Below, piece by piece: positions 1-64,000 of a stretch of DNA of 64,000 nt. The stretch is from Rhodococcus tukisamuensis NBRC 100609 (lineage in GTDB: Bacteria > Actinomycetota > Actinomycetes > Mycobacteriales > Mycobacteriaceae), in the NCBI RefSeq assembly GCF_001894985.1, contig NZ_BCXG01000007.1:186001-250000 (forward strand), given 5' to 3'. Position numbers and translations under genes: made by a program. Within the stretch, counting starts at the first letter, position 1; every line of letters begins with the position of its first letter. Under the pieces are notes generated by a model. It saw nothing but the letters and a program-made list of their open reading frames with translations. It was not told the DNA's origin and made no database searches.

Positions 1-753
1 GGGTCCACGCGCGCCGGCACCCGGGTCAGTGAACTGGCCGCCCGCACCGTCAAACGGGTCACCCTCGAACTCGGCGGCAAGAGCGCCAACGTGGTGCTCC
101 CCGACGCCGACCTCGACGCGGTCGTGCCGCACGCCGTGCAGATGGCGTTCCTGAACTCCGGCCAGACCTGCTCGGCGCTGACGCGACTGATCGTCCCCCG
201 GGACAGGCTCACCGAGGTCGAGTCCGCGGTCAAGGCCGCCGCGGAGTCGGTCGCCGTCGGCGAACCCGCCGACGCGGGAACCGTGCTCGGCCCTCTGGTC
301 TCGAAGACGCAACTGGACCGCGTCCGCGGCTACATCGACCGCGGCGTGGCGGAGGGCGCCACCCTTCTCACCGGCGGCAGCGGACCGCTCTCCGGACTGC
401 CGGCCGGGTACTACGTCAAGCCGACCGTGTTCTCGGATGTGACCCCGGACATGACGATTCACCGGGAGGAGATCTTCGGGCCGGTCCTCTCGATCGTCCC
501 CTACGACACCGAGGACGAGGCCGTCGCCATTGCCAACGACACCGACTACGGACTCTCGGGCGCGGTGTGGTCGCGGGACGTCGACCGGGCCCGCGCGGTG
601 GCCGGTCGTCTCCGGACCGGTCAGGTCGCGGTCAACGGCGGTGCGTTCAACCTGAACGCACCGTTCGGTGGCTACAAGCAGTCCGGCAACGGCCGCGAGT
701 TCGGACCCGACGGCCTCGCCGAGTTCCTGGAGACGAAGTCCATCCAGTTCTGA
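1..753 (+). CDS. Aldehyde dehydrogenase, C-terminal part (5' end outside window)
   Basis: NAD(P)-dependent oxidation of an aldehyde to the carboxylic acid. The frame is open from base 1, so the N-terminal cofactor-binding half lies upstream. Visible family motifs are the ELGGKSA block (codons from about base 67), the catalytic cysteine in NSGQTCS, the EEIFGPVLS block, and the C-terminal [17 protein letters not shown] segment. About 250 residues are present of the usual 480 to 500. It ends 9 bases before the convergent VOC gene. With the alcohol dehydrogenase at 1699 it could form an alcohol-aldehyde-acid route, but the substrate cannot be read from the sequence. Confidence 0.93.
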
Positions 754-762
754 CGCTCGTCC

Positions 763-1362
763 CTAGCGCTCGTCCGCCATGTACTGCGCGTACCAGTCCG
801 GCCAGTTCGGGTCGGCCTGCCCGATCTGTTCCTCGTGCCTGCCGTGCGCGGCGGCCGCGCGGCGCAGCGCCTCCGCCAGGTCGGCGGCGGAGGCGTAGGC
901 CACCGGACCGGAGGTCACCACCCGGCCGGGTTGCCGGGTGGTGACCTCCTGCACGAACCAGGTGTTGCCGTCCGGGTCGGTGAAGGACAGCCACGAGCAG
1001 TAACTCAGGCGGTCCGGGTCCGGCCCGGGGACCCGTCCGGTGGCCCCGGCGTGGTGGTACACCCCACCGGTGTCGTGGAAGACGTCGCTGACCGGCGCAC
1101 CGCGGCTCGCCAGGTCGGCCCTGGCCGCCTCGATGTCGGTCACCACGAGCTGCGGGCCGTCCGCCGAACCTGGGACCGCCGAGGTGACACCGATTCCGAA
1201 GATGACCGAGCAGGCCGAACCCGGCGGTGTCAGCTGCACCACCCGGAAATCCGGGCCGGTGGTGACGTCGGCGTCCTCACGCCACCCGAGCGACTGGTAG
1301 AAGTTCTTGGCCCGGTCCACATCGGAGACCGGCAAAACCACAATCTCGAGCTTCATGTCCAC
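763..1362 (-). CDS. VOC (glyoxalase/bleomycin-resistance fold) family protein
   Basis: Small metal-dependent enzyme or binding protein of the vicinal oxygen chelate superfamily. It opens with the typical KLEIVVLPVSDVDRAKNFYQSLGW beta-alpha-beta unit (residues 3 to 26), and a second half contains the SFTDPDGNTWFVQEV strand that usually ends the fold. A C-terminal tail of about 50 residues rich in Ala and Asp/Glu (ending NWPDWYAQYMADER) goes beyond the minimal domain. I chose the GTG at 1362 because AGGAG lies 8 bases upstream; the ATG at 1356 is the alternative. Convergent with the aldehyde dehydrogenase and divergent from the alcohol dehydrogenase. Substrate unknown. Confidence 0.85.
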   Translation of the reverse strand: MDMKLEIVVLPVSDVDRAKNFYQSLGWREDADVTTGPDFRVVQLTPPGSACSVIFGIGVTSAVPGSADGPQLVVTDIEAARADLASRGAPVSDVFHDTGGVYHHAGATGRVPGPDPDRLSYCSWLSFTDPDGNTWFVQEVTTRQPGRVVTSGPVAYASAADLAEALRRAAAAHGRHEEQIGQADPNWPDWYAQYMADER

Positions 1363-1384
1363 GGCAACCACTCCTGTCGTTGCT

Positions 1385-1415
1385 GCCGGCCGATGTCACC
1401 GCCGGCCGATCTCAC
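1385..1415. repeat. 15-bp direct repeat upstream of the VOC gene
   Basis: GCCGGCCGATSTCAC occurs twice, at 1385-1399 and 1401-1415, with one mismatch and a 16-bp period. It lies 22 bases upstream of the VOC start, in the 336-base divergent gap before the alcohol dehydrogenase. Tandem sites with this spacing often bind a repressor on one DNA face; that role is inference. A TANNNT-type -10 (TACGGT, 1651-1656) is the only other signal I see in this gap; no gene is visible in it. Confidence 0.4.
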
Positions 1416-1698
1416 TCCGATTGGCCCGAGATCCACACTCCCACCACGAAACGCCGAAAGTCCATCACCCGTAGCACCTCGAAGGAGATGGCGACCGGCC
1501 GGGCGATGGTCATCGCGACGGATGGGCATTACGCTCGAAGCATCGACGCCGAATGGCGGTGGGCCCCGTCAGGACGGGACACGCCGCGGCGGTCCGGACC
1601 GTCTCTGCACCCGACTCCTGGCGAGTGTCTCTGCCGCGCACGACATCTCGTACGGTCCTCCGACCCGCGTTGATCACGCCAGGGAGGAGATATTCGTC

Positions 1699-2718
1699 AT
1701 GGCCAGTATCCGGTCCGTCCAGGTAGACCAGCCCGGCGCCGAACTGCACCTCACCACCCGCGAGATTCCCGACCCCGGTCCGGGTCAGGTGCGGGTCACC
1801 GTGGAGGCCTGCGGCATCTGTCACTCCGACGACGCGTTCGTCACCAACGCGCTGCCCGGCGTGACCTTCCCGGTGACCCCCGGCCACGAAATCGCGGGTC
1901 GCATCGACGCGGTCGGCGAGGCGGTCGCCCGCTGGCGCCCCGGGGATCGGGTGGCGGTCGGCTGGTTCGGCGGCGCGTGCCTGTACTGCGACCCGTGCCG
2001 TGACGGGGACTTCATGCACTGCGAGAACCTCCAGGTTCCCGGCTGGCACTACCCGGGCGGGTACGCCGACGCGGTGGTGGTGCCTGCCACCGCGATCGCC
2101 CGCATCCCCGACGAGTTCACCGCCGCCGAGGCCGGGCCCATGGCCTGCGCAGGGGTGACCACCTACAACTCGCTGCGCCGGAGCTCGGCCCGGCCCGGCG
2201 ACCTGGTCGCGGTCCTCGGCCTCGGTGGCCTCGGGCACCTGGGCGTCCAGTTCGCGGCGAAGATGGGTTTCGACACGGTGGCGATCGCCCGCGGCCCGGA
2301 CAAGGAACCGCTTGCCCGCCAGCTCGGCGCCCGGCACTACATCGACTCCACCACGCAGGACGTCGCCGTCGAGCTGCTCGCTCTGGGCGGGGCCAGGGTC
2401 GTCCAGGCCACCGCCGCCAACTCCGCGGCCATGGCCGCCACCATCGACGGGCTCTCCGCGGACGGCGAACTGATCGTCATCGGCGCCGTCCCGACGCCGA
2501 TCCCGGTCAGCCCCTTCCAACTGATCTTCCAGTCCCGCGCGGTGCGCGGGCACCCGGCCGGCACCGCCCGCGACGTCGAACGGACCCTGGACTTCGCGGC
2601 CCTCACGGGCATCCGTCCCATGATCGAGCAGGTCCCGCTGATCGACGCGCCGGCCGCGTACCGGCACGCCCTCAGCGGCAAGGCCCGATTCCGCGTCGTC
2701 CTGACGACCGGGCTCTGA
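1699..2718 (+). CDS. Zinc-dependent alcohol dehydrogenase (MDR family)
   Basis: Reversible NAD(P)-linked oxidation of an alcohol to an aldehyde, cytoplasmic. The catalytic-zinc cysteine motif CGICHSDD is at about residue 36 and the GHEIAGRIDAVGEAV strand follows. The structural-zinc cysteines are partly reduced: the GGACLYCDPCRDGDFMHC region keeps four Cys. The cofactor motif VLGLGGLGHLGVQFAAKMG marks the Rossmann fold. 339 residues is normal for the family. The ATG at 1699 has GGAGGA upstream and begins MASIRSVQVDQPG. It ends 3 bases before the convergent hydrolase. Its partner for the next oxidation could be the aldehyde dehydrogenase at 1-753. Confidence 0.93.
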   Translation: MASIRSVQVDQPGAELHLTTREIPDPGPGQVRVTVEACGICHSDDAFVTNALPGVTFPVTPGHEIAGRIDAVGEAVARWRPGDRVAVGWFGGACLYCDPCRDGDFMHCENLQVPGWHYPGGYADAVVVPATAIARIPDEFTAAEAGPMACAGVTTYNSLRRSSARPGDLVAVLGLGGLGHLGVQFAAKMGFDTVAIARGPDKEPLARQLGARHYIDSTTQDVAVELLALGGARVVQATAANSAAMAATIDGLSADGELIVIGAVPTPIPVSPFQLIFQSRAVRGHPAGTARDVERTLDFAALTGIRPMIEQVPLIDAPAAYRHALSGKARFRVVLTTGL

Positions 2719-2721
2719 CCG

Positions 2722-3531
2722 CTACGAGCCGCTGGCCGCCGCGACGATCGTGTCGGCCACCACGCCGGGCTGCGAGACCAGCGCGACATGCGAGGCCTGG
2801 ACCTCGCTGGTGTGCGCGTGCATGCGATCGGCCATGAACCGCTGCGCCGCCGGCGGGATCACCGTGTCCCCCGCCGAGACCAGGTACCAGCTCGGGGTGT
2901 CCGACCACGACGTGGGCCCGGACGGTTCGAGGTTCGCCCACAGGGCGATCGAGCGCTGGTGGGCGAGCATGGTCGCGGCGACACTGTCGCTGACGTCGGG
3001 CGCGAACACCTGGTGGAAATATGCGTCGGCGATGTAGCCGTCGAGGTTCTTGCCGCCGATCGCGTGCGCGTCGTCCACGACCTTCACCTGCAGGGCCGGC
3101 GGCAGGAGTTGGCTCCCGGGGAACCGGATCGGGTCCAGTGCCAGCTGGACCGGCTCGCCCTGCGCCGGGCCGAAGGCCGCCACGTAGACGAGCGCCCGCA
3201 CATTCGGGTTGTGGGTGTTGGTGATCACCGCGCCGCCGTAGGAGTGCCCGACGAGCACCACCGGGCCCGAGATGCCGGCGAGCGTCTTCTCGATCACGGC
3301 GGAGTCGTGACCGGGCCCGCGCAGTGGGTTGTCCGGTACGACGACGGTGTAGCCGCGGCCCCGCAGATTCGCCGCGACGCCGTCCCAACTGGTGGTGTCG
3401 GCGAACGCCCCGTGCACCAGCACGATCGTGGGCAGCGGTTTCGCGGCCGCCGGGACCGCGGTCGTCACGGCGGCCACGATCACCAGGGCCACCATGACGA
3501 AGGCCGACCTGGCGAGTTGGGTGATTCTCAT
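2722..3531 (-). CDS. Secreted alpha/beta hydrolase
   Basis: Serine hydrolase of the alpha/beta fold, probably an esterase, exported. Residues 1 to 30 (MRITQLARSAFVMVALVIV... ending AVPAAAKP) form a Sec signal peptide with an AAA cleavage region. The mature part starts with PTIVLVHGAFADTTSW, in which HG is the oxyanion motif. The nucleophile serine sits in VLVGHSYGGAVI, an acid is likely in SAGDTVIPP, and the histidine is in VQASHVALVSQP near the end. The start has AGGGA 7 bases upstream. It lies 44 bases downstream of the SDR gene on the same strand and is probably co-transcribed with it. Confidence 0.9.
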   Translation of the reverse strand: MRITQLARSAFVMVALVIVAAVTTAVPAAAKPLPTIVLVHGAFADTTSWDGVAANLRGRGYTVVVPDNPLRGPGHDSAVIEKTLAGISGPVVLVGHSYGGAVITNTHNPNVRALVYVAAFGPAQGEPVQLALDPIRFPGSQLLPPALQVKVVDDAHAIGGKNLDGYIADAYFHQVFAPDVSDSVAATMLAHQRSIALWANLEPSGPTSWSDTPSWYLVSAGDTVIPPAAQRFMADRMHAHTSEVQASHVALVSQPGVVADTIVAAASGS

Positions 3532-3575
3532 GAGGTGTCCCTTTCCTGCCCGGCTCTTCGGTGATCGGCTCCTAC

Positions 3576-4361
3576 CTACACGGTGGTGATGAATCCGCCG
3601 TCGATGGTCATGTCCGCGCCGGTGATGTTCGCGGCCCGGTCGGAGGCCAGGAACACCACCAGGTCGGCGACCTCGTCGGGGGTGGTGAACCGACCGGTCG
3701 CGGTGCCGGCGACGGCGCCGTCCGCGACCTCCTGGGCACTCGCGCCGCTCGACTTCCCGATCACGTCCGCGACGCCGCCGTCGCCGAACCACAGGTCCGT
3801 CGACACCGGTCCCGGGCTGACGGAGTTGGCGCGAACACCCTTGGGGCCCAGCTCTTTCGACAGGGCCTTGGTGAGGTTGGTGAGCGCGGCCTTGACCGCG
3901 CAGTAGTCGGGAATGCCGGGGTCGGGGTAGAACGCGTTGACCGAGCCGATCGTGACGATGGACCCGCTGCCGCGCGCGGTCATCCCCGGGATCGCGGCGC
4001 GGGTTGTCCGGACCGCGGCCATCATCCCGAGTGACCACGCGGCGTTCCAGTCCTCGTCGGTGACCGAGACGAAGCCGCCGGGCCGCGGGGTGACCGCGCC
4101 GGCGTTGTTGACCAGGATGTCGACACTGCCCAGTCGCTCGGCGGCCGCGACCAGCGCGATCGGCCCCTCGGCGGTGGACAGGTCACAGGCCACGAAGGTG
4201 ACCTTCCCTTCGGACTCGAGGGCCTCCAGTTGCGGTGTACGGGTGCGTGATCCGGCGACCACGTGCGCACCGGCCGCGGCGAGGCTGCGGGTGATCGCCA
4301 GGCCGATGCCCTTGCTGGCGCCGGTCACCACCGCGGATCTTCCATCGAGGTGCAGGTCCAT
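3576..4361 (-). CDS. Short-chain dehydrogenase/reductase (SDR, classical type)
   Basis: NAD(P)H-dependent oxidoreductase of about 261 residues. The cofactor motif TGASKGIG is near residue 14 and the NNAG motif at about residue 86. The active site has Ser in IGSVNAF and the YxxxK pair in PDYCAVKAALTNL. The C-terminus ends in the common ITGADMTIDGGFITTV. The ATG at 4361 is preceded by GGAGGG. It is the first gene of a two-gene unit with the secreted hydrolase and divergent from the FMO at 4589. Substrate not predictable. Confidence 0.92.
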   Translation of the reverse strand: MDLHLDGRSAVVTGASKGIGLAITRSLAAAGAHVVAGSRTRTPQLEALESEGKVTFVACDLSTAEGPIALVAAAERLGSVDILVNNAGAVTPRPGGFVSVTDEDWNAAWSLGMMAAVRTTRAAIPGMTARGSGSIVTIGSVNAFYPDPGIPDYCAVKAALTNLTKALSKELGPKGVRANSVSPGPVSTDLWFGDGGVADVIGKSSGASAQEVADGAVAGTATGRFTTPDEVADLVVFLASDRAANITGADMTIDGGFITTV

Positions 4362-4395
4362 CGGACACCCTCCCGGGTGGATGCGAACTCCATCC

Positions 4396-4417
4396 GGCCA
4401 CCGCGGCTGCGGTGGCC
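4396..4417. promoter_or_regulatory. 9-bp inverted repeat between SDR and FMO genes
   Basis: GGCCACCGC, a 4-base spacer GGCT, then GCGGTGGCC: a perfect inverted repeat 35 bases upstream of the SDR start, in the 227-base divergent gap. It could be an operator for a dimeric regulator or a hairpin in the SDR leader. No regulator gene is adjacent, so its role is open. Confidence 0.35.
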
Positions 4418-4588
4418 ATCACCGCGAACTCGAGGACCTGCGCCGACCGTCTTGGCGAAGTCGGGCGCGGTCCACCTGCGACAATAGCCCCGCACCGGCG
4501 TGCACGTCGGACGAACTTCCCCATCTGCGGCGACCCCGGTCGGCATCGATCCCTGTCGGACCGCCGTCTCCCGTGCCACCATGACGAC

Positions 4589-5986
4589 ATGTCCTACATG
4601 GTCAAGGCCGGGCATCGAGCTCCGGCCCAGGGTGCGCCGATCACCCCCGACCCCACCCTGCCGCGGGTCTGCGTGATCGGCGCCGGGTCGAGCGGGATCA
4701 CCGCGGCCAAGGCGCTCTACGGCGCGCGCGTCCCGTTCGAGTGCTACGAGCAGGGCCCGGTCGTCGGCGGCAACTGGGTCTACGACAACCCCAACGGCAG
4801 TTCCGCCTGCTACGACACCCTCGAGATCAACACGTCCTGCCCGCGGATGGCCTACTCCGACTTCGCGATGCCGCAGGACTACCCGGCTTACGCCATGCAC
4901 CACCAGGTCGCCGCCTACTTCCGGGACTACGTCGAGCACTTCGGCTTCGGCGACCGCCTGACCTTCTCGACCACCGTCGACCGGGTCGACCGGGGGGCCG
5001 ACGGCCGCTGGTCGGTCACCGTCACCGGGCCCGACGGAACGCGCACCGAGGAGTTCGACGCGGTCGTCGTCGCGACCGGCCACCACTGGGATGCGCGGTG
5101 GCCCGAGCCGGCCTACCCGGGCACGTTCGACGGGCAGCAGATCCACTCGCACGACTACCGCAATGCCGACCAGCTCAAGGGGCGGGACGTCGTGGTGGTG
5201 GGCGCGGGCAACTCGGCGATGGACATCGCGGTGGCGGCCGCCGAGTGCGCCCGGTCGGCGTCGATCTCCCAGCGTCGCGGCGAGTGGGTGCTCCGCAAGT
5301 TCCTGCTCGGGCGACCGTCGGACCAGATCGCGCTGCCGGCGTGGCTGCCCTGGTGGGTGACCAGCGCCCGGCTGGCCTTCGGCGCCGCCCTCTCCGGCAA
5401 CGTGGCCAAGCTCGGCCTGCCGCAGCCGACGCACCGTCCCGGCCAGTCGCATCCGGTGCAGTCCGAGGGCATCCGGGACGCCCTGCGCTCCGGACGGCTG
5501 ACCCCTCGGCCCGGCATCGAGCGGCTCGACGGCGACCGTGTCGTCTTCGTGGACGGGAGCAGCGCGCCGGCCGACCTGATCGTGTGGGCGACCGGGTACC
5601 GCGTGTCCTTCCCCTTCCTCGACCCGGACCTGCTGAGCGTCGAGGACAACGACCTGCCGCTGTGGAAGCGGACCGTCCACCCCGACCTGCCCGGCCTGTA
5701 CTTCGTGGGGCTGTTGCAGCCGGTGGGTGCGGTGATGCCGCTCGCCGAGGCACAGGGCGCCTGGATCGCCGAGACGGTGCGCGGCGACTACGTCGCCCCG
5801 GACGACACCGAGGTGCGGGCGCAGATGACCCGGGAGGACCAGCTCTACAAGAAGCGGTTCTACAAGTCCGCCCGTCACACCATGGAGGTCGACTTCGACC
5901 ACTACCTGTGGGAGCTGGGCCGTGAGCGCCGGCGGGGTGCCCGCCGCGCCAGTGCGGCGGTCGCCGAGTCCGTCAGGCCGGGGTAG
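4589..5986 (+). CDS. Flavin-containing monooxygenase (FMO-like)
   Basis: FAD- and NADPH-dependent oxygenation of an N, S or carbonyl substrate. The first Rossmann motif VIGAGSSGITAAKAL (about residues 30 to 45) binds FAD. The FMO fingerprint FDGQQIHSHDYRN matches FxGxxxH. The second Rossmann motif VVVGAGNSAMDIAV binds NADPH. The ATGY-like element WATGYRVSFPFLDPD is also present. 465 residues matches class B monooxygenases. The start at MSYMVKAGHR has no clear ribosome-binding site; a second ATG lies at 4598. Its last 14 bases overlap the end of the convergent LysR gene. Confidence 0.9.
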   Translation: MSYMVKAGHRAPAQGAPITPDPTLPRVCVIGAGSSGITAAKALYGARVPFECYEQGPVVGGNWVYDNPNGSSACYDTLEINTSCPRMAYSDFAMPQDYPAYAMHHQVAAYFRDYVEHFGFGDRLTFSTTVDRVDRGADGRWSVTVTGPDGTRTEEFDAVVVATGHHWDARWPEPAYPGTFDGQQIHSHDYRNADQLKGRDVVVVGAGNSAMDIAVAAAECARSASISQRRGEWVLRKFLLGRPSDQIALPAWLPWWVTSARLAFGAALSGNVAKLGLPQPTHRPGQSHPVQSEGIRDALRSGRLTPRPGIERLDGDRVVFVDGSSAPADLIVWATGYRVSFPFLDPDLLSVEDNDLPLWKRTVHPDLPGLYFVGLLQPVGAVMPLAEAQGAWIAETVRGDYVAPDDTEVRAQMTREDQLYKKRFYKSARHTMEVDFDHYLWELGRERRRGARRASAAVAESVRPG

Positions 5987-6863
5987 GACCCTCGCCGAAG
6001 GCAAGTCGGCAGTGCCACACGAACTCACGCAGCGCCGGGGTGCCCGTCCGACCCCAGACCAGCGCCAGCACCGCGGGGATCCCGACGTCGTCGATCACCC
6101 GGGCGACGAGCCCGCCGTACCCGCCCGCCATCGACTCGCTGAGGATCGCCACGCCGAGGCCACGGGTCGCGAGGTCCGCCACTGCGTCCGGCGCACTGGC
6201 CTGCAACGCGATCTCCGGCCGGGCCCCAACCGCCGCGCAGGCCTGGTCGAAGACCGTGCGGATCCCCGTGCCCTTCGGCATGCACACGATGGGGTGCCGC
6301 GCCAGGTCCTCGATCCGCACCCGTCGCAGCCCTGTCAGCGGGTGGCCGGGCGGCGCCGCCACCACGAGTCGCTCGCTGACGATCTGCAGCGCGTCCAGTC
6401 CCGGCGGCGGGGCCGATGCGGACCCGACCAGGGCCAGGTCCACCGCGCCGGACCGCACCTTGTCCGCCAACCGATCCGACCCGTCCTCGACGAGGGTGAT
6501 CTCGACCCCGGGATGAGCGGTGTGGAAGGCCGCCAGCGCGTCGAACAGCCCCGTGACGGTGCACGCGGTGACCATGCCGACCACCAGCCGACCCCGGATC
6601 AGGGTGGTCACCTCGTCGACGGCCTGCCGGACCGCCTCCGCCGACGTGAGCGCGGCGCGGGCGTGTGCGATCGCCGCCTTGCCCGCGGCGGTCAGGGTGG
6701 CGGTGCGGCTCGAACGGTCGATCAACTGTGCGCCGAGGTCGCGTTCGAGCTGGCGGATCTGCGCGCTGATCCCGGACTGGCTGACGTGCATGCGTTCGGC
6801 GGCCCGGGTGAAGTTGCATTCCTCGGCCACCGCGACGAGATACTCCAGCTGACGCAATTCCAT
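5973..6863 (-). CDS. LysR-type transcriptional regulator
   Basis: DNA-binding regulator of 296 residues. The N-terminal winged helix-turn-helix (MELRQLEYLVAVAEECNFTRAAERMHVSQSGISAQIRQLERDLG) is a textbook LysR start. The rest is the two-lobed effector domain. It is divergent from the SnoaL-like gene at 6971, the usual arrangement for a LysR regulator and its target. A perfect inverted repeat at 6876-6893, directly upstream of its start, is the likely operator. The inducer is unknown. Confidence 0.93.
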   Translation of the reverse strand: MELRQLEYLVAVAEECNFTRAAERMHVSQSGISAQIRQLERDLGAQLIDRSSRTATLTAAGKAAIAHARAALTSAEAVRQAVDEVTTLIRGRLVVGMVTACTVTGLFDALAAFHTAHPGVEITLVEDGSDRLADKVRSGAVDLALVGSASAPPPGLDALQIVSERLVVAAPPGHPLTGLRRVRIEDLARHPIVCMPKGTGIRTVFDQACAAVGARPEIALQASAPDAVADLATRGLGVAILSESMAGGYGGLVARVIDDVGIPAVLALVWGRTGTPALREFVWHCRLAFGEGPTPA

Positions 6864-6875
6864 GACTGCAGATTC

Positions 6876-6893
6876 TAGTTCCCAGAAGAACTA
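6876..6893. promoter_or_regulatory. Candidate LysR operator
   Basis: TAGTTCCCAGAAGAACTA is a perfect 6-6-6 inverted repeat starting 13 bases upstream of the LysR start codon, inside the 107-base gap shared with the divergent SnoaL-like gene. Position and symmetry fit autoregulation by the LysR protein; binding is inference. Confidence 0.5.
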
Positions 6894-6970
6894 TCTGTTG
6901 GACACATGACAGTCGGCGGGGAAGGCTGGACCCTGTCGGCAGAACCGTCCATTCGAGCAAAGGAATTGCC

Positions 6971-7342
6971 ATGTCGCCCAATGAGAAAGCGCTCGTCCCG
7001 GAAGACCTCACCCGCCTGTTCGTCGAACGCAGCAATGCCGGCGACGCGGCCGGGGTCGCGGCGCTCTACGAGGAGGATGCCGTGATGGCGTACCCACCCG
7101 GCGGCCAGACCGTGGGCCGCGCCGCCATCCAGGCACTCTGGGAGTCGGTGCTGGCGCACGCGCCGCGTTTCGAGCAGGAGCCGCCGCTGCCGACGCTGAT
7201 CAGCGGCAATATCGCACTGACGTCGACTCCCCCGAGGGACGGTGCGGGCGCCCGGGCCCAGGTCGCCCGCAGGCAGGCGGACGGAAGCTGGTTGCGGGTG
7301 CTCGATCAGCCGGAGTTCGTGACACCGACCGACGGCTCGTAG
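6971..7342 (+). CDS. SnoaL/NTF2-like small protein
   Basis: A 123-residue protein of the NTF2-like alpha+beta barrel group, as found in polyketide cyclases, ketosteroid isomerases and DUF4440 proteins. It shows the usual opening helix (DLTRLFVERSNAGDAAGVAALYEEDAVMAYPPGG) and a conserved final strand (SWLRVLDQPEFV). AAGGA lies 7 bases upstream of the ATG. It is divergent from the LysR gene and is its likely target. The family is too broad to name a reaction. Confidence 0.82.
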   Translation: MSPNEKALVPEDLTRLFVERSNAGDAAGVAALYEEDAVMAYPPGGQTVGRAAIQALWESVLAHAPRFEQEPPLPTLISGNIALTSTPPRDGAGARAQVARRQADGSWLRVLDQPEFVTPTDGS

Positions 7343-7380
7343 ACGGACTGCTGGTCAGCAGGCCGCGTCGACAATGCTCG

Positions 7381-7776
7381 TCATACATGCACGTTGAAGC
7401 CGAGGTCGACGTCGCAGGCGGCTTGTCCTCCCCGGATCCCCCAATTCTCGGGCTCGATCTCCCTCAGGGTGATCGTGATGTGGTCTCGGGGGATGTCGAG
7501 CGCCGCGAGGCGGTCGACGATTTCGGCATAGAGGTTCCGCTTGGCCTGCCCTGATCGACCGGCGAAACAATCGATCGAGACGATGGTGCAGAACTCGGGT
7601 TCCGCCAGATGCGGCGGGCAGGCGAACCTGTGGGGCTCATGTGCGATGAGTCGCACATGCTTGTCCTGCGGTGGGATGAGGAAAGCAGCCACCAGCGCGC
7701 CATGAACCGCGTCGATGATGGCAATTTCATCCGCTTCTGAATAACGTCGGCGAACCTCGATCAGGGCGGTAGGCAT
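7381..7776 (-). CDS. Tautomerase family protein
   Basis: 131-residue member of the tautomerase superfamily (4-oxalocrotonate tautomerase fold). The catalytic N-terminal proline follows the initiator Met directly (MPTALIEVRR), which fixes the start at 7776; AAGG lies 8 bases upstream. The fold looks like the longer Tautomerase_2 type, with LYAEIVDRLAALDIPRDHITITLREI near the C-terminus. Convergent with the SnoaL-like gene. The remnant of an aldo/keto reductase lies immediately upstream, so this gene may have been exposed by loss of a neighbour. Confidence 0.82.
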   Translation of the reverse strand: MPTALIEVRRRYSEADEIAIIDAVHGALVAAFLIPPQDKHVRLIAHEPHRFACPPHLAEPEFCTIVSIDCFAGRSGQAKRNLYAEIVDRLAALDIPRDHITITLREIEPENWGIRGGQAACDVDLGFNVHV

Positions 7777-7781
7777 GGTGT

Positions 7782-7970
7782 CTACCTTGTCAGATCGCTG
7801 AAGGTCTTGGTCGCGATCACGAGTTCGTCGCGACGCCGGCTCGCCCAGGAGTTGGCCGGCGATCTCCGTGGTTTCCACGGACCAGCTGCCAGGATATTCG
7901 CGAACACCGAAGCTCGAGAACTGGTTTGCGATGTCATCGGCGTGGGATGAATCGACGGGCGAATCCCGAG
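7782..7970 (-). pseudogene. Aldo/keto reductase remnant (frameshifted fragment)
   Basis: Read on the minus strand, one frame carries ETTEIAGQLLGEPASRR and the overlapping frame continues RRDELVIATKTFSDLTR before a stop at 7782. Joined by a frameshift, these match the aldo/keto reductase segment TE-x-ILG-x-x-L...RDELVIATK that precedes the catalytic lysine. Only about 60 residues of the usual 300 to 340 remain. It lies in the 348-base gap between the tautomerase and the mycolyltransferase; I see no intact gene in the rest of that gap. The RDELVIATK match is the strongest part; the upstream part is weaker. Confidence 0.5.
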
Positions 7971-8124
7971 CCGGTATCGCTGATCGGGAGATTCACCGCA
8001 CTTCAGACGGTATGGTGCTGCACCAATGCCGGTCCACGGGGAGGCTCGGTGCTGAGTTGACGACCGACCGTGAGCACATTCGGTGTTACGCGGCATGTTT
8101 CGAGTTCAGGGGGAGGACATCCGT

Positions 8125-9159
8125 ATGAGGAGTTCGAAGGTCGGGCGCGGCAGGGTTCTCGCGGCTGCGGTGGTCGTGGCAGCCGCCTCGCTGCTGGCGA
8201 TCCCTGTGACAGCTTCGGCTGCCGGTGACACCGCCGCCACATCGAACGCCAGTGGCTCTTATCTGGTGAGCACCACCAAGAACTCCGACCGCAAGGTCAC
8301 CATCTCGGTGTACTCGCCGTCGATGGATCGGAAGATCCCCCTCGAAGTCATCCTTCCCTCGGACACCAGCGTGCCGCGACCGACGCTGTATCTCCTCAAC
8401 GGCGCAGGCGGCGGCGAGGACTCGGCCACCTGGCAGCGCAAAACCGACGTCATGAACTTCTTCAAGGACAAGAACGTCAACGTCGTCACCCCACTCGAGG
8501 GTGCCTTCAGCTACTACACCGACTGGGTCAAGGACGATCCGAAACTCGGCCGCCAGAAGTGGCAGACGTTCCTGAACGAGGAGCTTCCGCCCGTCATCGA
8601 CGCCACGTTCAACACCGACAAAGTGCAGTCCATTGCCGCGATCTCCATGACCGCAACCTCGGCGCTCAATCTCGCGATCGCGAAGCCCGGCTTCTACAAG
8701 AGTGTCGGCGCGTACAGCGGCTGCGCAGAGACCAGCACCTTCGCCGGTCAAGAGGCGATCCGTGTGGTCACCGGAACACGCGGCGGCGGCGACATCACCA
8801 ACATGTGGGGTCCCCTCGACGGGCCGGGCTGGGTGGAGAACGATCCCGTCGTCAACGCCGAGAAGCTCCGCGGGACCGACCTCTACATCGCCGCCGGCTC
8901 CGGACTCCCCGGCCCGCACGAGACGCTGGACGCGCCCGGCATCAACGGCCAGGTAGGGGCGCTCGCCAACCAGGTCATCGTCGGCGGCGTCATCGAGGCC
9001 GCCGCGAACTACTGCACCCACAACCTCGCCAACCGTCTTGCACAGTTGAACATTCCGGCGACGTTCGATTTCAAGCCCGCCGGCACCCACTCGTGGGGCT
9101 ACTGGCAGGACGACCTGCACAACTCCTGGCCGATGATTGCCCGGTCGTTGGGAATCTAG
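8125..9159 (+). CDS. Mycolyltransferase / antigen-85-type esterase, secreted
   Basis: Cell-envelope acyltransferase that moves mycolic acids onto trehalose or arabinogalactan, or a related esterase. Residues 1 to 37 (RGRVLAAAVVVAAASLLAIPVTASAAG) form a signal peptide. The mature protein has the Ag85 layout: an early YSPSMDRKIPLEVILPSD strand, LYLLNGAGGGEDSATW, the nucleophile serine in AISMTATSALNLA (GLSMxGxSAL in Ag85), and a late histidine in GTHSWGYWQDDLHNSWP. 344 residues fits the family. GGAGG sits 9 bases upstream of the ATG. A strong hairpin follows the stop. The gene indicates a mycolic-acid-containing host. Confidence 0.9.
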   Translation: MRSSKVGRGRVLAAAVVVAAASLLAIPVTASAAGDTAATSNASGSYLVSTTKNSDRKVTISVYSPSMDRKIPLEVILPSDTSVPRPTLYLLNGAGGGEDSATWQRKTDVMNFFKDKNVNVVTPLEGAFSYYTDWVKDDPKLGRQKWQTFLNEELPPVIDATFNTDKVQSIAAISMTATSALNLAIAKPGFYKSVGAYSGCAETSTFAGQEAIRVVTGTRGGGDITNMWGPLDGPGWVENDPVVNAEKLRGTDLYIAAGSGLPGPHETLDAPGINGQVGALANQVIVGGVIEAAANYCTHNLANRLAQLNIPATFDFKPAGTHSWGYWQDDLHNSWPMIARSLGI

Positions 9160-9187
9160 GCGGCCGTCAGGAGCGACATTGTCTGTG

Positions 9188-9221
9188 GACGGAGCTGGCG
9201 ATTGTGCGCCAGCTCCGTCCG
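9188..9221 (+). terminator. Hairpin terminator after the mycolyltransferase
   Basis: Perfect 14-bp stem (GGACGGAGCTGGCG with its complement) around a 6-base loop, starting 28 bases after the stop at 9159. There is no U-tract, as is common in high-GC actinobacteria. Confidence 0.7.
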
Positions 9222-9277
9222 CTGCTTCCAGCGAGAGGCGGCCACCATGGCGGGCGAACGTTCGAACAGCCTCAGAA

Positions 9278-9475
9278 TCAGTCCTGTTCGAGCTCGGGGT
9301 GGCGCTGGAGCAGTTCGCACTCAATTCGGCGAAGTGAGGCAATCTCCGCGTTCACGTCATCGAGCCGTCGCCTCAATCGGTCCAGGCGAGCCTCGAGTTC
9401 GCGGCCATCGAGCAGGAGATCCTCCCGCTCGATCAGCAGGCGAGCGATCTGATCTGCAGCGGGGTTCGTGCCCAT
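9278..9475 (-). CDS. Small coiled-coil protein, function unknown
   Basis: 65 residues with heptad-like leucine and charged spacing (ARLLIEREDLLLDGRELEARLDRLRRRLDDVNAEIASLRRIE), predicted as one long coiled coil. No signal peptide or membrane segment. The ribosome-binding site is weak. It lies 136 bases downstream of the CPBP gene on the same strand. I do not recognise a family; the coding call rests on the regular amphipathic pattern. Confidence 0.45.
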   Translation of the reverse strand: MGTNPAADQIARLLIEREDLLLDGRELEARLDRLRRRLDDVNAEIASLRRIECELLQRHPELEQD

Positions 9476-9611
9476 TCACTCAGGATATGGCGACGAGAGG
9501 GCGCATGCGGCACGATCCACACCGCGAGTACCCACAACACGGCAGAGTCGTTTCGCCACTTACCGTTTGAGGCGGCGCCTGGCGTCCGGTGAGGTTCCCT
9601 CGGCCGGCGAC

Positions 9612-10412
9612 TCAGATCGCGATGAACGCCGCGCCGCCGACCAGAGACTGAGTGAACAGCGTCCAGTCGTTGATGATGTGCGCGCCCGAGGAGACAAACA
9701 GGTTCTTGGTGCGGATGTAGGCCAGGGTGAGCACCAGCCGGGCGCCGCCGATGACGATGAAGGCCTGGGCGAAGTTCCAGTCGTAGGTCGGCAGGTGGGC
9801 GGCGGCAAACCAGGCTGAACTGATCAGCCAGGCGAGCAGGATCGCGGTCTTGCGGGACACCTTCACCTTGGTGAACAGGAAGTACATCACCGCGAGGAAC
9901 GGGATGATCGTGAAGACCTCCTCGCCGACCAACTGGAAACCGGTGCCCACGTAGAAGGCGACGGTGTCGAGCGCGCCGGCTGTGCCGACCTCGTCGATGG
10001 CCTCGTTCTTGGCCACCCCGAACACGGAGCTGACAATCAGCGCGAGGGTGAACGTGACGACCAGGTTGAGTACGGCGAAGCCGACCATGGTGGCGACGTC
10101 ACGGCCACGCACGCGACGGAACAGCGCCCGCCAGTGATCCCGCGTCACCACTGCCAGCACGCCCAGCGGGATGCAGACGAACAGGATCCGCGGAACAAGT
10201 GCCACGAAGCTGTTCGGCTGAGGGATGAGAACCAGCGCCGCGAAGCCCACCACCACCGAAGCCACCAGCAAAAGCCACTGACGTACCGACAGCGCCGCGG
10301 GCCGGTCGTTGTAGAAGGGGAAGTCGGCGTCGTCGCGCCGTTCGATCAGGTGCCCGAACCGCTCGGGTGCCGTTTGTTCCGGCAGCGCGTGTGCGCCGGT
10401 GGTGCCACTCAT
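9612..10412 (-). CDS. CPBP-family (CAAX protease/bacteriocin-processing type) membrane protein
   Basis: 266 residues with about seven hydrophobic segments. The Abi/CPBP motifs are visible as EEVFTI (motif 1), AWFAAAHLPTYDW (motif 2, His in FxxxH spacing) and AHIINDW (motif 3, His/Asn). The family includes intramembrane proteases and bacteriocin-immunity proteins. Motif 1 lacks the arginine of EExxxR, so activity may differ. AAGGGG precedes the ATG at 10412. It lies downstream of the XRE-cupin regulator gene on the same strand with a 98-base gap in which I see no other element. Confidence 0.85.
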   Translation of the reverse strand: MSGTTGAHALPEQTAPERFGHLIERRDDADFPFYNDRPAALSVRQWLLLVASVVVGFAALVLIPQPNSFVALVPRILFVCIPLGVLAVVTRDHWRALFRRVRGRDVATMVGFAVLNLVVTFTLALIVSSVFGVAKNEAIDEVGTAGALDTVAFYVGTGFQLVGEEVFTIIPFLAVMYFLFTKVKVSRKTAILLAWLISSAWFAAAHLPTYDWNFAQAFIVIGGARLVLTLAYIRTKNLFVSSGAHIINDWTLFTQSLVGGAAFIAI

Positions 10413-10510
10413 CCGTATGCCCCTTTTGGGTAGTTCGACGCAGGGCGCAATTCTCGCAGCCGGTTCCGCGACGCGCAGCACGTGGCCACCCGTGTCGTCG
10501 GCGTGTCGCG

Positions 10511-11107
10511 TCAGGAGGACGCACCCGGCCGGGTCCGGACATGCGCACGCTCGCCCTGCGGACCGAACAGGCTGAGCACCTCGACGGGCTCGTCGCCGGT
10601 GTTGCCGAACCAGTGCGGGGTCCGGGTGTCGAACTCCGCCACCTCCCCCGGCGTCATGACGATGTCGTGCTCGCCGAGCAGCAGCCGCAGCCGCCCGGAG
10701 AGCACGTACAGCCACTCGTAGCCCTCGTGCACCTGGAGCTTCGGTTCGCCGGCCGGCGTGTGCGGCGGGATCACGTGCTTGAACGCCCTCACCCCGCCGG
10801 GTCGCCGCGTCAACGGGATGATCGCCATCCCGTTCCGGCTGATCGGCCGGGCGTGGATCCGCGGATCGCCGGTGGCGGGCGCGTCCACCAGCTCGTCCAG
10901 GGGAAGCTGGTGGGCGCGGGCCAACGGCAGCAGCAACTCCAGCGTGGGCCGTCGCTGACCGGACTCGAGCCGGGACAGCGTGCTGACCGAGATCCCGGTC
11001 GACTCCGACAGCTGCGCGAGCGTCGCACCGCGTTGCAGGCGCAGCACCCGCAGCCGCGGACCGACCGCGTCGAGGACGTCCTCGAGGGAGTGCGGGTCTT
11101 CGTTCAT
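10511..11107 (-). CDS. XRE-cupin transcriptional regulator
   Basis: 198-residue two-domain regulator. Residues 12 to 70 form a lambda-repressor-like helix-turn-helix (LRVLRLQRGATLAQLSESTGISVSTLSRLESGQRRPTLELL). Residues 110 to 190 form a cupin barrel (HEGYEWLYVLSGRLRLLLGEHDIVMTPGEVAEFDTRTPHWFGN) that would bind a small effector or metal. Divergent from the thioredoxin-reductase-like gene at 11199, with overlapping inverted repeats at 11116-11142 between them. This layout suggests the regulator controls that gene and itself. Confidence 0.93.
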   Translation of the reverse strand: MNEDPHSLEDVLDAVGPRLRVLRLQRGATLAQLSESTGISVSTLSRLESGQRRPTLELLLPLARAHQLPLDELVDAPATGDPRIHARPISRNGMAIIPLTRRPGGVRAFKHVIPPHTPAGEPKLQVHEGYEWLYVLSGRLRLLLGEHDIVMTPGEVAEFDTRTPHWFGNTGDEPVEVLSLFGPQGERAHVRTRPGASS

Positions 11108-11115
11108 CCCCCCAG

Positions 11116-11142
11116 TTTGCCGCCTCGGCAAAAGAACTTGCC
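11116..11142. promoter_or_regulatory. Overlapping palindromes, candidate XRE operator
   Basis: TTTGCCG-CCT-CGGCAAA (11116-11132) is a perfect inverted repeat. Its right half also pairs with a third half-site (GGCAA-N6-TTGCC, 11127-11142). Three alternating half-sites in the 91-base divergent gap, starting 9 bases before the regulator's start codon, fit autoregulation. Confidence 0.6.
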
Positions 11143-11198
11143 AGCCCGGCGGCGGCGGGCGCAGAGTCGGAGCCCACCGACGAGCACGAGGAGCACAC

Positions 11199-12191
11199 AT
11201 GAACGAGAAGTACGACGTCGTTGTCGTAGGCGGCGGCGCGGCCGGTCTCAGCGGGGCACTGACGCTGGCACGGGCGAGGCGTTCCGTCCTGGTCGTCGAC
11301 GCCGGCGCCCCGCGCAACGCCCCGGCCGCGCACATGCACAACTACCTGGGCCGCGAGGGCGACAACCCCGCCGCGCTGCTGGCCGACGGTCGCGACGAGG
11401 CCGCCGGCTACGGCGCCGAGCTGGTCACCGGCGCCGTCACCACCGCCGACGCGACGGACGACGGATTCCGCGTCGAGCTGGCGGACGGCCGCCGGGTGAC
11501 CGCGCGGCGGCTGCTGGTCACCACCGGCCTGGTCGACGAGCTGCCCGACGTGCCGGGCCTGGAGCAGCGGTGGGGTCGTGAGGTGCTGCACTGCCCGTAC
11601 TGCCACGGCTGGGAGGTGCGCGACGAGAAGATCGGCGTGCTGTCCACCGGGCCGCTCGCCGTGCACCAGGCCCTGATGTGGCGGCAGTGGAGTGCGGAGG
11701 TGACCCTGTTCCTGCACGACGGCCCCGAGCCGACCGCGGACGAGGCCGAGCAGCTCGCCGCCCGCGGCATCGCCGTCGTGGCCGAGAAGGTGACCGGCCT
11801 GGAGGTGTCCGAGGACCGGCTCACCGGCGTGCAGCTGGCCACCGGCGAGCGCGTCGACTGCCGGGCCCTGGTGGTCTCGCCGCCCTTCACCGCCCGCGCC
11901 GACTTCCTCGCGGGCCTGGGCCTCGAGCCGGCCGCGATGGAGATGGGCGGCCACGTGATCGGCACCCACCTCCCCGTTGACGCTATGGGCGCCACCACGG
12001 TGCCAGGGGTGTGGGCTGCGGGCAACGTCACCGACCCGCGCGCCCAGGTGATCGGTGCCGCCGCGGCCGGGGTGATGGCCGGCGCCGCGCTGAACGCGGA
12101 CCTGATCGCCGAGGACACCCGGCTGGCCGTTGCCGCCCGGCGCCACGCCGGTTCGCCTCGGGGACAGCAGGACTCGGCTGTCAGGGCCTAG
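11199..12191 (+). CDS. FAD-dependent thioredoxin-reductase-like oxidoreductase
   Basis: 330-residue pyridine-nucleotide disulfide oxidoreductase. FAD motif VVVGGGAAGLSGALTLARA is at residues 7 to 25. The redox-active CPYC is in EVLHCPYCHGWEV (about residue 133), the position of CxxC in thioredoxin reductases. The C-terminal FAD motif is VPGVWAAGNVTDP. The NADPH-binding loop (STGPLAVHQAL) lacks the full GGGxSA pattern, so electron donor and partner are uncertain. GAGGAG precedes the ATG. Divergent from the XRE-cupin regulator. No thioredoxin gene is adjacent. Confidence 0.9.
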   Translation: MNEKYDVVVVGGGAAGLSGALTLARARRSVLVVDAGAPRNAPAAHMHNYLGREGDNPAALLADGRDEAAGYGAELVTGAVTTADATDDGFRVELADGRRVTARRLLVTTGLVDELPDVPGLEQRWGREVLHCPYCHGWEVRDEKIGVLSTGPLAVHQALMWRQWSAEVTLFLHDGPEPTADEAEQLAARGIAVVAEKVTGLEVSEDRLTGVQLATGERVDCRALVVSPPFTARADFLAGLGLEPAAMEMGGHVIGTHLPVDAMGATTVPGVWAAGNVTDPRAQVIGAAAAGVMAGAALNADLIAEDTRLAVAARRHAGSPRGQQDSAVRA

Positions 12192-12200
12192 CGAGGCGAT

Positions 12201-12227
12201 CGCGGCCGGTGGTTCACGCCGGCCGCG
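12201..12227. terminator. Bidirectional hairpin terminator
   Basis: CGCGGCCGG and CCGGCCGCG form a 9-bp stem with a 9-base loop, filling the 36-base gap between two convergent genes. Confidence 0.55.
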
Positions 12228-12629
12228 TCACCGCGCCTCGTCGCCGGCCTGACGTGCTGCCCGGGCCAGCACCTGCGGGCCCGTGGTCAGCGCCCGCTTC
12301 CACGGCGGCACCCCCTCGATCTCCACCTCGATGGACAGGCTCAGCACGGTCCGGATCAGCACGATCAGTCCCAGGATTGCCGCGTCGGTCAGCGACGGTG
12401 TGGACGTGACGGTCTTGACGATGTCCGCCGCGACCAGCAGCTCCAGGCCGAGCAGGATTGCCCCGCCGAGGGATTCGCGCAGGGTCTTGAACGCCCGCGC
12501 GCCGTCGCCGGTCCGCTTCCAGGTGAGCGCGGCGAGGAGGAACGCGAAAACGAACCCCACCACCATCGACAGGACTCCGAGTACCTCGAAGGTCTCGGTC
12601 GCCAGCTCGAAGAACCTGACTGTGTCCAT
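12228..12629 (-). CDS. DUF1622-like small membrane protein
   Basis: 133 residues with three hydrophobic helices (VLGVLSMVVGFVFAFLLAAL, LGGAILLGLELLVAADIVKTV, LTDAAILGLIVLIRTVLSLSIEVEIEGV). The LGLELLVAADIVKT and RTVLSLSIEVEIEG segments are what I recognise from DUF1622 proteins, whose function is unknown. It lies 8 bases downstream of another membrane-protein gene and is very likely in the same transcript. Convergent with the oxidoreductase at 11199. Confidence 0.8.
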   Translation of the reverse strand: MDTVRFFELATETFEVLGVLSMVVGFVFAFLLAALTWKRTGDGARAFKTLRESLGGAILLGLELLVAADIVKTVTSTPSLTDAAILGLIVLIRTVLSLSIEVEIEGVPPWKRALTTGPQVLARAARQAGDEAR

Positions 12630-12637
12630 CTGCCCAT

Positions 12638-13123
12638 CTAATCCGAGGTGACGCTCCCCCGCCCACCGAACCGGCCTGGATCACCGGTTGAACTGCGACG
12701 GTTGTGAACGACGTTGACCCCAATTGCGACGATCACGACAGCCGCCAGGAAGACCAGCACCGGCCAAAATCCGCGACCGACAAGGCCGGCGACAACGACG
12801 ACCCCCACCGTCATCAACGGACTCGCGACACCGGCGAGCAGATCCCACTGCCGCGGCCGCACCGGCGGCGTACCCCACCACGGAATCCGGTGGCCGGCGT
12901 TCTCGCGCAGGGTCCGCCGGGTCACCGCGACGAAGCACCCGAGGCCGACGAGGATCGCGAGACCACCCACCGCCCACGCGACGGGTCCGGACGGATGCGT
13001 CGCGAACGCGTAGATCCACACCGTGGCGACGAGGGCGAGCCCAACCGCACCCGGCCACCACGGCTCGGACGCCGGGACGTCCTCATTCACCACGACCGGT
13101 CGCATCGGTGAAAGGTCATCCAT
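12638..13123 (-). CDS. Hypothetical four-helix membrane protein
   Basis: 161 residues with four predicted membrane helices: GAVGLALVATVWIYAFATH, AWAVGGLAILVGLGCFVAV, ASPLMTVGVVVVAGLVG and WPVLVFLAAVVIVAIGVNVV. No family recognised. First gene of a two-gene unit with the DUF1622-like gene. A 13-bp-arm inverted repeat ends 17 bases upstream of its start and may control it. A second in-frame ATG lies six codons downstream. Confidence 0.7.
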   Translation of the reverse strand: MDDLSPMRPVVVNEDVPASEPWWPGAVGLALVATVWIYAFATHPSGPVAWAVGGLAILVGLGCFVAVTRRTLRENAGHRIPWWGTPPVRPRQWDLLAGVASPLMTVGVVVVAGLVGRGFWPVLVFLAAVVIVAIGVNVVHNRRSSTGDPGRFGGRGSVTSD

Positions 13124-13139
13124 TCGTCCCCCACTCCGT

Positions 13140-13188
13140 CCCCAATGTCACATCGGGGATCCCCAAGGGACCCAGTGTGACATTGGGG
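13140..13188. repeat. Inverted repeat with 13-bp arms downstream of mshC
   Basis: CCCCAATGTCACA (13140-13152) and its exact complement (13176-13188) flank a 23-base spacer that holds a further palindrome, GGGGATCCCC (13155-13164). Read outward-in, each arm continues into a G-rich run, so the two copies look like facing 18-bp sites. It lies between the mshC stop and the start of the membrane protein gene: either a terminator or an operator pair. Confidence 0.55.
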
Positions 13189-13203
13189 AGAAGGCGGCGG
13201 AGG

Positions 13204-14445
13204 TCAGCGCAGGGACACGCCCAGCAGCGAGTCCACCGCGTCGGAGACCAGACCGGGCGCCGCCGCGTCGGCGCCGCCGTGCTCGACGGCGCGGCGCGCC
13301 CAGCCGTCCACCGCGTCGAGTGCCTTGGGGGTGTCGAGGTCGTCGGCCAGGTGCTGACGCAGCCGCGCGACGGTGTCCTCGGCGTTCTGCGCGGTCGGCC
13401 GTGCGGCGGCCCGGCGCCACAGGTCCAGCCGCTGCTCGGCGGCGGTGAGGACCTCGTCCGTCCAGGCCCGGTCGGTCCGGTAGTGACCGGAGAGCAGGCC
13501 CAGCCGGATCGCCATCGGGTCGGTGCCCTCGCCCCGCAGCTTGGAGACGAACACCAGGTTGCCGCGGCTCTTGGACATCTTCTCGCCGTCCAGCCCGATC
13601 ATCCCGGTGTGCACGTAGTGCCGGGCGAAACGCCGCTCCAGTACCAGGGATTCGGCGTGTGCCGCGGAGAACTCGTGGTGCGGGAAGATCAGGTCGGTGC
13701 CGCCGCCCTGCACGTCGAAGCCGGAACCGATGCGGTTGAGCGCGATCGCCGAGCACTCGATGTGCCAGCCGGGCCGGCCCGCGCCGAAGGGCGACGGCCA
13801 GGACGGCTCGCCCGGCCGCTGCGCCCGCCACACCAGGGCGTCGAGCGGGTCACGCTTGCCGGGGCGGTCCGGGTCGCCGCCGCGCTCGGCGAAGAATCGC
13901 TCCATGGTCTCGCGGTCGTAGCCCGACTCGTAGCCGAACTGCTCGGTGGCGTCGGCCCGGAAGTAGACGTCCGGGTACTCGGCGTCCTCCACCACGTACG
14001 CGGCCCCGGCGGCGAGCAACTTCTCCACCATCTCGACGACCTCGTTCACGGACTCGACCGCGCCGATGTAGTCGCGCGGCGGCAGCACCCGCAGCGCCTC
14101 CATGTCCTCGCGGAACAGCGCGGTCTCGCGCATGCCGAGCACCACCCAGTCCTCGCCGTCGCGCTCGGCCCGCTCGAAGAGCGGGTCGTCGACGTCGGTG
14201 ACGTTCTGCACGTAGTGCACCTCGTGCCCGGCGTCGCGCCAGAGCCTGTTCACCAGGTCGAAGGCGAGGTAGGTCGCCGCGTGACCGAGGTGGGTCGCGT
14301 CGTACGGGGTGATCCCGCAGACGTACATCGTGGCGACGGCGCCCGGCGTGACGGGCCGGACCCGGCGGTCCGCGGTGTCGAAAAGGCGCAGGGGCGGACC
14401 CTGACCGGGGACGGAGGGAACGGCAATGTCGGACCAGGACTGCAT
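13204..14445 (-). CDS. mshC: L-cysteine:1D-myo-inositol 2-amino-2-deoxy-alpha-D-glucopyranoside ligase (mycothiol)
   Basis: ATP-dependent ligation of cysteine to GlcN-Ins, the third step of mycothiol synthesis, in the cytoplasm. It is a class I aminoacyl-tRNA-synthetase fold related to CysS. The HIGH-type signature is in [16 protein letters not shown], the zinc ligands include the Cys of [10 protein letters not shown], and the KMSKS motif is in [12 protein letters not shown]. The start [17 protein letters not shown] matches MshC proteins, giving 413 residues. A TAGGCT box 7 bases upstream of the ATG suggests a leaderless promoter of its own. In M. tuberculosis the neighbour is cysQ; here it is the NRPS. 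Confidence 0.95.
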
Positions 14446-14452
14446 GGCCCCG

Positions 14453-14458
14453 AGCCTA
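14453..14458 (-). promoter_or_regulatory. Leaderless -10 box of mshC
   Basis: TAGGCT (TANNNT type) ends 7 bases before the mshC ATG, with no Shine-Dalgarno between. The same hexamer stands 6 or 7 bases before two other starts in this window (43671 and 57959). It would let mshC be expressed without read-through from the NRPS. Confidence 0.5.
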
Positions 14459-14501
14459 TCCGAGGCCCGGACACGCGATCCGCACGAGTCGTTCCAAGAA
14501 G

Positions 14502-14521
14502 GTGGTCCCGACTCCGACCAC
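14502..14521 (-). terminator. Possible short hairpin after the NRPS stop
   Basis: GTGGTC and GACCAC pair around an 8-base loop immediately after the NRPS stop codon. The stem is only 6 bp with no U-tract, so termination here may be weak. Confidence 0.3.
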
Positions 14522-17500
14522 TCAGGTCCGCCGCCCGAGTCGCGCGGCAAGCGTGGGACCGATCACAGCCAGCGACGACGGCTCGATCATGTCGTTGTGC
14601 CCGCAGTCGACCGGGCACTCGTCGATGGCGCCGGTGACGAGCGGCCGCCACTCCTGCGCCGTACGGTCGGTGCCTCCCTCCTGCCCGCGCTGCGCCGGGA
14701 ACACCAGCAGGTCGCCGTCGAAGACACCCGGCACGAAGCGGTGCACCAGCAGTCGTGAGTGCGCGTAACCGTCATTGATCCGCTCGAGGTGTGCCGCGGT
14801 GATCCCCTCGCTCCCGAGTAACTCGCCCAGCATGCGCGCCGCGGAGTCGTAGGTCAGGTCCCGATGTTCGTCGGGCGCTCCCACGTCCAGCCCGAGACCG
14901 CGCAGCAGTTCCGCGAGCTCGAGCCGTCCGAGCATCGGGTCCGCGCCGTCGCCCGGGTAACTGTCCATGACCGCCAGGGTCGAGACGGACTCGCCCTGGC
15001 GCTGTAGCTCGACAGCCATCGCGTGCGCGAGGACGCCGCCGAGGGACCAGCCGAGCAGGTCGTACGGTCCCTCGGGAGCGATCGTGCGAATCTCGTCGAC
15101 GTACCGACGCGCGAGCTCCCCGATCGATCCGTAAGCCGGCCCGCCGGTGATCGCGGGCAACTGCAGGCCGTACACGGGGCGTTCGGCGGGTATGTACCGG
15201 ACCAGTCCGGCGTACCCCCAGGACAACCCGATTCCGGGATGAACGCAGAACAGCGGGCGGCCGGTTCCGGTGCCGCGCAGCGGAATCACGACCCGGAGGG
15301 CGTCCTCGACCCCGGCGGCGGCCGTCGCGCCGATCCGGCCTGCCATTCCGGCCGGGGTCGGATCCAGGAAGAGCATCTGGAGCGAGACGTCCCGTCCGAG
15401 GCGTTCGCGGAGGTCGGTCACCGCGCGGGTCGCCAGCAGCGAGTTGCCGCCGCGGTCGAAGAAGCTGTCGTCGGCACCGATCCGCTCCACCCCCAGGACC
15501 GCGGCGAATGCCGATGCGACCGCAGATTCCACCGGACCCGCGGGTTCCCGGAACGTGGTCGCGGCGGACGCGAACTCCGGAGTCGGCAGCGCGTCGCGGT
15601 CGAGCTTGCCCGTCGGGGTGAACGGGACCCGGTCGAGCACCGTCACCGACGCCGGGACCATGTAGCTCGGAAGTCGCTGCGCCACCCCGCGTCGGAGCTC
15701 GTCGGGCTCGAGGTGCGCGTCCCCGGCCGCGCGCACGTACGAGCACAGCAGCGTCTCGCCCGCCGGCCCGGTACGTGCGATCGTCACCGCGAACCCGACG
15801 CCCGCCTGCGCGATCAGCGCGGCATCCGTCTCGGCGGGTTCGATGCGGAAGCCGCGAACCTTCACCTGGAGGTCGCTGCGGCCGACGTACTCGAGCGCGC
15901 CGTCGGTCCGTCGACGGACCAGGTCACCGGTGCGGTAGATCCTGTCACCGGGCGAGCCGAACGGATCGGCGACGAAGTGGCCGGCCGTCAACGTCGGCCG
16001 ACGGTGGTAGCCGCGGGCGAGGGCCGGCCCCGCGACGTACAGCTCCCCCACCACGCCACGCGGCACCGGGTGCAGGCGCGCGTCGAGCACCCGCTCGGAC
16101 ACGCCGCGGATCGGCCCGCCGAGCGTGATCGGCGCGCCCGGGGTCATCGGATCGCTGATGTTCGCCATGATCGTGGTCTCGGTGGGGCCGTACGCGTTGA
16201 GCATCGTGCGGTCCGGCGCCCATCGCGCGACCAGTTCCGGGGGGCACGGTTCACCGGCGACGACGAGCGTGCGGAGCGAGTCGAGCCCGTCGGGATCCAC
16301 CGACGCCAGCGCGGTCGGGGTCAGGAATCCGTGGGTGATGCGGCCGGCCTCCAGGGCTGCGGCCAGCTCGGTGCCCCCGTAGACGTCCGGCGGGACGACC
16401 ACCATGGTCGCGCCCGCACACAGCGCCATCACGATCTCGAACACCGACGCGTCGAAGCTCGGGGACGCGAAGTGCAGGGTGCGGGCGCCGGGAGTGACGT
16501 CCAGGCGGGTGCGCTCCTCGGCGGCGAGGTTCGCCAGGCCCCGGTGGGTGAGCACGACGCCCTTCGGGATGCCGGTCGACCCGGACGTGTAGATCAGGTA
16601 CGCGGGGTTCTCTGCCCTCAGGGGGCGGATCCGCTCGGCGTCGACGACCTCCGTGTCCGACATGTCCGCGACCACCGCGGTGGTGTCGGCATCGTCGAGC
16701 ACCACCCAGTCGACGTCGTCCGGCAGACGACTGCGCGCCCCGGCGACGGTCACCCCCAGCACCGCGCCGGAGTCGTCCAGCATGTGCTCGATCCGGCCGG
16801 CCGGGTACTCCGGGTCGACCGGCAGGAAGGCCGCCCCGGTCTTCGCGACCGCCCACACCGCGAGCACCGACTCGAACGACCGCGACAACCCGAGCGCGAC
16901 GTAGCGCTCCGGCCCGGCGCCGCGGCCGATCAGCATCCGCGCCAGCCGGTTCGACCGCCGGTCCAGCTCGCCGTACGACACCTCGTCGCCGTCGTAGGCG
17001 ACCGCGACCGCATCGGGATCCTGCCCGGCGTGGGCCAACAGCCCCGGCAGCAGCATCTCCGGGGCGTCGGGGCCGCCGTGCGCCGGCGTGAGGTCGCGCT
17101 GTTCGTCGTCGCGCAGGATCCCCAGGTCACCGACCGCGCAGTGCGGATCGGCGAGCGCGGATTCGAGGACCCGGAGGAACCGTTCGGCGAAACCGCGCAC
17201 GGTGTCGGCGTCGAACAGGTCCGCGGCGTACTCGATGTTTCCGGCGATGCCGGCCGGGGCGCCCGAGCCGTCGAACTGCTCGGCGAGCACGAACTCGAGA
17301 TCCTCCTTCACCACACCGGACGGCGGGGCAAGGCCCTCGACGGTCAGGCCCGGCAGGTCGAGGCGGGCCCGCGTGTCGTTCTGGAACTCCAACGCCACCT
17401 GGAAGATCGGGGAGTACGCGGTCGAGCGCGGCGGATCGAGCGCCTCGACCACCCGCTCGAACGGAATGTCGGCGTGACCGAACGCGCCGAGGTCCACCTC

Positions 17501-18469
17501 CCGCACGGCGGCGACCAGGTCGGCGAACGACTGCGCGGCCTCGATCCGGGTGCGCAGCACGAGCGTGCCGACGAGCATTCCCACCAGGTCGTCGAGAGCC
17601 GATTCCCCTCGGCCCGCGACCGGGGTGCCGATCACGATGTCGCCGGTGTCGCCGAGACGGCTCAACAACACTGCGAGCGCGGCATGCACCGTCATGAACA
17701 CGCTCGTCCCGTGCCGCCGGGCGAACTCCTCGATCCCGCGGTGCAGCCGCGGCTCGATCGCGAAGCCCGTTCGGCCGCCGCGGAACGACTGCTGGGGTGG
17801 GCGTGGTCGATCGGTCGGCAGCCCCAGTAGATCCGGTGCCCCCGCGAGCGTCGACGTCCAGTAGTCGAGTTGCCGCGCGGCCACCGACCCGGGGTCGTGG
17901 TCGTCACCGAGCAGCCGGCGCTGCCACAGTGTGTAGTCGGCGTACTGCACCGCGAGCGGCGACCACTCGGGCACGCGGCCCGCCGCCCTCGCGGCGTACG
18001 CGCGGACCAGGTCCCGGGACAGCGGGCCGGTCGAGAACCCGTCGACCGCGATGTGGTGGGCCACCAGTACCAGGACGTGCTGGTCGGCACCGAGCACGAA
18101 CAGCGCCCCACGTATCGGCACCCGGGCGGTGACGTCGAAACCGGCGGACACCTCGGCGTGGATCCGCCGGGCCAGCTCGTGCTCGTCGGCGACCGGCACC
18201 GGCCGAATGGCGGGCGCCGCCTCGGCCGCCGGGCAGATCTGCTGAACCGGGCCGTCACGCCCGACCGGGAAGACGGTGCGCAGCGACTCGTGCCGGTCGA
18301 CGACGTCGGCCAGCGCCGCGTCGAGGGCCTCGATGTCGAGTGCACCCGACAGGCGCACCACGAGGGGGACGTTGTACGCGGGCGAGGCCGGGTCGAACTG
18401 GTTGATGAACCACATCCGCTGCTGCGCGGGCGACAGCGGGATCTCGTCCGGCCGTTCGGTCGGCTCGAG
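14522..18469 (-). other. NRPS module 7: C - A7 - T7 - TE
   Basis: C domain (residues about 7630 to 8085) has HHIAVDG. A7 (about 8100 to 8590) reads DAFFVAAIMK, sharing D-A, A-A-I and K positions with the GrsA Phe code DAWTIAAICK; an aromatic residue is possible. T7 has RGGNSL, with Arg where sisters have Leu. The type I thioesterase (about 8690 to 8940) has its nucleophile in GWSLGG (Ser about 8767), an acid in VMDSYPGD and His in CGHNDMIEP. It releases the peptide by hydrolysis or by cyclization onto a hydroxyl. Confidence 0.87.
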
Positions 18470-21400
18470 GACAGGACGGCCGGACGCGCCCGCCGCCCCG
18501 TGTTCGATGCGCTCGGCCAGTGCCGCCGCGGTCGGCGCGGCGAAGAGCGCGCGGACACCCAGATCGATGCCGAGGGTCTCCCGGAGTCGGGCGACAACGC
18601 GCGTCGCGGACAGCGAATTGCCGCCGAGTTCGAAGAAGTCGTCGCCGGTGCCCACCCGGTCCACCTCGAGCACCGTCGCGAACACCTCGGTCACCGCCTC
18701 CTCCATCGGGTTGGTCGGCGACCTGAACACCTCCGCGGCGTGACCGGACTCGGGATCGGGCAGTGCGCGGCGATCGAGCTTCCCGGTGGGCGTGAGCGGG
18801 ATGTCGTCGAGCACCACGATCGACGCCGGCACCATGAAGCCGGGGACCTGCGCGGCCAACCGCGCCCGGAGGTCGTCGACGGCGATGTCCCGGCCGCCGG
18901 CCGCTGCCACGTAGGACACCAGCACGGTGTCGCCGCCCGGCCCCGGGCGCCCGAGCGTGGCCGCGAACCGCACGTCGGGATGCGCCGCCAGCACGGCGTC
19001 GATCTCGCCGAGTTCGATGCGGAAGCCTCGGACCTTCACCTGGAAGTCGCTGCGGCCGCGGTACTCGAGCTTCCCGTCCGGGGTCCACACCCCGACGTCG
19101 CCGGTGCGGTACATCCGCCCGCCGGCCTCGCCGAACGGGTCGGCGACGAAACGTCCGGCGGTCGTACCGGCCCGCCGGTGGTAGCCGCGGGCCAGGCCCG
19201 GGCCGGCGATGTAGACCTCGCCCTCGACGCCCGCCGGCACCGGCTGAAGTCGCGCGTCCAGCACCGTCTCGGCGACGCCGCGGATCGGCCCGCCCAGCGG
19301 AATCGGCGCGACTCCCGGCACACAGTCCTCGATGTTCACGACGATCGTGGTCTCCGTCGGCCCGTACACGTTGACCATTCGTCGCTGCGGCATCCAGTCC
19401 GCGATGAGCTCCGGCGGCCACGCCTCCCCGCCGACCATCACGCACTGCAGATCGTCGAGCCCGGTCGGGTCGATCGAGGCGAGCGCGGCCGGCGTGATGA
19501 AGGCGTGGGTGACGCGCTGCTGCTTCAGCACCGCGGCCAGATCCGCGCCGCCGTAGACGGTGCGGTCCGCGATCACCATGGTCGCGCCCGCCGCGAAGCA
19601 CAGCAGGTACTCGAGCAGCGAGACGTCGAAGCTGGGAGACGAGAAGTGCAACGTCCGGGAGCCCGCGGTCACCGCGCACCGATCCCGCTGCTCGTCGGCG
19701 TAGTTCCCCAGGCCCCGATGAGTCAGGGTGACGGCCTTGGGCACGCCGGTGGAGCCGGAGGTGTAGATCAGGTAGGCGGGATTGTCGACCCGCAGCGGCG
19801 CCGTGCGCTCGGTGTCGGCCACCGGCGCCGGCGATCGCGAAGCGCAGTCCGCGGCGAATCCGGGGTCGTCGAGCGTCAGCCACGGCAGCGTGTCGGGCAG
19901 CCGGTGCCGGTGCGCCGCGACGGTGAGCCCGACGAGGGCACCGGAGTCGGCAAGCATGTGCTGCACCCGTTCGGCGGGATAGTCCGGGTCCACCGGGACG
20001 AACGCGGCCCCGGTGCGGGCCACCGCCCACATCGCGAGAACCGATTCGACGGACCGTGGAACACCCAGCGCCACGTACGTCTCCGGCCCCACACCGTGGT
20101 CGATCAGTGCCCGTGCGACCCGGTTGGACCGAGCGTCGAGGTCCGCGTAGGTGAGCTCGCGCCCGTCGGCGACCAGCGCGATCGCCTCCGGGTTGGGGGC
20201 GGCCGCGGCCGCGAGGATCTCCGGGAGGGTGCGGGCCGCGCCGCGCGGACCTCCCCGCACCGGCGCCAGCACCCGGCGTTCGTCCGCGGTCAGCAGGTCC
20301 AGTCCGGCCAGGCGCCGCCCCGGATCGTCGCCGATCGCGCGCAGGACGTGCAACAGTCGGCGGGCGGCAGCGTCGACCGCGGTCTGTCCTAGGAGGTCCG
20401 GGCGGAACTTCATCGTCAGGCGCAGGCGGTCGGTCGTGGACGCGACCACGCTCAGCGGGTAGTGGGCGGAGTCGCGGACCTCGATGCCGGTCACCCGCAT
20501 CCCCGCGATGTCGGCGTCCGCGGACAGCTCGCCGGGCACGGGATAGGACTCGAACACGGTGAGCGTGTCGAAGCCGGCACCCGGTCCCGCCGCGCCCTGG
20601 ATGTCGGTGAGCCCGACGTGGTGATGGTCGAGCAGCGACGACTGCTCCGCCTGCACCCGGTCGAGCAACGCGCCCAGAGTCTCCGCGGGATCGAGCCGGA
20701 TCCGGACCGGCACGGTGTTGATGAACAGCCCGATCATCGACTCGATGCCGGGCACGTGCGGGGGCCGCCCGGACACCGTGCTGCCGAACACGACGTCGTC
20801 GCGGCCGGTGAGAAGTCCGAGGACGATTGCCCACCCGACCTCGACGACGGTGTTGAGCGTCAGCCCGCGCTCACGTGCGAGGACCCGCAGCCGCTCGGTC
20901 GTCTCGACGTCCAACTCGTACGGCAGGTCCCGCGACGGGGTGGACTGCGCGGTCGTGGCGGACCCGGCGCGGACCAGCAGGGTCGGCTCGTCCTGCCCGT
21001 CGAGGGCGTCGGTCCACGCGTGCAGCGCCGCCGACCGGTCCTGCCCCGCGAGCCATTCGAGGTAGTCGCGGTGGGGGCGCACCCGCGGCAGCGCGGAGGG
21101 GTCGCCGTCGGTGGCGTAGAGCACGACGAGCTCCGCGAGCAGCAGCGGCGTCGACCACCCGTCGAGCAGGATGTGGTGGTTGGTCAGGACCAGTCGGCTC
21201 GTGCCACCGGGCATGCGCACCAGACGAAGTCGCAGCAGCGGCGGCGACGCCATGACGAACGGTCGGGTGCGGTCCTCGGCCAGGATCTCGGCGAACCGCT
21301 CCGACGCCGCCGGCTCGGCGGACTCGCGCAGGTCCGTCTCCGCCCAGGGCGCGGCCACCCCGTCCTGGACTATCTGCACGGCCTCCCCTTCCGGCGCACG

Positions 21401-24400
21401 CACAAATCCCGTCCGCAGGTTCGCGTGCCGATCCAGCACGCCCTCGACCGCACGCCGCAGTCGCCGGGCGTCGACGACGCCGCCGAGGGTGAGGATCAGC
21501 TGCACCAGGTACGCGTCCACCGAGGTGTCGGCCAGTTCGGCATGGAAGAACAGGCCGCGTTGCATCGGAGTCAGCGGCCACACGTCGGACAGCGACGGGA
21601 ACCGGGCCTCGAACCGCTCGACGGCCGACTGGTCCAGGTGCACCAGACCCAGATCCGACGGGGTCCGCCCGCCCGCACCCGGCGCGCTGGCCCGCTCGAC
21701 CACCGCCCGCGCGGCGACGATCCACCCCTGCGCCAGCCGCTGCACGTCCGCGGCATCGAGCACGCGGCGCGGGAAGGCCCACGTCGCCCTGATCCGCGGG
21801 CCGTCAGGACCGGGCACCGTCACCGCGTTGACCTCGATCGCGAACGCCACCGGCAGGTCTGCTGCCACCGCATCGTGCAGTCCGGATTCCGTGACAGGGA
21901 GCCAGCTTCCGTCCCCGCGCGGTTCGGCGCCGCCGCCCAGCCGACCGAGGTAGTTGAAGCTGATCTCCGGCTCGGGCAACCCGCGCAGCTCGGCTCCCGC
22001 CTCGTCGCCGAGGTACCGGAGCAGGCCGTACCCGATCCCGTGGTCGGGCACCGCGCGCAGTTGCTCCTTGACCGCCTTCACCGCCGCACCGGCGGCGGCG
22101 CCACCGCCGAGGGCCTCCTCGACGTCGACGCCCGACAGGTCCAGGCGCACCGGGTAGATCGACGTGAACCACCCCACCGTGCGGGACAGGTCGGCGCCCG
22201 GCACCACCTGGGGCTCGCGGCCGTGCCCCTCGAGCGCCACCGCGACGTCGTCGGTCTCGATGCCGCGGCCGCGACGCCAGGCCGCGAGCGCGAGGGCCAG
22301 CGCGGTGAGCAGACCGTCGTCGACTGCGCCGTGGAACACCCGCGGCACCGTGGTCGTCAGGCCGAGGGTCACGTCGGCAGGCAACTCCACCTCGACGCGC
22401 TCGAGGGTGCCTGCGACGTCGACCGACGGGTCGAGTTCTCCCACCGCGCGCCCCACGGATGCCCGGGAGACCGTCGACCGCCACAGGTCCAGCTCGCCGG
22501 CGCGGTCCCGCGCCGCCCGAACGAGCCCGTCCGCCCATGTCCGCATCGAGGTGCCGATCGCCGGTAGGTCCGGCTGCGCACCGTCCGCGGCCTGTGTGCA
22601 GGCGAGCACGAGGTCGGGGATCAGGATCCGCCACGAGACCCCGTCGATGACGAGGTGGTGGGCGACGACGAGCAACCGCGGCGCGTCTCCCCCGACGAGG
22701 TGCACGAACTGGATCATGCTGCCGGACTCCGGATCCAGCAGGTCGGCGGCCGCCTCCAGTGCATCCTGGGTCGCGTGGCCCGCTCCGGCGACGGTGTCGA
22801 CCGGGACCTGTCGCACGATCGTGTCGGCGGGCACCGCACCCGGCGGTCGCACCTCGAGCCGCCACCCGGACTCGGCGCGGGCGTCCGGGCGGAGCCGGGA
22901 CCGCAGCATGTCGTGCCGGTCCATGACCGCGTCCACTGCGCGGGTGAGGGTGTCGCGGCCGATTCCGGTGGGCATCGCGAGCAGGACCGACTGCGAGTAG
23001 CGGCGGAAGTCGCCACCGGTCCGCGTGCCCGAGCGCTCGAGGAGCCACCGCATGATCGGCGTGAGTGGGACATCGCCGACGCCGCCGCCCGGTAGTTCCG
23101 GCAGCACGACGACGTCGTCGGTGCCGGTGAGGTCGGCGACCTCCGCGAGACCGGCGACGGTGCGCCGCTCGAACACGTCGCGCGGCGTGAACGTCACCCC
23201 CGCGGCCGTCGCCCGCGACACCAGCTGGATGGACATGATCGAGTCGCCGCCGAGCCCGAAGAAGGAGTCGTCGGTACCGACCGTCTCGACACCGAGAAGC
23301 TCCGCGAACAGTCTCGCCAGCAGTCGCTCGGTGCCGGAGCCGGGTGCCCGCCCGCCGACGGTCCCCGGCCGCGGTTCGGGGAGTGCGGCGCGATCGAGCT
23401 TGCCATGCGCGGTGATCGGGAACTCCGCGAGGACCGTCGTCACGGAGGGCACCATGTGTCCGGGCAGCCGGCGGGCGACGGCCTCGGTGACCGAGGCCGG
23501 ATCGAGCGCGGCACCGGACTCGGGGACCACGTAGGCGACCAGCCGCGCGGCGCCATCGGTAGGCCCGGATCGCGCGAGCACGACCGCGGACGCGACCCCC
23601 GGAACCGCGGTGAGGGCCGACTCGACCTCCCCCGGCTCCACCCGGAATCCGCGGATCTGGACCTGGGAGTCGCTGCGCCCCAGGAACTCGAGCTCGCCGT
23701 CCGAGGTCCAGCGGGCCCGATCGCCGGTGCGGTACATCCGCCCCGCGGGACCGAACGGGTCGGCGACGAAGCGTCCCGCGGTCAGCCCGGTCCGTCCCCG
23801 GTATCCCCGCGCCACCTGCGCGCCCGACACGTACAACTCGCCCGCGACCCCGAGCGGTGCGGGACGCAGGCGCTCGTCGAGCACCCATACCCGCACCCCG
23901 GGAAGTCCGCCGCCGATCACCGACCCGGTGGGGCGCGGCCCGGTGACCGCCGCGACGTCGATCACCCGCCAGGTCACGTGCACACAGGTCTCGGTGATGC
24001 CGAACATGTTCACCAGAGCCGGTGCGGCGCACCCGTGCCGGTCGACCCAGGGGGCGAGGCGGTCGACGTCCAGCGCCTCGCCGCCGAACACCACCCAGCG
24101 GAGCGCGAGGGTGCCGCCGTCGGCCGCGGCATCGGCCCGCGCGAACTGGTAGAACGACGACGGCGTCTGGCTCAGCATCGTCACCGACTCGGCCACCAGC
24201 AGGCGTCGCAGCTCGTCCGGGGACCGTGCGGTGTCGTACTCGACGACGACCAGCCGGCCGCCGAACCCCAAGGCCCCCCACAGTTCCCACACCGCGAAGT
24301 CGAACGCGAACGAGTGGAACATCGTCCACACGTCGGCCGCGCCGAAGCCGAGCACGGCGCGGGCTCCGGTCAGCAGCGTCACCGCGTTCCGGTGGGTCAC

Positions 24401-27400
24401 CGCGACGCCCTTGGGCCTCCCGGTCGAACCCGACGTGTAGATCACGTAGGCGACGGAATCCGCGTGCAGCGGACCGGTGCGGTCGGCGTCGGTCACCGGC
24501 GTTGCGCTCAGGGAGTCGAGCTGCGCGCGGATGTCGGGGTCGTCGAGACGCACCACGGGTGCACCGGCAACCAGGTCCCCCGGCACGCTCGCGTCGACCA
24601 GCACGCAGGCAGGTGCCGCGTCGTCGAGCATGTATCCGATTCGCGCCGCCGGATACGACGGGTCCACCGGCAGGTACGCCGCACCCGACCGCGCGACCCC
24701 GACCAACGCGGCCACCAGGTCCGCCGACCGATCCATCATCACGGCGACCACCGACTCCGGACCGATGCCGCGGTCGATCAGCCAGCGCGCCAGCCGGTTC
24801 GAACGCTCGTCGAGCTTGCGGTACGTCACCCGCATGCCCGGGGCGACCACGGCGATCGTGTCCGGGTCGGCGGCGGCCGCCGCCGCGAACAGGTCCGGCA
24901 ACGTCCCGGCCGCCGCGGCGGCCGGCACGCGTCCGCGGGCGAGTTCCGCCGCCTCCTCGCGAGCGAACGCCCCCACGATGTCGATGTCCCCGACCCGGAC
25001 GGACGGGTCGGCCGCGACCGCCGCGAGCACCCGGCCGAACATGTCCGCGAGTGCCGTCACGGTGGATTCGTCGAACACGTCGGATGCGAACAGCACGTCG
25101 CCCGTCAGTCCCGCCGGAGCGCCGGAGTCGTCGAATCGCTCGCCTATCCCGAACTGGAGGTCGAACTTCGCCTCGCCCATGTCGACGTCGAGCACCTCGA
25201 CCGTCAGGCCAGGCAGCCCGACGCGGGGCCGGTCGACGTTGCGGAACTCGAGCATCACCTGGAACAACGGGGCGTACGACGTCGACCGCGCCGAGGCCGA
25301 CCTCTCGACGAGCCGCTCGAACGGCACGTCGGCGTGTGCGAAGGCGTCCACGTCCGCCTCGCGCGTCCCGGAGAGCACCGCGTCGAACGGCGCCGCCGGA
25401 TCGACCGCGGTGCGCAGCACCAGGGTGTTCACGAACATGCCGACCACGTCGTCCAGTTCGGCCTGGCCGCGCCCGGCGACCGGGGTTCCGACCACGACGT
25501 CGCGGCCGGCCCCCACTCGGGACAACAACACCGCGAGTGCGGCGTGCACCACCATGAACAGCGTCGAATCGTGCCGGCGCGCGAGTTCGGTGAGCCTGCG
25601 GTGGACGCCGGCTTCCACCGAGAGCTCGACCCGCCCACCGCGCGTCGAGCGCCGAGGCTCGCGCGGACGGTCCAGCGGCAACCCCGTCACCGGCGGCGCC
25701 CCCGCGAGTAGGTCCTCCCACCAGGCAATCTCGCCGGCGACGGGCGAGTCCGGGTCGTCCCGGGAACCCAGCGTCGCGTGCTGCCACACGGCGAAGTCCG
25801 CGTACTGGACCGGCAGCGGTCCCCAGCCCGGTGCGGCGCCGCCGACCCGGGCCGCGTATGCCGTCGCGACGTCACGGGCCAGGGGTCCGACCGAGAACCC
25901 GTCGGCCACGATGTGGTGGACCACCAGCACGAGGACGTGCTCGTCCGGCCCGGTCCGCAGCAGGCGCACCCGCACCGGGACCTCGCGTGCCACGTCGAAT
26001 CCTTCGTGCACGATCTCCCCGACGCGGGCGGTCACCCGGTCCGCGGTGACCGGCGCCGGCGTCAGGTCCCCGACCACGCCGGGTGCGGGCACCGTCACCT
26101 GGGACGGGCCGGCGGCCGAGGACGGGAACACCGTCCGCAGCGAATCCTGCCGCTCCACCACGTCGACCAGGGCCCGCTGCAGGGCCGGCTCGTCGAGTCT
26201 CCCCGAGAGCCGCAACACCATCGGCACGTTGTACGCGGCCGACGCCGGATCGAACTGGTTGACGAACCACATGCGTTCCTGTGCCAGCGACAGCGGGATG
26301 CGGTCGGGCCGGACGCCCGTGCGCAGCCCGTCCCCGGGCAGTGCGGCCGCGGCCGCACACCGCGGCGCGAGCGCAGCCGCGGTCCCGCAGTCGAACAGGT
26401 CTCGCAGCCCGATCCTGCTGCCCAGCACGCGGTTGATCCGGGCCACCGCCCGCGTCGCGCTGAGGGAGTTGCCGCCCAGCGCGAAGAAGTTGTCGTCGAC
26501 GCCCACCGTGTCGATGCCGGTCACCTCGGCGAACACGGTGACCAGTGCCGCCTCCGTGGCGTTGCCCGCTTCCCGGAATCGCGGTGTCAGCGAGGCGAGT
26601 TCCGGTTCGGGCAGTGCGGCGCGATCCAGCTTGCCCACCGGGGTGAGCGGGACCGCGTCGAGCGTCACCACCGTCGTCGGCACCATGTGCGCCGGCAGGC
26701 GCCCGCCCGCGAAGTCCGTGAGGGCGGCGACGTCGACGCCGTCCGCGGAGTTCGGCACGACATACGTCACCAGCATCGGGTCGCCGGCTTCGCGTGCCCG
26801 CGCGGCCGTGACGGCGAACCCGACCGCCGGGTGGGCGGCGAACACCGCGTCGATCTCCCCGAGCTCGACACGCAGACCCCGCACCTTGACCTGGAAGTCG
26901 CTGCGGCCCAGGTAGTCGAGCGCTCCGTCCGGCCGGCACCGGACGACGTCGCCGGTGCGGTACACCCGGCTGCCGGGCGCGCCGCGCGGGTCCGGGACGA
27001 ATCGCGCGGCGGTCAACGCGGCGCGCCGGTGGTATCCGCGGGCCAGTCCCGCGCCCGCGATGTACAGCTCACCCGGCACGCCGGCCGGGACCGGTCGCAG
27101 GAAGCCGTCGAGGACGAGCAGGTCGGTGCCGTTCACCGGGCCCCCGATCGGCACCCGCGCCCCGGGCACCAGGGGCGCGCTGATCGTCGTCAGGATCGTC
27201 GACTCGGTCGGCCCGTATCCGTTGAGCATCGTTCGTCCGGGCGCCCAGTCGGCCACCAGTTCCGGGCCGACGGCGTCGCCCGCGACTACCAGCACGTCGA
27301 GGTCGTCGAGGCGGTCGGGCTCGACGGTGGCGAGCACGGCAGGCGTAATGCAGGCGTGGGTTACTCGCTCCCGGCGCAGCAGTCCGGCGAGATCGGCCCC

Positions 27401-30400
27401 GCCGTACACGCGCGGCGGCGCGATCACCAGCGTCGCGCCCGCGGTCGCGGCCTGCAGCAGCTCGAGGACCGAGACGTCGAAGCTGGGCGAGCACACGTGC
27501 AGGCAGCGCGCCGCGGCCGGAATCGCGTAGTGGTCGCGCTGCGCGGCAAGCAGGGACGACAGGCCGCGGTGGGTGACGCTCACACCCTTCGGCCTGCCCG
27601 TCGATCCCGACGTGTAGATCAGGTACGCCACGTCGTCGACGTGCACCGGACTCGGCCGCTCCGCGTCGTGGACGGCTTCCGCCGGCCGTGCGTCGAGGTC
27701 CGCCTCGCAGTCCGGATCGTCGAGCACCAGCCAGTGCACGGAGTCCGGCATGCGCCCGTGATCGGCGTCGAGCACCAGTCCCACCGCGGCGTCGGAGTCG
27801 GTGAGCATGTGCTGGACCCGGGCTGGCGGGTAGGTCGGATCCACCGGGACGAACGCCGCACCGGTCTTCGCCACCGCCCACACGGCCGTCACCGAACGCG
27901 CCGACCGCGGCAGGGCGATCGCAACCACCGCTCCCGGTCCCGCCCCCGCATCGATCAACTGCCGCGCCAGTCGATTCGACTCCGCGTCGAGGTCCCGGTA
28001 CGACAGCCGCGCGTCCTCCGAGTCCACCGCGACGGCGTCGGGCTCGATCCCGGCCCCGGCGACGAGGATCTCCGGCAGGGGGCGCGGCGGACTTGCCGCA
28101 CCGCCGCGGATCGGCGCGGCGGCGGCCCGCTCGTCCGCGGACAGCAGGTCGACCCGGGCGACGGGGTGCGCCGTCTCGTGTGTCACGGTCGCGAACGCGC
28201 ACCGCAGCCGGTCGGCGATCGATTCCACCTCGGCCGGGTCGAGCAGGTCCGGCCGGTACTTCAGGACCAGCCGCAGGCGCTCGTCCATGCTCGCGAGCAC
28301 GGTCAGCGGATAGTGCGTGGCGTCGAAACCCTCGACGCCCGCCACCCGCAGGCCGGCGACGTCGGTGTCGCTCGCCAGCGCCGAGCGGTCGACGGGGTAC
28401 GACTCGAAGACCGTCAGGGTGTCGAACACCGCCGCCGGACCCGCCTCCCGCTGGATGTCGGCGAGCCCGACGTGGTGGTGGTCGAGCATCGCCGCCTGCT
28501 CCGCCTGCACGCGGCTCAGCAGCTCACCGACGGTTTCGCGGGGATCGAACTCGATCCGCACCGGCACGGTGTTGATGAACAGCCCGATCATCGACTCGAT
28601 CCCGGGCACCTGCGGCGGACGGCCCGACACGGTCGCACCGAACACCACATCGGTGCGGCCGGTCAGGACCGCGAGCGCCAGCGCCCAGGCGACCTGGACG
28701 ACGGTGTTGACCGTCACCCCGCGCTCCCGGGCGGCCGTCGCCAGCGCCTCGGTCTCCTCGGCGGGCAGCGTCAGGGTCACCTCCCCGGGTTCGGCCGGAG
28801 CCGCGCCACCGTCGTCCCGCGGCACCAACAGCGTCGGCCCGTCGACGCCGGCCAGGGCCCGGCGCCACGCCTCGACGCCGGAGGCGTGGTCCTGCGCGGT
28901 CAGCCACGTCAGGTAGTCCCGGTAGTCGCCCGCCGGGGGCGGCTCCCGGTCCGCGGCATAGAGGGTGAGCAGCTCCTCGAGCAGCAGCGGCGTCGACCAG
29001 CCGTCCAGCAGGATGTGGTGGTGGGTGAGCAGCAGCCGGTACTCCTCCGTTCCCGTCCGGGTCAGGGTGAAGCGCAGCAGCGGTGCGCGGTCCATCACGA
29101 ACGGCGTCGCCCGGTCCGCCGCGAGCAGTTCCCGCCAGCGTTCCCGACCCGTCGCCCCGTCGAGTCCGGACAGGTCGATCTCATTCCAGGGCACCGGAAT
29201 CCGGCCCTCGACGACCTGATACACGTCGCCGGCGTCGTCTTCCACGAAGCACGCCCGCAGGTTCGGGTGACGATCGAGCAGAGTCCGCGCGGCCCGGCGC
29301 ATCCGCTCCCGCGACGGTCGGCCGTGCAGCTCGACGACGAGCTGGACCATGTACGCGTCCACCGATCGCTCCGCGAGACGGGCGTGGAAGAGCAGTCCGG
29401 ACTGCAGCGGGGTCAGCGGCCAGACGTCGGTCAGCCCGGGCCGGCGCGCCTCGAGGGCGTCGATCGCCGTCTGGTCGAGCGGGACGAGAGCGACGTCGGA
29501 CGGGGTGAGACCGCCCGCACCGGGGCTGTGGGCGTACGCGGCGAGCGCACCCAGCGCCCGGTGCCACAGGTCGGCGAGCCGGTGCACGTCGTCGGCATCG
29601 AGAACTCCGGTCGGGAACGTCCAGGACGACTGCAGGACGGCGCCTCCCGGCCGCGGCACGAGCCCGGCCGCGATGTCGACGACGGCCGTCACGGGCATCC
29701 GTGGTTCCTGGGCGCCGCCGAGCCCGTGCCGCCGGGTGGGCAGCCACGCCTGCGGATCGTCGCCGGCGCCCGCCGTGACCCGCCCCAGGTAGTTGAGGAC
29801 GATCTGGGGCTCGCGCCACCCGCGCACCTGCGGGCCGGGTTCCCCGGCCAGTCCGCGGAGCAGCCCGTACCCGATCCCCCGGTCCGGGATCGCCCGCAGC
29901 GCCTCCTTCACGAGCTTGACCGCCGCGCCCGCCGCCGCGCCCCCGGTGAACGCCTCGGCGAGATCGATCGACGACAGGTCCGGGCGCACCGGCGACAGCG
30001 TGGTGAACCAGCCGACCGTGCGCGTCAGGTCCGCACCGGGCACCGCCGGCTCCTCCCGCCCGTGCCCCTCGACGCCGAGCAGGACGTCGGACCGCGGGGC
30101 GCCCCGCTCGCCGCGCCAGCGGACCACCGCCATCGCGAGTGCCGTGAGCAGCCCGTCCAGCACGGCGGCGTGGAGCGACTCCGGCAGCGCGGTGAGGACG
30201 GCATCGGTGACCTCGGGCGGCGCCTCCAACGTCAGCACCTCGCTCGTGGCCGCGACATCGCGCGCGGGATCCAGCGGCCGCGACCCGATCGTCGGGTCCG
30301 GGCCGCCGAGAATCCGCTCCCACATCGGCAGTTCCGGGACCCGCTGCGGGGCGAGCTCTTCCAGCGCGATCGCCCACCGGCGCATCGACGTGCCCACCGG

Positions 30401-33400
30401 CGGCAGCGCGGGCACCCGCCCCTCCGACGCCTGCGCCCACGCCGATGCCAGGTCTGCCACCAGCACGCGCCACGACACGCCGTCGACGGCGGCGTGGTGG
30501 ACGACCAGCAGCAGCCGTCCGGTGCCGGACGGCCCGTCGAACCACACGACCTGCACCATCGTGCCTGCGGCCGGATCCAGGCGGTCGGCCGCGGCATCGG
30601 CCGCCGCGGCCGCGCGGACGTCGAACGCGGCGTCGTCCACTGAATCGACCTCGATCCGCGTCACCACGTCCCGGGCGGTGACGCCCCCGACGCCGGGAAC
30701 CGTCATTCGCCAGCCACCGGGGCGAGCGGAGCGACGGGGTGTGTCACCGTCGGTGTCACCGTCGCGGCTGAGCCGGGCCCGGAGCATGTCGTGCGTGTCG
30801 AGGACGGCCTGCACCGCGACCTCGAGCGTGGCCCGGTCGACTCCGTCGGGCAGCGCCAGCAACACCGACTGGGAGAACCGGTCGATCCGGCCGGCGCTGC
30901 GGCCGAGCATCCACGCGAGGATCGGGGTGAGCGGCACCTCCCCGACACCGCCGCCGGGCAGTTCTTCGAGCGTCGACGGCCGGGGGGCGGAGTTCGAGTC
31001 GGCCACCGCGGCGAGCCCCGCAACCGTGGGGTGATCGAACACGTCACGCGGTGTGAGAGACAGCCCCGCCGCCTTCGCGCGCGCCACCAACTGGATCGAC
31101 ATGATGCTGTCGCCGCCGAGGACGAAGAACGAGTCCTCCGTCCCGACGGTGCCGCGCCCGAGAAGGTCCGCGAACAGCCGGCCCAGGGTCTCCTCGGCCG
31201 CACCGGACGGCGCCCGGCCCACCGACACCTCCGCCCCGTGGTCGGGCGTCGGCAGGGCCGCCCGATCGAGCTTGCCGTGCACGGTCATCGGCAGCTCGGG
31301 GAGCACCACGATGTGTGCGGGGACCATGTACCCGGGCAGCCGCGCCGCGAGGGCCTCGTGCAGGCGCGCCGTGTCCACCTCCGCCCCCGCGGCGGCCACC
31401 ACGTACCCGACCAGCCGGTCTCCCCCGCGCCCGACCGCACGCACGTCGGCCACCGCCTGACCGACGGATCCGTCTGCCGTCAAGCACGATTCGACCTCAC
31501 CGAGTTCGATTCGACTGCCGCGCACCTTGACCTGACGGTCGCCGCGTCCCAGGCAGACCAGCCGACCGCCGCCGGTCCAGCGCACGAGGTCTCCCGTGCG
31601 GTACATCCGTTCGCCGGAATCCCCGCCGGGTTCGGCGACGAACCGGCCGGCCGTCAGCCCCGGACGCCGGTGGTAGCCGCGGGCCAAAGCCGGGCCCGCG
31701 AGGTACAGCTCGCCGGGCACCCCGACGGGTACCGGCTGCAACCTGCGGTCGAGCACTCGCACGCGGAAACCCGGTGCCGGGCCGCCTATCGTGACGGGAT
31801 CGCCCGGGAACAACGGGTCGCTGACGCTCGCCGCGACGGTCGCCTCCGTCGGCCCGTACGCGTTGTACATCCGCCGTCCCGGGGCCCAGCGGGCCACCAC
31901 GTCGGGCGGGCACGCCTCACCGCCCGACAGCACGCACTCCAGGTCGTCGAGTCCGGCCGGATCCGTCGCCGCGAGCGCCGTCGGCGTGAGCATGCAGTGG
32001 GTCACCCGCTCGGCCGCGAGCAGATCTCGCAGCTCGCCGCCGCCGTACACGGCGGGCGGCGCGATCACCATGGTCGCACCCGCACCGAACGCGAGGAGCA
32101 GCTCGAGGATCGATGCGTCGAAACTGGGGGATGCGCAGTGCAGTGTCCGGGAGCGGGGCGTCGTCCGGCACCGCCGCTGCAGGTGGTCGGCGAACGCCGC
32201 GAGACCGCGGTGAGTAACCGTCACGCCCTTCGGAGTTCCCGTCGATCCGGACGTGTAGATCAGGTAGGCCGCGTCGTCGAGCCGCAGCCGAGCGGTCCGT
32301 TCGGTGTCGCGGATCGGTGCGGCGGCAGCGGGTTCGCCGATCAGGCGATCGGCGTCGAGCGTCCACCAGCGCGGCTCGTCGGGCAGGGCGTCCCGGGACC
32401 GCGCGAGCGTCAGCCCGAGGATCGCACCCGAGTCGTCGAGCAGGAAGGCGAGCCGCTCCGCCGGGTGCGCCGGGTCGACCGGGACGAAGGCGGCCCCGGT
32501 CTTCGCGACGGCCCACAGGCCGATCACGAACTCGACGCTGCGGGGCATGGCCAGCGCCACCACCGACCCCGGGCCGACGCCCGTGTCGATCAGGCTGCGG
32601 GCGAGCCTCGTCGACACGCGGTCGAGGTCGCGGTAGGAGATCTCCCGGCCGTCGAATCGGATCGCCGGCGCGTGCGGATCGATCGCCGCGCCCGCCGCGA
32701 GCACCGCGGCCAACGTGCGCGGCGGCGCGCCCGGCACCCCCTCCACCGCGGTGAGGGCGGCGCGCTCGGCACCGTCGAGGATGTCGATGTCCGCCACCGG
32801 CAGGTCCGGGGACTCGGCCGCCGCCTCGAGGATCCGCACGAACCTGTCGGCGAGGGTCCGCGCGGTGGCCTCGTCGAACATGTCGGTCGCGAACACCAGG
32901 CCGGCGGCCATTCCCGCTCCGCCGCCCGCGGCGTCGAACTCCTCGGCCACGGTGAGCTGCAGGTCGAAGTTCGCGGCCACCTCGCCGGGGTCGAGTGCCG
33001 CCACCCGCAGTCCCGGCAGCGCGAATTCCGGCGGCGCGATGGTCCGGAACTCGAGCATCACCTGGAACAACGGCGTATGCGCGTGCGAGCGGGGCGGATC
33101 CAGCGCGTCCACGACCCGTTCGAACGGGATGTCCGCGTGCATGAACGCGCCCAGATCGGTCTCCCGGACCCGGTGCAGCAGCTCACCGAACGAGCAGGCG
33201 CCGCCGACATCACAGCGCAGGACGAGGGTGCCCACGAACATCCCGACGAGGTCGTCGAGGGCGGCGGCGCCGCGGCCCGCGATCGGGGTGCCGATCGCGA
33301 TGTCGTCGGTGCCGGCGAGCCGGGACAGCAGGGCGGCCAACGCCGCATGCACCACCATGAACACGCTTGCATCGCGGCTGTGGGCGAGCGCGATCAGGCT

Positions 33401-36400
33401 CCGGTGCAGCCGCTCGTCGACCGCGAACTCGACGCGCCCACCGGACTGCGAGCGGTCCGCCGGCCGGGGCCTGTCGCTCGGCAGGTCCAGTACCTCGGGC
33501 AGGCCCGCCAGTGTGGCGGTCCAGTAGTCGAGCTGACGGGCGAGCGGGGACGACGCGTCGTCCTCGCTTCCGAGCCAATCGCGCTGCCACAGTGTGTAGT
33601 CCGCGTACTGCGCGGTCAACGGCGGCCACTGTGGCGCGCCGCCGCACAGGCGCGCCGCGTACGCGGCGGCCACGTCGCGTGCCAGCGGGTTCAGCGAGAA
33701 GCCGTCGGCGAGAATGTGGTGCAGCACCACGGTGAGCACGTGGGTCGTCTCGTCGACCCGAAAGAGGCTTGCCCGCAGCGGGACCTGTTCCGCAACGTCG
33801 AAGCCGCGTGCCACCGTCGCCCGCACCCGGGAGCGCAGGTCGTCGGCATCGAGCACCCGGGCGACCTCGAGTCCGGACTCCGCGAGCTCGGCCGGCAGGA
33901 TCTGCTGACTGGGCCCGTCGTCGGTGAGGGGGTAGACCGTGCGCAAGGATTCGTGCCGGGCGACGACGTCGCCGAGCGCGGCCCGCAGCGCCTCGGCATC
34001 GAGGTCGCCCGACAAGCGCAGCGAGAACGAGATGTTGTAGGCCGGGGACTGCGGGTCGTACTGGTTGACGAACCACATCCGCTGTTGCGCCGGGGACAAC
34101 GGGATCCGGGCCGGCCGGGCACCCGCGCTCAGCGGTGGCCGGCGCACCCCGCTGCCCTCCCCGCCGACCCGCCGGGCGAGCTCGGCGACGGTCGGGCCGT
34201 CGAAGACGTCCCGGATGCCGAGCGCGGCGCCGGTCGCGTCGTTGACCCGGGCGACCAGTTGCGCCGACACCAACGAGTTGCCGCCGAGCGCGAAGAATCC
34301 GTCGCCCGCGCCGACCCGATCGACACCGAGCAGATCGGTGATCACGCCCGCGACGATCTCCTCGACCGGGTTCCGCGGCGCGACGTAGGAGTGCTCGGCG
34401 ACACCGGGTGCGGGCATGCTCGCGCGATCGAGCTTGCCGTGCGCGGTGACTGGCAGCCGGTCCAGGATCACCACCGCCGACGGCACCATGTAGCCCGGAA
34501 GCCACTGGGCGACGGACGCTCTCACCTCGTCCGGATCGAGGACCGCACCGCCGTCCGGCACCGCGTACGCGACCAGCCGGATCCCGACGGGGCCCGCGTC
34601 GGCGACCACCGCCGCGGACCCCACCCCGGACACCGCAGCGAGTGCCGACTCCACCTCCCCGAGCTCCACCCGGTATCCGCGCACCTGCACCTGGTGGTCC
34701 GAGCGGCCCGCGTACTCGAGCGTGCCGTCCACCCGCCACCGGCCCAGGTCGCCGGTGCGGTACATCCGGGTGCCGGCCCCGGCCGGGTCTGCAACGAACC
34801 GCGCGGCCGTCTCCCCCACGCGACTCGGGTAGCCCCGCGCCAGCTGCGTGCCCGACACGTACAGCTCCCCCACCACCCCGGGAGGCACCACGTGCAACCG
34901 CTCGTCGAGCACACGCACCCGCAGCCCCGGCAGCGGGCGGCCGATCGACCCCCGGCCGCGGCCCACCGAAGACCTGGTCAGCGGGTCGTGGGTCACGTGC
35001 ACGCAGGTCTCGGTGATCCCGTACATGTTCACCAGCTGCGGTGTGGAATCCCCTCGGCGCGCGAACCACGCGGTGAGCCGCGCCGGGTCCATCGCCTCCC
35101 CACCGAAGATCACGTACCGCAGCCGCAGCACCGCGGCGTCCCCCTCGTCGGCGCGTGCCCGTTCGGCGTCGGCCAGCTGGTAGAAGGCACTCGGGGTCTG
35201 GCACAGCACCGTGACCGCCTCGCCCTGCAGCAGCCGCAGGAGGTCCCGTGGCGAGCGAGCGGTGATCTGGTCGACCAGCACCACGGTGGCGCCGTGGATC
35301 AGCGCTCCCCACAGCTCCCACACCGCGAAATCGAAGGCGTACGAATGGAACATCGTCCACACGTCGTCGCCGTCGAATCCGAACAACTCCTGCGCACTGC
35401 CGAACAGCGTGGTCACACTTCGGTGCGACACCGCCACCGCCTTGGGCCGTCCGGTCGATCCGGACGTGTAGATCACGTATGCGAGCGAATCCGGGTGCAA
35501 CGGCGCGGTCCGGTCCGTATCGGTCACCGCCTCGGGCGACAGCTCGTCGAGCGCGGTCGTCACCCGGGGATCGCCGAGATCGACAACCGGAATGTCGTTG
35601 CGACGCACAGCCGAACCGTTCTCGGCACCCTCGACCAGGACGCACACCGGCGATGCGTCGGTGAGGATGTAGGCGATGCGGTCCGCCGGATAGTCCAGGT
35701 CCACGGGGACGTAGGCGGCGCCGGTCGTGAGGACCGCGAGGAGTGCGACCGGCAGATCGTCCGAACGCGCCGTCGCGACGGCCACCAGAGAGCCCGGTCC
35801 AACGCCGTGACCGATCAGCAGGCGAGCCAGCGTGTTCGCGCGCGCCGCCAGCTCGGAATAGCGGACGCGCCTGGCACCGGAGACGACCGCGCAGGCGTCC
35901 GGGCTGCGTGCCGCGGCACTCGCGAACAGCTCCGGCAGTGTGGCCGCCGGCACCACGCGGCCGGGCCGCTCCCGCGCCGCGAGCGCCCTTTCCCGCTCGT
36001 CGGTGATCACGATGTCGCCCACGACCGCGGTCGGGTCGCCGGCCGCCACGGCGAGGACCCGCACCAACCGGTCGCCGATCCCGGCCACGGTGGCGCGGTC
36101 GAACAGGTCGGTTGCGTACTGCAGGGCCACGGACAGGCCGGCGGCGCGACCCGAGTCGTCGAACCGTTCCCGCACTCCCAGCTGGAGGTCGAACTTGGCG
36201 ACACCCGGATCCACCTCGACGGCCTCGGCGGACAGTCCCCGCATCGCCACCGTCGTCGGCGCGCCGTGCTGGAACTCGAGCAGCACCTGCACCAGCGGCG
36301 CGTACGTGGGCGACCGGTCCGAGGCGAACTCGTCGACCAGCCGCTCGAACGGCAGATCGGCATGGGCGAAGGCTCCCAGGTCGGTCTCGCGCACCTGTGC

Positions 36401-39400
36401 GAGCAGGTCGGCGAACGTGGTCTCGGGACGGACCGTGCTGCGCAGGACGAGAGTGTTGACGAACATTCCGACGATGTCGTCCAGTTCGGGTTCGCCGCGG
36501 CCGGCGACCGGTGTGCCCACGGCGACATCGGACCCGGCGCCGAGCCGGGCGAGCAGCACCGCGAGCGCGGCGTGCAGGACCATGAACAGCGTGCAGCCGT
36601 GCTCGCGCGCGATCCGGACCAGGTCACGGTGGACCCCGGCCTCCACGTCCAACTCGATCCGGTCACCGGACGCGGTCGTCCGCGGGGATCGGGGGCGGTC
36701 GTGCGGCAGCGAGATCGCCGCCGGAAGGTCGGCGAGCCGGTCACCCCAGTAGGCGAGTTGCCGGGCGGCGAGCGACTGCGGATCGTCCTCCGCCCCGAGC
36801 AGTTCGTGCTGCCACAGGGCGTAGTCGGCGTACTGCAGCGGCAGCGGATCCCAGTCGGGTGCGCGACCGGCCACCCGCGCGGCGTACGCCGCCGCCACGT
36901 CTCGGGCCAACAGCTCGACGGACTGCCCGTCCGCCGATATGTGGTGCAGCACAACGGCCAGGACGTGTCGACGCGACCCGGTCCGCAGCAGCACGATTCT
37001 CAGCGGAACCTGCGCCCGGACATCGAACCCGGCGGCGGCCGTCGCCGCGACCGTCTCCGCCACCCGCTCCGGGTCCACAACAACGGGTGTCAGGTCCACT
37101 GCCACGTCCGACGCCGGCAGGATCACCTGGCACGGCCCCCTCGCATCTGCCGGGAACACCGTCCGCAGGGCCTCGTGCCTGTCGATCACGTCGTTCAACG
37201 CGGTCTGCAGCGCCGCACGGTCGAGCTCGCCCGTGAACGTCACGGCGAACGGAATGTTGTAAGCCGGCGACGCAGTGTCGATCTGGTTCACCAGCCACAT
37301 CCGCTGCTGCGCCGGGGACATCGGGAGCCGGTCCGGGCGGTCCCGCGCAACGAGCGCAGGTCGCTCCCGCACCGGCCGACCGGGGTCGGCGTTCTCGAGG
37401 ATCCGATCGACGTGGTGAGCCAGTCCCGAAACGGTCGGTTCCGCGAAGAGGTCACGCACGCTCAGCCGCACCGGCAGCGCCACATTCACCCGTCCGATCA
37501 CTCGCGTGGCGACCAGGGAGTCGCCGCCGAGATCGAAGAAGCTGTCGGCGACACCGACGTGTTCCTCGCCGAGCAGATCCGCGAACGCCGCCGCGACCGT
37601 CTCCTCCGTCTTGCTGCGCGGCGCCTGATATCCGGCGGACGTCCCGCGGAAGCGCGGTTCCGGCAACGCGCTGCGGTCCAACTTGCCGGCGGGGGTCAGC
37701 GGGACCCGGTCGAGTGTGACGAGGGCCACGGGCACCATGTACGCGGGCAGCGACTCGGCGGCGTGAGCGAGGAGCTCGGCCTCGTCGATCTCGGCGCCTG
37801 CCGCGGGTCGCACGTAGCCGACCAGCACGACGTCCCCGGAGGGACGGGTGTACCCGGTGGTCGCCGCGAACGCGACACTCGGATGCGACTGGAGCACGGC
37901 ATCGACTTCACCGAGCTCGATCCGGAAGCCACGGATCTTGATCTGGAAGTCGCTGCGGCCGAGATACTCGAGCTCGCGCGCGGCCGTGTTCGCGGTCGCG
38001 CCGCTCGCCCGAGCATGCCACCGCACCAGGTCGCCGGTCCGGTACATCCGCCCGCCGGTGGCACTGAACGGGTCCGCCACGAAATGGTCCGCGGTCTGTC
38101 CCGGCCGGTGGTGGTAGCCGCGGGCCAGCCCGTCGCCCGTCACGTACAGCTCCCCCACCGTCCCCTCCGGCACCGGCTGCAGCCGCCGGTCCAGGACCAT
38201 TTCGCCGCATCCGCGGGACGGCCCGCCGATGGTGACGGCGGCGCCGGGCCGCAACGTGGTGCTGATGCCGGCGACGACGGTGGTCTCGGTCGGGCCGTAC
38301 GCATTGAACATCCGGCGACCTGCTCCGCGGGAACGCGGGTGTGTCGGCGCGCCGCGGGAACCCGGGGGTGTCGGTGCAGCCCATTGCCGGACCAGTTCGG
38401 GCGGACACACGTCACCGCCGGTGACCACGCAATCGAGGCTGTCGAGTCCGGCGGGATCGACGGATGCGAGCGCGGCGGGGGTGACGAAGGCGTGCGTGAC
38501 CCGCTCGCGGCGCAGCACGTCCGCCAGTTCCGCGCCGCCGAACACGTTCGGCGGGACCACGACCATCGTCGCGCCGGCCCCCACCGCCATCAGCAGTTCG
38601 AGCACGGACGCGTCGAAGCTCGGCGAGGAGAAGTGCAGGGTGCGGGAGTCCGCGGTGATCGCGAACCGTTCGCGTTCCTCCGCGGCGAGGTTCGCCAGCC
38701 CGCGATGGGTGACCACCACGCCCTTGGGCACCCCCGTCGACCCGGAGGTGTAGATCAGGTAGGCCGCGTCGTCGAGATGCACCGGCCGGGTCCCCGCGAC
38801 GCGGGAGAACGGGGGGTCCGGCCGCGCGATCGGGTCGTCGAGGACCAGCCACGTGGTGGTCTCGGGCAACCCGTCGCGGTGAGCGCGGACCGTCAGGCCG
38901 ATTCCGGCGCCGGAGTCGGAGAGCATGTGCTCGATCCGGTCCACCGGGTAGTCCGGGTCGACGGGCAGGAAGGCGGCCCCGGTGCGCGCCACCGCCCAGA
39001 CCGCGGTCACCGACTCGACCGAACGCGCAATCGCGAGGGCCACAACGGAATCCGGACCGACTCCGTGATCGCGGAGGCGGCCGGTCAAGCTGTCGGCGAG
39101 CTCGTCGAGTTCACGGTAGGAGAGCCTGCGCCCGTCGGCGACGACCGCCTCGTGGTCCGGATCGACCGCGACCGCGTCGGCGAGGATCTGAGCGAGGGTC
39201 CGCGGAGCGACGTCGGCCGGACCCTCCACCGGGGTCAGACCCGCGGTCTCTTCAGCGGTCAGGATGGGCACGTCCCCCACCGGCCGGTCCGGATCCTCGG
39301 CGACACCGGCGAGCAGGCGCTCGAACCGGTCGATCAGGGCGGTGACGGTGTGCTCGTCGAGCGCGGCGTTGTCGTAGGTCAGTCGCGCGTCGATACCGGC

Positions 39401-41344
39401 AGGCGCGCCCTGCGCGGTGAAGTGCTCGGTCAGGTCGACCGTGAGTTCGGTGTCCTCGGGAGCGATCGCGGCGGACGGGGCGGTGTGGACGCCGAACGTC
39501 ACGCGAGGCCGGGGCGCGCCCAGCGTCTCGACGACCCGCTCGATCGGGGTCTCCGGGTGCGCGAAGGCGCGGCGCTCTCTTTCGCCGGTCTCGAGCACCA
39601 GGTCGGTGAACGCGGCGGACGGGTCGATCGGGGTGCGCAGCGCCACGGTGTTGCGGGTGGAGGTGCTGTCGGGCCGGGCCGGCACCGGGGCGGCGACGAC
39701 GATGTCGTCGACGTCGGTGAGCCTGCTCAGCACCGCGGCCAGTGCGGTGTGCAGCATGGTGAACGGCCCGACGTCGAGGCCGCGGGCTAGCGCCGTGGCC
39801 GCGGTGTGCAGGTCGCGGTCGAGTACGCGCGCGACCGAGCCCCGACCGGTCCGGCCGGTCGGCGCCGGGCCGGCGCGGGGCAGCACCGCCGATTCCGGCT
39901 GCCCGGCCAGCTCCTGTGTCCAGAAGGCCAGCTCGGCGGTCTCGCGCCGCATGCGCTCCCCGATCCGGGCCGACTCGGCATGGAGGTCCGACACCACGGT
40001 GTCCGGCTCGGCGGCGAGCAGGGCCTCGACGAGTTCGACGAAGCGCCGGTGATGGGTGCGCAACTCCTCCTCGCCGTATCTGTTGGGGTTGCCGCGGAAG
40101 TCGACGAGCGTCCGGGCGGGCGAGCCGCTCTGGTAGATGTTGACCAGCAGGTCCCGCATTGGTCCGGAGGTCACGATGTGGTACTCGCCGACGATCGACC
40201 CGAGGGTGATCTCCTGGCGGAAGAGCATCACGTTGACCATCGGCCCCGACAGCCCCTGCCGCGCGCCGGTCAACCCGGCGTCGCGCCGGATGTCCTCGAG
40301 GCTGCACCTCTGGTGACGCAGCGCGCCCATCAGTTCCAGCTGCACCCGCCGCACGAGGCCGGCGACGGTGTCGTCGGGATCGACGGTGATCCGGAGCGGG
40401 GCGACGTTGACGAGCATGCCGCCGGAATGCTGTAGCGGCGCGGTGGTACGCGCGGACACCGGTATGTTCACCAGGACGTCGCGGCTGCCCGTCATCCTCG
40501 ACAGGTAGCAGGCGAACCCCGCAATCAGTACGGCCGCGGACGTCGCGCCGACCAGGGCGTCGGAGGAGTTCAGCCGATCGAGCGCCGCGTCGGTCAGCTG
40601 TGTGCTCTCCAGCCGGCTGCGGGCCGCGGCCGGGCCGTCCCGGTGCGCGAGCGTGGAACCGCCCTCGATCCCGCGCACATGCTCCGCCCAGTACTCCCGG
40701 TCGCCCTCGAACCGGCTCGACGAGCGGTACCTCTGGTCCAGCTGGTAGAGCGTGCGCAGGTCGAGAGCCCGGTTCGGTTCCGGCTCGACACCCTTGGATG
40801 CGGCGGTATAGAGGGCCGCGATCCGGTTCAGCATCGTCATGCCGCTGTAGCCGTCGAGCGCGACGTGGTGAATTCGCGTGTACCACAGATAGTCCCTGTC
40901 GCCGACCTGGAGGATGGTCATCTCCACCAGACGGTCCCGCGTCAGTTGGATAGGGGTGACGTAGTCGTTGTCGATCCACGCATGCGCCGCGCCGAGCGGG
41001 TCCTTCTCCTGCCGGAAGTCGAACAACGCGATCGAGGTGTCGATCGAGTGGTCGACCATCTGGCTCGGTTCCCCGCCGGTGTCCACCAGACGCAGGAACG
41101 GCGACTGGAACTCACGGGCCGCGGTCACCGCCGTCGAACGCAGCAGGTCGAGGTCCACGTCGCCGTGCAGTTCCACGTACTGCGCAATGAAGATCGGCGC
41201 CGTCGGGCTGAGCTGCTGACCGAACCACACGCTTCTCTGGACCGCAGACAACGGAAACGCGTCCGAAGAGCCGTACGGTTCGTGTACGACTGCCGGCGGC
41301 TGCGCGGCGTCGCGGTGCGGATCAGGCGATGAGAAGTTCTTCAT
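14522..41344 (-). CDS. Seven-module non-ribosomal peptide synthetase with terminal thioesterase
   Basis: A single 8,940-residue assembly-line enzyme. Domain order: C1 - partial C - A1 - T1 / C-A2-T2 / C-A3-T3-E / C-A4-T4 / C-A5-T5-E / C-A6-T6 / C-A7-T7-TE. All seven A domains have the YTSGSTG core and the GKLDR lysine, all seven T domains have GG[DN]S, and every complete C and E domain has HHxxxDG. The predicted product is a heptapeptide with D residues at 3 and 5. I chose the ATG at 41344 because GAGG lies 7 bases upstream; a GTG at 41356 is the alternative. No MbtH, phosphopantetheinyl transferase, starter ligase or exporter is visible in the window. Modules are described in the following entries. 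Confidence 0.97.
18470..21619 (-). other. NRPS module 6: DCL-type C - A6 - T6
   Basis: The C domain (residues about 6575 to 7010) opens [15 protein letters not shown] with [12 protein letters not shown]-type, agreeing with D-configured residue 5. A6 (about 7035 to 7530) reads DVLFMGVIVK by hand; no confident substrate, hydrophobic guess. T6 has LGGNSL. The E-C pair entering this module is very similar to the one entering module 4, suggesting an internal duplication. Confidence 0.82.
21620..26329 (-). other. NRPS module 5: C - A5 - T5 - E, Thr-like
   Basis: C domain (residues about 5010 to 5450) has HHIVADG. A5 (about 5470 to 5980) is the second [14 protein letters not shown]-type domain. Hand-read code DFWSVGMVHK is again Thr-like with a change at the fourth position (Ser). 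T5 has LGGDSI. The E domain (about 6085 to 6540) has [11 protein letters not shown] and EGHGRE intact, so residue 5 should be a D form, probably D-allo-Thr if Thr is the substrate. Confidence 0.83.
26330..29479 (-). other. NRPS module 4: DCL-type C - A4 - T4
   Basis: The C domain (residues about 3960 to 4390) opens with [15 protein letters not shown] and has HHILLDGWS, both typical of DCL condensation domains placed after E domains. A4 (about 4410 to 4900) reads DVLCVAGILK by hand, which I cannot match to a known code. T4 has LGGNSL. This module has no E domain, so residue 4 should be L. Confidence 0.82.
29480..34119 (-). other. NRPS module 3: C - A3 - T3 - E
   Basis: C domain (residues about 2415 to 2850) has HHILADG. 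A3 (about 2870 to 3360) reads DALMLGAVAK, similar to A1, so perhaps aromatic or hydrophobic; low confidence. T3 has LGGDSI, the aspartate-serine form typical next to epimerization domains. The E domain (about 3465 to 3920) has [23 protein letters not shown] and NYLGR, all intact, so residue 3 should be D. The next C domain is DCL-type, which agrees. Confidence 0.85.
34120..37349 (-). other. NRPS module 2: C - A2 - T2, Thr-like
   Basis: The C domain (residues about 1335 to 1778) has HHISADG and looks LCL-type. A2 (about 1790 to 2310) belongs to the [17 protein letters not shown] subgroup. Hand-read code DFWCIGMVHK differs from the usual Thr code DFWNIGMVHK only at the fourth position (Cys for Asn), where the aligned segment is [12 protein letters not shown]-Thr or a related beta-hydroxy residue is the best guess. 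T2 has LGGNSL. A side-chain hydroxyl here could serve later ring closure by the thioesterase. Confidence 0.8.
37350..41344 (-). other. NRPS module 1: C (starter type) - partial C - A1 - T1
   Basis: C1 (residues about 28 to 445) has HHVALDG in [16 protein letters not shown] and resembles the first C domain of EntF-type synthetases, which accepts an aryl or acyl group from a separate carrier protein. Residues about 465 to 695 then repeat only the C-terminal lobe of an ordinary C domain, starting at FWTQELAG, with no HHxxxDG. A1 (about 705 to 1225) reads DALFVGAVVK by hand alignment to GrsA; I recall one Tyr-type code close to this, so an aromatic residue is possible. A1 has two insertions unlike its sisters: about 18 residues before the NAYGPTE motif and about 10 after TGDLVRW. 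T1 has LGGDSL. Confidence 0.85.
38325..38378 (-). repeat. Two 27-bp tandem repeats inside A1 of the NRPS
   Basis: Units at 38325-38351 and 38352-38378 differ at a few bases. In frame they encode two 9-residue copies, APTPPGSRG and APTHPRSRG, inserted just before the A5 motif (NAYGPTE) of A1. The other six A domains have nothing at this place. The insertion keeps the frame. Confidence 0.8.
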
Positions 41345-41399
41345 CCGGATCCTCACGCAGTGGAAATCACTTCATTATCGGCACAGGCTGCCCGTTCAG

Positions 41400-41429
41400 G
41401 GTATAGGGACGCGGCGGTCGTCGCCTCAA
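41400..41429 (-). promoter_or_regulatory. Candidate promoter of the NRPS gene
   Basis: On the minus strand, TTGAGG (41424-41429) and TATACC (41400-41405) are separated by 18 bases, in the 140-base gap between the SCO1664-family stop and the NRPS start. Transcription would start about 50 bases before the ATG. No IdeR box or other operator is visible in the gap. Confidence 0.35.
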
Positions 41430-41484
41430 TTGGTCGACGCGAGGAACTGGTCCTTCACGGTGTCGCGGGTGGCGACCGGCGGTG

Positions 41485-42303
41485 TCAGAACGGCGGCCAG
41501 GGAATGGTGCGACGGCCGAACGGCATCGGCATCACCGGATCCGCCAGCAGCGCGGCGGCCCGGGCCCGCAACGCGTCCACCTCGTCGCCGGTGATGTGTT
41601 CGTGCAGCCGGTCCGCCAGCTCGCCGTCCAGCCGGCTCGCGAACATCTCGATGTCCGGCAGCAGCGCGCCCTCCACCGGCTGGCCGGCCCAGCCCCACAG
41701 CACGGTGCGCAGCTTGTCGTCGGTGTGCAGGCAGATGCCGTGGTCCACCCCGTAGACCGAGCCGTCGACGCCCTCGAGCGCGTGCCCGCCCTTGCGGTCC
41801 GCGTTGTTGAGCAGCACGTCGAGCACCGCCATCCGCTGCAGACGCGGGTCGTCGGCGTGGATCAGCGCGACCTCCTCGCCGTCGCTGTCCTCGGCCCGCA
41901 GCACCTCGAACCAGCCCGGCGGCACCTGGTCCGGCGGGCACACGTCGACCAGGTCGAGGCGCTCGCCCAGCTCCCCGGTCGGCTCGGGCGTCTCCACCCA
42001 CTCCTGCACCATCCCGGGGCCGTACGGCCCGTCCCGCAGGACGGTGCGCGGGATGACGCCCCACCCGGTCGCCTCGGACACCAGGTACGACGCCACTTCC
42101 CGCCCCGCGAGGGTGCCGTCCGGGAAGTCCCACAACGGCCGCTCGCCTCGGATCGGCTTGTACACGCAGCGCAGGCTCTTCCCGTTCGAGGAGGCCTCGC
42201 AGACCAGCGTCGCGTTGCTCGCGGTCACTATCCGCCCGAGTACCGTCAGTTCGCCCGACACGAGCAGGTCGGTGTCACCGGGGTCGGGGAGATCGGCGGT
42301 CAA
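41485..42303 (-). CDS. SCO1664-family protein (PI3/PI4-kinase-like fold), Rv2133c-like
   Basis: 272 residues, conserved in actinobacteria, function unknown. Family features are the nucleotide-site-like LRCVYKPIRGERPLWDFPDGTLAGREVASYLVSEA segment (about residues 44 to 80), and the catalytic-loop-like DVLLNNADRKGGHALEG followed by VYGVDHGICLH, as in kinase-like folds. The start is a TTG 3 bases after the DUF3090 stop, so translation is coupled. It belongs to the uppP-phosphatase-DUF3090-SCO1664 string. In M. tuberculosis cysQ and mshC follow; here the NRPS follows. Confidence 0.9.
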   Translation of the reverse strand: MTADLPDPGDTDLLVSGELTVLGRIVTASNATLVCEASSNGKSLRCVYKPIRGERPLWDFPDGTLAGREVASYLVSEATGWGVIPRTVLRDGPYGPGMVQEWVETPEPTGELGERLDLVDVCPPDQVPPGWFEVLRAEDSDGEEVALIHADDPRLQRMAVLDVLLNNADRKGGHALEGVDGSVYGVDHGICLHTDDKLRTVLWGWAGQPVEGALLPDIEMFASRLDGELADRLHEHITGDEVDALRARAAALLADPVMPMPFGRRTIPWPPF

Positions 42304-42306
42304 CGG

Positions 42307-42900
42307 TCAGTTCTCTTCGGTGGGTTCGACGGCGTGGCCGAAGGTGGCCCCGCGCCGGTAACCGTTGGTCCGGATGCAGATGTGGCCGTCCGGGGCGAGC
42401 GGTTCGCCGCAGAGCGGGCACGGCGCCCGGCCGGCGGCGATCACCCGCACCGACCGCAGGGCGAACTCCCGGGCCTGTTCGGGTGTCAGGAACACGCGCA
42501 CCGCGTCGGGGCCCTCGTCGACGTCGTCGAGGACGACGGACTCGTCGACCTCCGACTCGCTGACCGCGAGCAGTTCGACCACCACCGCGCCGGCGTCGGA
42601 GTCCCAGCCCAGCCCCATCGTCCCGACCCGGAACTCGGAGTCCACCGGCATCACCAGCGGACTCAGGTCCGCGAGGTCGGTCTCCTCCGGCGGGATCGCG
42701 GTGCCGAACCGCCGGTGCACCTCGTCGAGCAGCAGGCCCATCCGGTCGGCGAGCACCTGCACCTGCTGCTTCTCGAGCATCACGCTCACCACCCGGGAGT
42801 CGTGGATGGCCTGCAGGTAGAACACGCGGTCGCCCGGTTCACCGACCGTTCCGGCGATGAATCGATCGGGGGTGCGAAATACGTGAATCGCTCGGGACAT
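42307..42900 (-). CDS. DUF3090 family protein (Rv2134c-like)
   Basis: 197-residue conserved actinobacterial protein of unknown function, beginning MSRAIHVFRTPDRFIAGTVGEPGDRVFYLQA as family members do. Near the C-terminus CPLCGEPLAPDGHICIRTNGYRR carries a CxxC pair and one further Cys, possibly a metal site. GGAGG lies 5 bases upstream of the ATG at 42900, preferred to the GTG at 42912. Part of the uppP operon, 36 bases after the phosphatase gene. Confidence 0.92.
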   Translation of the reverse strand: MSRAIHVFRTPDRFIAGTVGEPGDRVFYLQAIHDSRVVSVMLEKQQVQVLADRMGLLLDEVHRRFGTAIPPEETDLADLSPLVMPVDSEFRVGTMGLGWDSDAGAVVVELLAVSESEVDESVVLDDVDEGPDAVRVFLTPEQAREFALRSVRVIAAGRAPCPLCGEPLAPDGHICIRTNGYRRGATFGHAVEPTEEN

Positions 42901-42936
42901 CTGCACCTCCACCTGTTCGAATCAGCTGCTCACTGG

Positions 42937-43671
42937 TCATTCGGGATCGGTCCCGCCCTCATTATCCGCTTTTCCATCGGTTCCCACCCCTCCCCCTGGC
43001 ACCGCGTCCGACGCGCCGACCCCCGCGCCCTTCGCCGGCCCGGCGCCGTTCAGCCCGGACAGGTCCGCGCCGGTGTCGTTCATCCGCAGCACGAACGGGC
43101 GTGTCGCGGTGTACCGCACGACGCTGATCGACGCCGGTTCGGCGACGATCCGCTGGAACCCGTCCAGGTGCGCGCCGAGAGCGTCGGCCAGCACCGACTT
43201 GATCACGTCGCCGTGGCTGCACGCCACCCACAGCACGTCCTTGCCGTGTTCGGCGGCCAGCCGGGCGTCGTGTGCCCGGACCGCGGCGACCGCCCGGGCC
43301 TGCACCTGCGCCAGCCCCTCGCCGTCGGGGAAGACCGCCGCGGACGGGTGCTGCTGGACCACCTTCCACAGCGGCTCGCCGAGCAGGTCCTTGATCGGCC
43401 GACCGGTCCACTGCCCGTAGTCCACCTCGACGAGCGCGTCGTCGACCACCGGCGTCAGGCCGCGGGCGCCGGCCAGCGGGCCCACGGTGCTCTCGCAGCG
43501 CAGCAGCGGCGACCGGACGATTGCGGCGAGCTCGAGCGCGGCGAGGCGCTCGACCACCGAGGCCGCCTGCTCGCGGCCGCGGTCGTCGAGGTCGACGCCG
43601 GGGGTTCGGCCGGCGAGCGTTCCGGAGGTGTTGGCCGTCGACCGCCCGTGCCGCAGCAGAATCACCGTCAT
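42937..43671 (-). CDS. Histidine phosphatase, MSMEG_4193 family (Rv2135c-like)
   Basis: 244-residue member of the histidine phosphatase (phosphoglycerate-mutase-like) superfamily. The phosphohistidine motif is at the very start (MTVILLRHGRSTAN), the acid is in DDALVEVDYGQWTG, and the second His is in WVACSHGDVIKSV. The last 40 residues are a Gly/Ala/Asp-rich tail with little structure. The ATG is 9 bases after the uppP stop, but a TAGGCT box 6 bases before it suggests an extra leaderless promoter. Substrate unknown. Confidence 0.93.
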   Translation of the reverse strand: MTVILLRHGRSTANTSGTLAGRTPGVDLDDRGREQAASVVERLAALELAAIVRSPLLRCESTVGPLAGARGLTPVVDDALVEVDYGQWTGRPIKDLLGEPLWKVVQQHPSAAVFPDGEGLAQVQARAVAAVRAHDARLAAEHGKDVLWVACSHGDVIKSVLADALGAHLDGFQRIVAEPASISVVRYTATRPFVLRMNDTGADLSGLNGAGPAKGAGVGASDAVPGGGVGTDGKADNEGGTDPE

Positions 43672-43677
43672 GGCATC

Positions 43678-43683
43678 AGCCTA
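43678..43683 (-). promoter_or_regulatory. Leaderless -10 box of the histidine phosphatase
   Basis: TAGGCT ends 6 bases before the ATG at 43671 and overlaps the uppP stop codon. There is no Shine-Dalgarno. It is identical to the box before mshC. Confidence 0.45.
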
Positions 43684-44511
43684 GGTGGCCGCGATCACGC
43701 CGGTGCCGAGCAGTCCGAACAGCACCAGGCCGAGGATGATCCGGTAGCCGACGAACCAGTACATCGAGTGGTTGACCACGAACCTGAGCAGCCACGCGAT
43801 GGTCACGTACCCGATCGCGAAGGCGATGAGGGTGGCGACGATCAGCTGCGCGCCGCTGGCGTTGAGTCCCTCACCCGCCGGTTCGAAGGCGTCGGGCAGG
43901 CTGAACAGGCCGGCCGCGGTCACGGCGGGGATCGCCAGCAGGAACGAGTAACGGGCGGCGGCCTCGCGGGTGAGCCCCAGGAAGAGGCCGGCGCTGATGG
44001 TGCCGCCGGAGCGGGAGACGCCGGGGATCAGGGCCAGCGCCTGCGCCGAGCCCATGATGACGCCGTCCTTGAGGGTCAGCCCCTCGATCGGCCGCCGCTT
44101 GCTGCCGTAGTACTCGGCCGCCGCGATGACCACTGCGAAGACGATCAGCATGGTGGCCACCAGCCACAGGTTCCTCGCCCCGGTCCGGACCTGGTCCTTG
44201 AACAGCAGCCCGAGGATGCCGACCGGGATGGTGCCGACGATGACGTACCAGCCCATCTTGTAGTCGTGCCCACGCCGGCCCGAGTCGCGCAGGCCCCGGA
44301 ACCACGCCATCGCGATCCGGGCGATGTCCCGGGCGAAGTAGACCAGCACCGCGGCCTCGGTGCCGAGCTGCGTCACCGCGGTGAACGAGGCACCGGCGTC
44401 CTCCTGCCAGAGCACCTCCGAGACGATCCGCAGGTGCCCAGAGGACGAGATCGGGAGGAACTCGGTCAGGCCCTGCACGACGCCGAGGACGATGGCCTGA
44501 ATCCAGGTCAT
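43681..44511 (-). CDS. uppP: Undecaprenyl-diphosphatase
   Basis: Integral membrane enzyme that dephosphorylates undecaprenyl pyrophosphate to recycle the lipid carrier of peptidoglycan synthesis; overexpression in other bacteria gives bacitracin resistance. 276 residues with about eight membrane helices. The family signatures [14 protein letters not shown] (residues about 14 to 27) and [14 protein letters not shown] (about 160) contain the catalytic Glu, Ser and Arg residues. First gene of the minus-strand housekeeping operon. Divergent from the aldo/keto reductase-like gene, with a 154-base gap in which I see no clear operator. Confidence 0.95.
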
Positions 44512-44665
44512 GGACTCGCCGATCACCGGTCGGCTCCAAAGTGGTTGGCGGCGAGGGCCGCAGGGATGCTGGCTCGAAGATTCACGGAGTGCACCGTACC
44601 GGGCGGGTCCGTGCGGCGTTCGCGCCGTTGCGGCACTACGCTCCAGAACTTGTGGTGAGTATCTG

Positions 44666-45583
44666 ATGCGGCAGCGCGCGGTCGGTAACAGCGGTCTCCG
44701 AGTTTCACGACTCGGCCTCGGCACCCTGGCGTGGGGCCGTGACACGGAGGGCGACGAGGCGGCGGCCCAGCTCATCGGTTTCACCGAAGCCGGTGGCAAC
44801 CTTGTCGATTCGTCCCCGTTCTACGGCGGCGGCGTCGCCCAGCGGATCCTCGCCGAACTGCTCGACGACGTGATCCCGCGCACCGAACTGGTGATCTCGA
44901 GCAGCGGCGGCATCCATCCCGGCCGCGACGGCGTGGACTGCTCGCGCCGCGCACTGCTCGGCCAGTTGGACGCGACGCTGCGCGAACTGGGCACCGACCA
45001 TCTCGACCTGTGGCAGGTGGCCACCTGGGACCCGTTCACCCCGGTCGACGAGGTGGCGTCGACGCTCGAGTACGCCGTCACGAGCGGCCGGGTCCGGTAC
45101 GTCGGCGCCCGCGGCTACCTCGGCTGGCAGCTGGCCACCGCGGCCGCGGGCACGCCGCTGGTGGCCACCCAGGCCGAGTACTCGCTGCTCGCCCGCGGGG
45201 TCGAGGACGAACTCATCCCGGCGGCGGACCACCACGGCGTCGGACTGCTGGCCGCGGTCCCGCTGGCCGGCGGCGTGCTCACCGGGAAGTACCGCGACGG
45301 CATCCCGGCGGACTCGCGGGGCGCCTCCGAGACCGGCGCGGAACTGGTGGCGGGCTACCTGACCGAGGAAACCGCCCGGGTGGTGGAGGCGGTCGTCACC
45401 GCCGCCGACGGACTCGGCGCCTCGCCGCTGGCCGTCGCGCTCGCCTGGGTGCGGGACCGTCCCGGGGTCACCAGCGCCATCGTCGGCGCCCGGGACTACG
45501 CGCAGCACACCGGCGTGCTGGCGTCGGAGGAACTGGAGTTGCCCGCCGCGATCTCGGCGGCATTGGACGACGTCAGCGCCTGA
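44666..45583 (+). CDS. Aldo/keto reductase-like protein lacking catalytic Lys and His
   Basis: 305-residue TIM-barrel protein of the AKR superfamily (start [18 protein letters not shown], Tyr in DSSPFYGGG). Of the Asp-Tyr-Lys-His catalytic tetrad, Asp and Tyr are present. The lysine segment, normally ISTK or ATK, reads VISSSGG, and the histidine segment, normally QxHxxDP, reads QVATWDP. The late NADP-binding part ([15 protein letters not shown]) is kept. It may bind NADPH without normal reductase chemistry. Divergent from uppP and 28 bases upstream of the PPOX gene. Confidence 0.88.
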
Positions 45584-45598
45584 CGGGCCCCGCCCGCC

Positions 45599-45604
45599 TA
45601 CTCT
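45599..45604 (+). promoter_or_regulatory. Leaderless -10 box of the PPOX gene
   Basis: TACTCT (TANNNT type) ends 7 bases before the GTG at 45612, with no Shine-Dalgarno sequence, so the gene may be transcribed apart from the AKR-like gene. Confidence 0.4.
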
Positions 45605-45611
45605 GGGCACC

Positions 45612-46049
45612 GTGCACGCCGAGGAACAACGACGGCGGTTCGCCGCGGCGCGGGTGGCACGGATGGCCACCGTCACCGCCGCGGGCCGCCCACACCTGGT
45701 GCCACTGGTGTTCGCGACGGCCGACGGCCTCGTGTACTCGGCGGTGGACGACAAGCCGAAGTCCACCCGCAACCTGCGCCGGCTCGACCACATCACGGCC
45801 ACCGGCAGGGCCAGCCTCCTCGTCGACGAGTACGACGAGGACTGGAACCTGCTGTGGTGGGTCCGCGTCGACTGCGAGGCCCGCGTGGCCGACGCCACAA
45901 GCCCCGAGGGCACCGCCGGCGTCCGCGCCCTCGTCTCCAAGTACCCGCAGTACACGACCCTTCCCCCGACCGGTCCGGTGATCGTGTTCCGTCCCGACCG
46001 GTGGGCCGGATGGTCTGCCACTGCAACGCGTTCCGGAAGGGCAGGCTAA
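45612..46049 (+). CDS. PPOX-class F420-dependent enzyme (Rv0121-type)
   Basis: 145-residue split-barrel flavin/F420-binding protein of the FDOR family. The opening RRRFAAARVARMATVTAAGRPHLVPLVFA and KPKSTRNLRRLDHI are typical of the actinobacterial PPOX group that uses F420 (TIGR03668-like). Some FDOR-B enzymes reduce biliverdin to bilirubin with F420H2 (Rv2074). Standing directly upstream of heme oxygenase, this one is a candidate biliverdin reductase; that is inference from context. It starts at GTG. An IdeR box overlaps its 3' end, so it is probably not in the heme oxygenase transcript. Confidence 0.85.
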   Translation: MHAEEQRRRFAAARVARMATVTAAGRPHLVPLVFATADGLVYSAVDDKPKSTRNLRRLDHITATGRASLLVDEYDEDWNLLWWVRVDCEARVADATSPEGTAGVRALVSKYPQYTTLPPTGPVIVFRPDRWAGWSATATRSGRAG

Positions 46050-46054
46050 CCTAG
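46036..46054. promoter_or_regulatory. IdeR/DtxR iron box upstream of heme oxygenase
   Basis: GAAGGGCAGGCTAACCTAG matches the 19-bp consensus TTAGGTTAGGCTAACCTAA at 14 positions, including 11 in a row in the right half. It includes a TAACCT sequence usable as a -10 element, the usual repressor overlap. It lies 66 bases before the heme oxygenase ATG. Confidence 0.75.
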
Positions 46055-46120
46055 TGACAACTCGAGGCCCGCGCTCCGCGACGGTATCGACAAACCAGAC
46101 CAACCCACGGGGAGATGAGC

Positions 46121-46798
46121 ATGACGACGCTTGACGCGACCGATACCACGGCGCCGGGCCTGGCCGAACGAATCAGGACCGAAACCGACGCGGCACACAG
46201 GAACACGGAGCAGTCCCGCTTTGTCGGCGACCTGCTCGCCGGCAAGCTGACCCCGGCCGCCCACGCCGCCCTGATCGGCCAGACCTACCTGGTGTACCTC
46301 GCACTCGAGGCCGCCGGCCGGGCCAAGGCGAGCGACCCCGTCGCCGCGCCGTTCATCGGCGAGGAACTGCTGCGCACCGAGGCCCTCGAGGCCGACCTCG
46401 AGTTCCTGCTCGGAGACGGCTGGCGTGAGCAGGTCACCGCGCTGCCTGCAACCGCCCGCTACATCGAGCGGATCGACGAGGTCGCGTACGACTCGTCGAC
46501 GGGTTTCGTTGCGCACCACTACATCCGGTACATGGGCGACCTGTCCGGCGGCCAGATCATCCGGCGGATGCTCGAGCGCGCCTACGGCTACACCGTCGAC
46601 GGACTCCGGTTCTACATCTTCGACCAGATCGAGAAGCCCAAGGTCTACAAGGACGAGTACCGCGCCAAGCTCGACGCGGCCCCGCTCTCCGAGCAGGAGC
46701 AGCGGCAGCTCATCGACGAGGTGAACCTGGCGTACCAGCTCAACGGCGACCTCTTCGCCGCGCTCGAGGCCGACATCGAGAGCTACCTCGTCAAGTAA
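46121..46798 (+). CDS. hmuO: Heme oxygenase (biliverdin-producing), HmuO type
   Basis: Opens heme to biliverdin, CO and free iron. 225 residues. The proximal heme ligand is His26 in TDAAHRNTEQSRFVGDLLAGKL, and the distal helix carries the glycine motif YMGDLSGGQIIRRM. KPKVYKDEYRAKLDAAPLSEQE is close to the corynebacterial HmuO sequence I remember. I chose the ATG at 46121 because GGGGAG lies 6 bases upstream; the ATG at 46115 has no spacing. It follows an IdeR box and precedes hmuTUV, so it should be induced by low iron. Confidence 0.95.
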   Translation: MTTLDATDTTAPGLAERIRTETDAAHRNTEQSRFVGDLLAGKLTPAAHAALIGQTYLVYLALEAAGRAKASDPVAAPFIGEELLRTEALEADLEFLLGDGWREQVTALPATARYIERIDEVAYDSSTGFVAHHYIRYMGDLSGGQIIRRMLERAYGYTVDGLRFYIFDQIEKPKVYKDEYRAKLDAAPLSEQEQRQLIDEVNLAYQLNGDLFAALEADIESYLVK

Positions 46799-46803
46799 CG
46801 CCT

Positions 46804-46821
46804 TCCTGCCCCACGGCAGGA
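46804..46821 (+). terminator. Short hairpin between heme oxygenase and hmuT
   Basis: TCCTGCC-CCAC-GGCAGGA, a 7-bp stem starting 6 bases after the heme oxygenase stop. It may reduce rather than stop read-through into hmuT; no second promoter is evident before hmuT. Confidence 0.35.
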
Positions 46822-46869
46822 GATCTCAGGCTCGAACCGCACCAACCCGCGAAAGGAGGATGGCACCTG

Positions 46870-47931
46870 TTGCTCCTCGGCACGAGGAGTACCGGCGCCA
46901 ACCATCCGATGATCAATCACCGCCGCCGTGTCCTCGGCGCACTCGCCGCAGTCACGGTGATCATGGTGACCGCGGGGTGCGGCTCGCAGGACGACGCCGC
47001 CACCGGCGGCCAGACCGGGCGCAGCACCGCCACCCTGGCGAGCCTGGACCCGCAGCCGATCGCGGACAACCCGGCCGCGACCCTGCCGGTCACCGTGACG
47101 GGGGCGGACGGGGTCGCGGTGACGATCACCGACACCAGTCGCATCGTCGCGGCGGACCAGTACGGCACGCTGACGGAGACGGTGTACGCGCTCGGCCTGG
47201 GCAAGAGCCTGGTCGGTCGCGACACCGCCTCCGGGTTCCCGGCCGTCGAGTCGGTGCCGGACATCACGCCCGGCGGGCAGTCGCTGTCCGCCGAGGCGAT
47301 CCTCAACCTGCGCCCGACCGTGTTCCTCACCGACACCAGCATCGGCCCACGGGCCGTGCAGGAACAGTTGCGGGCGGCGGGCGTGCCCGTGGTGTTCTTC
47401 GACCCCACGCGGACGCTGGCCGGTGTCCCCGACCAGATCCAGGCCGTCGCCGACGCCCTCGGCGTGCCCGCGGCGGGCGCCGAACTGAGCCGGCGCACCG
47501 CCGACCAGATCGCGGCCGCGACGACCAAGGCCCCGACCGACGGCACCCGGCCCAAGATCGCCTTCCTCTACATGCGCGGCACCGCCATCACCATGATGGC
47601 GGGCCCGGGCTCGGGGGCCGACTCGCTGATCGAGGCACTCGGCGGCGTCGACGCCGGCACCGCGGCGGGCCTGACCCAGCAGTTCCAGCCGATCACCAGC
47701 GAGGCGATGATCGCGTCCGCCCCGGACGTGTTCCTGATGATGTCGAACGGCCTGGACTCCATCGGCGGACTCGACGGGCTGGCGAAGATCCCGGGCGTCG
47801 CGCAGACCCCCGCCGGCCGCAACCAGCGGGTGGTGGACATGAAGGACAGCGTGCTGCTCAGCTTCGGTCCTCGCACCGGCGACGTCCTCGACGCGCTCGC
47901 CACGGCGCTGTACACCCCGTCGGCCCCGTGA
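46870..47931 (+). CDS. hmuT: Heme ABC transporter substrate-binding lipoprotein
   Basis: Surface lipoprotein that binds heme and delivers it to HmuUV. An RRR n-region and hydrophobic segment (HRRRVLGALAAVTVIMVTAGC) end in a lipobox cysteine. The rest is a class III periplasmic-binding fold with TSRIVAADQYGTLTETVYALGLGKSLVGRDTASGFP, as in HmuT and BtuF proteins. The TTG at 46870 has GGAGG 10 bases upstream; the ATG at 46909 gives a more typical signal peptide but lacks a ribosome-binding site. The stop overlaps hmuU by 4 bases. Confidence 0.93.
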   Translation: MLLGTRSTGANHPMINHRRRVLGALAAVTVIMVTAGCGSQDDAATGGQTGRSTATLASLDPQPIADNPAATLPVTVTGADGVAVTITDTSRIVAADQYGTLTETVYALGLGKSLVGRDTASGFPAVESVPDITPGGQSLSAEAILNLRPTVFLTDTSIGPRAVQEQLRAAGVPVVFFDPTRTLAGVPDQIQAVADALGVPAAGAELSRRTADQIAAATTKAPTDGTRPKIAFLYMRGTAITMMAGPGSGADSLIEALGGVDAGTAAGLTQQFQPITSEAMIASAPDVFLMMSNGLDSIGGLDGLAKIPGVAQTPAGRNQRVVDMKDSVLLSFGPRTGDVLDALATALYTPSAP

Positions 47932-49019
47932 CGACCACCGCCGACCCCGTGACCACCACGACACCACCGACCACTCCCGCCCGCCGCCGGTTGCGCGGCG
48001 GGACGGTCCTGCTCGCGCTGACGTTGCTGCTGCTCGTGCTGGCGGTCGCGTCGGCCTGCATTGGGCAGGTGCCTACCGGACCCGCCGAGGTGGTGGGCAG
48101 CATCCTGCACCGTATCGGCCTCGACATCGGGCCGATGCCCGCGCACCCGAGCGGCGAGGTCACCCTCTGGCAGGTGCGCTTCCCGCGGGTGACGCTCGCG
48201 GTGATCGTCGGCGCCGCACTGGCCTGCGCGGGCGCCCTGCTCCAGGGTGTGTTCGCCAACCCGCTGGCCGAGCCCGGCGTCATCGGCGTCTCCGCGGGCG
48301 CGGCGGTCGGCGCCAGCCTCGTCATCGTCACCGGCGGCGCGTTCGTCGCGGGCACCGCGGTGGCCGCGGGCGCCTTCGTCGCCGGCCTGGTGACCACCGC
48401 CCTGGTCTACCTGCTGGCCCGATCCGAGGGCCGCACCGAGGTGGTGACCCTGGTCCTCACCGGCGTCGCCATCAACGCCTTCGCCGGCGGACTCATCGCG
48501 TTCTTCACCTTCGTCGCGAACCCCGCCGCCCGCGACCAGATCGTGTTCTGGCAGCTCGGCAGCCTCAACGGCGCCACCTGGGGCGCGGTCGCGATCGTCG
48601 CGCCGATGGCGGCGGTCGGCATCGCGGTGAGCATGGCGATGGCGTCCAAGCTGGACCTGCTCGCGCTCGGCGAGAGCGCGGCGGCACACCTCGGGGTGAA
48701 CGTCGAGCGGCTGCGTCAGCTCGCGGTCGTGGTGGTCGCGCTCCTGGTCTCCGCGTCGGTGGCGTTCACCGGGATCATCCTGTTCGTCGGCCTGGTGGTG
48801 CCGCACCTGATGCGGATGGTCGTCGGACCGGCGCACCGGATGCTGATCCCCGCCAGCGCACTGTGCGGGGCGATCGTGCTGCTCGCCGCCGACCTCGGCG
48901 CGCGCACCCTGGTGCCCAACGCCGACCTCCCGCTGGGCATGCTGACCTCGCTGATCGGTGGCCCGTTCTTCTTCTGGATGCTGCGGCGCACCCGGCACCA
49001 GCAGGGTGGTTGGGCATGA
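47928..49019 (+). CDS. hmuU: Heme ABC transporter permease
   Basis: FecCD/BtuC-type permease of 363 residues with about ten membrane helices. It includes the cytoplasmic coupling loop seen in LLQGVFANPLAEPGVIGVSAGAAVGA, and the late FTGIILFVGLVVPHLMRMVVGPAHRMLIPASAL segment of this family. The GTG at 47928 overlaps the hmuT stop (GTGA), and the end overlaps hmuV (ATGA), so the three genes are translationally coupled. An in-frame extension upstream to 46860 is not real because it overlaps hmuT. Confidence 0.94.
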   Translation: MTTTADPVTTTTPPTTPARRRLRGGTVLLALTLLLLVLAVASACIGQVPTGPAEVVGSILHRIGLDIGPMPAHPSGEVTLWQVRFPRVTLAVIVGAALACAGALLQGVFANPLAEPGVIGVSAGAAVGASLVIVTGGAFVAGTAVAAGAFVAGLVTTALVYLLARSEGRTEVVTLVLTGVAINAFAGGLIAFFTFVANPAARDQIVFWQLGSLNGATWGAVAIVAPMAAVGIAVSMAMASKLDLLALGESAAAHLGVNVERLRQLAVVVVALLVSASVAFTGIILFVGLVVPHLMRMVVGPAHRMLIPASALCGAIVLLAADLGARTLVPNADLPLGMLTSLIGGPFFFWMLRRTRHQQGGWA

Positions 49020-49867
49020 GCGCGCTCGCCCGCCGGATCCAGGACCTCCTCGCCCGCGAACTCCCGGTCCCGACCGCGCCCGCGCCCGGCGAGGTCAGCC
49101 TGCGCGCCGTCGGCGTCAGCGTGGACCGCGGCCGGCGCCGGGTGCTCGAGTCGGTCAGCCTCGACGTGCGCACCGGTGAGGTGCTCGCGCTGGTCGGCCC
49201 GAACGGCGCGGGCAAGTCCACCCTGCTGGCCGCGCTCGCCGGAGACCAGGCCGTCGTGGCCGGCACCGTCGAACTCGACGGCAGGCCACTGTCCGAGTGG
49301 ACCGGCACCGACATGGCCCAGCGCCGCGCGGTGCTCCCCCAGCAGCACACCGTCGGGTTCTCGTTCACGGCACGCCAGGTGGTCCAGATGGGCCGGGCAC
49401 CGTGGACGCGAACCGTCCGCCGCGACGAGGACGACGACGCCGTCCGCGAGGCGATGGCGACCTGCGACGTCGACCGGTTCGCCGACCGCCCGTTCGCGGC
49501 CCTGTCGGGTGGCGAACGCTCCCGGGTGGCGCTGGCCCGGGTGCTGGCCCAGCGGACGGGGACGCTGCTGCTCGACGAGCCGACCGCGGCCCTGGATCTC
49601 GGCCATCAGGAGGCGGTGATGGGCCTGGCGCGCGAACGCGCTCGCGCGGGGGCGGCTGTGGTGGTGGTGCTGCACGACCTCGCGCTGGCGGCCGCGTACG
49701 CCGACACCGTGGCGGTGCTCGAGGCCGGTCGCCTGGCCGTGCACGGCAGTCCGGCCGAGGTGCTGACCGAGACCTTGCTCACCCGGGTCTACGGCCACCC
49801 GGTCGAGGTGCTGGCGCACCCGGAGACCGGCGCCCAGCTGGTGCTGCCGCGCCGCGGCGGCGGGTAG
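49016..49867 (+). CDS. hmuV: Heme ABC transporter ATP-binding protein
   Basis: 283-residue ATPase that powers heme import with HmuU. Walker A is GPNGAGKSTL, the Q-loop region is LPQQHTVGFSFTARQVVQMG, the ABC signature is LSGGERSRVALARV, Walker B is LLLDEPTAALDLGHQ and the switch His is in VVVLHDLALAAAY. The ATG overlaps the hmuU stop. It ends the heme import operon, 9 bases before a convergent gene, with no strong terminator visible. Confidence 0.95.
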   Translation: MSALARRIQDLLARELPVPTAPAPGEVSLRAVGVSVDRGRRRVLESVSLDVRTGEVLALVGPNGAGKSTLLAALAGDQAVVAGTVELDGRPLSEWTGTDMAQRRAVLPQQHTVGFSFTARQVVQMGRAPWTRTVRRDEDDDAVREAMATCDVDRFADRPFAALSGGERSRVALARVLAQRTGTLLLDEPTAALDLGHQEAVMGLARERARAGAAVVVVLHDLALAAAYADTVAVLEAGRLAVHGSPAEVLTETLLTRVYGHPVEVLAHPETGAQLVLPRRGGG

Positions 49868-49876
49868 CGAGACAGC

Positions 49877-50230
49877 TCAGAACACGTCGATCACGGCACT
49901 GAGACGGCTGAGGATCGCGCGCACCGTCAGCCCACCGCTGCCGGCCGGCTCCGTCCGCTCCGCGGTGGCCACGGCGTCGCGCACCACCGCAGCCACGCTG
50001 CGTTCGTCGGTGAGATCGACGTCGGTGACGGCGAATTCGGCCGTGGCCACGACGTCGGAGCTGTCGGGCACGTCGGTCTCGAGGTCGCGGCGGTACACCT
50101 CGACGCGCAGGGTGCTGCGGCGGACCCGGAAGGCGAAGACCTCGCCGTCCGGGTTGCGGCCGAACCCGTGCGCGTAAGCGCCGACCGTCAGGTCCTCGAG
50201 GACGAACTGTGCGGCCTCGTCTGCGTCCAT
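49877..50230 (-). CDS. Conserved actinobacterial protein, Rv2137c-like, function unknown
   Basis: 117-residue soluble alpha+beta protein (MDADEAAQFVLEDLTVGAYAHGFGRNPDGEVFAFRVRRSTLRVEVYRRDL). No catalytic motif recognised. GGAGG lies 7 bases upstream of the ATG at 50230, so longer upstream readings are rejected. In M. tuberculosis a similar small gene lies between uppP and lppL; here the heme import cassette separates it from uppP. The assignment rests on position and size more than on sequence recall. Confidence 0.75.
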   Translation of the reverse strand: MDADEAAQFVLEDLTVGAYAHGFGRNPDGEVFAFRVRRSTLRVEVYRRDLETDVPDSSDVVATAEFAVTDVDLTDERSVAAVVRDAVATAERTEPAGSGGLTVRAILSRLSAVIDVF

Positions 50231-50434
50231 CGCGTGTCCTCCACCGAGTCGACCGGCGCCTCGTGTTGGCAACAACGGTAGCCGTATTTGTTCCGCACGT
50301 CCGAGTCGGATTCTCGCCCCCGAACCGAATCAGGGATGCTATGGGGTGGAGATGGTGTCCGGCCGGTCGCCGGTCGCGGGGACAAGCCCGCGCCGGCCGC
50401 TGCCGAACGCCGAGTGGCGACAAAGGAGACATAC

Positions 50435-51439
50435 ATGCGGGGACCGGCGGCACGCACCACGACCGTTCTGGCGGGAGCGCTGTTACTGCTGGTGACCGGC
50501 TGTTCCTCGGACAGCGGCGGGGAAGACATGAAGACGATCGACTCGGCCACGGCGGCCGTCTCGCCTGCCGCCGCCTCGCCCGCCGGCACCCTTGTGCCGC
50601 TCGGACAGCCCGTCGGCGCCACCGCTTTCGACGCCGCGACGGGCACCGTGGCGCTGCTCACAGACGACGCGACACACCTGCTGCTCTACCCCGCCGGTGA
50701 CGTCGCGGCGCCGCCGCGGGACATCACCCTCCCGGGCGGCACCGCATCGCTGTCGGACCCCCGCGACGGCGTGCTGGCGGTGCCCGCCGGCCGTTCCGTG
50801 GTGAAGGTGAACGTCGGCAGCGGCGAGACGACCACGGTCGACGTCGACGGCGAGGTCCGCTCGGCCACCCTGCTCGGCGACGGCGGCATGGTCGTCGGGA
50901 CCGCGGACGGTGCCGTGCTCGAACTCGACGCGAACGGCGCTCAGACCGGCAAGGTCTCGGGCTTCGCCTCGGTGGACGCCCTGGGCGTCACCGGCGACCA
51001 GGTCACCGCGCTCGACCGTCGCCAGACGTCCGTGACGAACGTGATCATGGACGAGGGCCAGGGCATGGCGCTCCGGGCGGGCGAGGGCGCGACGAACCTC
51101 GCCACCGATCACTTCGGCCGGGTGCTGGTCACCGACACGACCGGCGGCGAACTGATCGCCTTCACCACCGACCCGCTGATGATGCGTCAGCGCTTCCCCG
51201 TGCCGAACTCGCCGTTCGGCGTGACGGTCGACCAGAACACCAACCTGGTCTGGGTGACGCTGACCGGCACCAACGAGGTGGTCGGCTTCGACCTCTCCAG
51301 CGGGATCCCGGTGGAGAAGCACCGCTACCCCACCGTCCGCCAGCCCAACTCCGTTGCGGTGGACTCGAAGACGGGCACCCTGTTCGTCGCCTCCGCGACC
51401 GGCGACGGGCTGCAGCGCATCGAGACCGCCGGCCAGTGA
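50435..51439 (+). CDS. Beta-propeller lipoprotein, LppL-like
   Basis: 334-residue exported lipoprotein: signal peptide [23 protein letters not shown] with lipobox cysteine at residue 23. The mature part has repeated strands of the YncE/NHL type, for example [37 protein letters not shown] and [22 protein letters not shown], suggesting a beta-propeller of about six blades. AAGGAG precedes the ATG. Directly upstream of pyrD, as lppL (Rv2138) is in M. tuberculosis. The ligand is unknown. Confidence 0.87.
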
Positions 51440-51495
51440 CCGCGGGCCGCACCGACGCCGACCGCGTCCCCACGCCAGGAATCCAGGGAGAACCG

Positions 51496-52566
51496 TTGTA
51501 CCGCTTGCTGCTTCGAATCATGTTCCTCGTCCCGCCGGAACGCGTGCACCACCTGGCATTCCGGGCGATGCGTCTGGTCACGTTCTTCGGGCCGCTGCGC
51601 GCGCTGGTGGCGCGGGTGCTCACCGTGCGGGACCCTGCCCTGCGCACCCAGGTGTTCGGCGTCGACTTCCCGGCGCCGCTCGGCCTGGCGGCCGGCTTCG
51701 ACAAGGACGCCACCGGCGTGAACGTGTGGGGCCCGCTGGGCTTCGGTTTCGCCGAGGTGGGCACCGTGACCGCGCAGGCTCAGCCCGGCAACCCCGCGCC
51801 GCGACTGTTCCGGCTGCCCGCCGACCGCGCGCTGGTCAACCGGATGGGCTTCAACAACCACGGTGCCGGCCACGCGGCCAACCACCTGCGGCAGCGTCGG
51901 GTCGGCGTGCCGATCGGCGCGAACATCGGCAAGACCAAGATCGTGCCCGCCGAGGACGCGGCCGCCGACTACGCGGCCAGCGCGCGACTGCTCGGGCCGC
52001 TGGCGGACTTCCTGGTGGTCAACGTGAGCTCGCCGAACACCCCCGGCCTGCGCGACCTGCAGGCCGTGGAGTCGCTGCGCCCGCTGCTGCAGGCCGTGCT
52101 CGACTGCGTCGAGGTGCCGGTGCTGGTGAAGATCGCACCCGACCTGTCCGACGAGGACGTGGACGCGGTCGCGGACCTGGCACTCGAACTGGGCCTGGCC
52201 GGCATCGTCGCCACCAACACCACCATCAGCCGGGCCGGGCTGGCGACGCCTGACGCCGAGGTCGCCGCGATCGGCGCAGGCGGACTGTCCGGCGCCCCGG
52301 TGGCCGACCGGTCGCTCGAGGTGCTGCGGCGGCTCTACGCGCGGGTCGGCGGCCGGCTCGCGCTCGTCTCCGTCGGCGGGATCGAGACTGCGGACCAGGC
52401 CTGGGAGCGGATCCTGGCCGGCGCCTCGCTGGTGCAGGGCTACACGGGCTTCATCTACGGCGGGCCGTTCTGGATGCGCCGGATCCACAAGGGACTGGCG
52501 CGGCGCCTGCGCGACGGCGGCTACACGTCGCTGTCGGAGGCGGTCGGCGCCGAACACCGGAGCTGA
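51496..52566 (+). CDS. pyrD: Dihydroorotate dehydrogenase (quinone), class 2
   Basis: Fourth step of pyrimidine synthesis: oxidation of dihydroorotate to orotate with FMN, passing electrons to the quinone pool at the membrane. 356 residues. Signatures include [60 protein letters not shown] (catalytic Ser region) and [32 protein letters not shown]. The TTG start at 51496 is preceded by GGGAG 5 bases upstream and gives [15 protein letters not shown], which aligns with M. tuberculosis PyrD; the GTG at 51436 would add an unsupported extension. Confidence 0.96.
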
Positions 52567-52576
52567 CCCTGTGGAT

Positions 52577-52605
52577 CCTCCCGGCCCCGATCGGGGACCG
52601 GGAGG
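52577..52605. terminator. Bidirectional hairpin terminator after pyrD
   Basis: CCTCCCGGCCCCG pairs with a near-exact complement (one bulged A) around a 2-base loop, in the 55-base gap between convergent pyrD and the PEBP gene. Confidence 0.7.
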
Positions 52606-52621
52606 ACTCACCGGCGCGGGA

Positions 52622-53155
52622 CTAGTGCCCGAAGGTGGCGGTCAGGGTCGCGCGCGCGATCGCGTGACTGAACAGGTTGAACCCGAGGAAGGCCGGGGTG
52701 GAGTCGGTGGTCAGTCCGTCGACGGTCTCCACGCTCAGGGCGTGCACGGCGAAGATGTAGCGGTGCGGGCCGTGCCCGACCGGCGGCGCCGATCCCAGGT
52801 AACGGTGCCCGCCGCCGTCGTTCTTGAGGGTGACGGCGCCCGCGGGCAGTCCCGCGCCCGTGCCGTCGCCGGCGTCGGCCGCCAGCGAGGTCACCGAAGC
52901 CGGGATGTTCGCGACGGCCCAGTGCCAGAAGCCGGACGCGGTCGGCGCGTCGGGGTCGAACATCGTCACCACGAAGCTCTTCGTCTCGGGCGGGAATCCG
53001 GACCACGACAGCTGCGGGGAGACGTCCTCGCCACCGGGGACGCCGAAGATGCCGCTGCGCTGCGCTGCGGGCACCTCACCACCCTCGGTGAACTGCTCGG
53101 AGGTCAGCTCGAAGGACGGCAGGTCCGGGAGCGGTCCGTACGGGTCGTGCGACAT
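52622..53155 (-). CDS. PEBP / YbhB-YbcL family protein (Rv2140c-like)
   Basis: 177-residue phosphatidylethanolamine-binding-protein fold, cytoplasmic. The anion-binding-pocket motifs are [22 protein letters not shown] (D-P-D-A-P and HW) and [15 protein letters not shown]. No enzyme activity is established for most members. AAAGGA precedes the ATG. It lies 54 bases downstream of the M20 peptidase gene on the same strand, in the order known from Rv2141c-Rv2140c. Confidence 0.93.
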
Positions 53156-53209
53156 GGGGGTCCTTTCGTCGAAGGGGCGGCTCGGCCGATCAGCCGGCGT
53201 GAGACCGCT

Positions 53210-54583
53210 TCAGCTGTTCAACAAGAAGTGCTCGAGCACCCGGGTACCGAACTCTAGTGCGTCCACCGGAACCCGCTCGTCCACGCCGTGGAAGAGCGCG
53301 GTGAAGTCCAGGTCCGGCGGGAGCTGCAGCGGAGCGAAGCCGAAGCACCGAATCCCCAACTTGGCGAGCGCTTTTGCGTCGGTGCCGGCCGAGAGCATGT
53401 ACGGCACGGTGCGTCCGTTCGGGTCGTGCGCGAGGATCGCGTCGTTCATCGCGTCCACCAGGTGCCCGTCGAAGGTGGTCTCGTAGGAGTCGAGCTTGGT
53501 GATCCACTCGCGGGTGACGTCCGGGCCGATCAGCTCGTCCACCTCCCGCTCGAAGGCCGCCTGCCTGCCCGGCAGCACGCGGCAGTCCACCACCGCCGAC
53601 GCGGTCTGCGGGATCACGTTCGCCTTGTAGCCGGCCGCCAGCATCGTCGGGTTCGCCGTGTCGCGCAGCGTCGCGCCGATGATCCGGGAGACGGTGCCGA
53701 GCTTTTCCAGGGTGCCGTCGATGTCCGGCGAGCTGGGGTCGAAATCGAGACCGGTCTCCGCACTCAGCGCACCCAGGAACTCCGCCACCGAGTCCGGCAC
53801 CACCAGCGGGAAGGTGTGCCGACCGAGCCGCGCGACCGCCTCGGACAAGATCGTGACCGCGTTGTCCTCGTGCAGGAAGGAACCGTGTCCGGCGCGGGCC
53901 TTCGCGGTCAGCCGCATCCAGCCGAGCCCCTTCTCCGCGGTCTCGACCAGGTACAGCCTCGCGTCGCTGCCGTCGGGCCGCGGCACGCTCAGGGAGAAGC
54001 CGCCCACCTCACCCACCGCCTCGGTGACGCCCTCGAACAGGTCGGGGCGGTGCTCGACCAGCCACTGCGAGCCCCAGGTGCCGCCCGCCTCCTCGTCCGC
54101 GAGGAAGGCGAACACCAGGTCCCGGGGCGGCACCGTGCCCTCCGCCTTGAACTGGCGGGCCAGCGCCAACGTCATCCCGACCATGTCCTTCATGTCGACG
54201 GCGCCGCGCCCCCACACGTAGCCGTCCGCCACCGCGCCGGAGAACGGGTGCACGCTCCAGTCCGAGGGCTCCGCCGGCACCACGTCGAGGTGGCCGTGGA
54301 TCATCAGCGCGCCGCGTTCCGGGTCGGCGCCGCGCAACCGGGCGAAGACGTTGCCACGGCCGGGCGCACCGGACTCGACGTACTCCGTCTCGTAACCCAC
54401 CTCTTCGAGCCGCGCCGCCACCCACTCGGCGCACTCCCGCTCGCCCTTGGTGGTCTCGGGCTCCCCGGTGTTGGAGGTGTCGAACCGGATCAGCGCGCTG
54501 ACGAGGTCGACGACCTCCGCCTCGGCGCGGCCGCGGGCCCGTTCGGACTGCTGGGAATTCTGGGACTGCTGGGATTTCGCCAT
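53210..54583 (-). CDS. M20 family peptidase / dipeptidase (Rv2141c-like)
   Basis: 457-residue zinc-dependent amidohydrolase of the ArgE/DapE/carboxypeptidase group. The first metal-binding His and Asp are in LMIHGHLDVVPA, the bridging Asp in GRGAVDMKDMVG, and the general-base Glu pair in AFLADEEAGGTWGSQW. A late metal ligand is probable in FHGVDERVPVDAL. Residues 1 to 20 are a Gln/Ser-rich tail. GGAGG lies 8 bases upstream of the ATG at 54583; the GTG at 54592 is too close to it. Substrate unknown. Confidence 0.93.
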   Translation of the reverse strand: MAKSQQSQNSQQSERARGRAEAEVVDLVSALIRFDTSNTGEPETTKGERECAEWVAARLEEVGYETEYVESGAPGRGNVFARLRGADPERGALMIHGHLDVVPAEPSDWSVHPFSGAVADGYVWGRGAVDMKDMVGMTLALARQFKAEGTVPPRDLVFAFLADEEAGGTWGSQWLVEHRPDLFEGVTEAVGEVGGFSLSVPRPDGSDARLYLVETAEKGLGWMRLTAKARAGHGSFLHEDNAVTILSEAVARLGRHTFPLVVPDSVAEFLGALSAETGLDFDPSSPDIDGTLEKLGTVSRIIGATLRDTANPTMLAAGYKANVIPQTASAVVDCRVLPGRQAAFEREVDELIGPDVTREWITKLDSYETTFDGHLVDAMNDAILAHDPNGRTVPYMLSAGTDAKALAKLGIRCFGFAPLQLPPDLDFTALFHGVDERVPVDALEFGTRVLEHFLLNS

Positions 54584-54692
54584 GTCGGACACCTCCCTTT
54601 CCTACCACCGCCCACCTGCCGCCATCGGTTTCCGTCGTCGAACCGACAATCCGCCTCCAAAACAGCCTTCTGACCTGCACAAACGAGACGAT

Positions 54693-54722
54693 TTGGGGCT
54701 TTGGCCCACTCTGGGTTAATCT
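54693..54722 (+). promoter_or_regulatory. Promoter of tRNA-Leu
   Basis: TTGGGG (54693-54698) and TAATCT (54717-54722) with 18 bases between them; transcription would begin about 40 bases before the mature tRNA. Confidence 0.5.
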
Positions 54723-54770
54723 TTTCCAGCACGCAGCGAGAGCAGCGAGCAAGCAACACAGTGTGTGCAA

Positions 54771-54856
54771 GCGCGAGTGGCGGAATGGCAGACGCGCTAG
54801 CTTGAGGTGCTAGTGTCCTACTAATGGACGTGGGGGTTCAAGTCCCCCCTCGCGCA
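54771..54856 (+). tRNA. tRNA-Leu (anticodon GAG)
   Basis: 86 bases forming a full class II cloverleaf. The acceptor GCGCGAG pairs with CTCGCGC, the discriminator is A, and no CCA is encoded. The anticodon stem CTAGC/GCTAG holds loop TTGAGGT, so the anticodon is GAG at 54804-54806 (reads CUC and CUU). A long variable arm and a T arm GGGGGTTCAAGTCCCCC are present. Confidence 0.97.
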
Positions 54857-54874
54857 CTCTGAGTTGAGACAGAC

Positions 54875-54910
54875 GAGAAAGGCCCCGGATTTCGATCCGG
54901 GGCCTTTCTC
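54875..54910. terminator. Strong bidirectional terminator
   Basis: A perfect 16-bp stem (54875-54890 with 54895-54910) with a TTCG tetraloop. It lies 18 bases after tRNA-Leu and 24 bases beyond the end of the convergent peptidase gene, so it can end both transcripts. Confidence 0.88.
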
Positions 54911-54934
54911 GTTGTGCCGCAAGGACATTGGCGT

Positions 54935-56149
54935 TCACCTCGACATCATCACCGGCTCGCTGGGCGAGCGCGCCTGGGTCCGCGCGTGCTCCGCGGCGAC
55001 CAGTTCACGCATCGCGAGTTCCTTCGCGCAGGCCAGCAGGGAGCCGACCGCGCTCACGCGCGGGAACGTCAGGCCGGTGTGGCCCACGTTGTCGTGCTCG
55101 TCGTCCCCGTCGTAGATCACCTCGCTGCCGCGCGCCAGCCATCGGGTCAGGTCGGCGACCGACGGCAACGACCCCGTCGTACGAAGGTAGAAGGACTGCA
55201 ACAGCAGCACCACGCCGGTCGCGCACGCCGTCGCGTGGCTGACCCCGTACTGGATCGACTCACCGGTGTCGTTGAGGATCCCGGTGGAGGTCACCGGCGA
55301 CCCCGGCGCGAACAGCGACGTCGCGCACGCGCCACCCACCTTGTGGTGCAGGCGCTGGGTGAACGGCGTCAACCGGTCCGGAGCCGTGCTGAACGCCTTG
55401 GCGCCGTCCCGGTACCGGAACGGTCCCTCGTCGGCGTCGTAGACGGCTCCCACGCTGATCGTCTGCCGGAAGATCGCCGGGTAGCTCATCCCCTGCAGGC
55501 CGCCGTGTGCGTAGTACTCGCTGCCCGCGTTCACGCAGCAGGCGACGTCGGCGTCCGCCAGTTCCTGCAGCAGCGCACCGATCGAATCACCCGGCATGTC
55601 GGTGTCGGTGGTCCGGTTGTCCGACGCGCACATCGACATGCAGACCCCGGAGATCCCGAGGGCGGCGCGGTGGTCGAGTACCCACTCCAGCCCGTCCCGG
55701 ACGTCCGCGAACCGTCCGGTGCCGTCGTCGCACAGGACCTTGACCGGCACGATCCGCGCGTTGGGCGCGATCCCGGTGTGGATCCGGCCCGCGCAGACGA
55801 TGCCCGCGACGTTGGTGCCGTGGCCGTTGCGGTCGGTGACGTCGGCCCGGTCGTGTCCGCCGTCGGCGGTGAAGTTGCGGCCCGGCACCACCCGGCCGGC
55901 GAAGTCCACGTGCGTCGACCGCAGGCCGGTGTCCAGCACGGCGACCGTGACGCCCGCGCCGCCGACGTTGAAGTCGCGTCGCGCGTCCGGCGCGCGCACC
56001 AGCGGATCCACCTCGGTCAGTTCCGGCAGGAACGGTCCGTCCTTCTGCAGGGGCGCAGTCACCGGCACCACGGATTCGGCGTGCAGGGTCGGGTGCATCG
56101 CCCCGCTGCCGTCGCCGATCGCCCTCTCGTTCAGTGCTCTCTCGTTCAT
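54935..56149 (-). CDS. Subtilisin-like serine peptidase (S8), no signal peptide
   Basis: 404-residue subtilase. The catalytic Asp is in VAVLDTGLRSTHVDFAG, the His in RNGHGTNVAGIVC, the oxyanion Asn in CCVNAGSEYYAHGG, and the Ser in YGVSHATACATGVVLLL. The Ser motif GVSHATA differs from the usual GTSMATP. The start MNERALNERAIGDGSG has no hydrophobic signal and no long propeptide (about 60 residues precede the domain), so it may act in the cytoplasm or leave by an unusual route. Longer in-frame readings upstream have no coding support. Divergent from the Cys4-motif SDR. Confidence 0.9.
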   Translation of the reverse strand: MNERALNERAIGDGSGAMHPTLHAESVVPVTAPLQKDGPFLPELTEVDPLVRAPDARRDFNVGGAGVTVAVLDTGLRSTHVDFAGRVVPGRNFTADGGHDRADVTDRNGHGTNVAGIVCAGRIHTGIAPNARIVPVKVLCDDGTGRFADVRDGLEWVLDHRAALGISGVCMSMCASDNRTTDTDMPGDSIGALLQELADADVACCVNAGSEYYAHGGLQGMSYPAIFRQTISVGAVYDADEGPFRYRDGAKAFSTAPDRLTPFTQRLHHKVGGACATSLFAPGSPVTSTGILNDTGESIQYGVSHATACATGVVLLLQSFYLRTTGSLPSVADLTRWLARGSEVIYDGDDEHDNVGHTGLTFPRVSAVGSLLACAKELAMRELVAAEHARTQARSPSEPVMMSR

Positions 56150-56327
56150 GATCTCGGCCTCTCTCGCCCGCCGGGCGCGGCGGCCCGGCCATCCCCCGAC
56201 ACCAAAAATCCTCCTCGCGCCCGGCGCCGTTGTCACCAGTTGACGGCGGCCGAATCGGCTGGTGGCCGCCGACTCGGTAGGATTCGCTGCGACCAGTACG
56301 ACGCGATCAGAACTGAGTTTGCAACCG

Positions 56328-57770
56328 ATGGCACAACCAATGACAGGTATCGATCCCACCGACCTGGAGACCTGCATCCGGGTGCTGAACGCGGCCGGTG
56401 AGCTCGACTCGGACCACCCCGATTCGGTGGCCCTGCAGCGGGCCAGCGGCAAGATGTTCAAGGAGCTCAAGCGGCGTCGCCGGATCGAGGCCCGGGACGC
56501 GGTCTCCGAGGCCGACCGCGCGGTCGTCGCCGCCACCGCGACCGGCTCGCCCGAGCGCATCGACGACGAGACCGCGGGCGTACTGATCACCTCCAACGCC
56601 CCGGGCGCCACGGCGGGCACCCTGATCCGCCCGCGCCCCTGCTACATCTGCAAGCAGCGCTACACCGTGGTCGACGCCTTCTACCACCAGCTCTGCCCGG
56701 ACTGCGCGGCCAGCAGCCACGCCAAGCGCGACGCCAGCACCGACCTCACCGGCCGCCGCGCCCTGCTGACCGGCGGCCGCGCCAAGATCGGCATGTACAT
56801 CGCGCTGCGCCTGCTCCGCGACGGCGCCCACCTGACCATCACCACCCGCTTCCCCAACGACGCGATCCGCCGGTTCAAGGCGATGGAGGACAGCGCCGAC
56901 TGGATCCACCGGCTCCGCGTCGTCGGCATCGACCTCCGCGATCCCGCCCAGGTGGTCTCGCTGGCCGACTCGGTCGCCGCCCAGGGTCCGCTGGACATCC
57001 TGATCAACAACGCCGCCCAGACGGTGCGCCGCTCCCCCGGCTCCTACTCCGCGCTGGTCGAGGCCGAGTCCGGTCCGCTGCCCGCGGGCGAACTGCCGGA
57101 CGTGCTCACCTTCGGCAAGACGAGCGACGCCCACCCGGCCTCGCTGGCCAGTTCGCTGCCCGAGGCCGCGCAGTCGATCGTGCACCAGGTCAGCGAGCTG
57201 GCCTTGGTCGCGGGTTCGGCCTCCCCCGAACGCATTTCGCAGGGCATCGCCATCGACGCGGGCGGGCTGGTCCCGGACCTCGCACACACCAACAGCTGGG
57301 TGCAGACCGTCGCCGAGGTGGACCCGATCGAGCTGCTCGAGGTGCAGCTGTGCAACTCGGTGGCACCGTTCATCCTGGTCTCCCGGCTCCGCCCGGCGAT
57401 GGCCGCGGCAGCGGCCCGCCGCAAGTACGTGGTGAACGTGTCCGCGATGGAGGGCCAGTTCTCCCGCGCCTACAAGGGCGCCGGACACCCGCACACCAAC
57501 ATGGCCAAGGCCGCGCTGAACATGCTCACCCGCACCAGCGCCAAGGAGATGCTGGACGAGGACGGCATCCTGATGACCGCCGTGGACACCGGCTGGATCA
57601 CCGACGAACGGCCGCACTACACCAAGCTGCGACTGGCCGACGAGGGCTTCCACGCCCCGCTCGACCTCGTCGACGGCGCGGCCCGCGTGTACGACCCCAT
57701 CGTGCAGGGCGAACTCGGCGTCGACCTCTACGGCTGCTTCCTCAAGGACTACCGGCCATCGCCCTGGTGA
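56328..57770 (+). CDS. SDR-fold oxidoreductase with N-terminal Cys4 (zinc-ribbon-like) motif
   Basis: 480 residues. Residues 1 to 90 are a helical, charged region (MFKELKRRRRIEARDAVSEADRAVV). Residues about 104 to 130 carry CYIC and CPDC pairs 18 residues apart, a likely zinc knuckle. From about 142 an SDR domain begins with LTGRRALLTGGRAKIGMYIALRLL (cofactor site) and NNAAQTV. The centre holds an insertion of about 100 residues, followed by VNVSAMEGQF. The YxxxK motif is not obvious: the aligned stretch reads AYKGAGHPHTNMAKAALNML, where H and K may replace it. Function unknown. Start at MAQPMTGIDPTD without a clear ribosome-binding site. Confidence 0.85.
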   Translation: MAQPMTGIDPTDLETCIRVLNAAGELDSDHPDSVALQRASGKMFKELKRRRRIEARDAVSEADRAVVAATATGSPERIDDETAGVLITSNAPGATAGTLIRPRPCYICKQRYTVVDAFYHQLCPDCAASSHAKRDASTDLTGRRALLTGGRAKIGMYIALRLLRDGAHLTITTRFPNDAIRRFKAMEDSADWIHRLRVVGIDLRDPAQVVSLADSVAAQGPLDILINNAAQTVRRSPGSYSALVEAESGPLPAGELPDVLTFGKTSDAHPASLASSLPEAAQSIVHQVSELALVAGSASPERISQGIAIDAGGLVPDLAHTNSWVQTVAEVDPIELLEVQLCNSVAPFILVSRLRPAMAAAAARRKYVVNVSAMEGQFSRAYKGAGHPHTNMAKAALNMLTRTSAKEMLDEDGILMTAVDTGWITDERPHYTKLRLADEGFHAPLDLVDGAARVYDPIVQGELGVDLYGCFLKDYRPSPW

Positions 57771-57840
57771 CCTGAGCCACCTGGTGCCTCGTGCTCGAAG
57801 TCCGTTGATGGGTGCCGGGGATCCACGTGGATGCATCGGA

Positions 57841-57898
57841 AGGCGGAGACGTCACGGGTAGCGGTGTTCTACCTGGGACGTCGACAACGCAGCGAGGC
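57841..57898 (+). other. Conserved structured intergenic element, copy A
   Basis: AGGCGGAG (57841-57848), 33 bases, then CGACAACGCAGCGAGGC (57882-57898). The 33 bases form a hairpin GGTAG-CGGTGTT-CTACC, extended by GACGTC arms. Copy B at 59960 has the same flanks, spacing and loop with different but still paired stem bases. It lies 60 bases upstream of the gene at 57959. Could be an RNA leader or a DNA site; this is the only feature I see in the 188-base gap besides the -10 box. Confidence 0.6.
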
Positions 57899-57945
57899 GC
57901 CGCGTGGGCCCCGGCAACCGCGAGAAGACTTCGGGCACGGGGCAC

Positions 57946-57951
57946 TAGGCT
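57946..57951 (+). promoter_or_regulatory. Leaderless -10 box
   Basis: TAGGCT ends 7 bases before the ATG at 57959 and no Shine-Dalgarno is present. If used, element copy A lies upstream of the transcription start. Confidence 0.45.
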
Positions 57952-57958
57952 CGGCGGC

Positions 57959-59197
57959 ATGACCCGCACCCGCGACCTCGACGTCGTCGTCTACGGCGCC
58001 TCCGGCTTTGTCGGCAGGCTCACCGCCGAGTACCTGGCCCGCCACGCGCCCGACGGCACCCGGATCGGCCTCGCCGGCCGCTCCCGGGAGCGGCTCGAGC
58101 GGGTGCGGGAGTCGCTGCCGGGGGCGTCGGCGTGGCCGATCCTGATCGCCGACGCGGACGACCCGGACTCGCTGACCGCACTGGCGAAGTCGACGCACGT
58201 CGTGGTCACCACCGTCGGCCCGTACGCGAAGTACGGGATCGACCTGGTGCGGGCCTGCGCCGAGGAGGGCACCGACTACACCGACCTGTCCGGCGAGGTG
58301 CTCTTCGGCCGCGAGAGCATCGACCGGTTCCACAACGTGGCCGTGGCGTCCGGGGCCCGCATCGTGCACTCCTGCGGCGTCGACTCCATCCCCTCGGACC
58401 TCGGCGTGCACGTGCTGCACCAGCAGGTGAGCGCCGACGGCGAGGGCGACCTCACCGACACCACGCTGGTCGTCAGCGCGTTCCGCGGCGGGGTCAGTGG
58501 GGGCACCGTCGACTCGATGCGCAACCTGGTCGACACCGTGAAGGTGGACCGCCACGCCCGCCGGATCGCGGCCGGCCCGTACTCGCTGAGCCCCGACCTG
58601 GCCGCCGAACCCGACCTGGGCCGGCAGTCCGACTTCGAGATGGTGAAGGGCTCGGACATCGCGCCCGGCCTCGGCGGCCGCACCGCGCCGTTCGTGATGG
58701 GCTCGACGAACACCCGGGTGGTGCGCCGCAGCAACTCGCTGCGCAAGTGGGCGTACGGCCGCACGTTCCGGTACCGGGAGGTGATGAGCGTGGGTCAGTC
58801 GGCGCTCTCACCCGTCTTCGCCGCCGGGGTGTCGGCGGGGCTCGGCGCGCTGATGGCCGGTCTCGCCTTCGGCCCCACCCGCTACCTCCTGGACCGCGTG
58901 CTGCCCGCACCCGGCGAGGGCCCGAGCGAGAAGACCCGCAGGACTGGCCATTTCACGATGGACCTCTACACCACCACCAGCACCGGCGCCCGGTACGCGG
59001 CCCGGGTGCGCGCGCAGGGCGACCCCGGGTACGCCGCGACCGCGGTGATGCTCGGCGAGTCGGCGCTGGCGCTGGCGTTCGACGGCGAGAGGCTGCCCGC
59101 CGCCGCCGGCGTGCTGACCCCGGCCACCGCCATCGGCGACGCCCTCGTCGACCGGCTCCGGGCCGCCGGATTCGAGATCAGCGTCCGGAGGACGTAG
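57959..59197 (+). CDS. Saccharopine-dehydrogenase-like / trans-acting enoyl reductase family protein
   Basis: 412-residue NAD(P)-binding protein of the mycobacterial Rv2449c/Rv2953 type. The Rossmann motif is DVVVYGASGFVGRLTAEYLARH at the N-terminus. The family-specific TVGPYAKYG, YTDLSGEVLF and HSCGVDSIPSDLGV segments follow. The C-terminal YTTTSTGARYAARVRAQGDPGY and EISVRRT are typical. Some members (Rv2953) reduce enoyl intermediates in polyketide lipids; others are uncharacterised, so the substrate is open. Its last 20 bases overlap the convergent YhhN gene. Confidence 0.92.
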   Translation: MTRTRDLDVVVYGASGFVGRLTAEYLARHAPDGTRIGLAGRSRERLERVRESLPGASAWPILIADADDPDSLTALAKSTHVVVTTVGPYAKYGIDLVRACAEEGTDYTDLSGEVLFGRESIDRFHNVAVASGARIVHSCGVDSIPSDLGVHVLHQQVSADGEGDLTDTTLVVSAFRGGVSGGTVDSMRNLVDTVKVDRHARRIAAGPYSLSPDLAAEPDLGRQSDFEMVKGSDIAPGLGGRTAPFVMGSTNTRVVRRSNSLRKWAYGRTFRYREVMSVGQSALSPVFAAGVSAGLGALMAGLAFGPTRYLLDRVLPAPGEGPSEKTRRTGHFTMDLYTTTSTGARYAARVRAQGDPGYAATAVMLGESALALAFDGERLPAAAGVLTPATAIGDALVDRLRAAGFEISVRRT

Positions 59198-59891
59198 TCG
59201 CGGTGAGGGGGCCGGCTGCCGTCGACCGGGCGGCGGCCAGCACCCCGAAAACCAGCAGCGCCTGCCCGGCGACGTAGGTGAGCATCACCGCGAACCCCTC
59301 GGCCGGCGGGTGGTACCAGTCCGCGAACGCGCCGAGCGCAATCATGGAGTCGGACAGCAGGAACAGCGCCCCGCCGACGGCCGCGACCCGGCCCAGCGCC
59401 GTGCTGAGCGCGGCCATCGCGCCAAGACAGATGCCGTAGACCAGCGCGGGTACGAGCAGCGGCCCCGCACCCGGCGCGCAGGCCGCCACCAGGGCAACGA
59501 TCACCGCGACGTATCCGAAAACCGCCGGTCGGCGCAGCACGCTCGCCGCGCGGTAGGGCCAGAACGCGGCGATGTACGCCAGCTGCGCGAGCAGGAAGAA
59601 CCCGATCATCACGAGAAACGCGGTGTCGCCGTCCGCGAGGTCCGGCGCGGCGTCGCCCAGCCAGGACAGGCCGAGCGCGGCCAGCGTCAGCCGGACCAGC
59701 CGTGGGCGCGGCGCGGCGGTGGCCAGCGCCAGGAACCCGGCGAGCAGCGGCATCAGGAACCACTGGCTCACGTTCGCCACGCCGTCCGCGCCGACGAGCT
59801 GGGCGGCCAGGTGGGTCACCGACACCGCGGCGAACGCGCCCAGTGCGGCTGCGGGCCGGCGTCCGAAAGGTCCTGCGGGGTCGGCAATCAT
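59178..59891 (-). CDS. YhhN family membrane protein (lysoplasmalogenase-like)
   Basis: 237 residues with about eight membrane helices and little loop sequence. The family signature shows in LSWLGDAAPDL and ALFLLSDSMIALGAFADW, whose aspartates match the TMEM86/YhhN active-site positions as I recall them. Eukaryotic homologues hydrolyse lysoplasmalogen; the bacterial role is uncertain. The ATG at 59891 gives MIADPAGPFGRRPAAALGAF; readings further upstream have no support. The 198-base gap to the CoA transferase contains element copy B. Confidence 0.88.
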   Translation of the reverse strand: MIADPAGPFGRRPAAALGAFAAVSVTHLAAQLVGADGVANVSQWFLMPLLAGFLALATAAPRPRLVRLTLAALGLSWLGDAAPDLADGDTAFLVMIGFFLLAQLAYIAAFWPYRAASVLRRPAVFGYVAVIVALVAACAPGAGPLLVPALVYGICLGAMAALSTALGRVAAVGGALFLLSDSMIALGAFADWYHPPAEGFAVMLTYVAGQALLVFGVLAAARSTAAGPLTATTSSGR

Positions 59892-59959
59892 CTGACCAGG
59901 GTAGGGCGTGTCTCTCAACCCCACTCGGATGCACCTGGCGAAGCAATCGCGGTCCGGCA

Positions 59960-60017
59960 AGGCGGAGGAGAAGCCGATACCGGGGTTGTATCGGCGCCGA
60001 CGACAACGCAGCGGGGC
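59960..60017 (+). other. Conserved structured intergenic element, copy B
   Basis: AGGCGGAG (59960-59967), 33 bases, then CGACAACGCAGCGGGGC (60001-60017). The hairpin is GCCGATAC-CGGGGTT-GTATCGGC. Loop position and spacing are identical to copy A, while stem pairs differ with pairing kept. It lies 72 bases upstream of the CoA transferase start, in the divergent gap with YhhN. Confidence 0.6.
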
Positions 60018-60077
60018 AGCGATTGGGCGCCAGGGGCGCCGAAACGGGGGTTGGGAGATACGCCCGGTCTGCGGGTA

Positions 60078-60083
60078 TAGCGT
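60078..60083 (+). promoter_or_regulatory. Leaderless -10 box of the CoA transferase
   Basis: TAGCGT (within TATAGCGT) ends 6 bases before the ATG at 60090, without a clear ribosome-binding site. Confidence 0.4.
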
Positions 60084-60089
60084 CCAGGG

Positions 60090-61445
60090 ATGGTGTCCGC
60101 CGAGCTGCTCCTCACCGACTACCAGAACGGCTGCGCGCTGCCGCGCCCGTCGGGTCGGGAAGTCTTCCCGCCCGCCGACGGCTTCCTCTCGTCCCGGTTG
60201 CCGACCGCCGCCCTCGCCCTGGGGTCCGTCGGCGCGCTGGCCTCCGCCGTCGACCGGCTGCTCGCCTCCCGCGGCCTGGATCCGCACCCGTGGGCGCTCG
60301 ACCCGGAGCGGGTCGCCGCGTCGTTCGCCGGGGACGCGATGATGCGCATCGACGGCGAACCGGTGTCCGGGTTCGCGCCGATGTCGGGGTTCTTCGCCGC
60401 CGCCGACGGGTGGGTTCGCACCCACGCGAACTACCCACACCATCGCGCCCGACTGCTGGAGGCGCTCGAGCTCGCGGAGGACTCCGACGCGGGCGTGCTG
60501 TCCTCGCGGATCGGGACGATGTCGGCGCAGGAGGTCGAGGACCGGGCCGCCGAGTCCGGCGCCGTCGCGGCGCGGGTACGGACCGAGGCACAGTGGTCGC
60601 GGCATCCGCAGGGGGTCGCCTCCGCCGTCGGGCCGATCGTCCGGATGGGCACGCCCGGGTCTGCGCCCGGCACCGACCCGACCCCGCTGGGTCACGCCGG
60701 CCGGACCACCGATCCGGCCCGACCGCTGGCCGGGCTGCGGGTCCTGGACCTGACCCGGGTACTGGCCGGCCCGGTCGCCGGGCGGGCGTTGGCGCTGCTC
60801 GGGGCGCAGGTGCTCCGCGTCGATCCGCCGCACCTGCACGAGATCGACTGGCAGCACCGCGACACCGGCCAGGGAAAGCGGTCGGCGCTGCTGGACCTCG
60901 GCTCCGACGACGGGGCTCGGGCGATGCGCGGACTGCTGTCCACCGCCGACGTGCTCGTCACCGGCTACCGCCCCGGCGCGCTGGACCGGTTCGGGCTCGC
61001 CGAAGCGGCCGCCGGGATGGTGCACGGCTCGGTCAGCGCGTGGGGCACCGACGGCCCGTGGGCACACCGCCGGGGTTTCGACTCCATAGTCCAGGCCGCG
61101 ACCGGCATCTCGCTCGCCGAGGGCGGCGAACATCCCGGCGTGCTGCCGGTGCAGGCGCTCGACCACGCCAGCGGGTACCTGCTGGCCGCCGGGATCGTGG
61201 ACGCGCTGACCCTGCGCCGCGGCGACGGCTCGGGGCGGACGGTGTCGGTGTCGCTGGCCAGGACCGCCCGCTGGCTGCTCGACGCGCCCGGACGGGTCGC
61301 CGATCCGGTGACCGCACGGGCGCCCGGCCCGGACACCACGGTCACCCACGGGGCGGTCACCGCCGCCCGTCCCCCGCTTCCCGGTTGTCAGAGCTACCCG
61401 TTTCCCGCCCACGACTGGGGCGCCGACGCCCCGCACTGGGTCTGA
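60090..61445 (+). CDS. Family III CoA transferase (CaiB/BaiF)
   Basis: 451-residue enzyme that moves CoA between carboxylic acids or activates one. The second half holds the family core: LAGLRVLDLTRVLAGPVAGRALALLGAQVLRVDPP (CoA-binding start), GQGKRSALLDLGS, and DVLVTGYRPGALDRFGL. The likely catalytic aspartate is Asp358 in VQALDHASGYLLAAGI. The first 205 residues are a shortened, diverged domain (FAPMSGFFAAADGWVRTHANYPHHRARLL), as in other mycobacterial members. Followed by OsmC and nucleoside hydrolase genes on the same strand. Confidence 0.92.
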   Translation: MVSAELLLTDYQNGCALPRPSGREVFPPADGFLSSRLPTAALALGSVGALASAVDRLLASRGLDPHPWALDPERVAASFAGDAMMRIDGEPVSGFAPMSGFFAAADGWVRTHANYPHHRARLLEALELAEDSDAGVLSSRIGTMSAQEVEDRAAESGAVAARVRTEAQWSRHPQGVASAVGPIVRMGTPGSAPGTDPTPLGHAGRTTDPARPLAGLRVLDLTRVLAGPVAGRALALLGAQVLRVDPPHLHEIDWQHRDTGQGKRSALLDLGSDDGARAMRGLLSTADVLVTGYRPGALDRFGLAEAAAGMVHGSVSAWGTDGPWAHRRGFDSIVQAATGISLAEGGEHPGVLPVQALDHASGYLLAAGIVDALTLRRGDGSGRTVSVSLARTARWLLDAPGRVADPVTARAPGPDTTVTHGAVTAARPPLPGCQSYPFPAHDWGADAPHWV

Positions 61446-61514
61446 CCGATGCCGGGGTCCGACCGGGCGTCGGGTGTGGTCGGGACGGGCTCGCGAGCTG
61501 GCAGAATCAGCCGG

Positions 61515-62000
61515 GTGCGCGAACATCGCTACGACCTGACCGTGACGTGGACCGGCAACAGCGGCAAGGGAACTGCGGACCCTCGCGCCTACGGCCGCGG
61601 ACACGTCGTCTCGGCGACCGGCAAACCGGACCTGCCGGGCAGCTCCGACCCTTCGTTCCGCGGCGACCCGTCGCGCTGGAACCCGGAGGAACTGCTGGTT
61701 GCGTCACTGTCCCAGTGCCACATGCTCTGGTTCCTCGGCCTCGCGGCGTCGGCCGGTGTGGTGGTGACCGGGTACGTCGACCACCCGACCGGCACGATGA
61801 CCGAGGAATCCGGCGGCGCCGGACAATTCGCCGAGGTGACGCTCCGGCCGGAGGTCACGGTGTCGCCGTCCGCGGGCTCGGCGACCGACGTCCGCGACCG
61901 GCTCGACGCACTCCACCAGGAGGCCCACCAGATGTGCTTCATTGCGCGCTCGGTGAACTTCCCGGTGCGCCACCAGGCCCGCGTCCGGATCGGGGCCTGA
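61515..62000 (+). CDS. OsmC family peroxiredoxin-like protein
   Basis: 161-residue hydroperoxide reductase family protein. The two reactive cysteines are in VASLSQCHMLWFLGLAASAG and EAHQMCFIARSVNFPV, at the usual OsmC positions. NPEELLVASLSQCH is the family signature. The GTG at 61515 starts VREHRYDLTVTWTG; no strong ribosome-binding site. It ends 1 base before the nucleoside hydrolase start, so the two are probably co-transcribed. Confidence 0.93.
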   Translation: MREHRYDLTVTWTGNSGKGTADPRAYGRGHVVSATGKPDLPGSSDPSFRGDPSRWNPEELLVASLSQCHMLWFLGLAASAGVVVTGYVDHPTGTMTEESGGAGQFAEVTLRPEVTVSPSAGSATDVRDRLDALHQEAHQMCFIARSVNFPVRHQARVRIGA

Positions 62001-62001
62001 G

Positions 62002-63084
62002 GTGACCGACGAATCGGCATGGGTCCCGCTGATCCTCGACCTCGACACCGGCATCGACGACTCGCTGGCCCTGCTGTACCTGCTGGCCAGTCCCGAGGCC
62101 GAGATCCTGACGGTCGCGAGCACCGCGGGCAACGTGCCCGCCGCGCAGGTCGCCGCCAACAACCTGGCCTGGCTGGACCTGTGCGGCCGGCCGGACGTCG
62201 AGGTCACCCTCGGTTCGCCGGTGCCGCTGACCGATCCGCTCCGCACCACCGAGGACACCCACGGCCCGCAGGGCATCGGTTACGCCGAGTTGCCCGCGTC
62301 GGGCCGGCGGGTCTCGACGCGCAGCGCGACGCAGGCCTGGGTGGAGGTGGCGCGGTCCCGGCCCGGCGAGGTGACCGGACTGGTGACCGGCCCGCTGACC
62401 AACCTCGCACTCGCGCTCCGGCTCGAACCCGCACTGCCACAGCTGCTCCGGCGGCTGGTGGTGATGGGTGGCGCGTTCAACCATCCCGGCAACACCACCC
62501 CCGAGTCCGAGTGGAACATCTCGGTGGACCCGGAGGCGGCGCAGGAGGTGTTCGCCGCGTTCTCCGCGGCGCCCGCGGACCGCCGGCCGATCGTCTGCCC
62601 GCTCGACATCACCGAGACCATCGAGATGCGACCCGAGCACCTGCGGCGCCTCGCCGCGGCCGCGGGCAGCGTGCCGGCCGAGATTGTCACCGAGCTGGAT
62701 CCGCCCGGAACCCGTTCGGCCGCATCCGTTCCGATCATCCGACATCTGTCCGACGCGGTGCGGTTCTACCTCGAGTTCCACCGCGACCACGGGCAGGGCT
62801 TCCTGGCCCACATGCACGACCCGTTCGCCGCTGCGCTCGCACTGGACCCGGCCCTGGCCGAGTACCGGCCCGCCACCGTCGACGTCGAGCTCGCCGGAAC
62901 CCTCACTCGCGGTTGCACGGTCGCGGACTGGCACGGGATGTGGGGCCGCTCACCAAATGTCGACGTCGCGGTCCGGACCGATCCGGACGCGTTCTTCGCC
63001 CGTCTCGTCGACCGGGTCGGCGCCTTTGCCCGAGATCAGACGGACACCGATCTGCGCACGGGTTCGGACGAATTCAGGACTTAA
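62002..63084 (+). CDS. Inosine-uridine-preferring nucleoside hydrolase family protein
   Basis: 360-residue N-ribohydrolase that splits a nucleoside into base and ribose. The calcium-binding aspartate cluster DLDTGIDDSLAL is at residues 13 to 24, the central VTGPLTNLALAL and VMGGAFNHPGNTTPESEWNISVDPEAAQ follow, and DPFAAALALDP is near the C-terminus. The GTG start directly follows the OsmC stop. Ribonucleoside specificity cannot be read from these motifs. Confidence 0.94.
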   Translation: MTDESAWVPLILDLDTGIDDSLALLYLLASPEAEILTVASTAGNVPAAQVAANNLAWLDLCGRPDVEVTLGSPVPLTDPLRTTEDTHGPQGIGYAELPASGRRVSTRSATQAWVEVARSRPGEVTGLVTGPLTNLALALRLEPALPQLLRRLVVMGGAFNHPGNTTPESEWNISVDPEAAQEVFAAFSAAPADRRPIVCPLDITETIEMRPEHLRRLAAAAGSVPAEIVTELDPPGTRSAASVPIIRHLSDAVRFYLEFHRDHGQGFLAHMHDPFAAALALDPALAEYRPATVDVELAGTLTRGCTVADWHGMWGRSPNVDVAVRTDPDAFFARLVDRVGAFARDQTDTDLRTGSDEFRT

Positions 63085-63115
63085 GTCACACCTGTCACAC
63101 GCCGGGTTGTAGCGT
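63085..63115 (+). promoter_or_regulatory. MtrA-like direct repeat and -10 box
   Basis: GTCACACCTGTCACACGC (63085-63102) is a 9-bp-period direct repeat of GTCACA, the pattern known for MtrA binding sites in mycobacteria. A -10 box TAGCGT (63110-63115) follows. It would start transcription about 36 bases before the ATG at 63158. Confidence 0.5.
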
Positions 63116-63157
63116 CGGACCAAACCCCACGAGGGACAGCACGATTGGGAGGTCTGG

Positions 63158-64000
63158 ATGATCGATCGACGAAGGCTTCTCCTGGGTGTCGCGGGCGCCG
63201 GCCTGTTGGCGGGCGGCACCACCGCCGGACCGGCACAGGCGCAGTTGTCGTCGAACTGGCCATTGCCGCAACCGACCACCCCGCCGGCGGCCTCGCCGCT
63301 GCCGCCGGTGCCGGCTCCCACCGTCGCGCCTCTCCCGACATCCGCGCCCACCACGACCGCCGCCGAGCTGCCGTTGGCACTCGTCTACCGCGGACCCGCC
63401 TCCTCGCCGGGCTGCCCGGAGTCCGCCGCCGCACTGCTGCAGACGGCGCCGCGTCCGTTCCGCACCGCGTACGTCGGACCGCAGGAGAAGCTGAAGATCA
63501 CCAAGAATGTCCTCGACACGGCCACCGTCTACGTGCAGCCGGGCGGCGGCACCCTGTCCGCGGCCTGGGTCGCGATGCAGCCGTACGCCAACGTCATCCG
63601 GAACTGGGTCTCCGGGGGCGGGAACTACCTCGGGTTCTGCCTCGGCGGCTACCTCGCCGGCGCGACACCGGGTTTCAAGCTGCTGCCCGGCGACACCTGG
63701 CAGTACATCACCGCGGCCGACGCGACGGTCACGACCACCGACGCCGCTCGGATCACCGTCCTCTGGCGCGGCGAACCGCGCACCCTCTACTTCCAGGACG
63801 GCCCGGTCTTCGAGCTGAACTCGAACCACACCGCGCAGATCCTCGCGACCTACGCCGGTGGCCAGGCCGCCGCGGTGGTCGCGGACTATGCCGCCGGCCG
63901 GGTCGGCGTCGTCGCACCGCATCCCGAGGCGCACAGCGGCTGGTTCCGCAGCGACGGGCTCTCGCCCACCAACGCGATCCACCCGGAGCTCGGACACGAC
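63158..64000 (+). CDS. Tat-exported protein with BPL-N (GATase1-like) domain, 3' end cut
   Basis: 281 residues are visible with no stop before the window end. Residues 1 to 30 (MIDRRRLLLGVAGAGLLAGGTTAGPAQAQ) look like a twin-arginine signal. Residues 31 to 70 are a Pro/Ala/Thr-rich linker. From about 75 the domain resembles the N-terminal domain of biotin-protein ligase: LVYRGPASSPGCPESAAALL, TVYVQPGGGTLSAAWVAM and GGNYLGFCLGGYLAG, where the Cys has the place of a class I amidotransferase nucleophile. NSNHTAQILATYAGGQAAAVVADY continues the fold. GGAGG lies 6 bases upstream of the ATG. Probably a cell-wall or envelope enzyme; substrate unknown. Confidence 0.85.
   Translation, partial: MIDRRRLLLGVAGAGLLAGGTTAGPAQAQLSSNWPLPQPTTPPAASPLPPVPAPTVAPLPTSAPTTTAAELPLALVYRGPASSPGCPESAAALLQTAPRPFRTAYVGPQEKLKITKNVLDTATVYVQPGGGTLSAAWVAMQPYANVIRNWVSGGGNYLGFCLGGYLAGATPGFKLLPGDTWQYITAADATVTTTDAARITVLWRGEPRTLYFQDGPVFELNSNHTAQILATYAGGQAAAVVADYAAGRVGVVAPHPEAHSGWFRSDGLSPTNAIHPELGHD

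Follow-up and report, generated by a model that had tools for sequence, protein, structure and literature searches.

A short mobile element in Rhodococcus and other bacteria, with a conserved folded core and the ends of two insertion sequence families

What are the two similar sequences that recur within some two kilobases of each other in a 64,000-nucleotide stretch of Rhodococcus tukisamuensis NBRC 100609, and what keeps their shared features in place? We call the whole of this stretch the window. A first-pass annotation had seen two elements with common flanks and a fixed spacing. Indeed, the window contains two instances, and no more, of AGGCGGAG followed by 33 bases and CGACAACGCAGCGRGGC, one at 57841-57898 and one at 59960-60017. 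Both are on the plus strand, and 100 shuffled windows gave no match. Read from the sequence, the loop CGGKGTT lies at offset 21 in each copy, and the stems are GGTAG/CTACC in copy 1 and GATAC/GTATC in copy 2, just as described. The next ATG codons (57959 and 60090) do lie 60 and 72 bases further on. The motif GGATGCAYC, also reported as shared, is present upstream of both copies; measured from its start, the distance to AGGCGGAG is 12 bases in copy 1 but 33 in copy 2, and so it does not occupy the same element position in the two. The annotation recognised no known class, and Rfam agrees: at curated cut-offs there is no match at either copy, with E values up to 10 the sole match overlapping copy 2 scores 16 bits where 45 would be required, and none is found at gathering scores in 13 other loci. 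A known Rfam family was rejected on these grounds. A tRNA gene at 54771-54856 is the only Rfam match of the window at gathering scores.

The structure reaches well past the shared pattern, to about 165 bp per copy (about 57781-57948 and 59901-60067). Each such copy folds as one long hairpin (z = -10.5 for copy 1 and -8.3 for copy 2, against 200 shuffles each), in which the flanks outside the pattern pair as a further helix and then as terminal inverted repeats (TIRs). Copy 1 (57781-57948, plus strand) runs from a decayed target CTGG (57781-57784) to CTAG (57945-57948), as defined by TIR alignment, by an empty site in a congener and by element-only matches elsewhere in congeners. Its left and right TIRs, target bases included, align at 57780-57802 (plus) and 57927-57949 (minus). 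Between them lie, on the plus strand, the 5′ half of the core, GGAAGGCGGAG (57838-57848; consensus GCAAGGCGGAG), a variable hairpin termed P3 (57849-57882), assigned from the fold and covariation, and the 3′ half of the core, GACAACGCAGC (57883-57893). Copy 2 (59901-60067, plus strand) is bounded by TIR alignment and an empty site in the same congener; its target CTAG has decayed to GTAG on the left and is lost on the right. The left TIR (59904-59922, plus) has the IS5-type end GGGCGTGTCTC, and the right TIR aligns at 60047-60065 (minus). Its core halves are GCAAGGCGGAG (59957-59967) and GACAACGCAGC (60002-60012), separated by P3 (59968-60001, likewise from fold and covariation), all on the plus strand. 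The CDS after copy 1, whose product has a saccharopine dehydrogenase NADP-binding domain, begins about 11 bases past the end of the element (57948-57959), so that copy 1 supplies most of its upstream region.

By this organization both window copies are MITEs of about 165 bp, that is, short non-autonomous transposable elements without a transposase gene of their own. A search with the core pattern found a third exact copy in the same genome and 29 copies in 10 of 61 genomes, the own genome included. In a simple scan 26 of these 29 had inverted repeats spanning 158-191 bp, mostly ending at or near CTAG; the same scan did not find long TIRs in the three copies of one genome (G017). A first covariance model, built from 28 copies, matched six copies in the own genome. 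It gave matches in 39 genomes of the 301 searched in the family, in 65 of 298 in the order and in 32 of 396 in the phylum; of these 32, at least five (G843, G557, G864, G677 and G612) are chance matches by eye. The three genome sets overlap and each counts the own genome, and the copies per genome are lower bounds since few candidates were scored. Most copies have TIRs: a TIR score of 10 or more was reached by 189 of 262 elements but by only 19 when right arms were swapped as a control, the 262 being drawn from 274 distinct matches after 12 with short flanks were dropped, and the fuzzy pattern admitting some coding matches.

CTAG stands on both sides of many copies, as seen by eye, consistent with target duplication; it is decayed in both window copies. 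In the congener (G005) the orthologous region aligns on either side of both copies with the elements absent, and the empty sites read CTAG at the first and CTAA at the second. Mobility of the element is thus well supported, by the TIRs, the CTAG targets, the empty sites, the many near-identical copies per genome and the transposase partners with matching ends described below. The alternatives offered by the annotation, a structured RNA family or a mobile palindromic element, both find support in this way, the conserved structure being shown by further copies that covary. In some cases, again by eye, the CTAG insertion falls on a TAG stop codon. Such an insertion would be less costly for the host, as is reported for TnRErm46 (PMC6794481). 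Single blastn attempts with copy 1 against plasmids and copy 2 against phages gave no match. A scan of viral contigs gave five exact matches, of which, by eye, four resemble coding sequence and one (L316) a real element.

Which transposases could move an element that encodes none? Its TIRs match resident insertion sequences (ISs) of two families, IS5 in one relative and IS630 in another as well as in a Blautia bin. The partner in genome G299 encodes a transposase of the IS630 family (NCBIfam NF033545 above cut-off, Pfam DDE_3), and its left end CTAGTGGCCCGTGTTTGAAATTC resembles that of the local MITE, CTAGTGTCCCGTGTTGGAAATTC. In G253 the partner is a 959-bp IS5 element (NF033580 above cut-off) with ends of the other MITE type, GGGCGTGTCTCCCAAT; G218 and G275 have IS5 ends of this type at a spacing of 959-960 bp, a comparison of ends only. 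In the own genome an IS5-type end can be seen, by eye, ahead of an IS5-like reading frame; both are on the contig of the window. In the Blautia bin there is an IS630-type element (DDE_3) with ends CTAGTGTACTGTCAAG, and the local MITE starts CTAGTGTACTGT. Thus, as far as alignment of ends can tell, the same core travels with the ends of two transposase families, and from these matching ends we infer that IS5 and IS630 transposases would move the element in trans. A model search found the core in none of the ISs examined. Conversely, derivatives of about 48 to 90 bp have the same ends and lack the core (L295, L296 (G128), L297, L298 (G000), L323 (Anaerobium)), and the core model gave no match when run on all five. 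Such derivatives have also inserted, and movement therefore does not depend on the core; these core-deleted forms from the same set of genomes suggest that an element may need no more than its ends.

How general is the core? The centre of the element consists of GCAAGGCGGAG, the variable hairpin and CGACAACGCMGC, set inside a variable helix, and it recurs nearly unchanged in several phyla. With one genome per species, the core pattern gave at least 119 stretches, namely 91 in Actinomycetota, 19 in Bacillota, eight in Pseudomonadota and one in a Myxococcales bin, the phylum of the listed stretches being assigned by record title. Isolates are found among the matches listed, for example Anaerobium acetethylicum and two Thiomonas, and contamination of bins is therefore not the whole story. 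A second covariance model, R2, was run on 398 genomes of the phylum to which Anaerobium belongs and matched 19 of them, among them Anaerobium itself; the match in G1001 is due to chance by eye. In many of 20 loci that we viewed the flanking helices are AT-rich and the core letters are still GC-rich, and in some of the 20 the closing G-C pair is replaced by A-U or U-A, with a change on both sides.

Sixteen of the 22 core positions are invariant in 84 representatives. These were drawn from 224 matches passing a pattern that requires near-exact core halves, and the invariance is thus partly a product of selection by the pattern. Real variants of the core exist, as covariance-model searches reveal. 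Cores such as GCAAGGCCGCAGGGAG ... CGACTGAGAACGCMGC occur at eight loci in genomes from other classes of the own genome's phylum.

The fold of the centre would comprise a variable helix (P2), a loop AAG/M, invariant GCG/CGC pairs and then an inner loop, which could hold tandem G.A pairs and a CAA bulge before P3 begins. P2 pairs in register only, the first pair being formed in 89% of the 84 representatives against 42% expected, and P3 likewise. In the 75 of the 84 with a P3 length of 32-36, 85.8% of the paired cells (25 pairs) can form, compared with 62.0% in shuffled alignments and 29.6-48.1% when the strands are slid. The covariation score is 0.592, against 0.190 ± 0.010 shuffled and 0.10-0.14 slid, for a structure hand-drawn from the same sequences and with statistics that take no account of the tree. 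Covariation thus goes beyond both shuffles and slides, as looked for in a structured RNA. Changes on both sides are seen in 19 of 25 pairs, a number reached also by 402 of 500 shuffles. The three GCG/CGC pairs never vary, and so carry no proof by themselves. By our own reading, both adenines of the proposed tandem G.A pairs are cytosines at two loci (L050 and L059), giving G-C pairs. Tandem G.A pairs next to a bulge recall the kink-turn, whose rules fix the order of the elements on the bulged strand; that order is the wrong way round here on our reading, and a standard kink-turn was rejected. The covariance-model search proposed in the first-pass annotation has thus yielded many further copies with strong covariation, in related genomes and beyond.

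The kind of mismatch tolerated within the helices points to a fold of one strand. At positions flanked by Watson-Crick pairs, the ratio of G.T to A.C on the core strand is 52:2 for P2, 24:4 for P3 and 59:15 for the TIRs, where a single position that also differs between the two IS ends accounts for some of the excess. Arm composition alone would give a ratio of about 2 to 3 in P2, and 500 shuffles gave a maximum of 24, compared with 26 observed. Selection on double-stranded DNA alone should not favour G.T over A.C. It is therefore probable that selection acts on the core strand in a single-stranded form, whether RNA or single-stranded DNA, between which the G.T excess alone does not separate. 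The copies within single genomes show a similar constraint: 37 of 434 columns vary in the outer arms and 11 of 667 in P2 and the core (p = 7.5e-8), about 5-fold less, in 24 copies from seven genomes, 2 to 8 fetched from each as a part of what those genomes hold. Covariation, the one-strand G.T excess and this low variation together argue that the fold is kept by selection. We consider it likely, with good though not full confidence, that this is an IS-mobilized MITE whose conserved core fold is maintained by selection and works single-stranded, while its ends differ with the transposase.

Two readings would dispense with such a function. Gene conversion between copies might keep the core uniform in place of selection, and cores can indeed be identical within a genome, as in all eight copies of G215; yet it can explain neither the same core across phyla within different flanking helices nor the covariation, and we regard it as quite improbable. 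Or this may be an ordinary MITE whose core is merely inherited from an ancestral IS. PMC2229807 describes MITEs of comparable length, with TA targets and long hairpins, and the core-less forms are consistent with this. Against it, helices covary around an invariant core in several phyla, different TIRs surround that same core, the core and P2 are the quieter part of each element within genomes, and the partner ISs examined have no core to hand on; a functionless core is accordingly unlikely. The least credible reading, which we hold to be very improbable, is that of a cis-regulatory RNA, a riboswitch or leader for the downstream lipid/CoA genes, to which the annotation had hinted from the position of both copies 60 and 72 bases before a start codon. 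In 189 loci (those of 274 matches with a GC content of 58% or more and long flanks, using a crude gene caller), 57 lie between tandem genes in sense, 46 in tandem antisense, 31 convergent and 51 divergent, with four undetermined. Consistent sense orientation before related genes is thus not seen among the 189. Copies are many per genome, with neighbours in all orientations, and at the orthologous sites in G005, which are empty, the neighbouring genes are still present. The hinted tie does not hold, and a cis-regulatory RNA was rejected as the general role on the mixed orientation and the empty sites, though a single copy could be co-opted as a gene regulator.

Preferring the IS-mobilized MITE with a working core, we can ask what that core would be. 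The best explanation is that it works as RNA or single-stranded DNA; the fold would either be bound by a factor common to all these bacteria or be active by itself, and the benefit would go to the element and not to the neighbouring gene. The mixed gene orientation, an uneven replication bias and the lack of a promoter favour such a role for the element itself, by either form. An uncorrected promoter scan had favoured the left arm by 17:3 (20 matches, two of which look spurious), and this was lost on correction for composition. In the corrected scan, run without two loci at an edge (L246, L264) and two with no match (L339, L341), the count was 18 of 30 Bacillota copies (p = 0.15), and no internal promoter on the core strand stands out. 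With respect to replication, all 130 listed matches in 12 genomes divide into 46 whose core strand follows the direction of the fork and 84 in which it is opposed to it, and the division is 46:90 (p = 0.0002) with six matches from four further genomes (G218, G253, G295, G517); the listed matches are a part of the whole, and those of two genomes with dnaA on another contig (G501, G534) were set aside. Two related genomes contribute 2:23 and the remainder 44:67 (p = 0.04), with several genomes showing no bias.

A core that folds as single-stranded DNA, in a replication or transposition intermediate recognized by a replication or recombination protein, would accord with the mixed gene orientation, the lack of an internal promoter and the tendency of the core strand to run against the fork. 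This tendency favours DNA, though half of it comes from two genomes and it is very strong only there. On the other side, G.T pairs, which RNA tolerates more easily than DNA, are 155 of the 771 standard pairs scored in P2 (20%). We therefore give the DNA reading a substantial but less than even chance. The single strand would most likely be RNA, an opinion that we hold with slightly better than even confidence; action of the element as RNA is possible from what the sequences reveal. More tentatively, and with a probability well short of even, the core may constitute a new functional class of nucleic acid, for instance an RNA that processes itself or binds a factor. It would have reached several phyla on unrelated ISs by taking over their ends.

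As a MITE the element is of a known kind. RUP, Correia/NEMIS and ERIC are about 100-200 bp in length, with a long hairpin, TA-containing ends and no transposase of their own, and the ends of RUP match IS630-Spn1 (PMC2229807); our element resembles them in all the first four respects. In that account they are given for particular organisms, whereas here one core is present in several phyla with ends from either of two transposase families. In a 2024 survey of 50 bacterial genomes (PMC11109978), MRSC-65-2 and other mobile or repeat candidates are described, which share with the element a multi-copy nature, a covarying long stem, occurrence in many phyla and an undecided DNA or RNA form. MRSC-65-2 differs by its conserved repeat UYCCGG (PMC11109978), which is found in five of our 84 representatives and twice in none, and on the reverse strand in three and none, within the core and 24 bases on each side. 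The element may be an unnamed entry among the 250 repeat candidates of that survey. TnRErm46 of Rhodococcus equi likewise inserts at CTAG, where a TAG stop codon can be provided by the target (PMC6794481); it is a gene-carrying transposon, and its printed inverted repeat is unlike the ends found here. We found no description of a cross-phylum core with exchanged ends in open-licence papers.

MITEs are usually viewed as remnants bound to one transposase and one lineage. Here the core is nearly letter-perfect across phyla, AT-rich genomes included, with IS5 ends in one case and IS630 ends in others, and this raises the question of which universal partner or activity the fold serves. A parallel exists in eukaryotes: CORE-SINEs are non-autonomous elements whose central domain stays conserved while the partner that mobilizes them changes. 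The likeness lies in a conserved centre and an exchanged mover; CORE-SINEs are retroelements, and no homology is claimed. If the core is indeed a new class of nucleic acid, the element would be a bacterial counterpart of such short elements with a conserved core. Integron attC sites have the core sites GTTRRRY and RYYYAAC; by eye CGACAAC in our core does not fit RYYYAAC, and an attC site was rejected. A natural alignment and a covariance model are now available for testing the role of the fold. A multi-copy structured element with no Rfam match here could also mislead searches for riboswitches and small RNAs in actinobacteria and Clostridia.

Individual copies show some further variety. Tandem copies 107-165 bp apart occur at G013:C1:3523041 and 3523204, at G501:C1:1804913 and 1805078, and at a third locus (L084). 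At G215:C1:2856600-2860150 (L126) IS110-type and IS3-like genes lie within the central hairpin of a MITE copy and split it. Another copy, from the own genome (L299, G000:C2:134600-135000), has a longer central hairpin owing to an additional GC-rich stretch.
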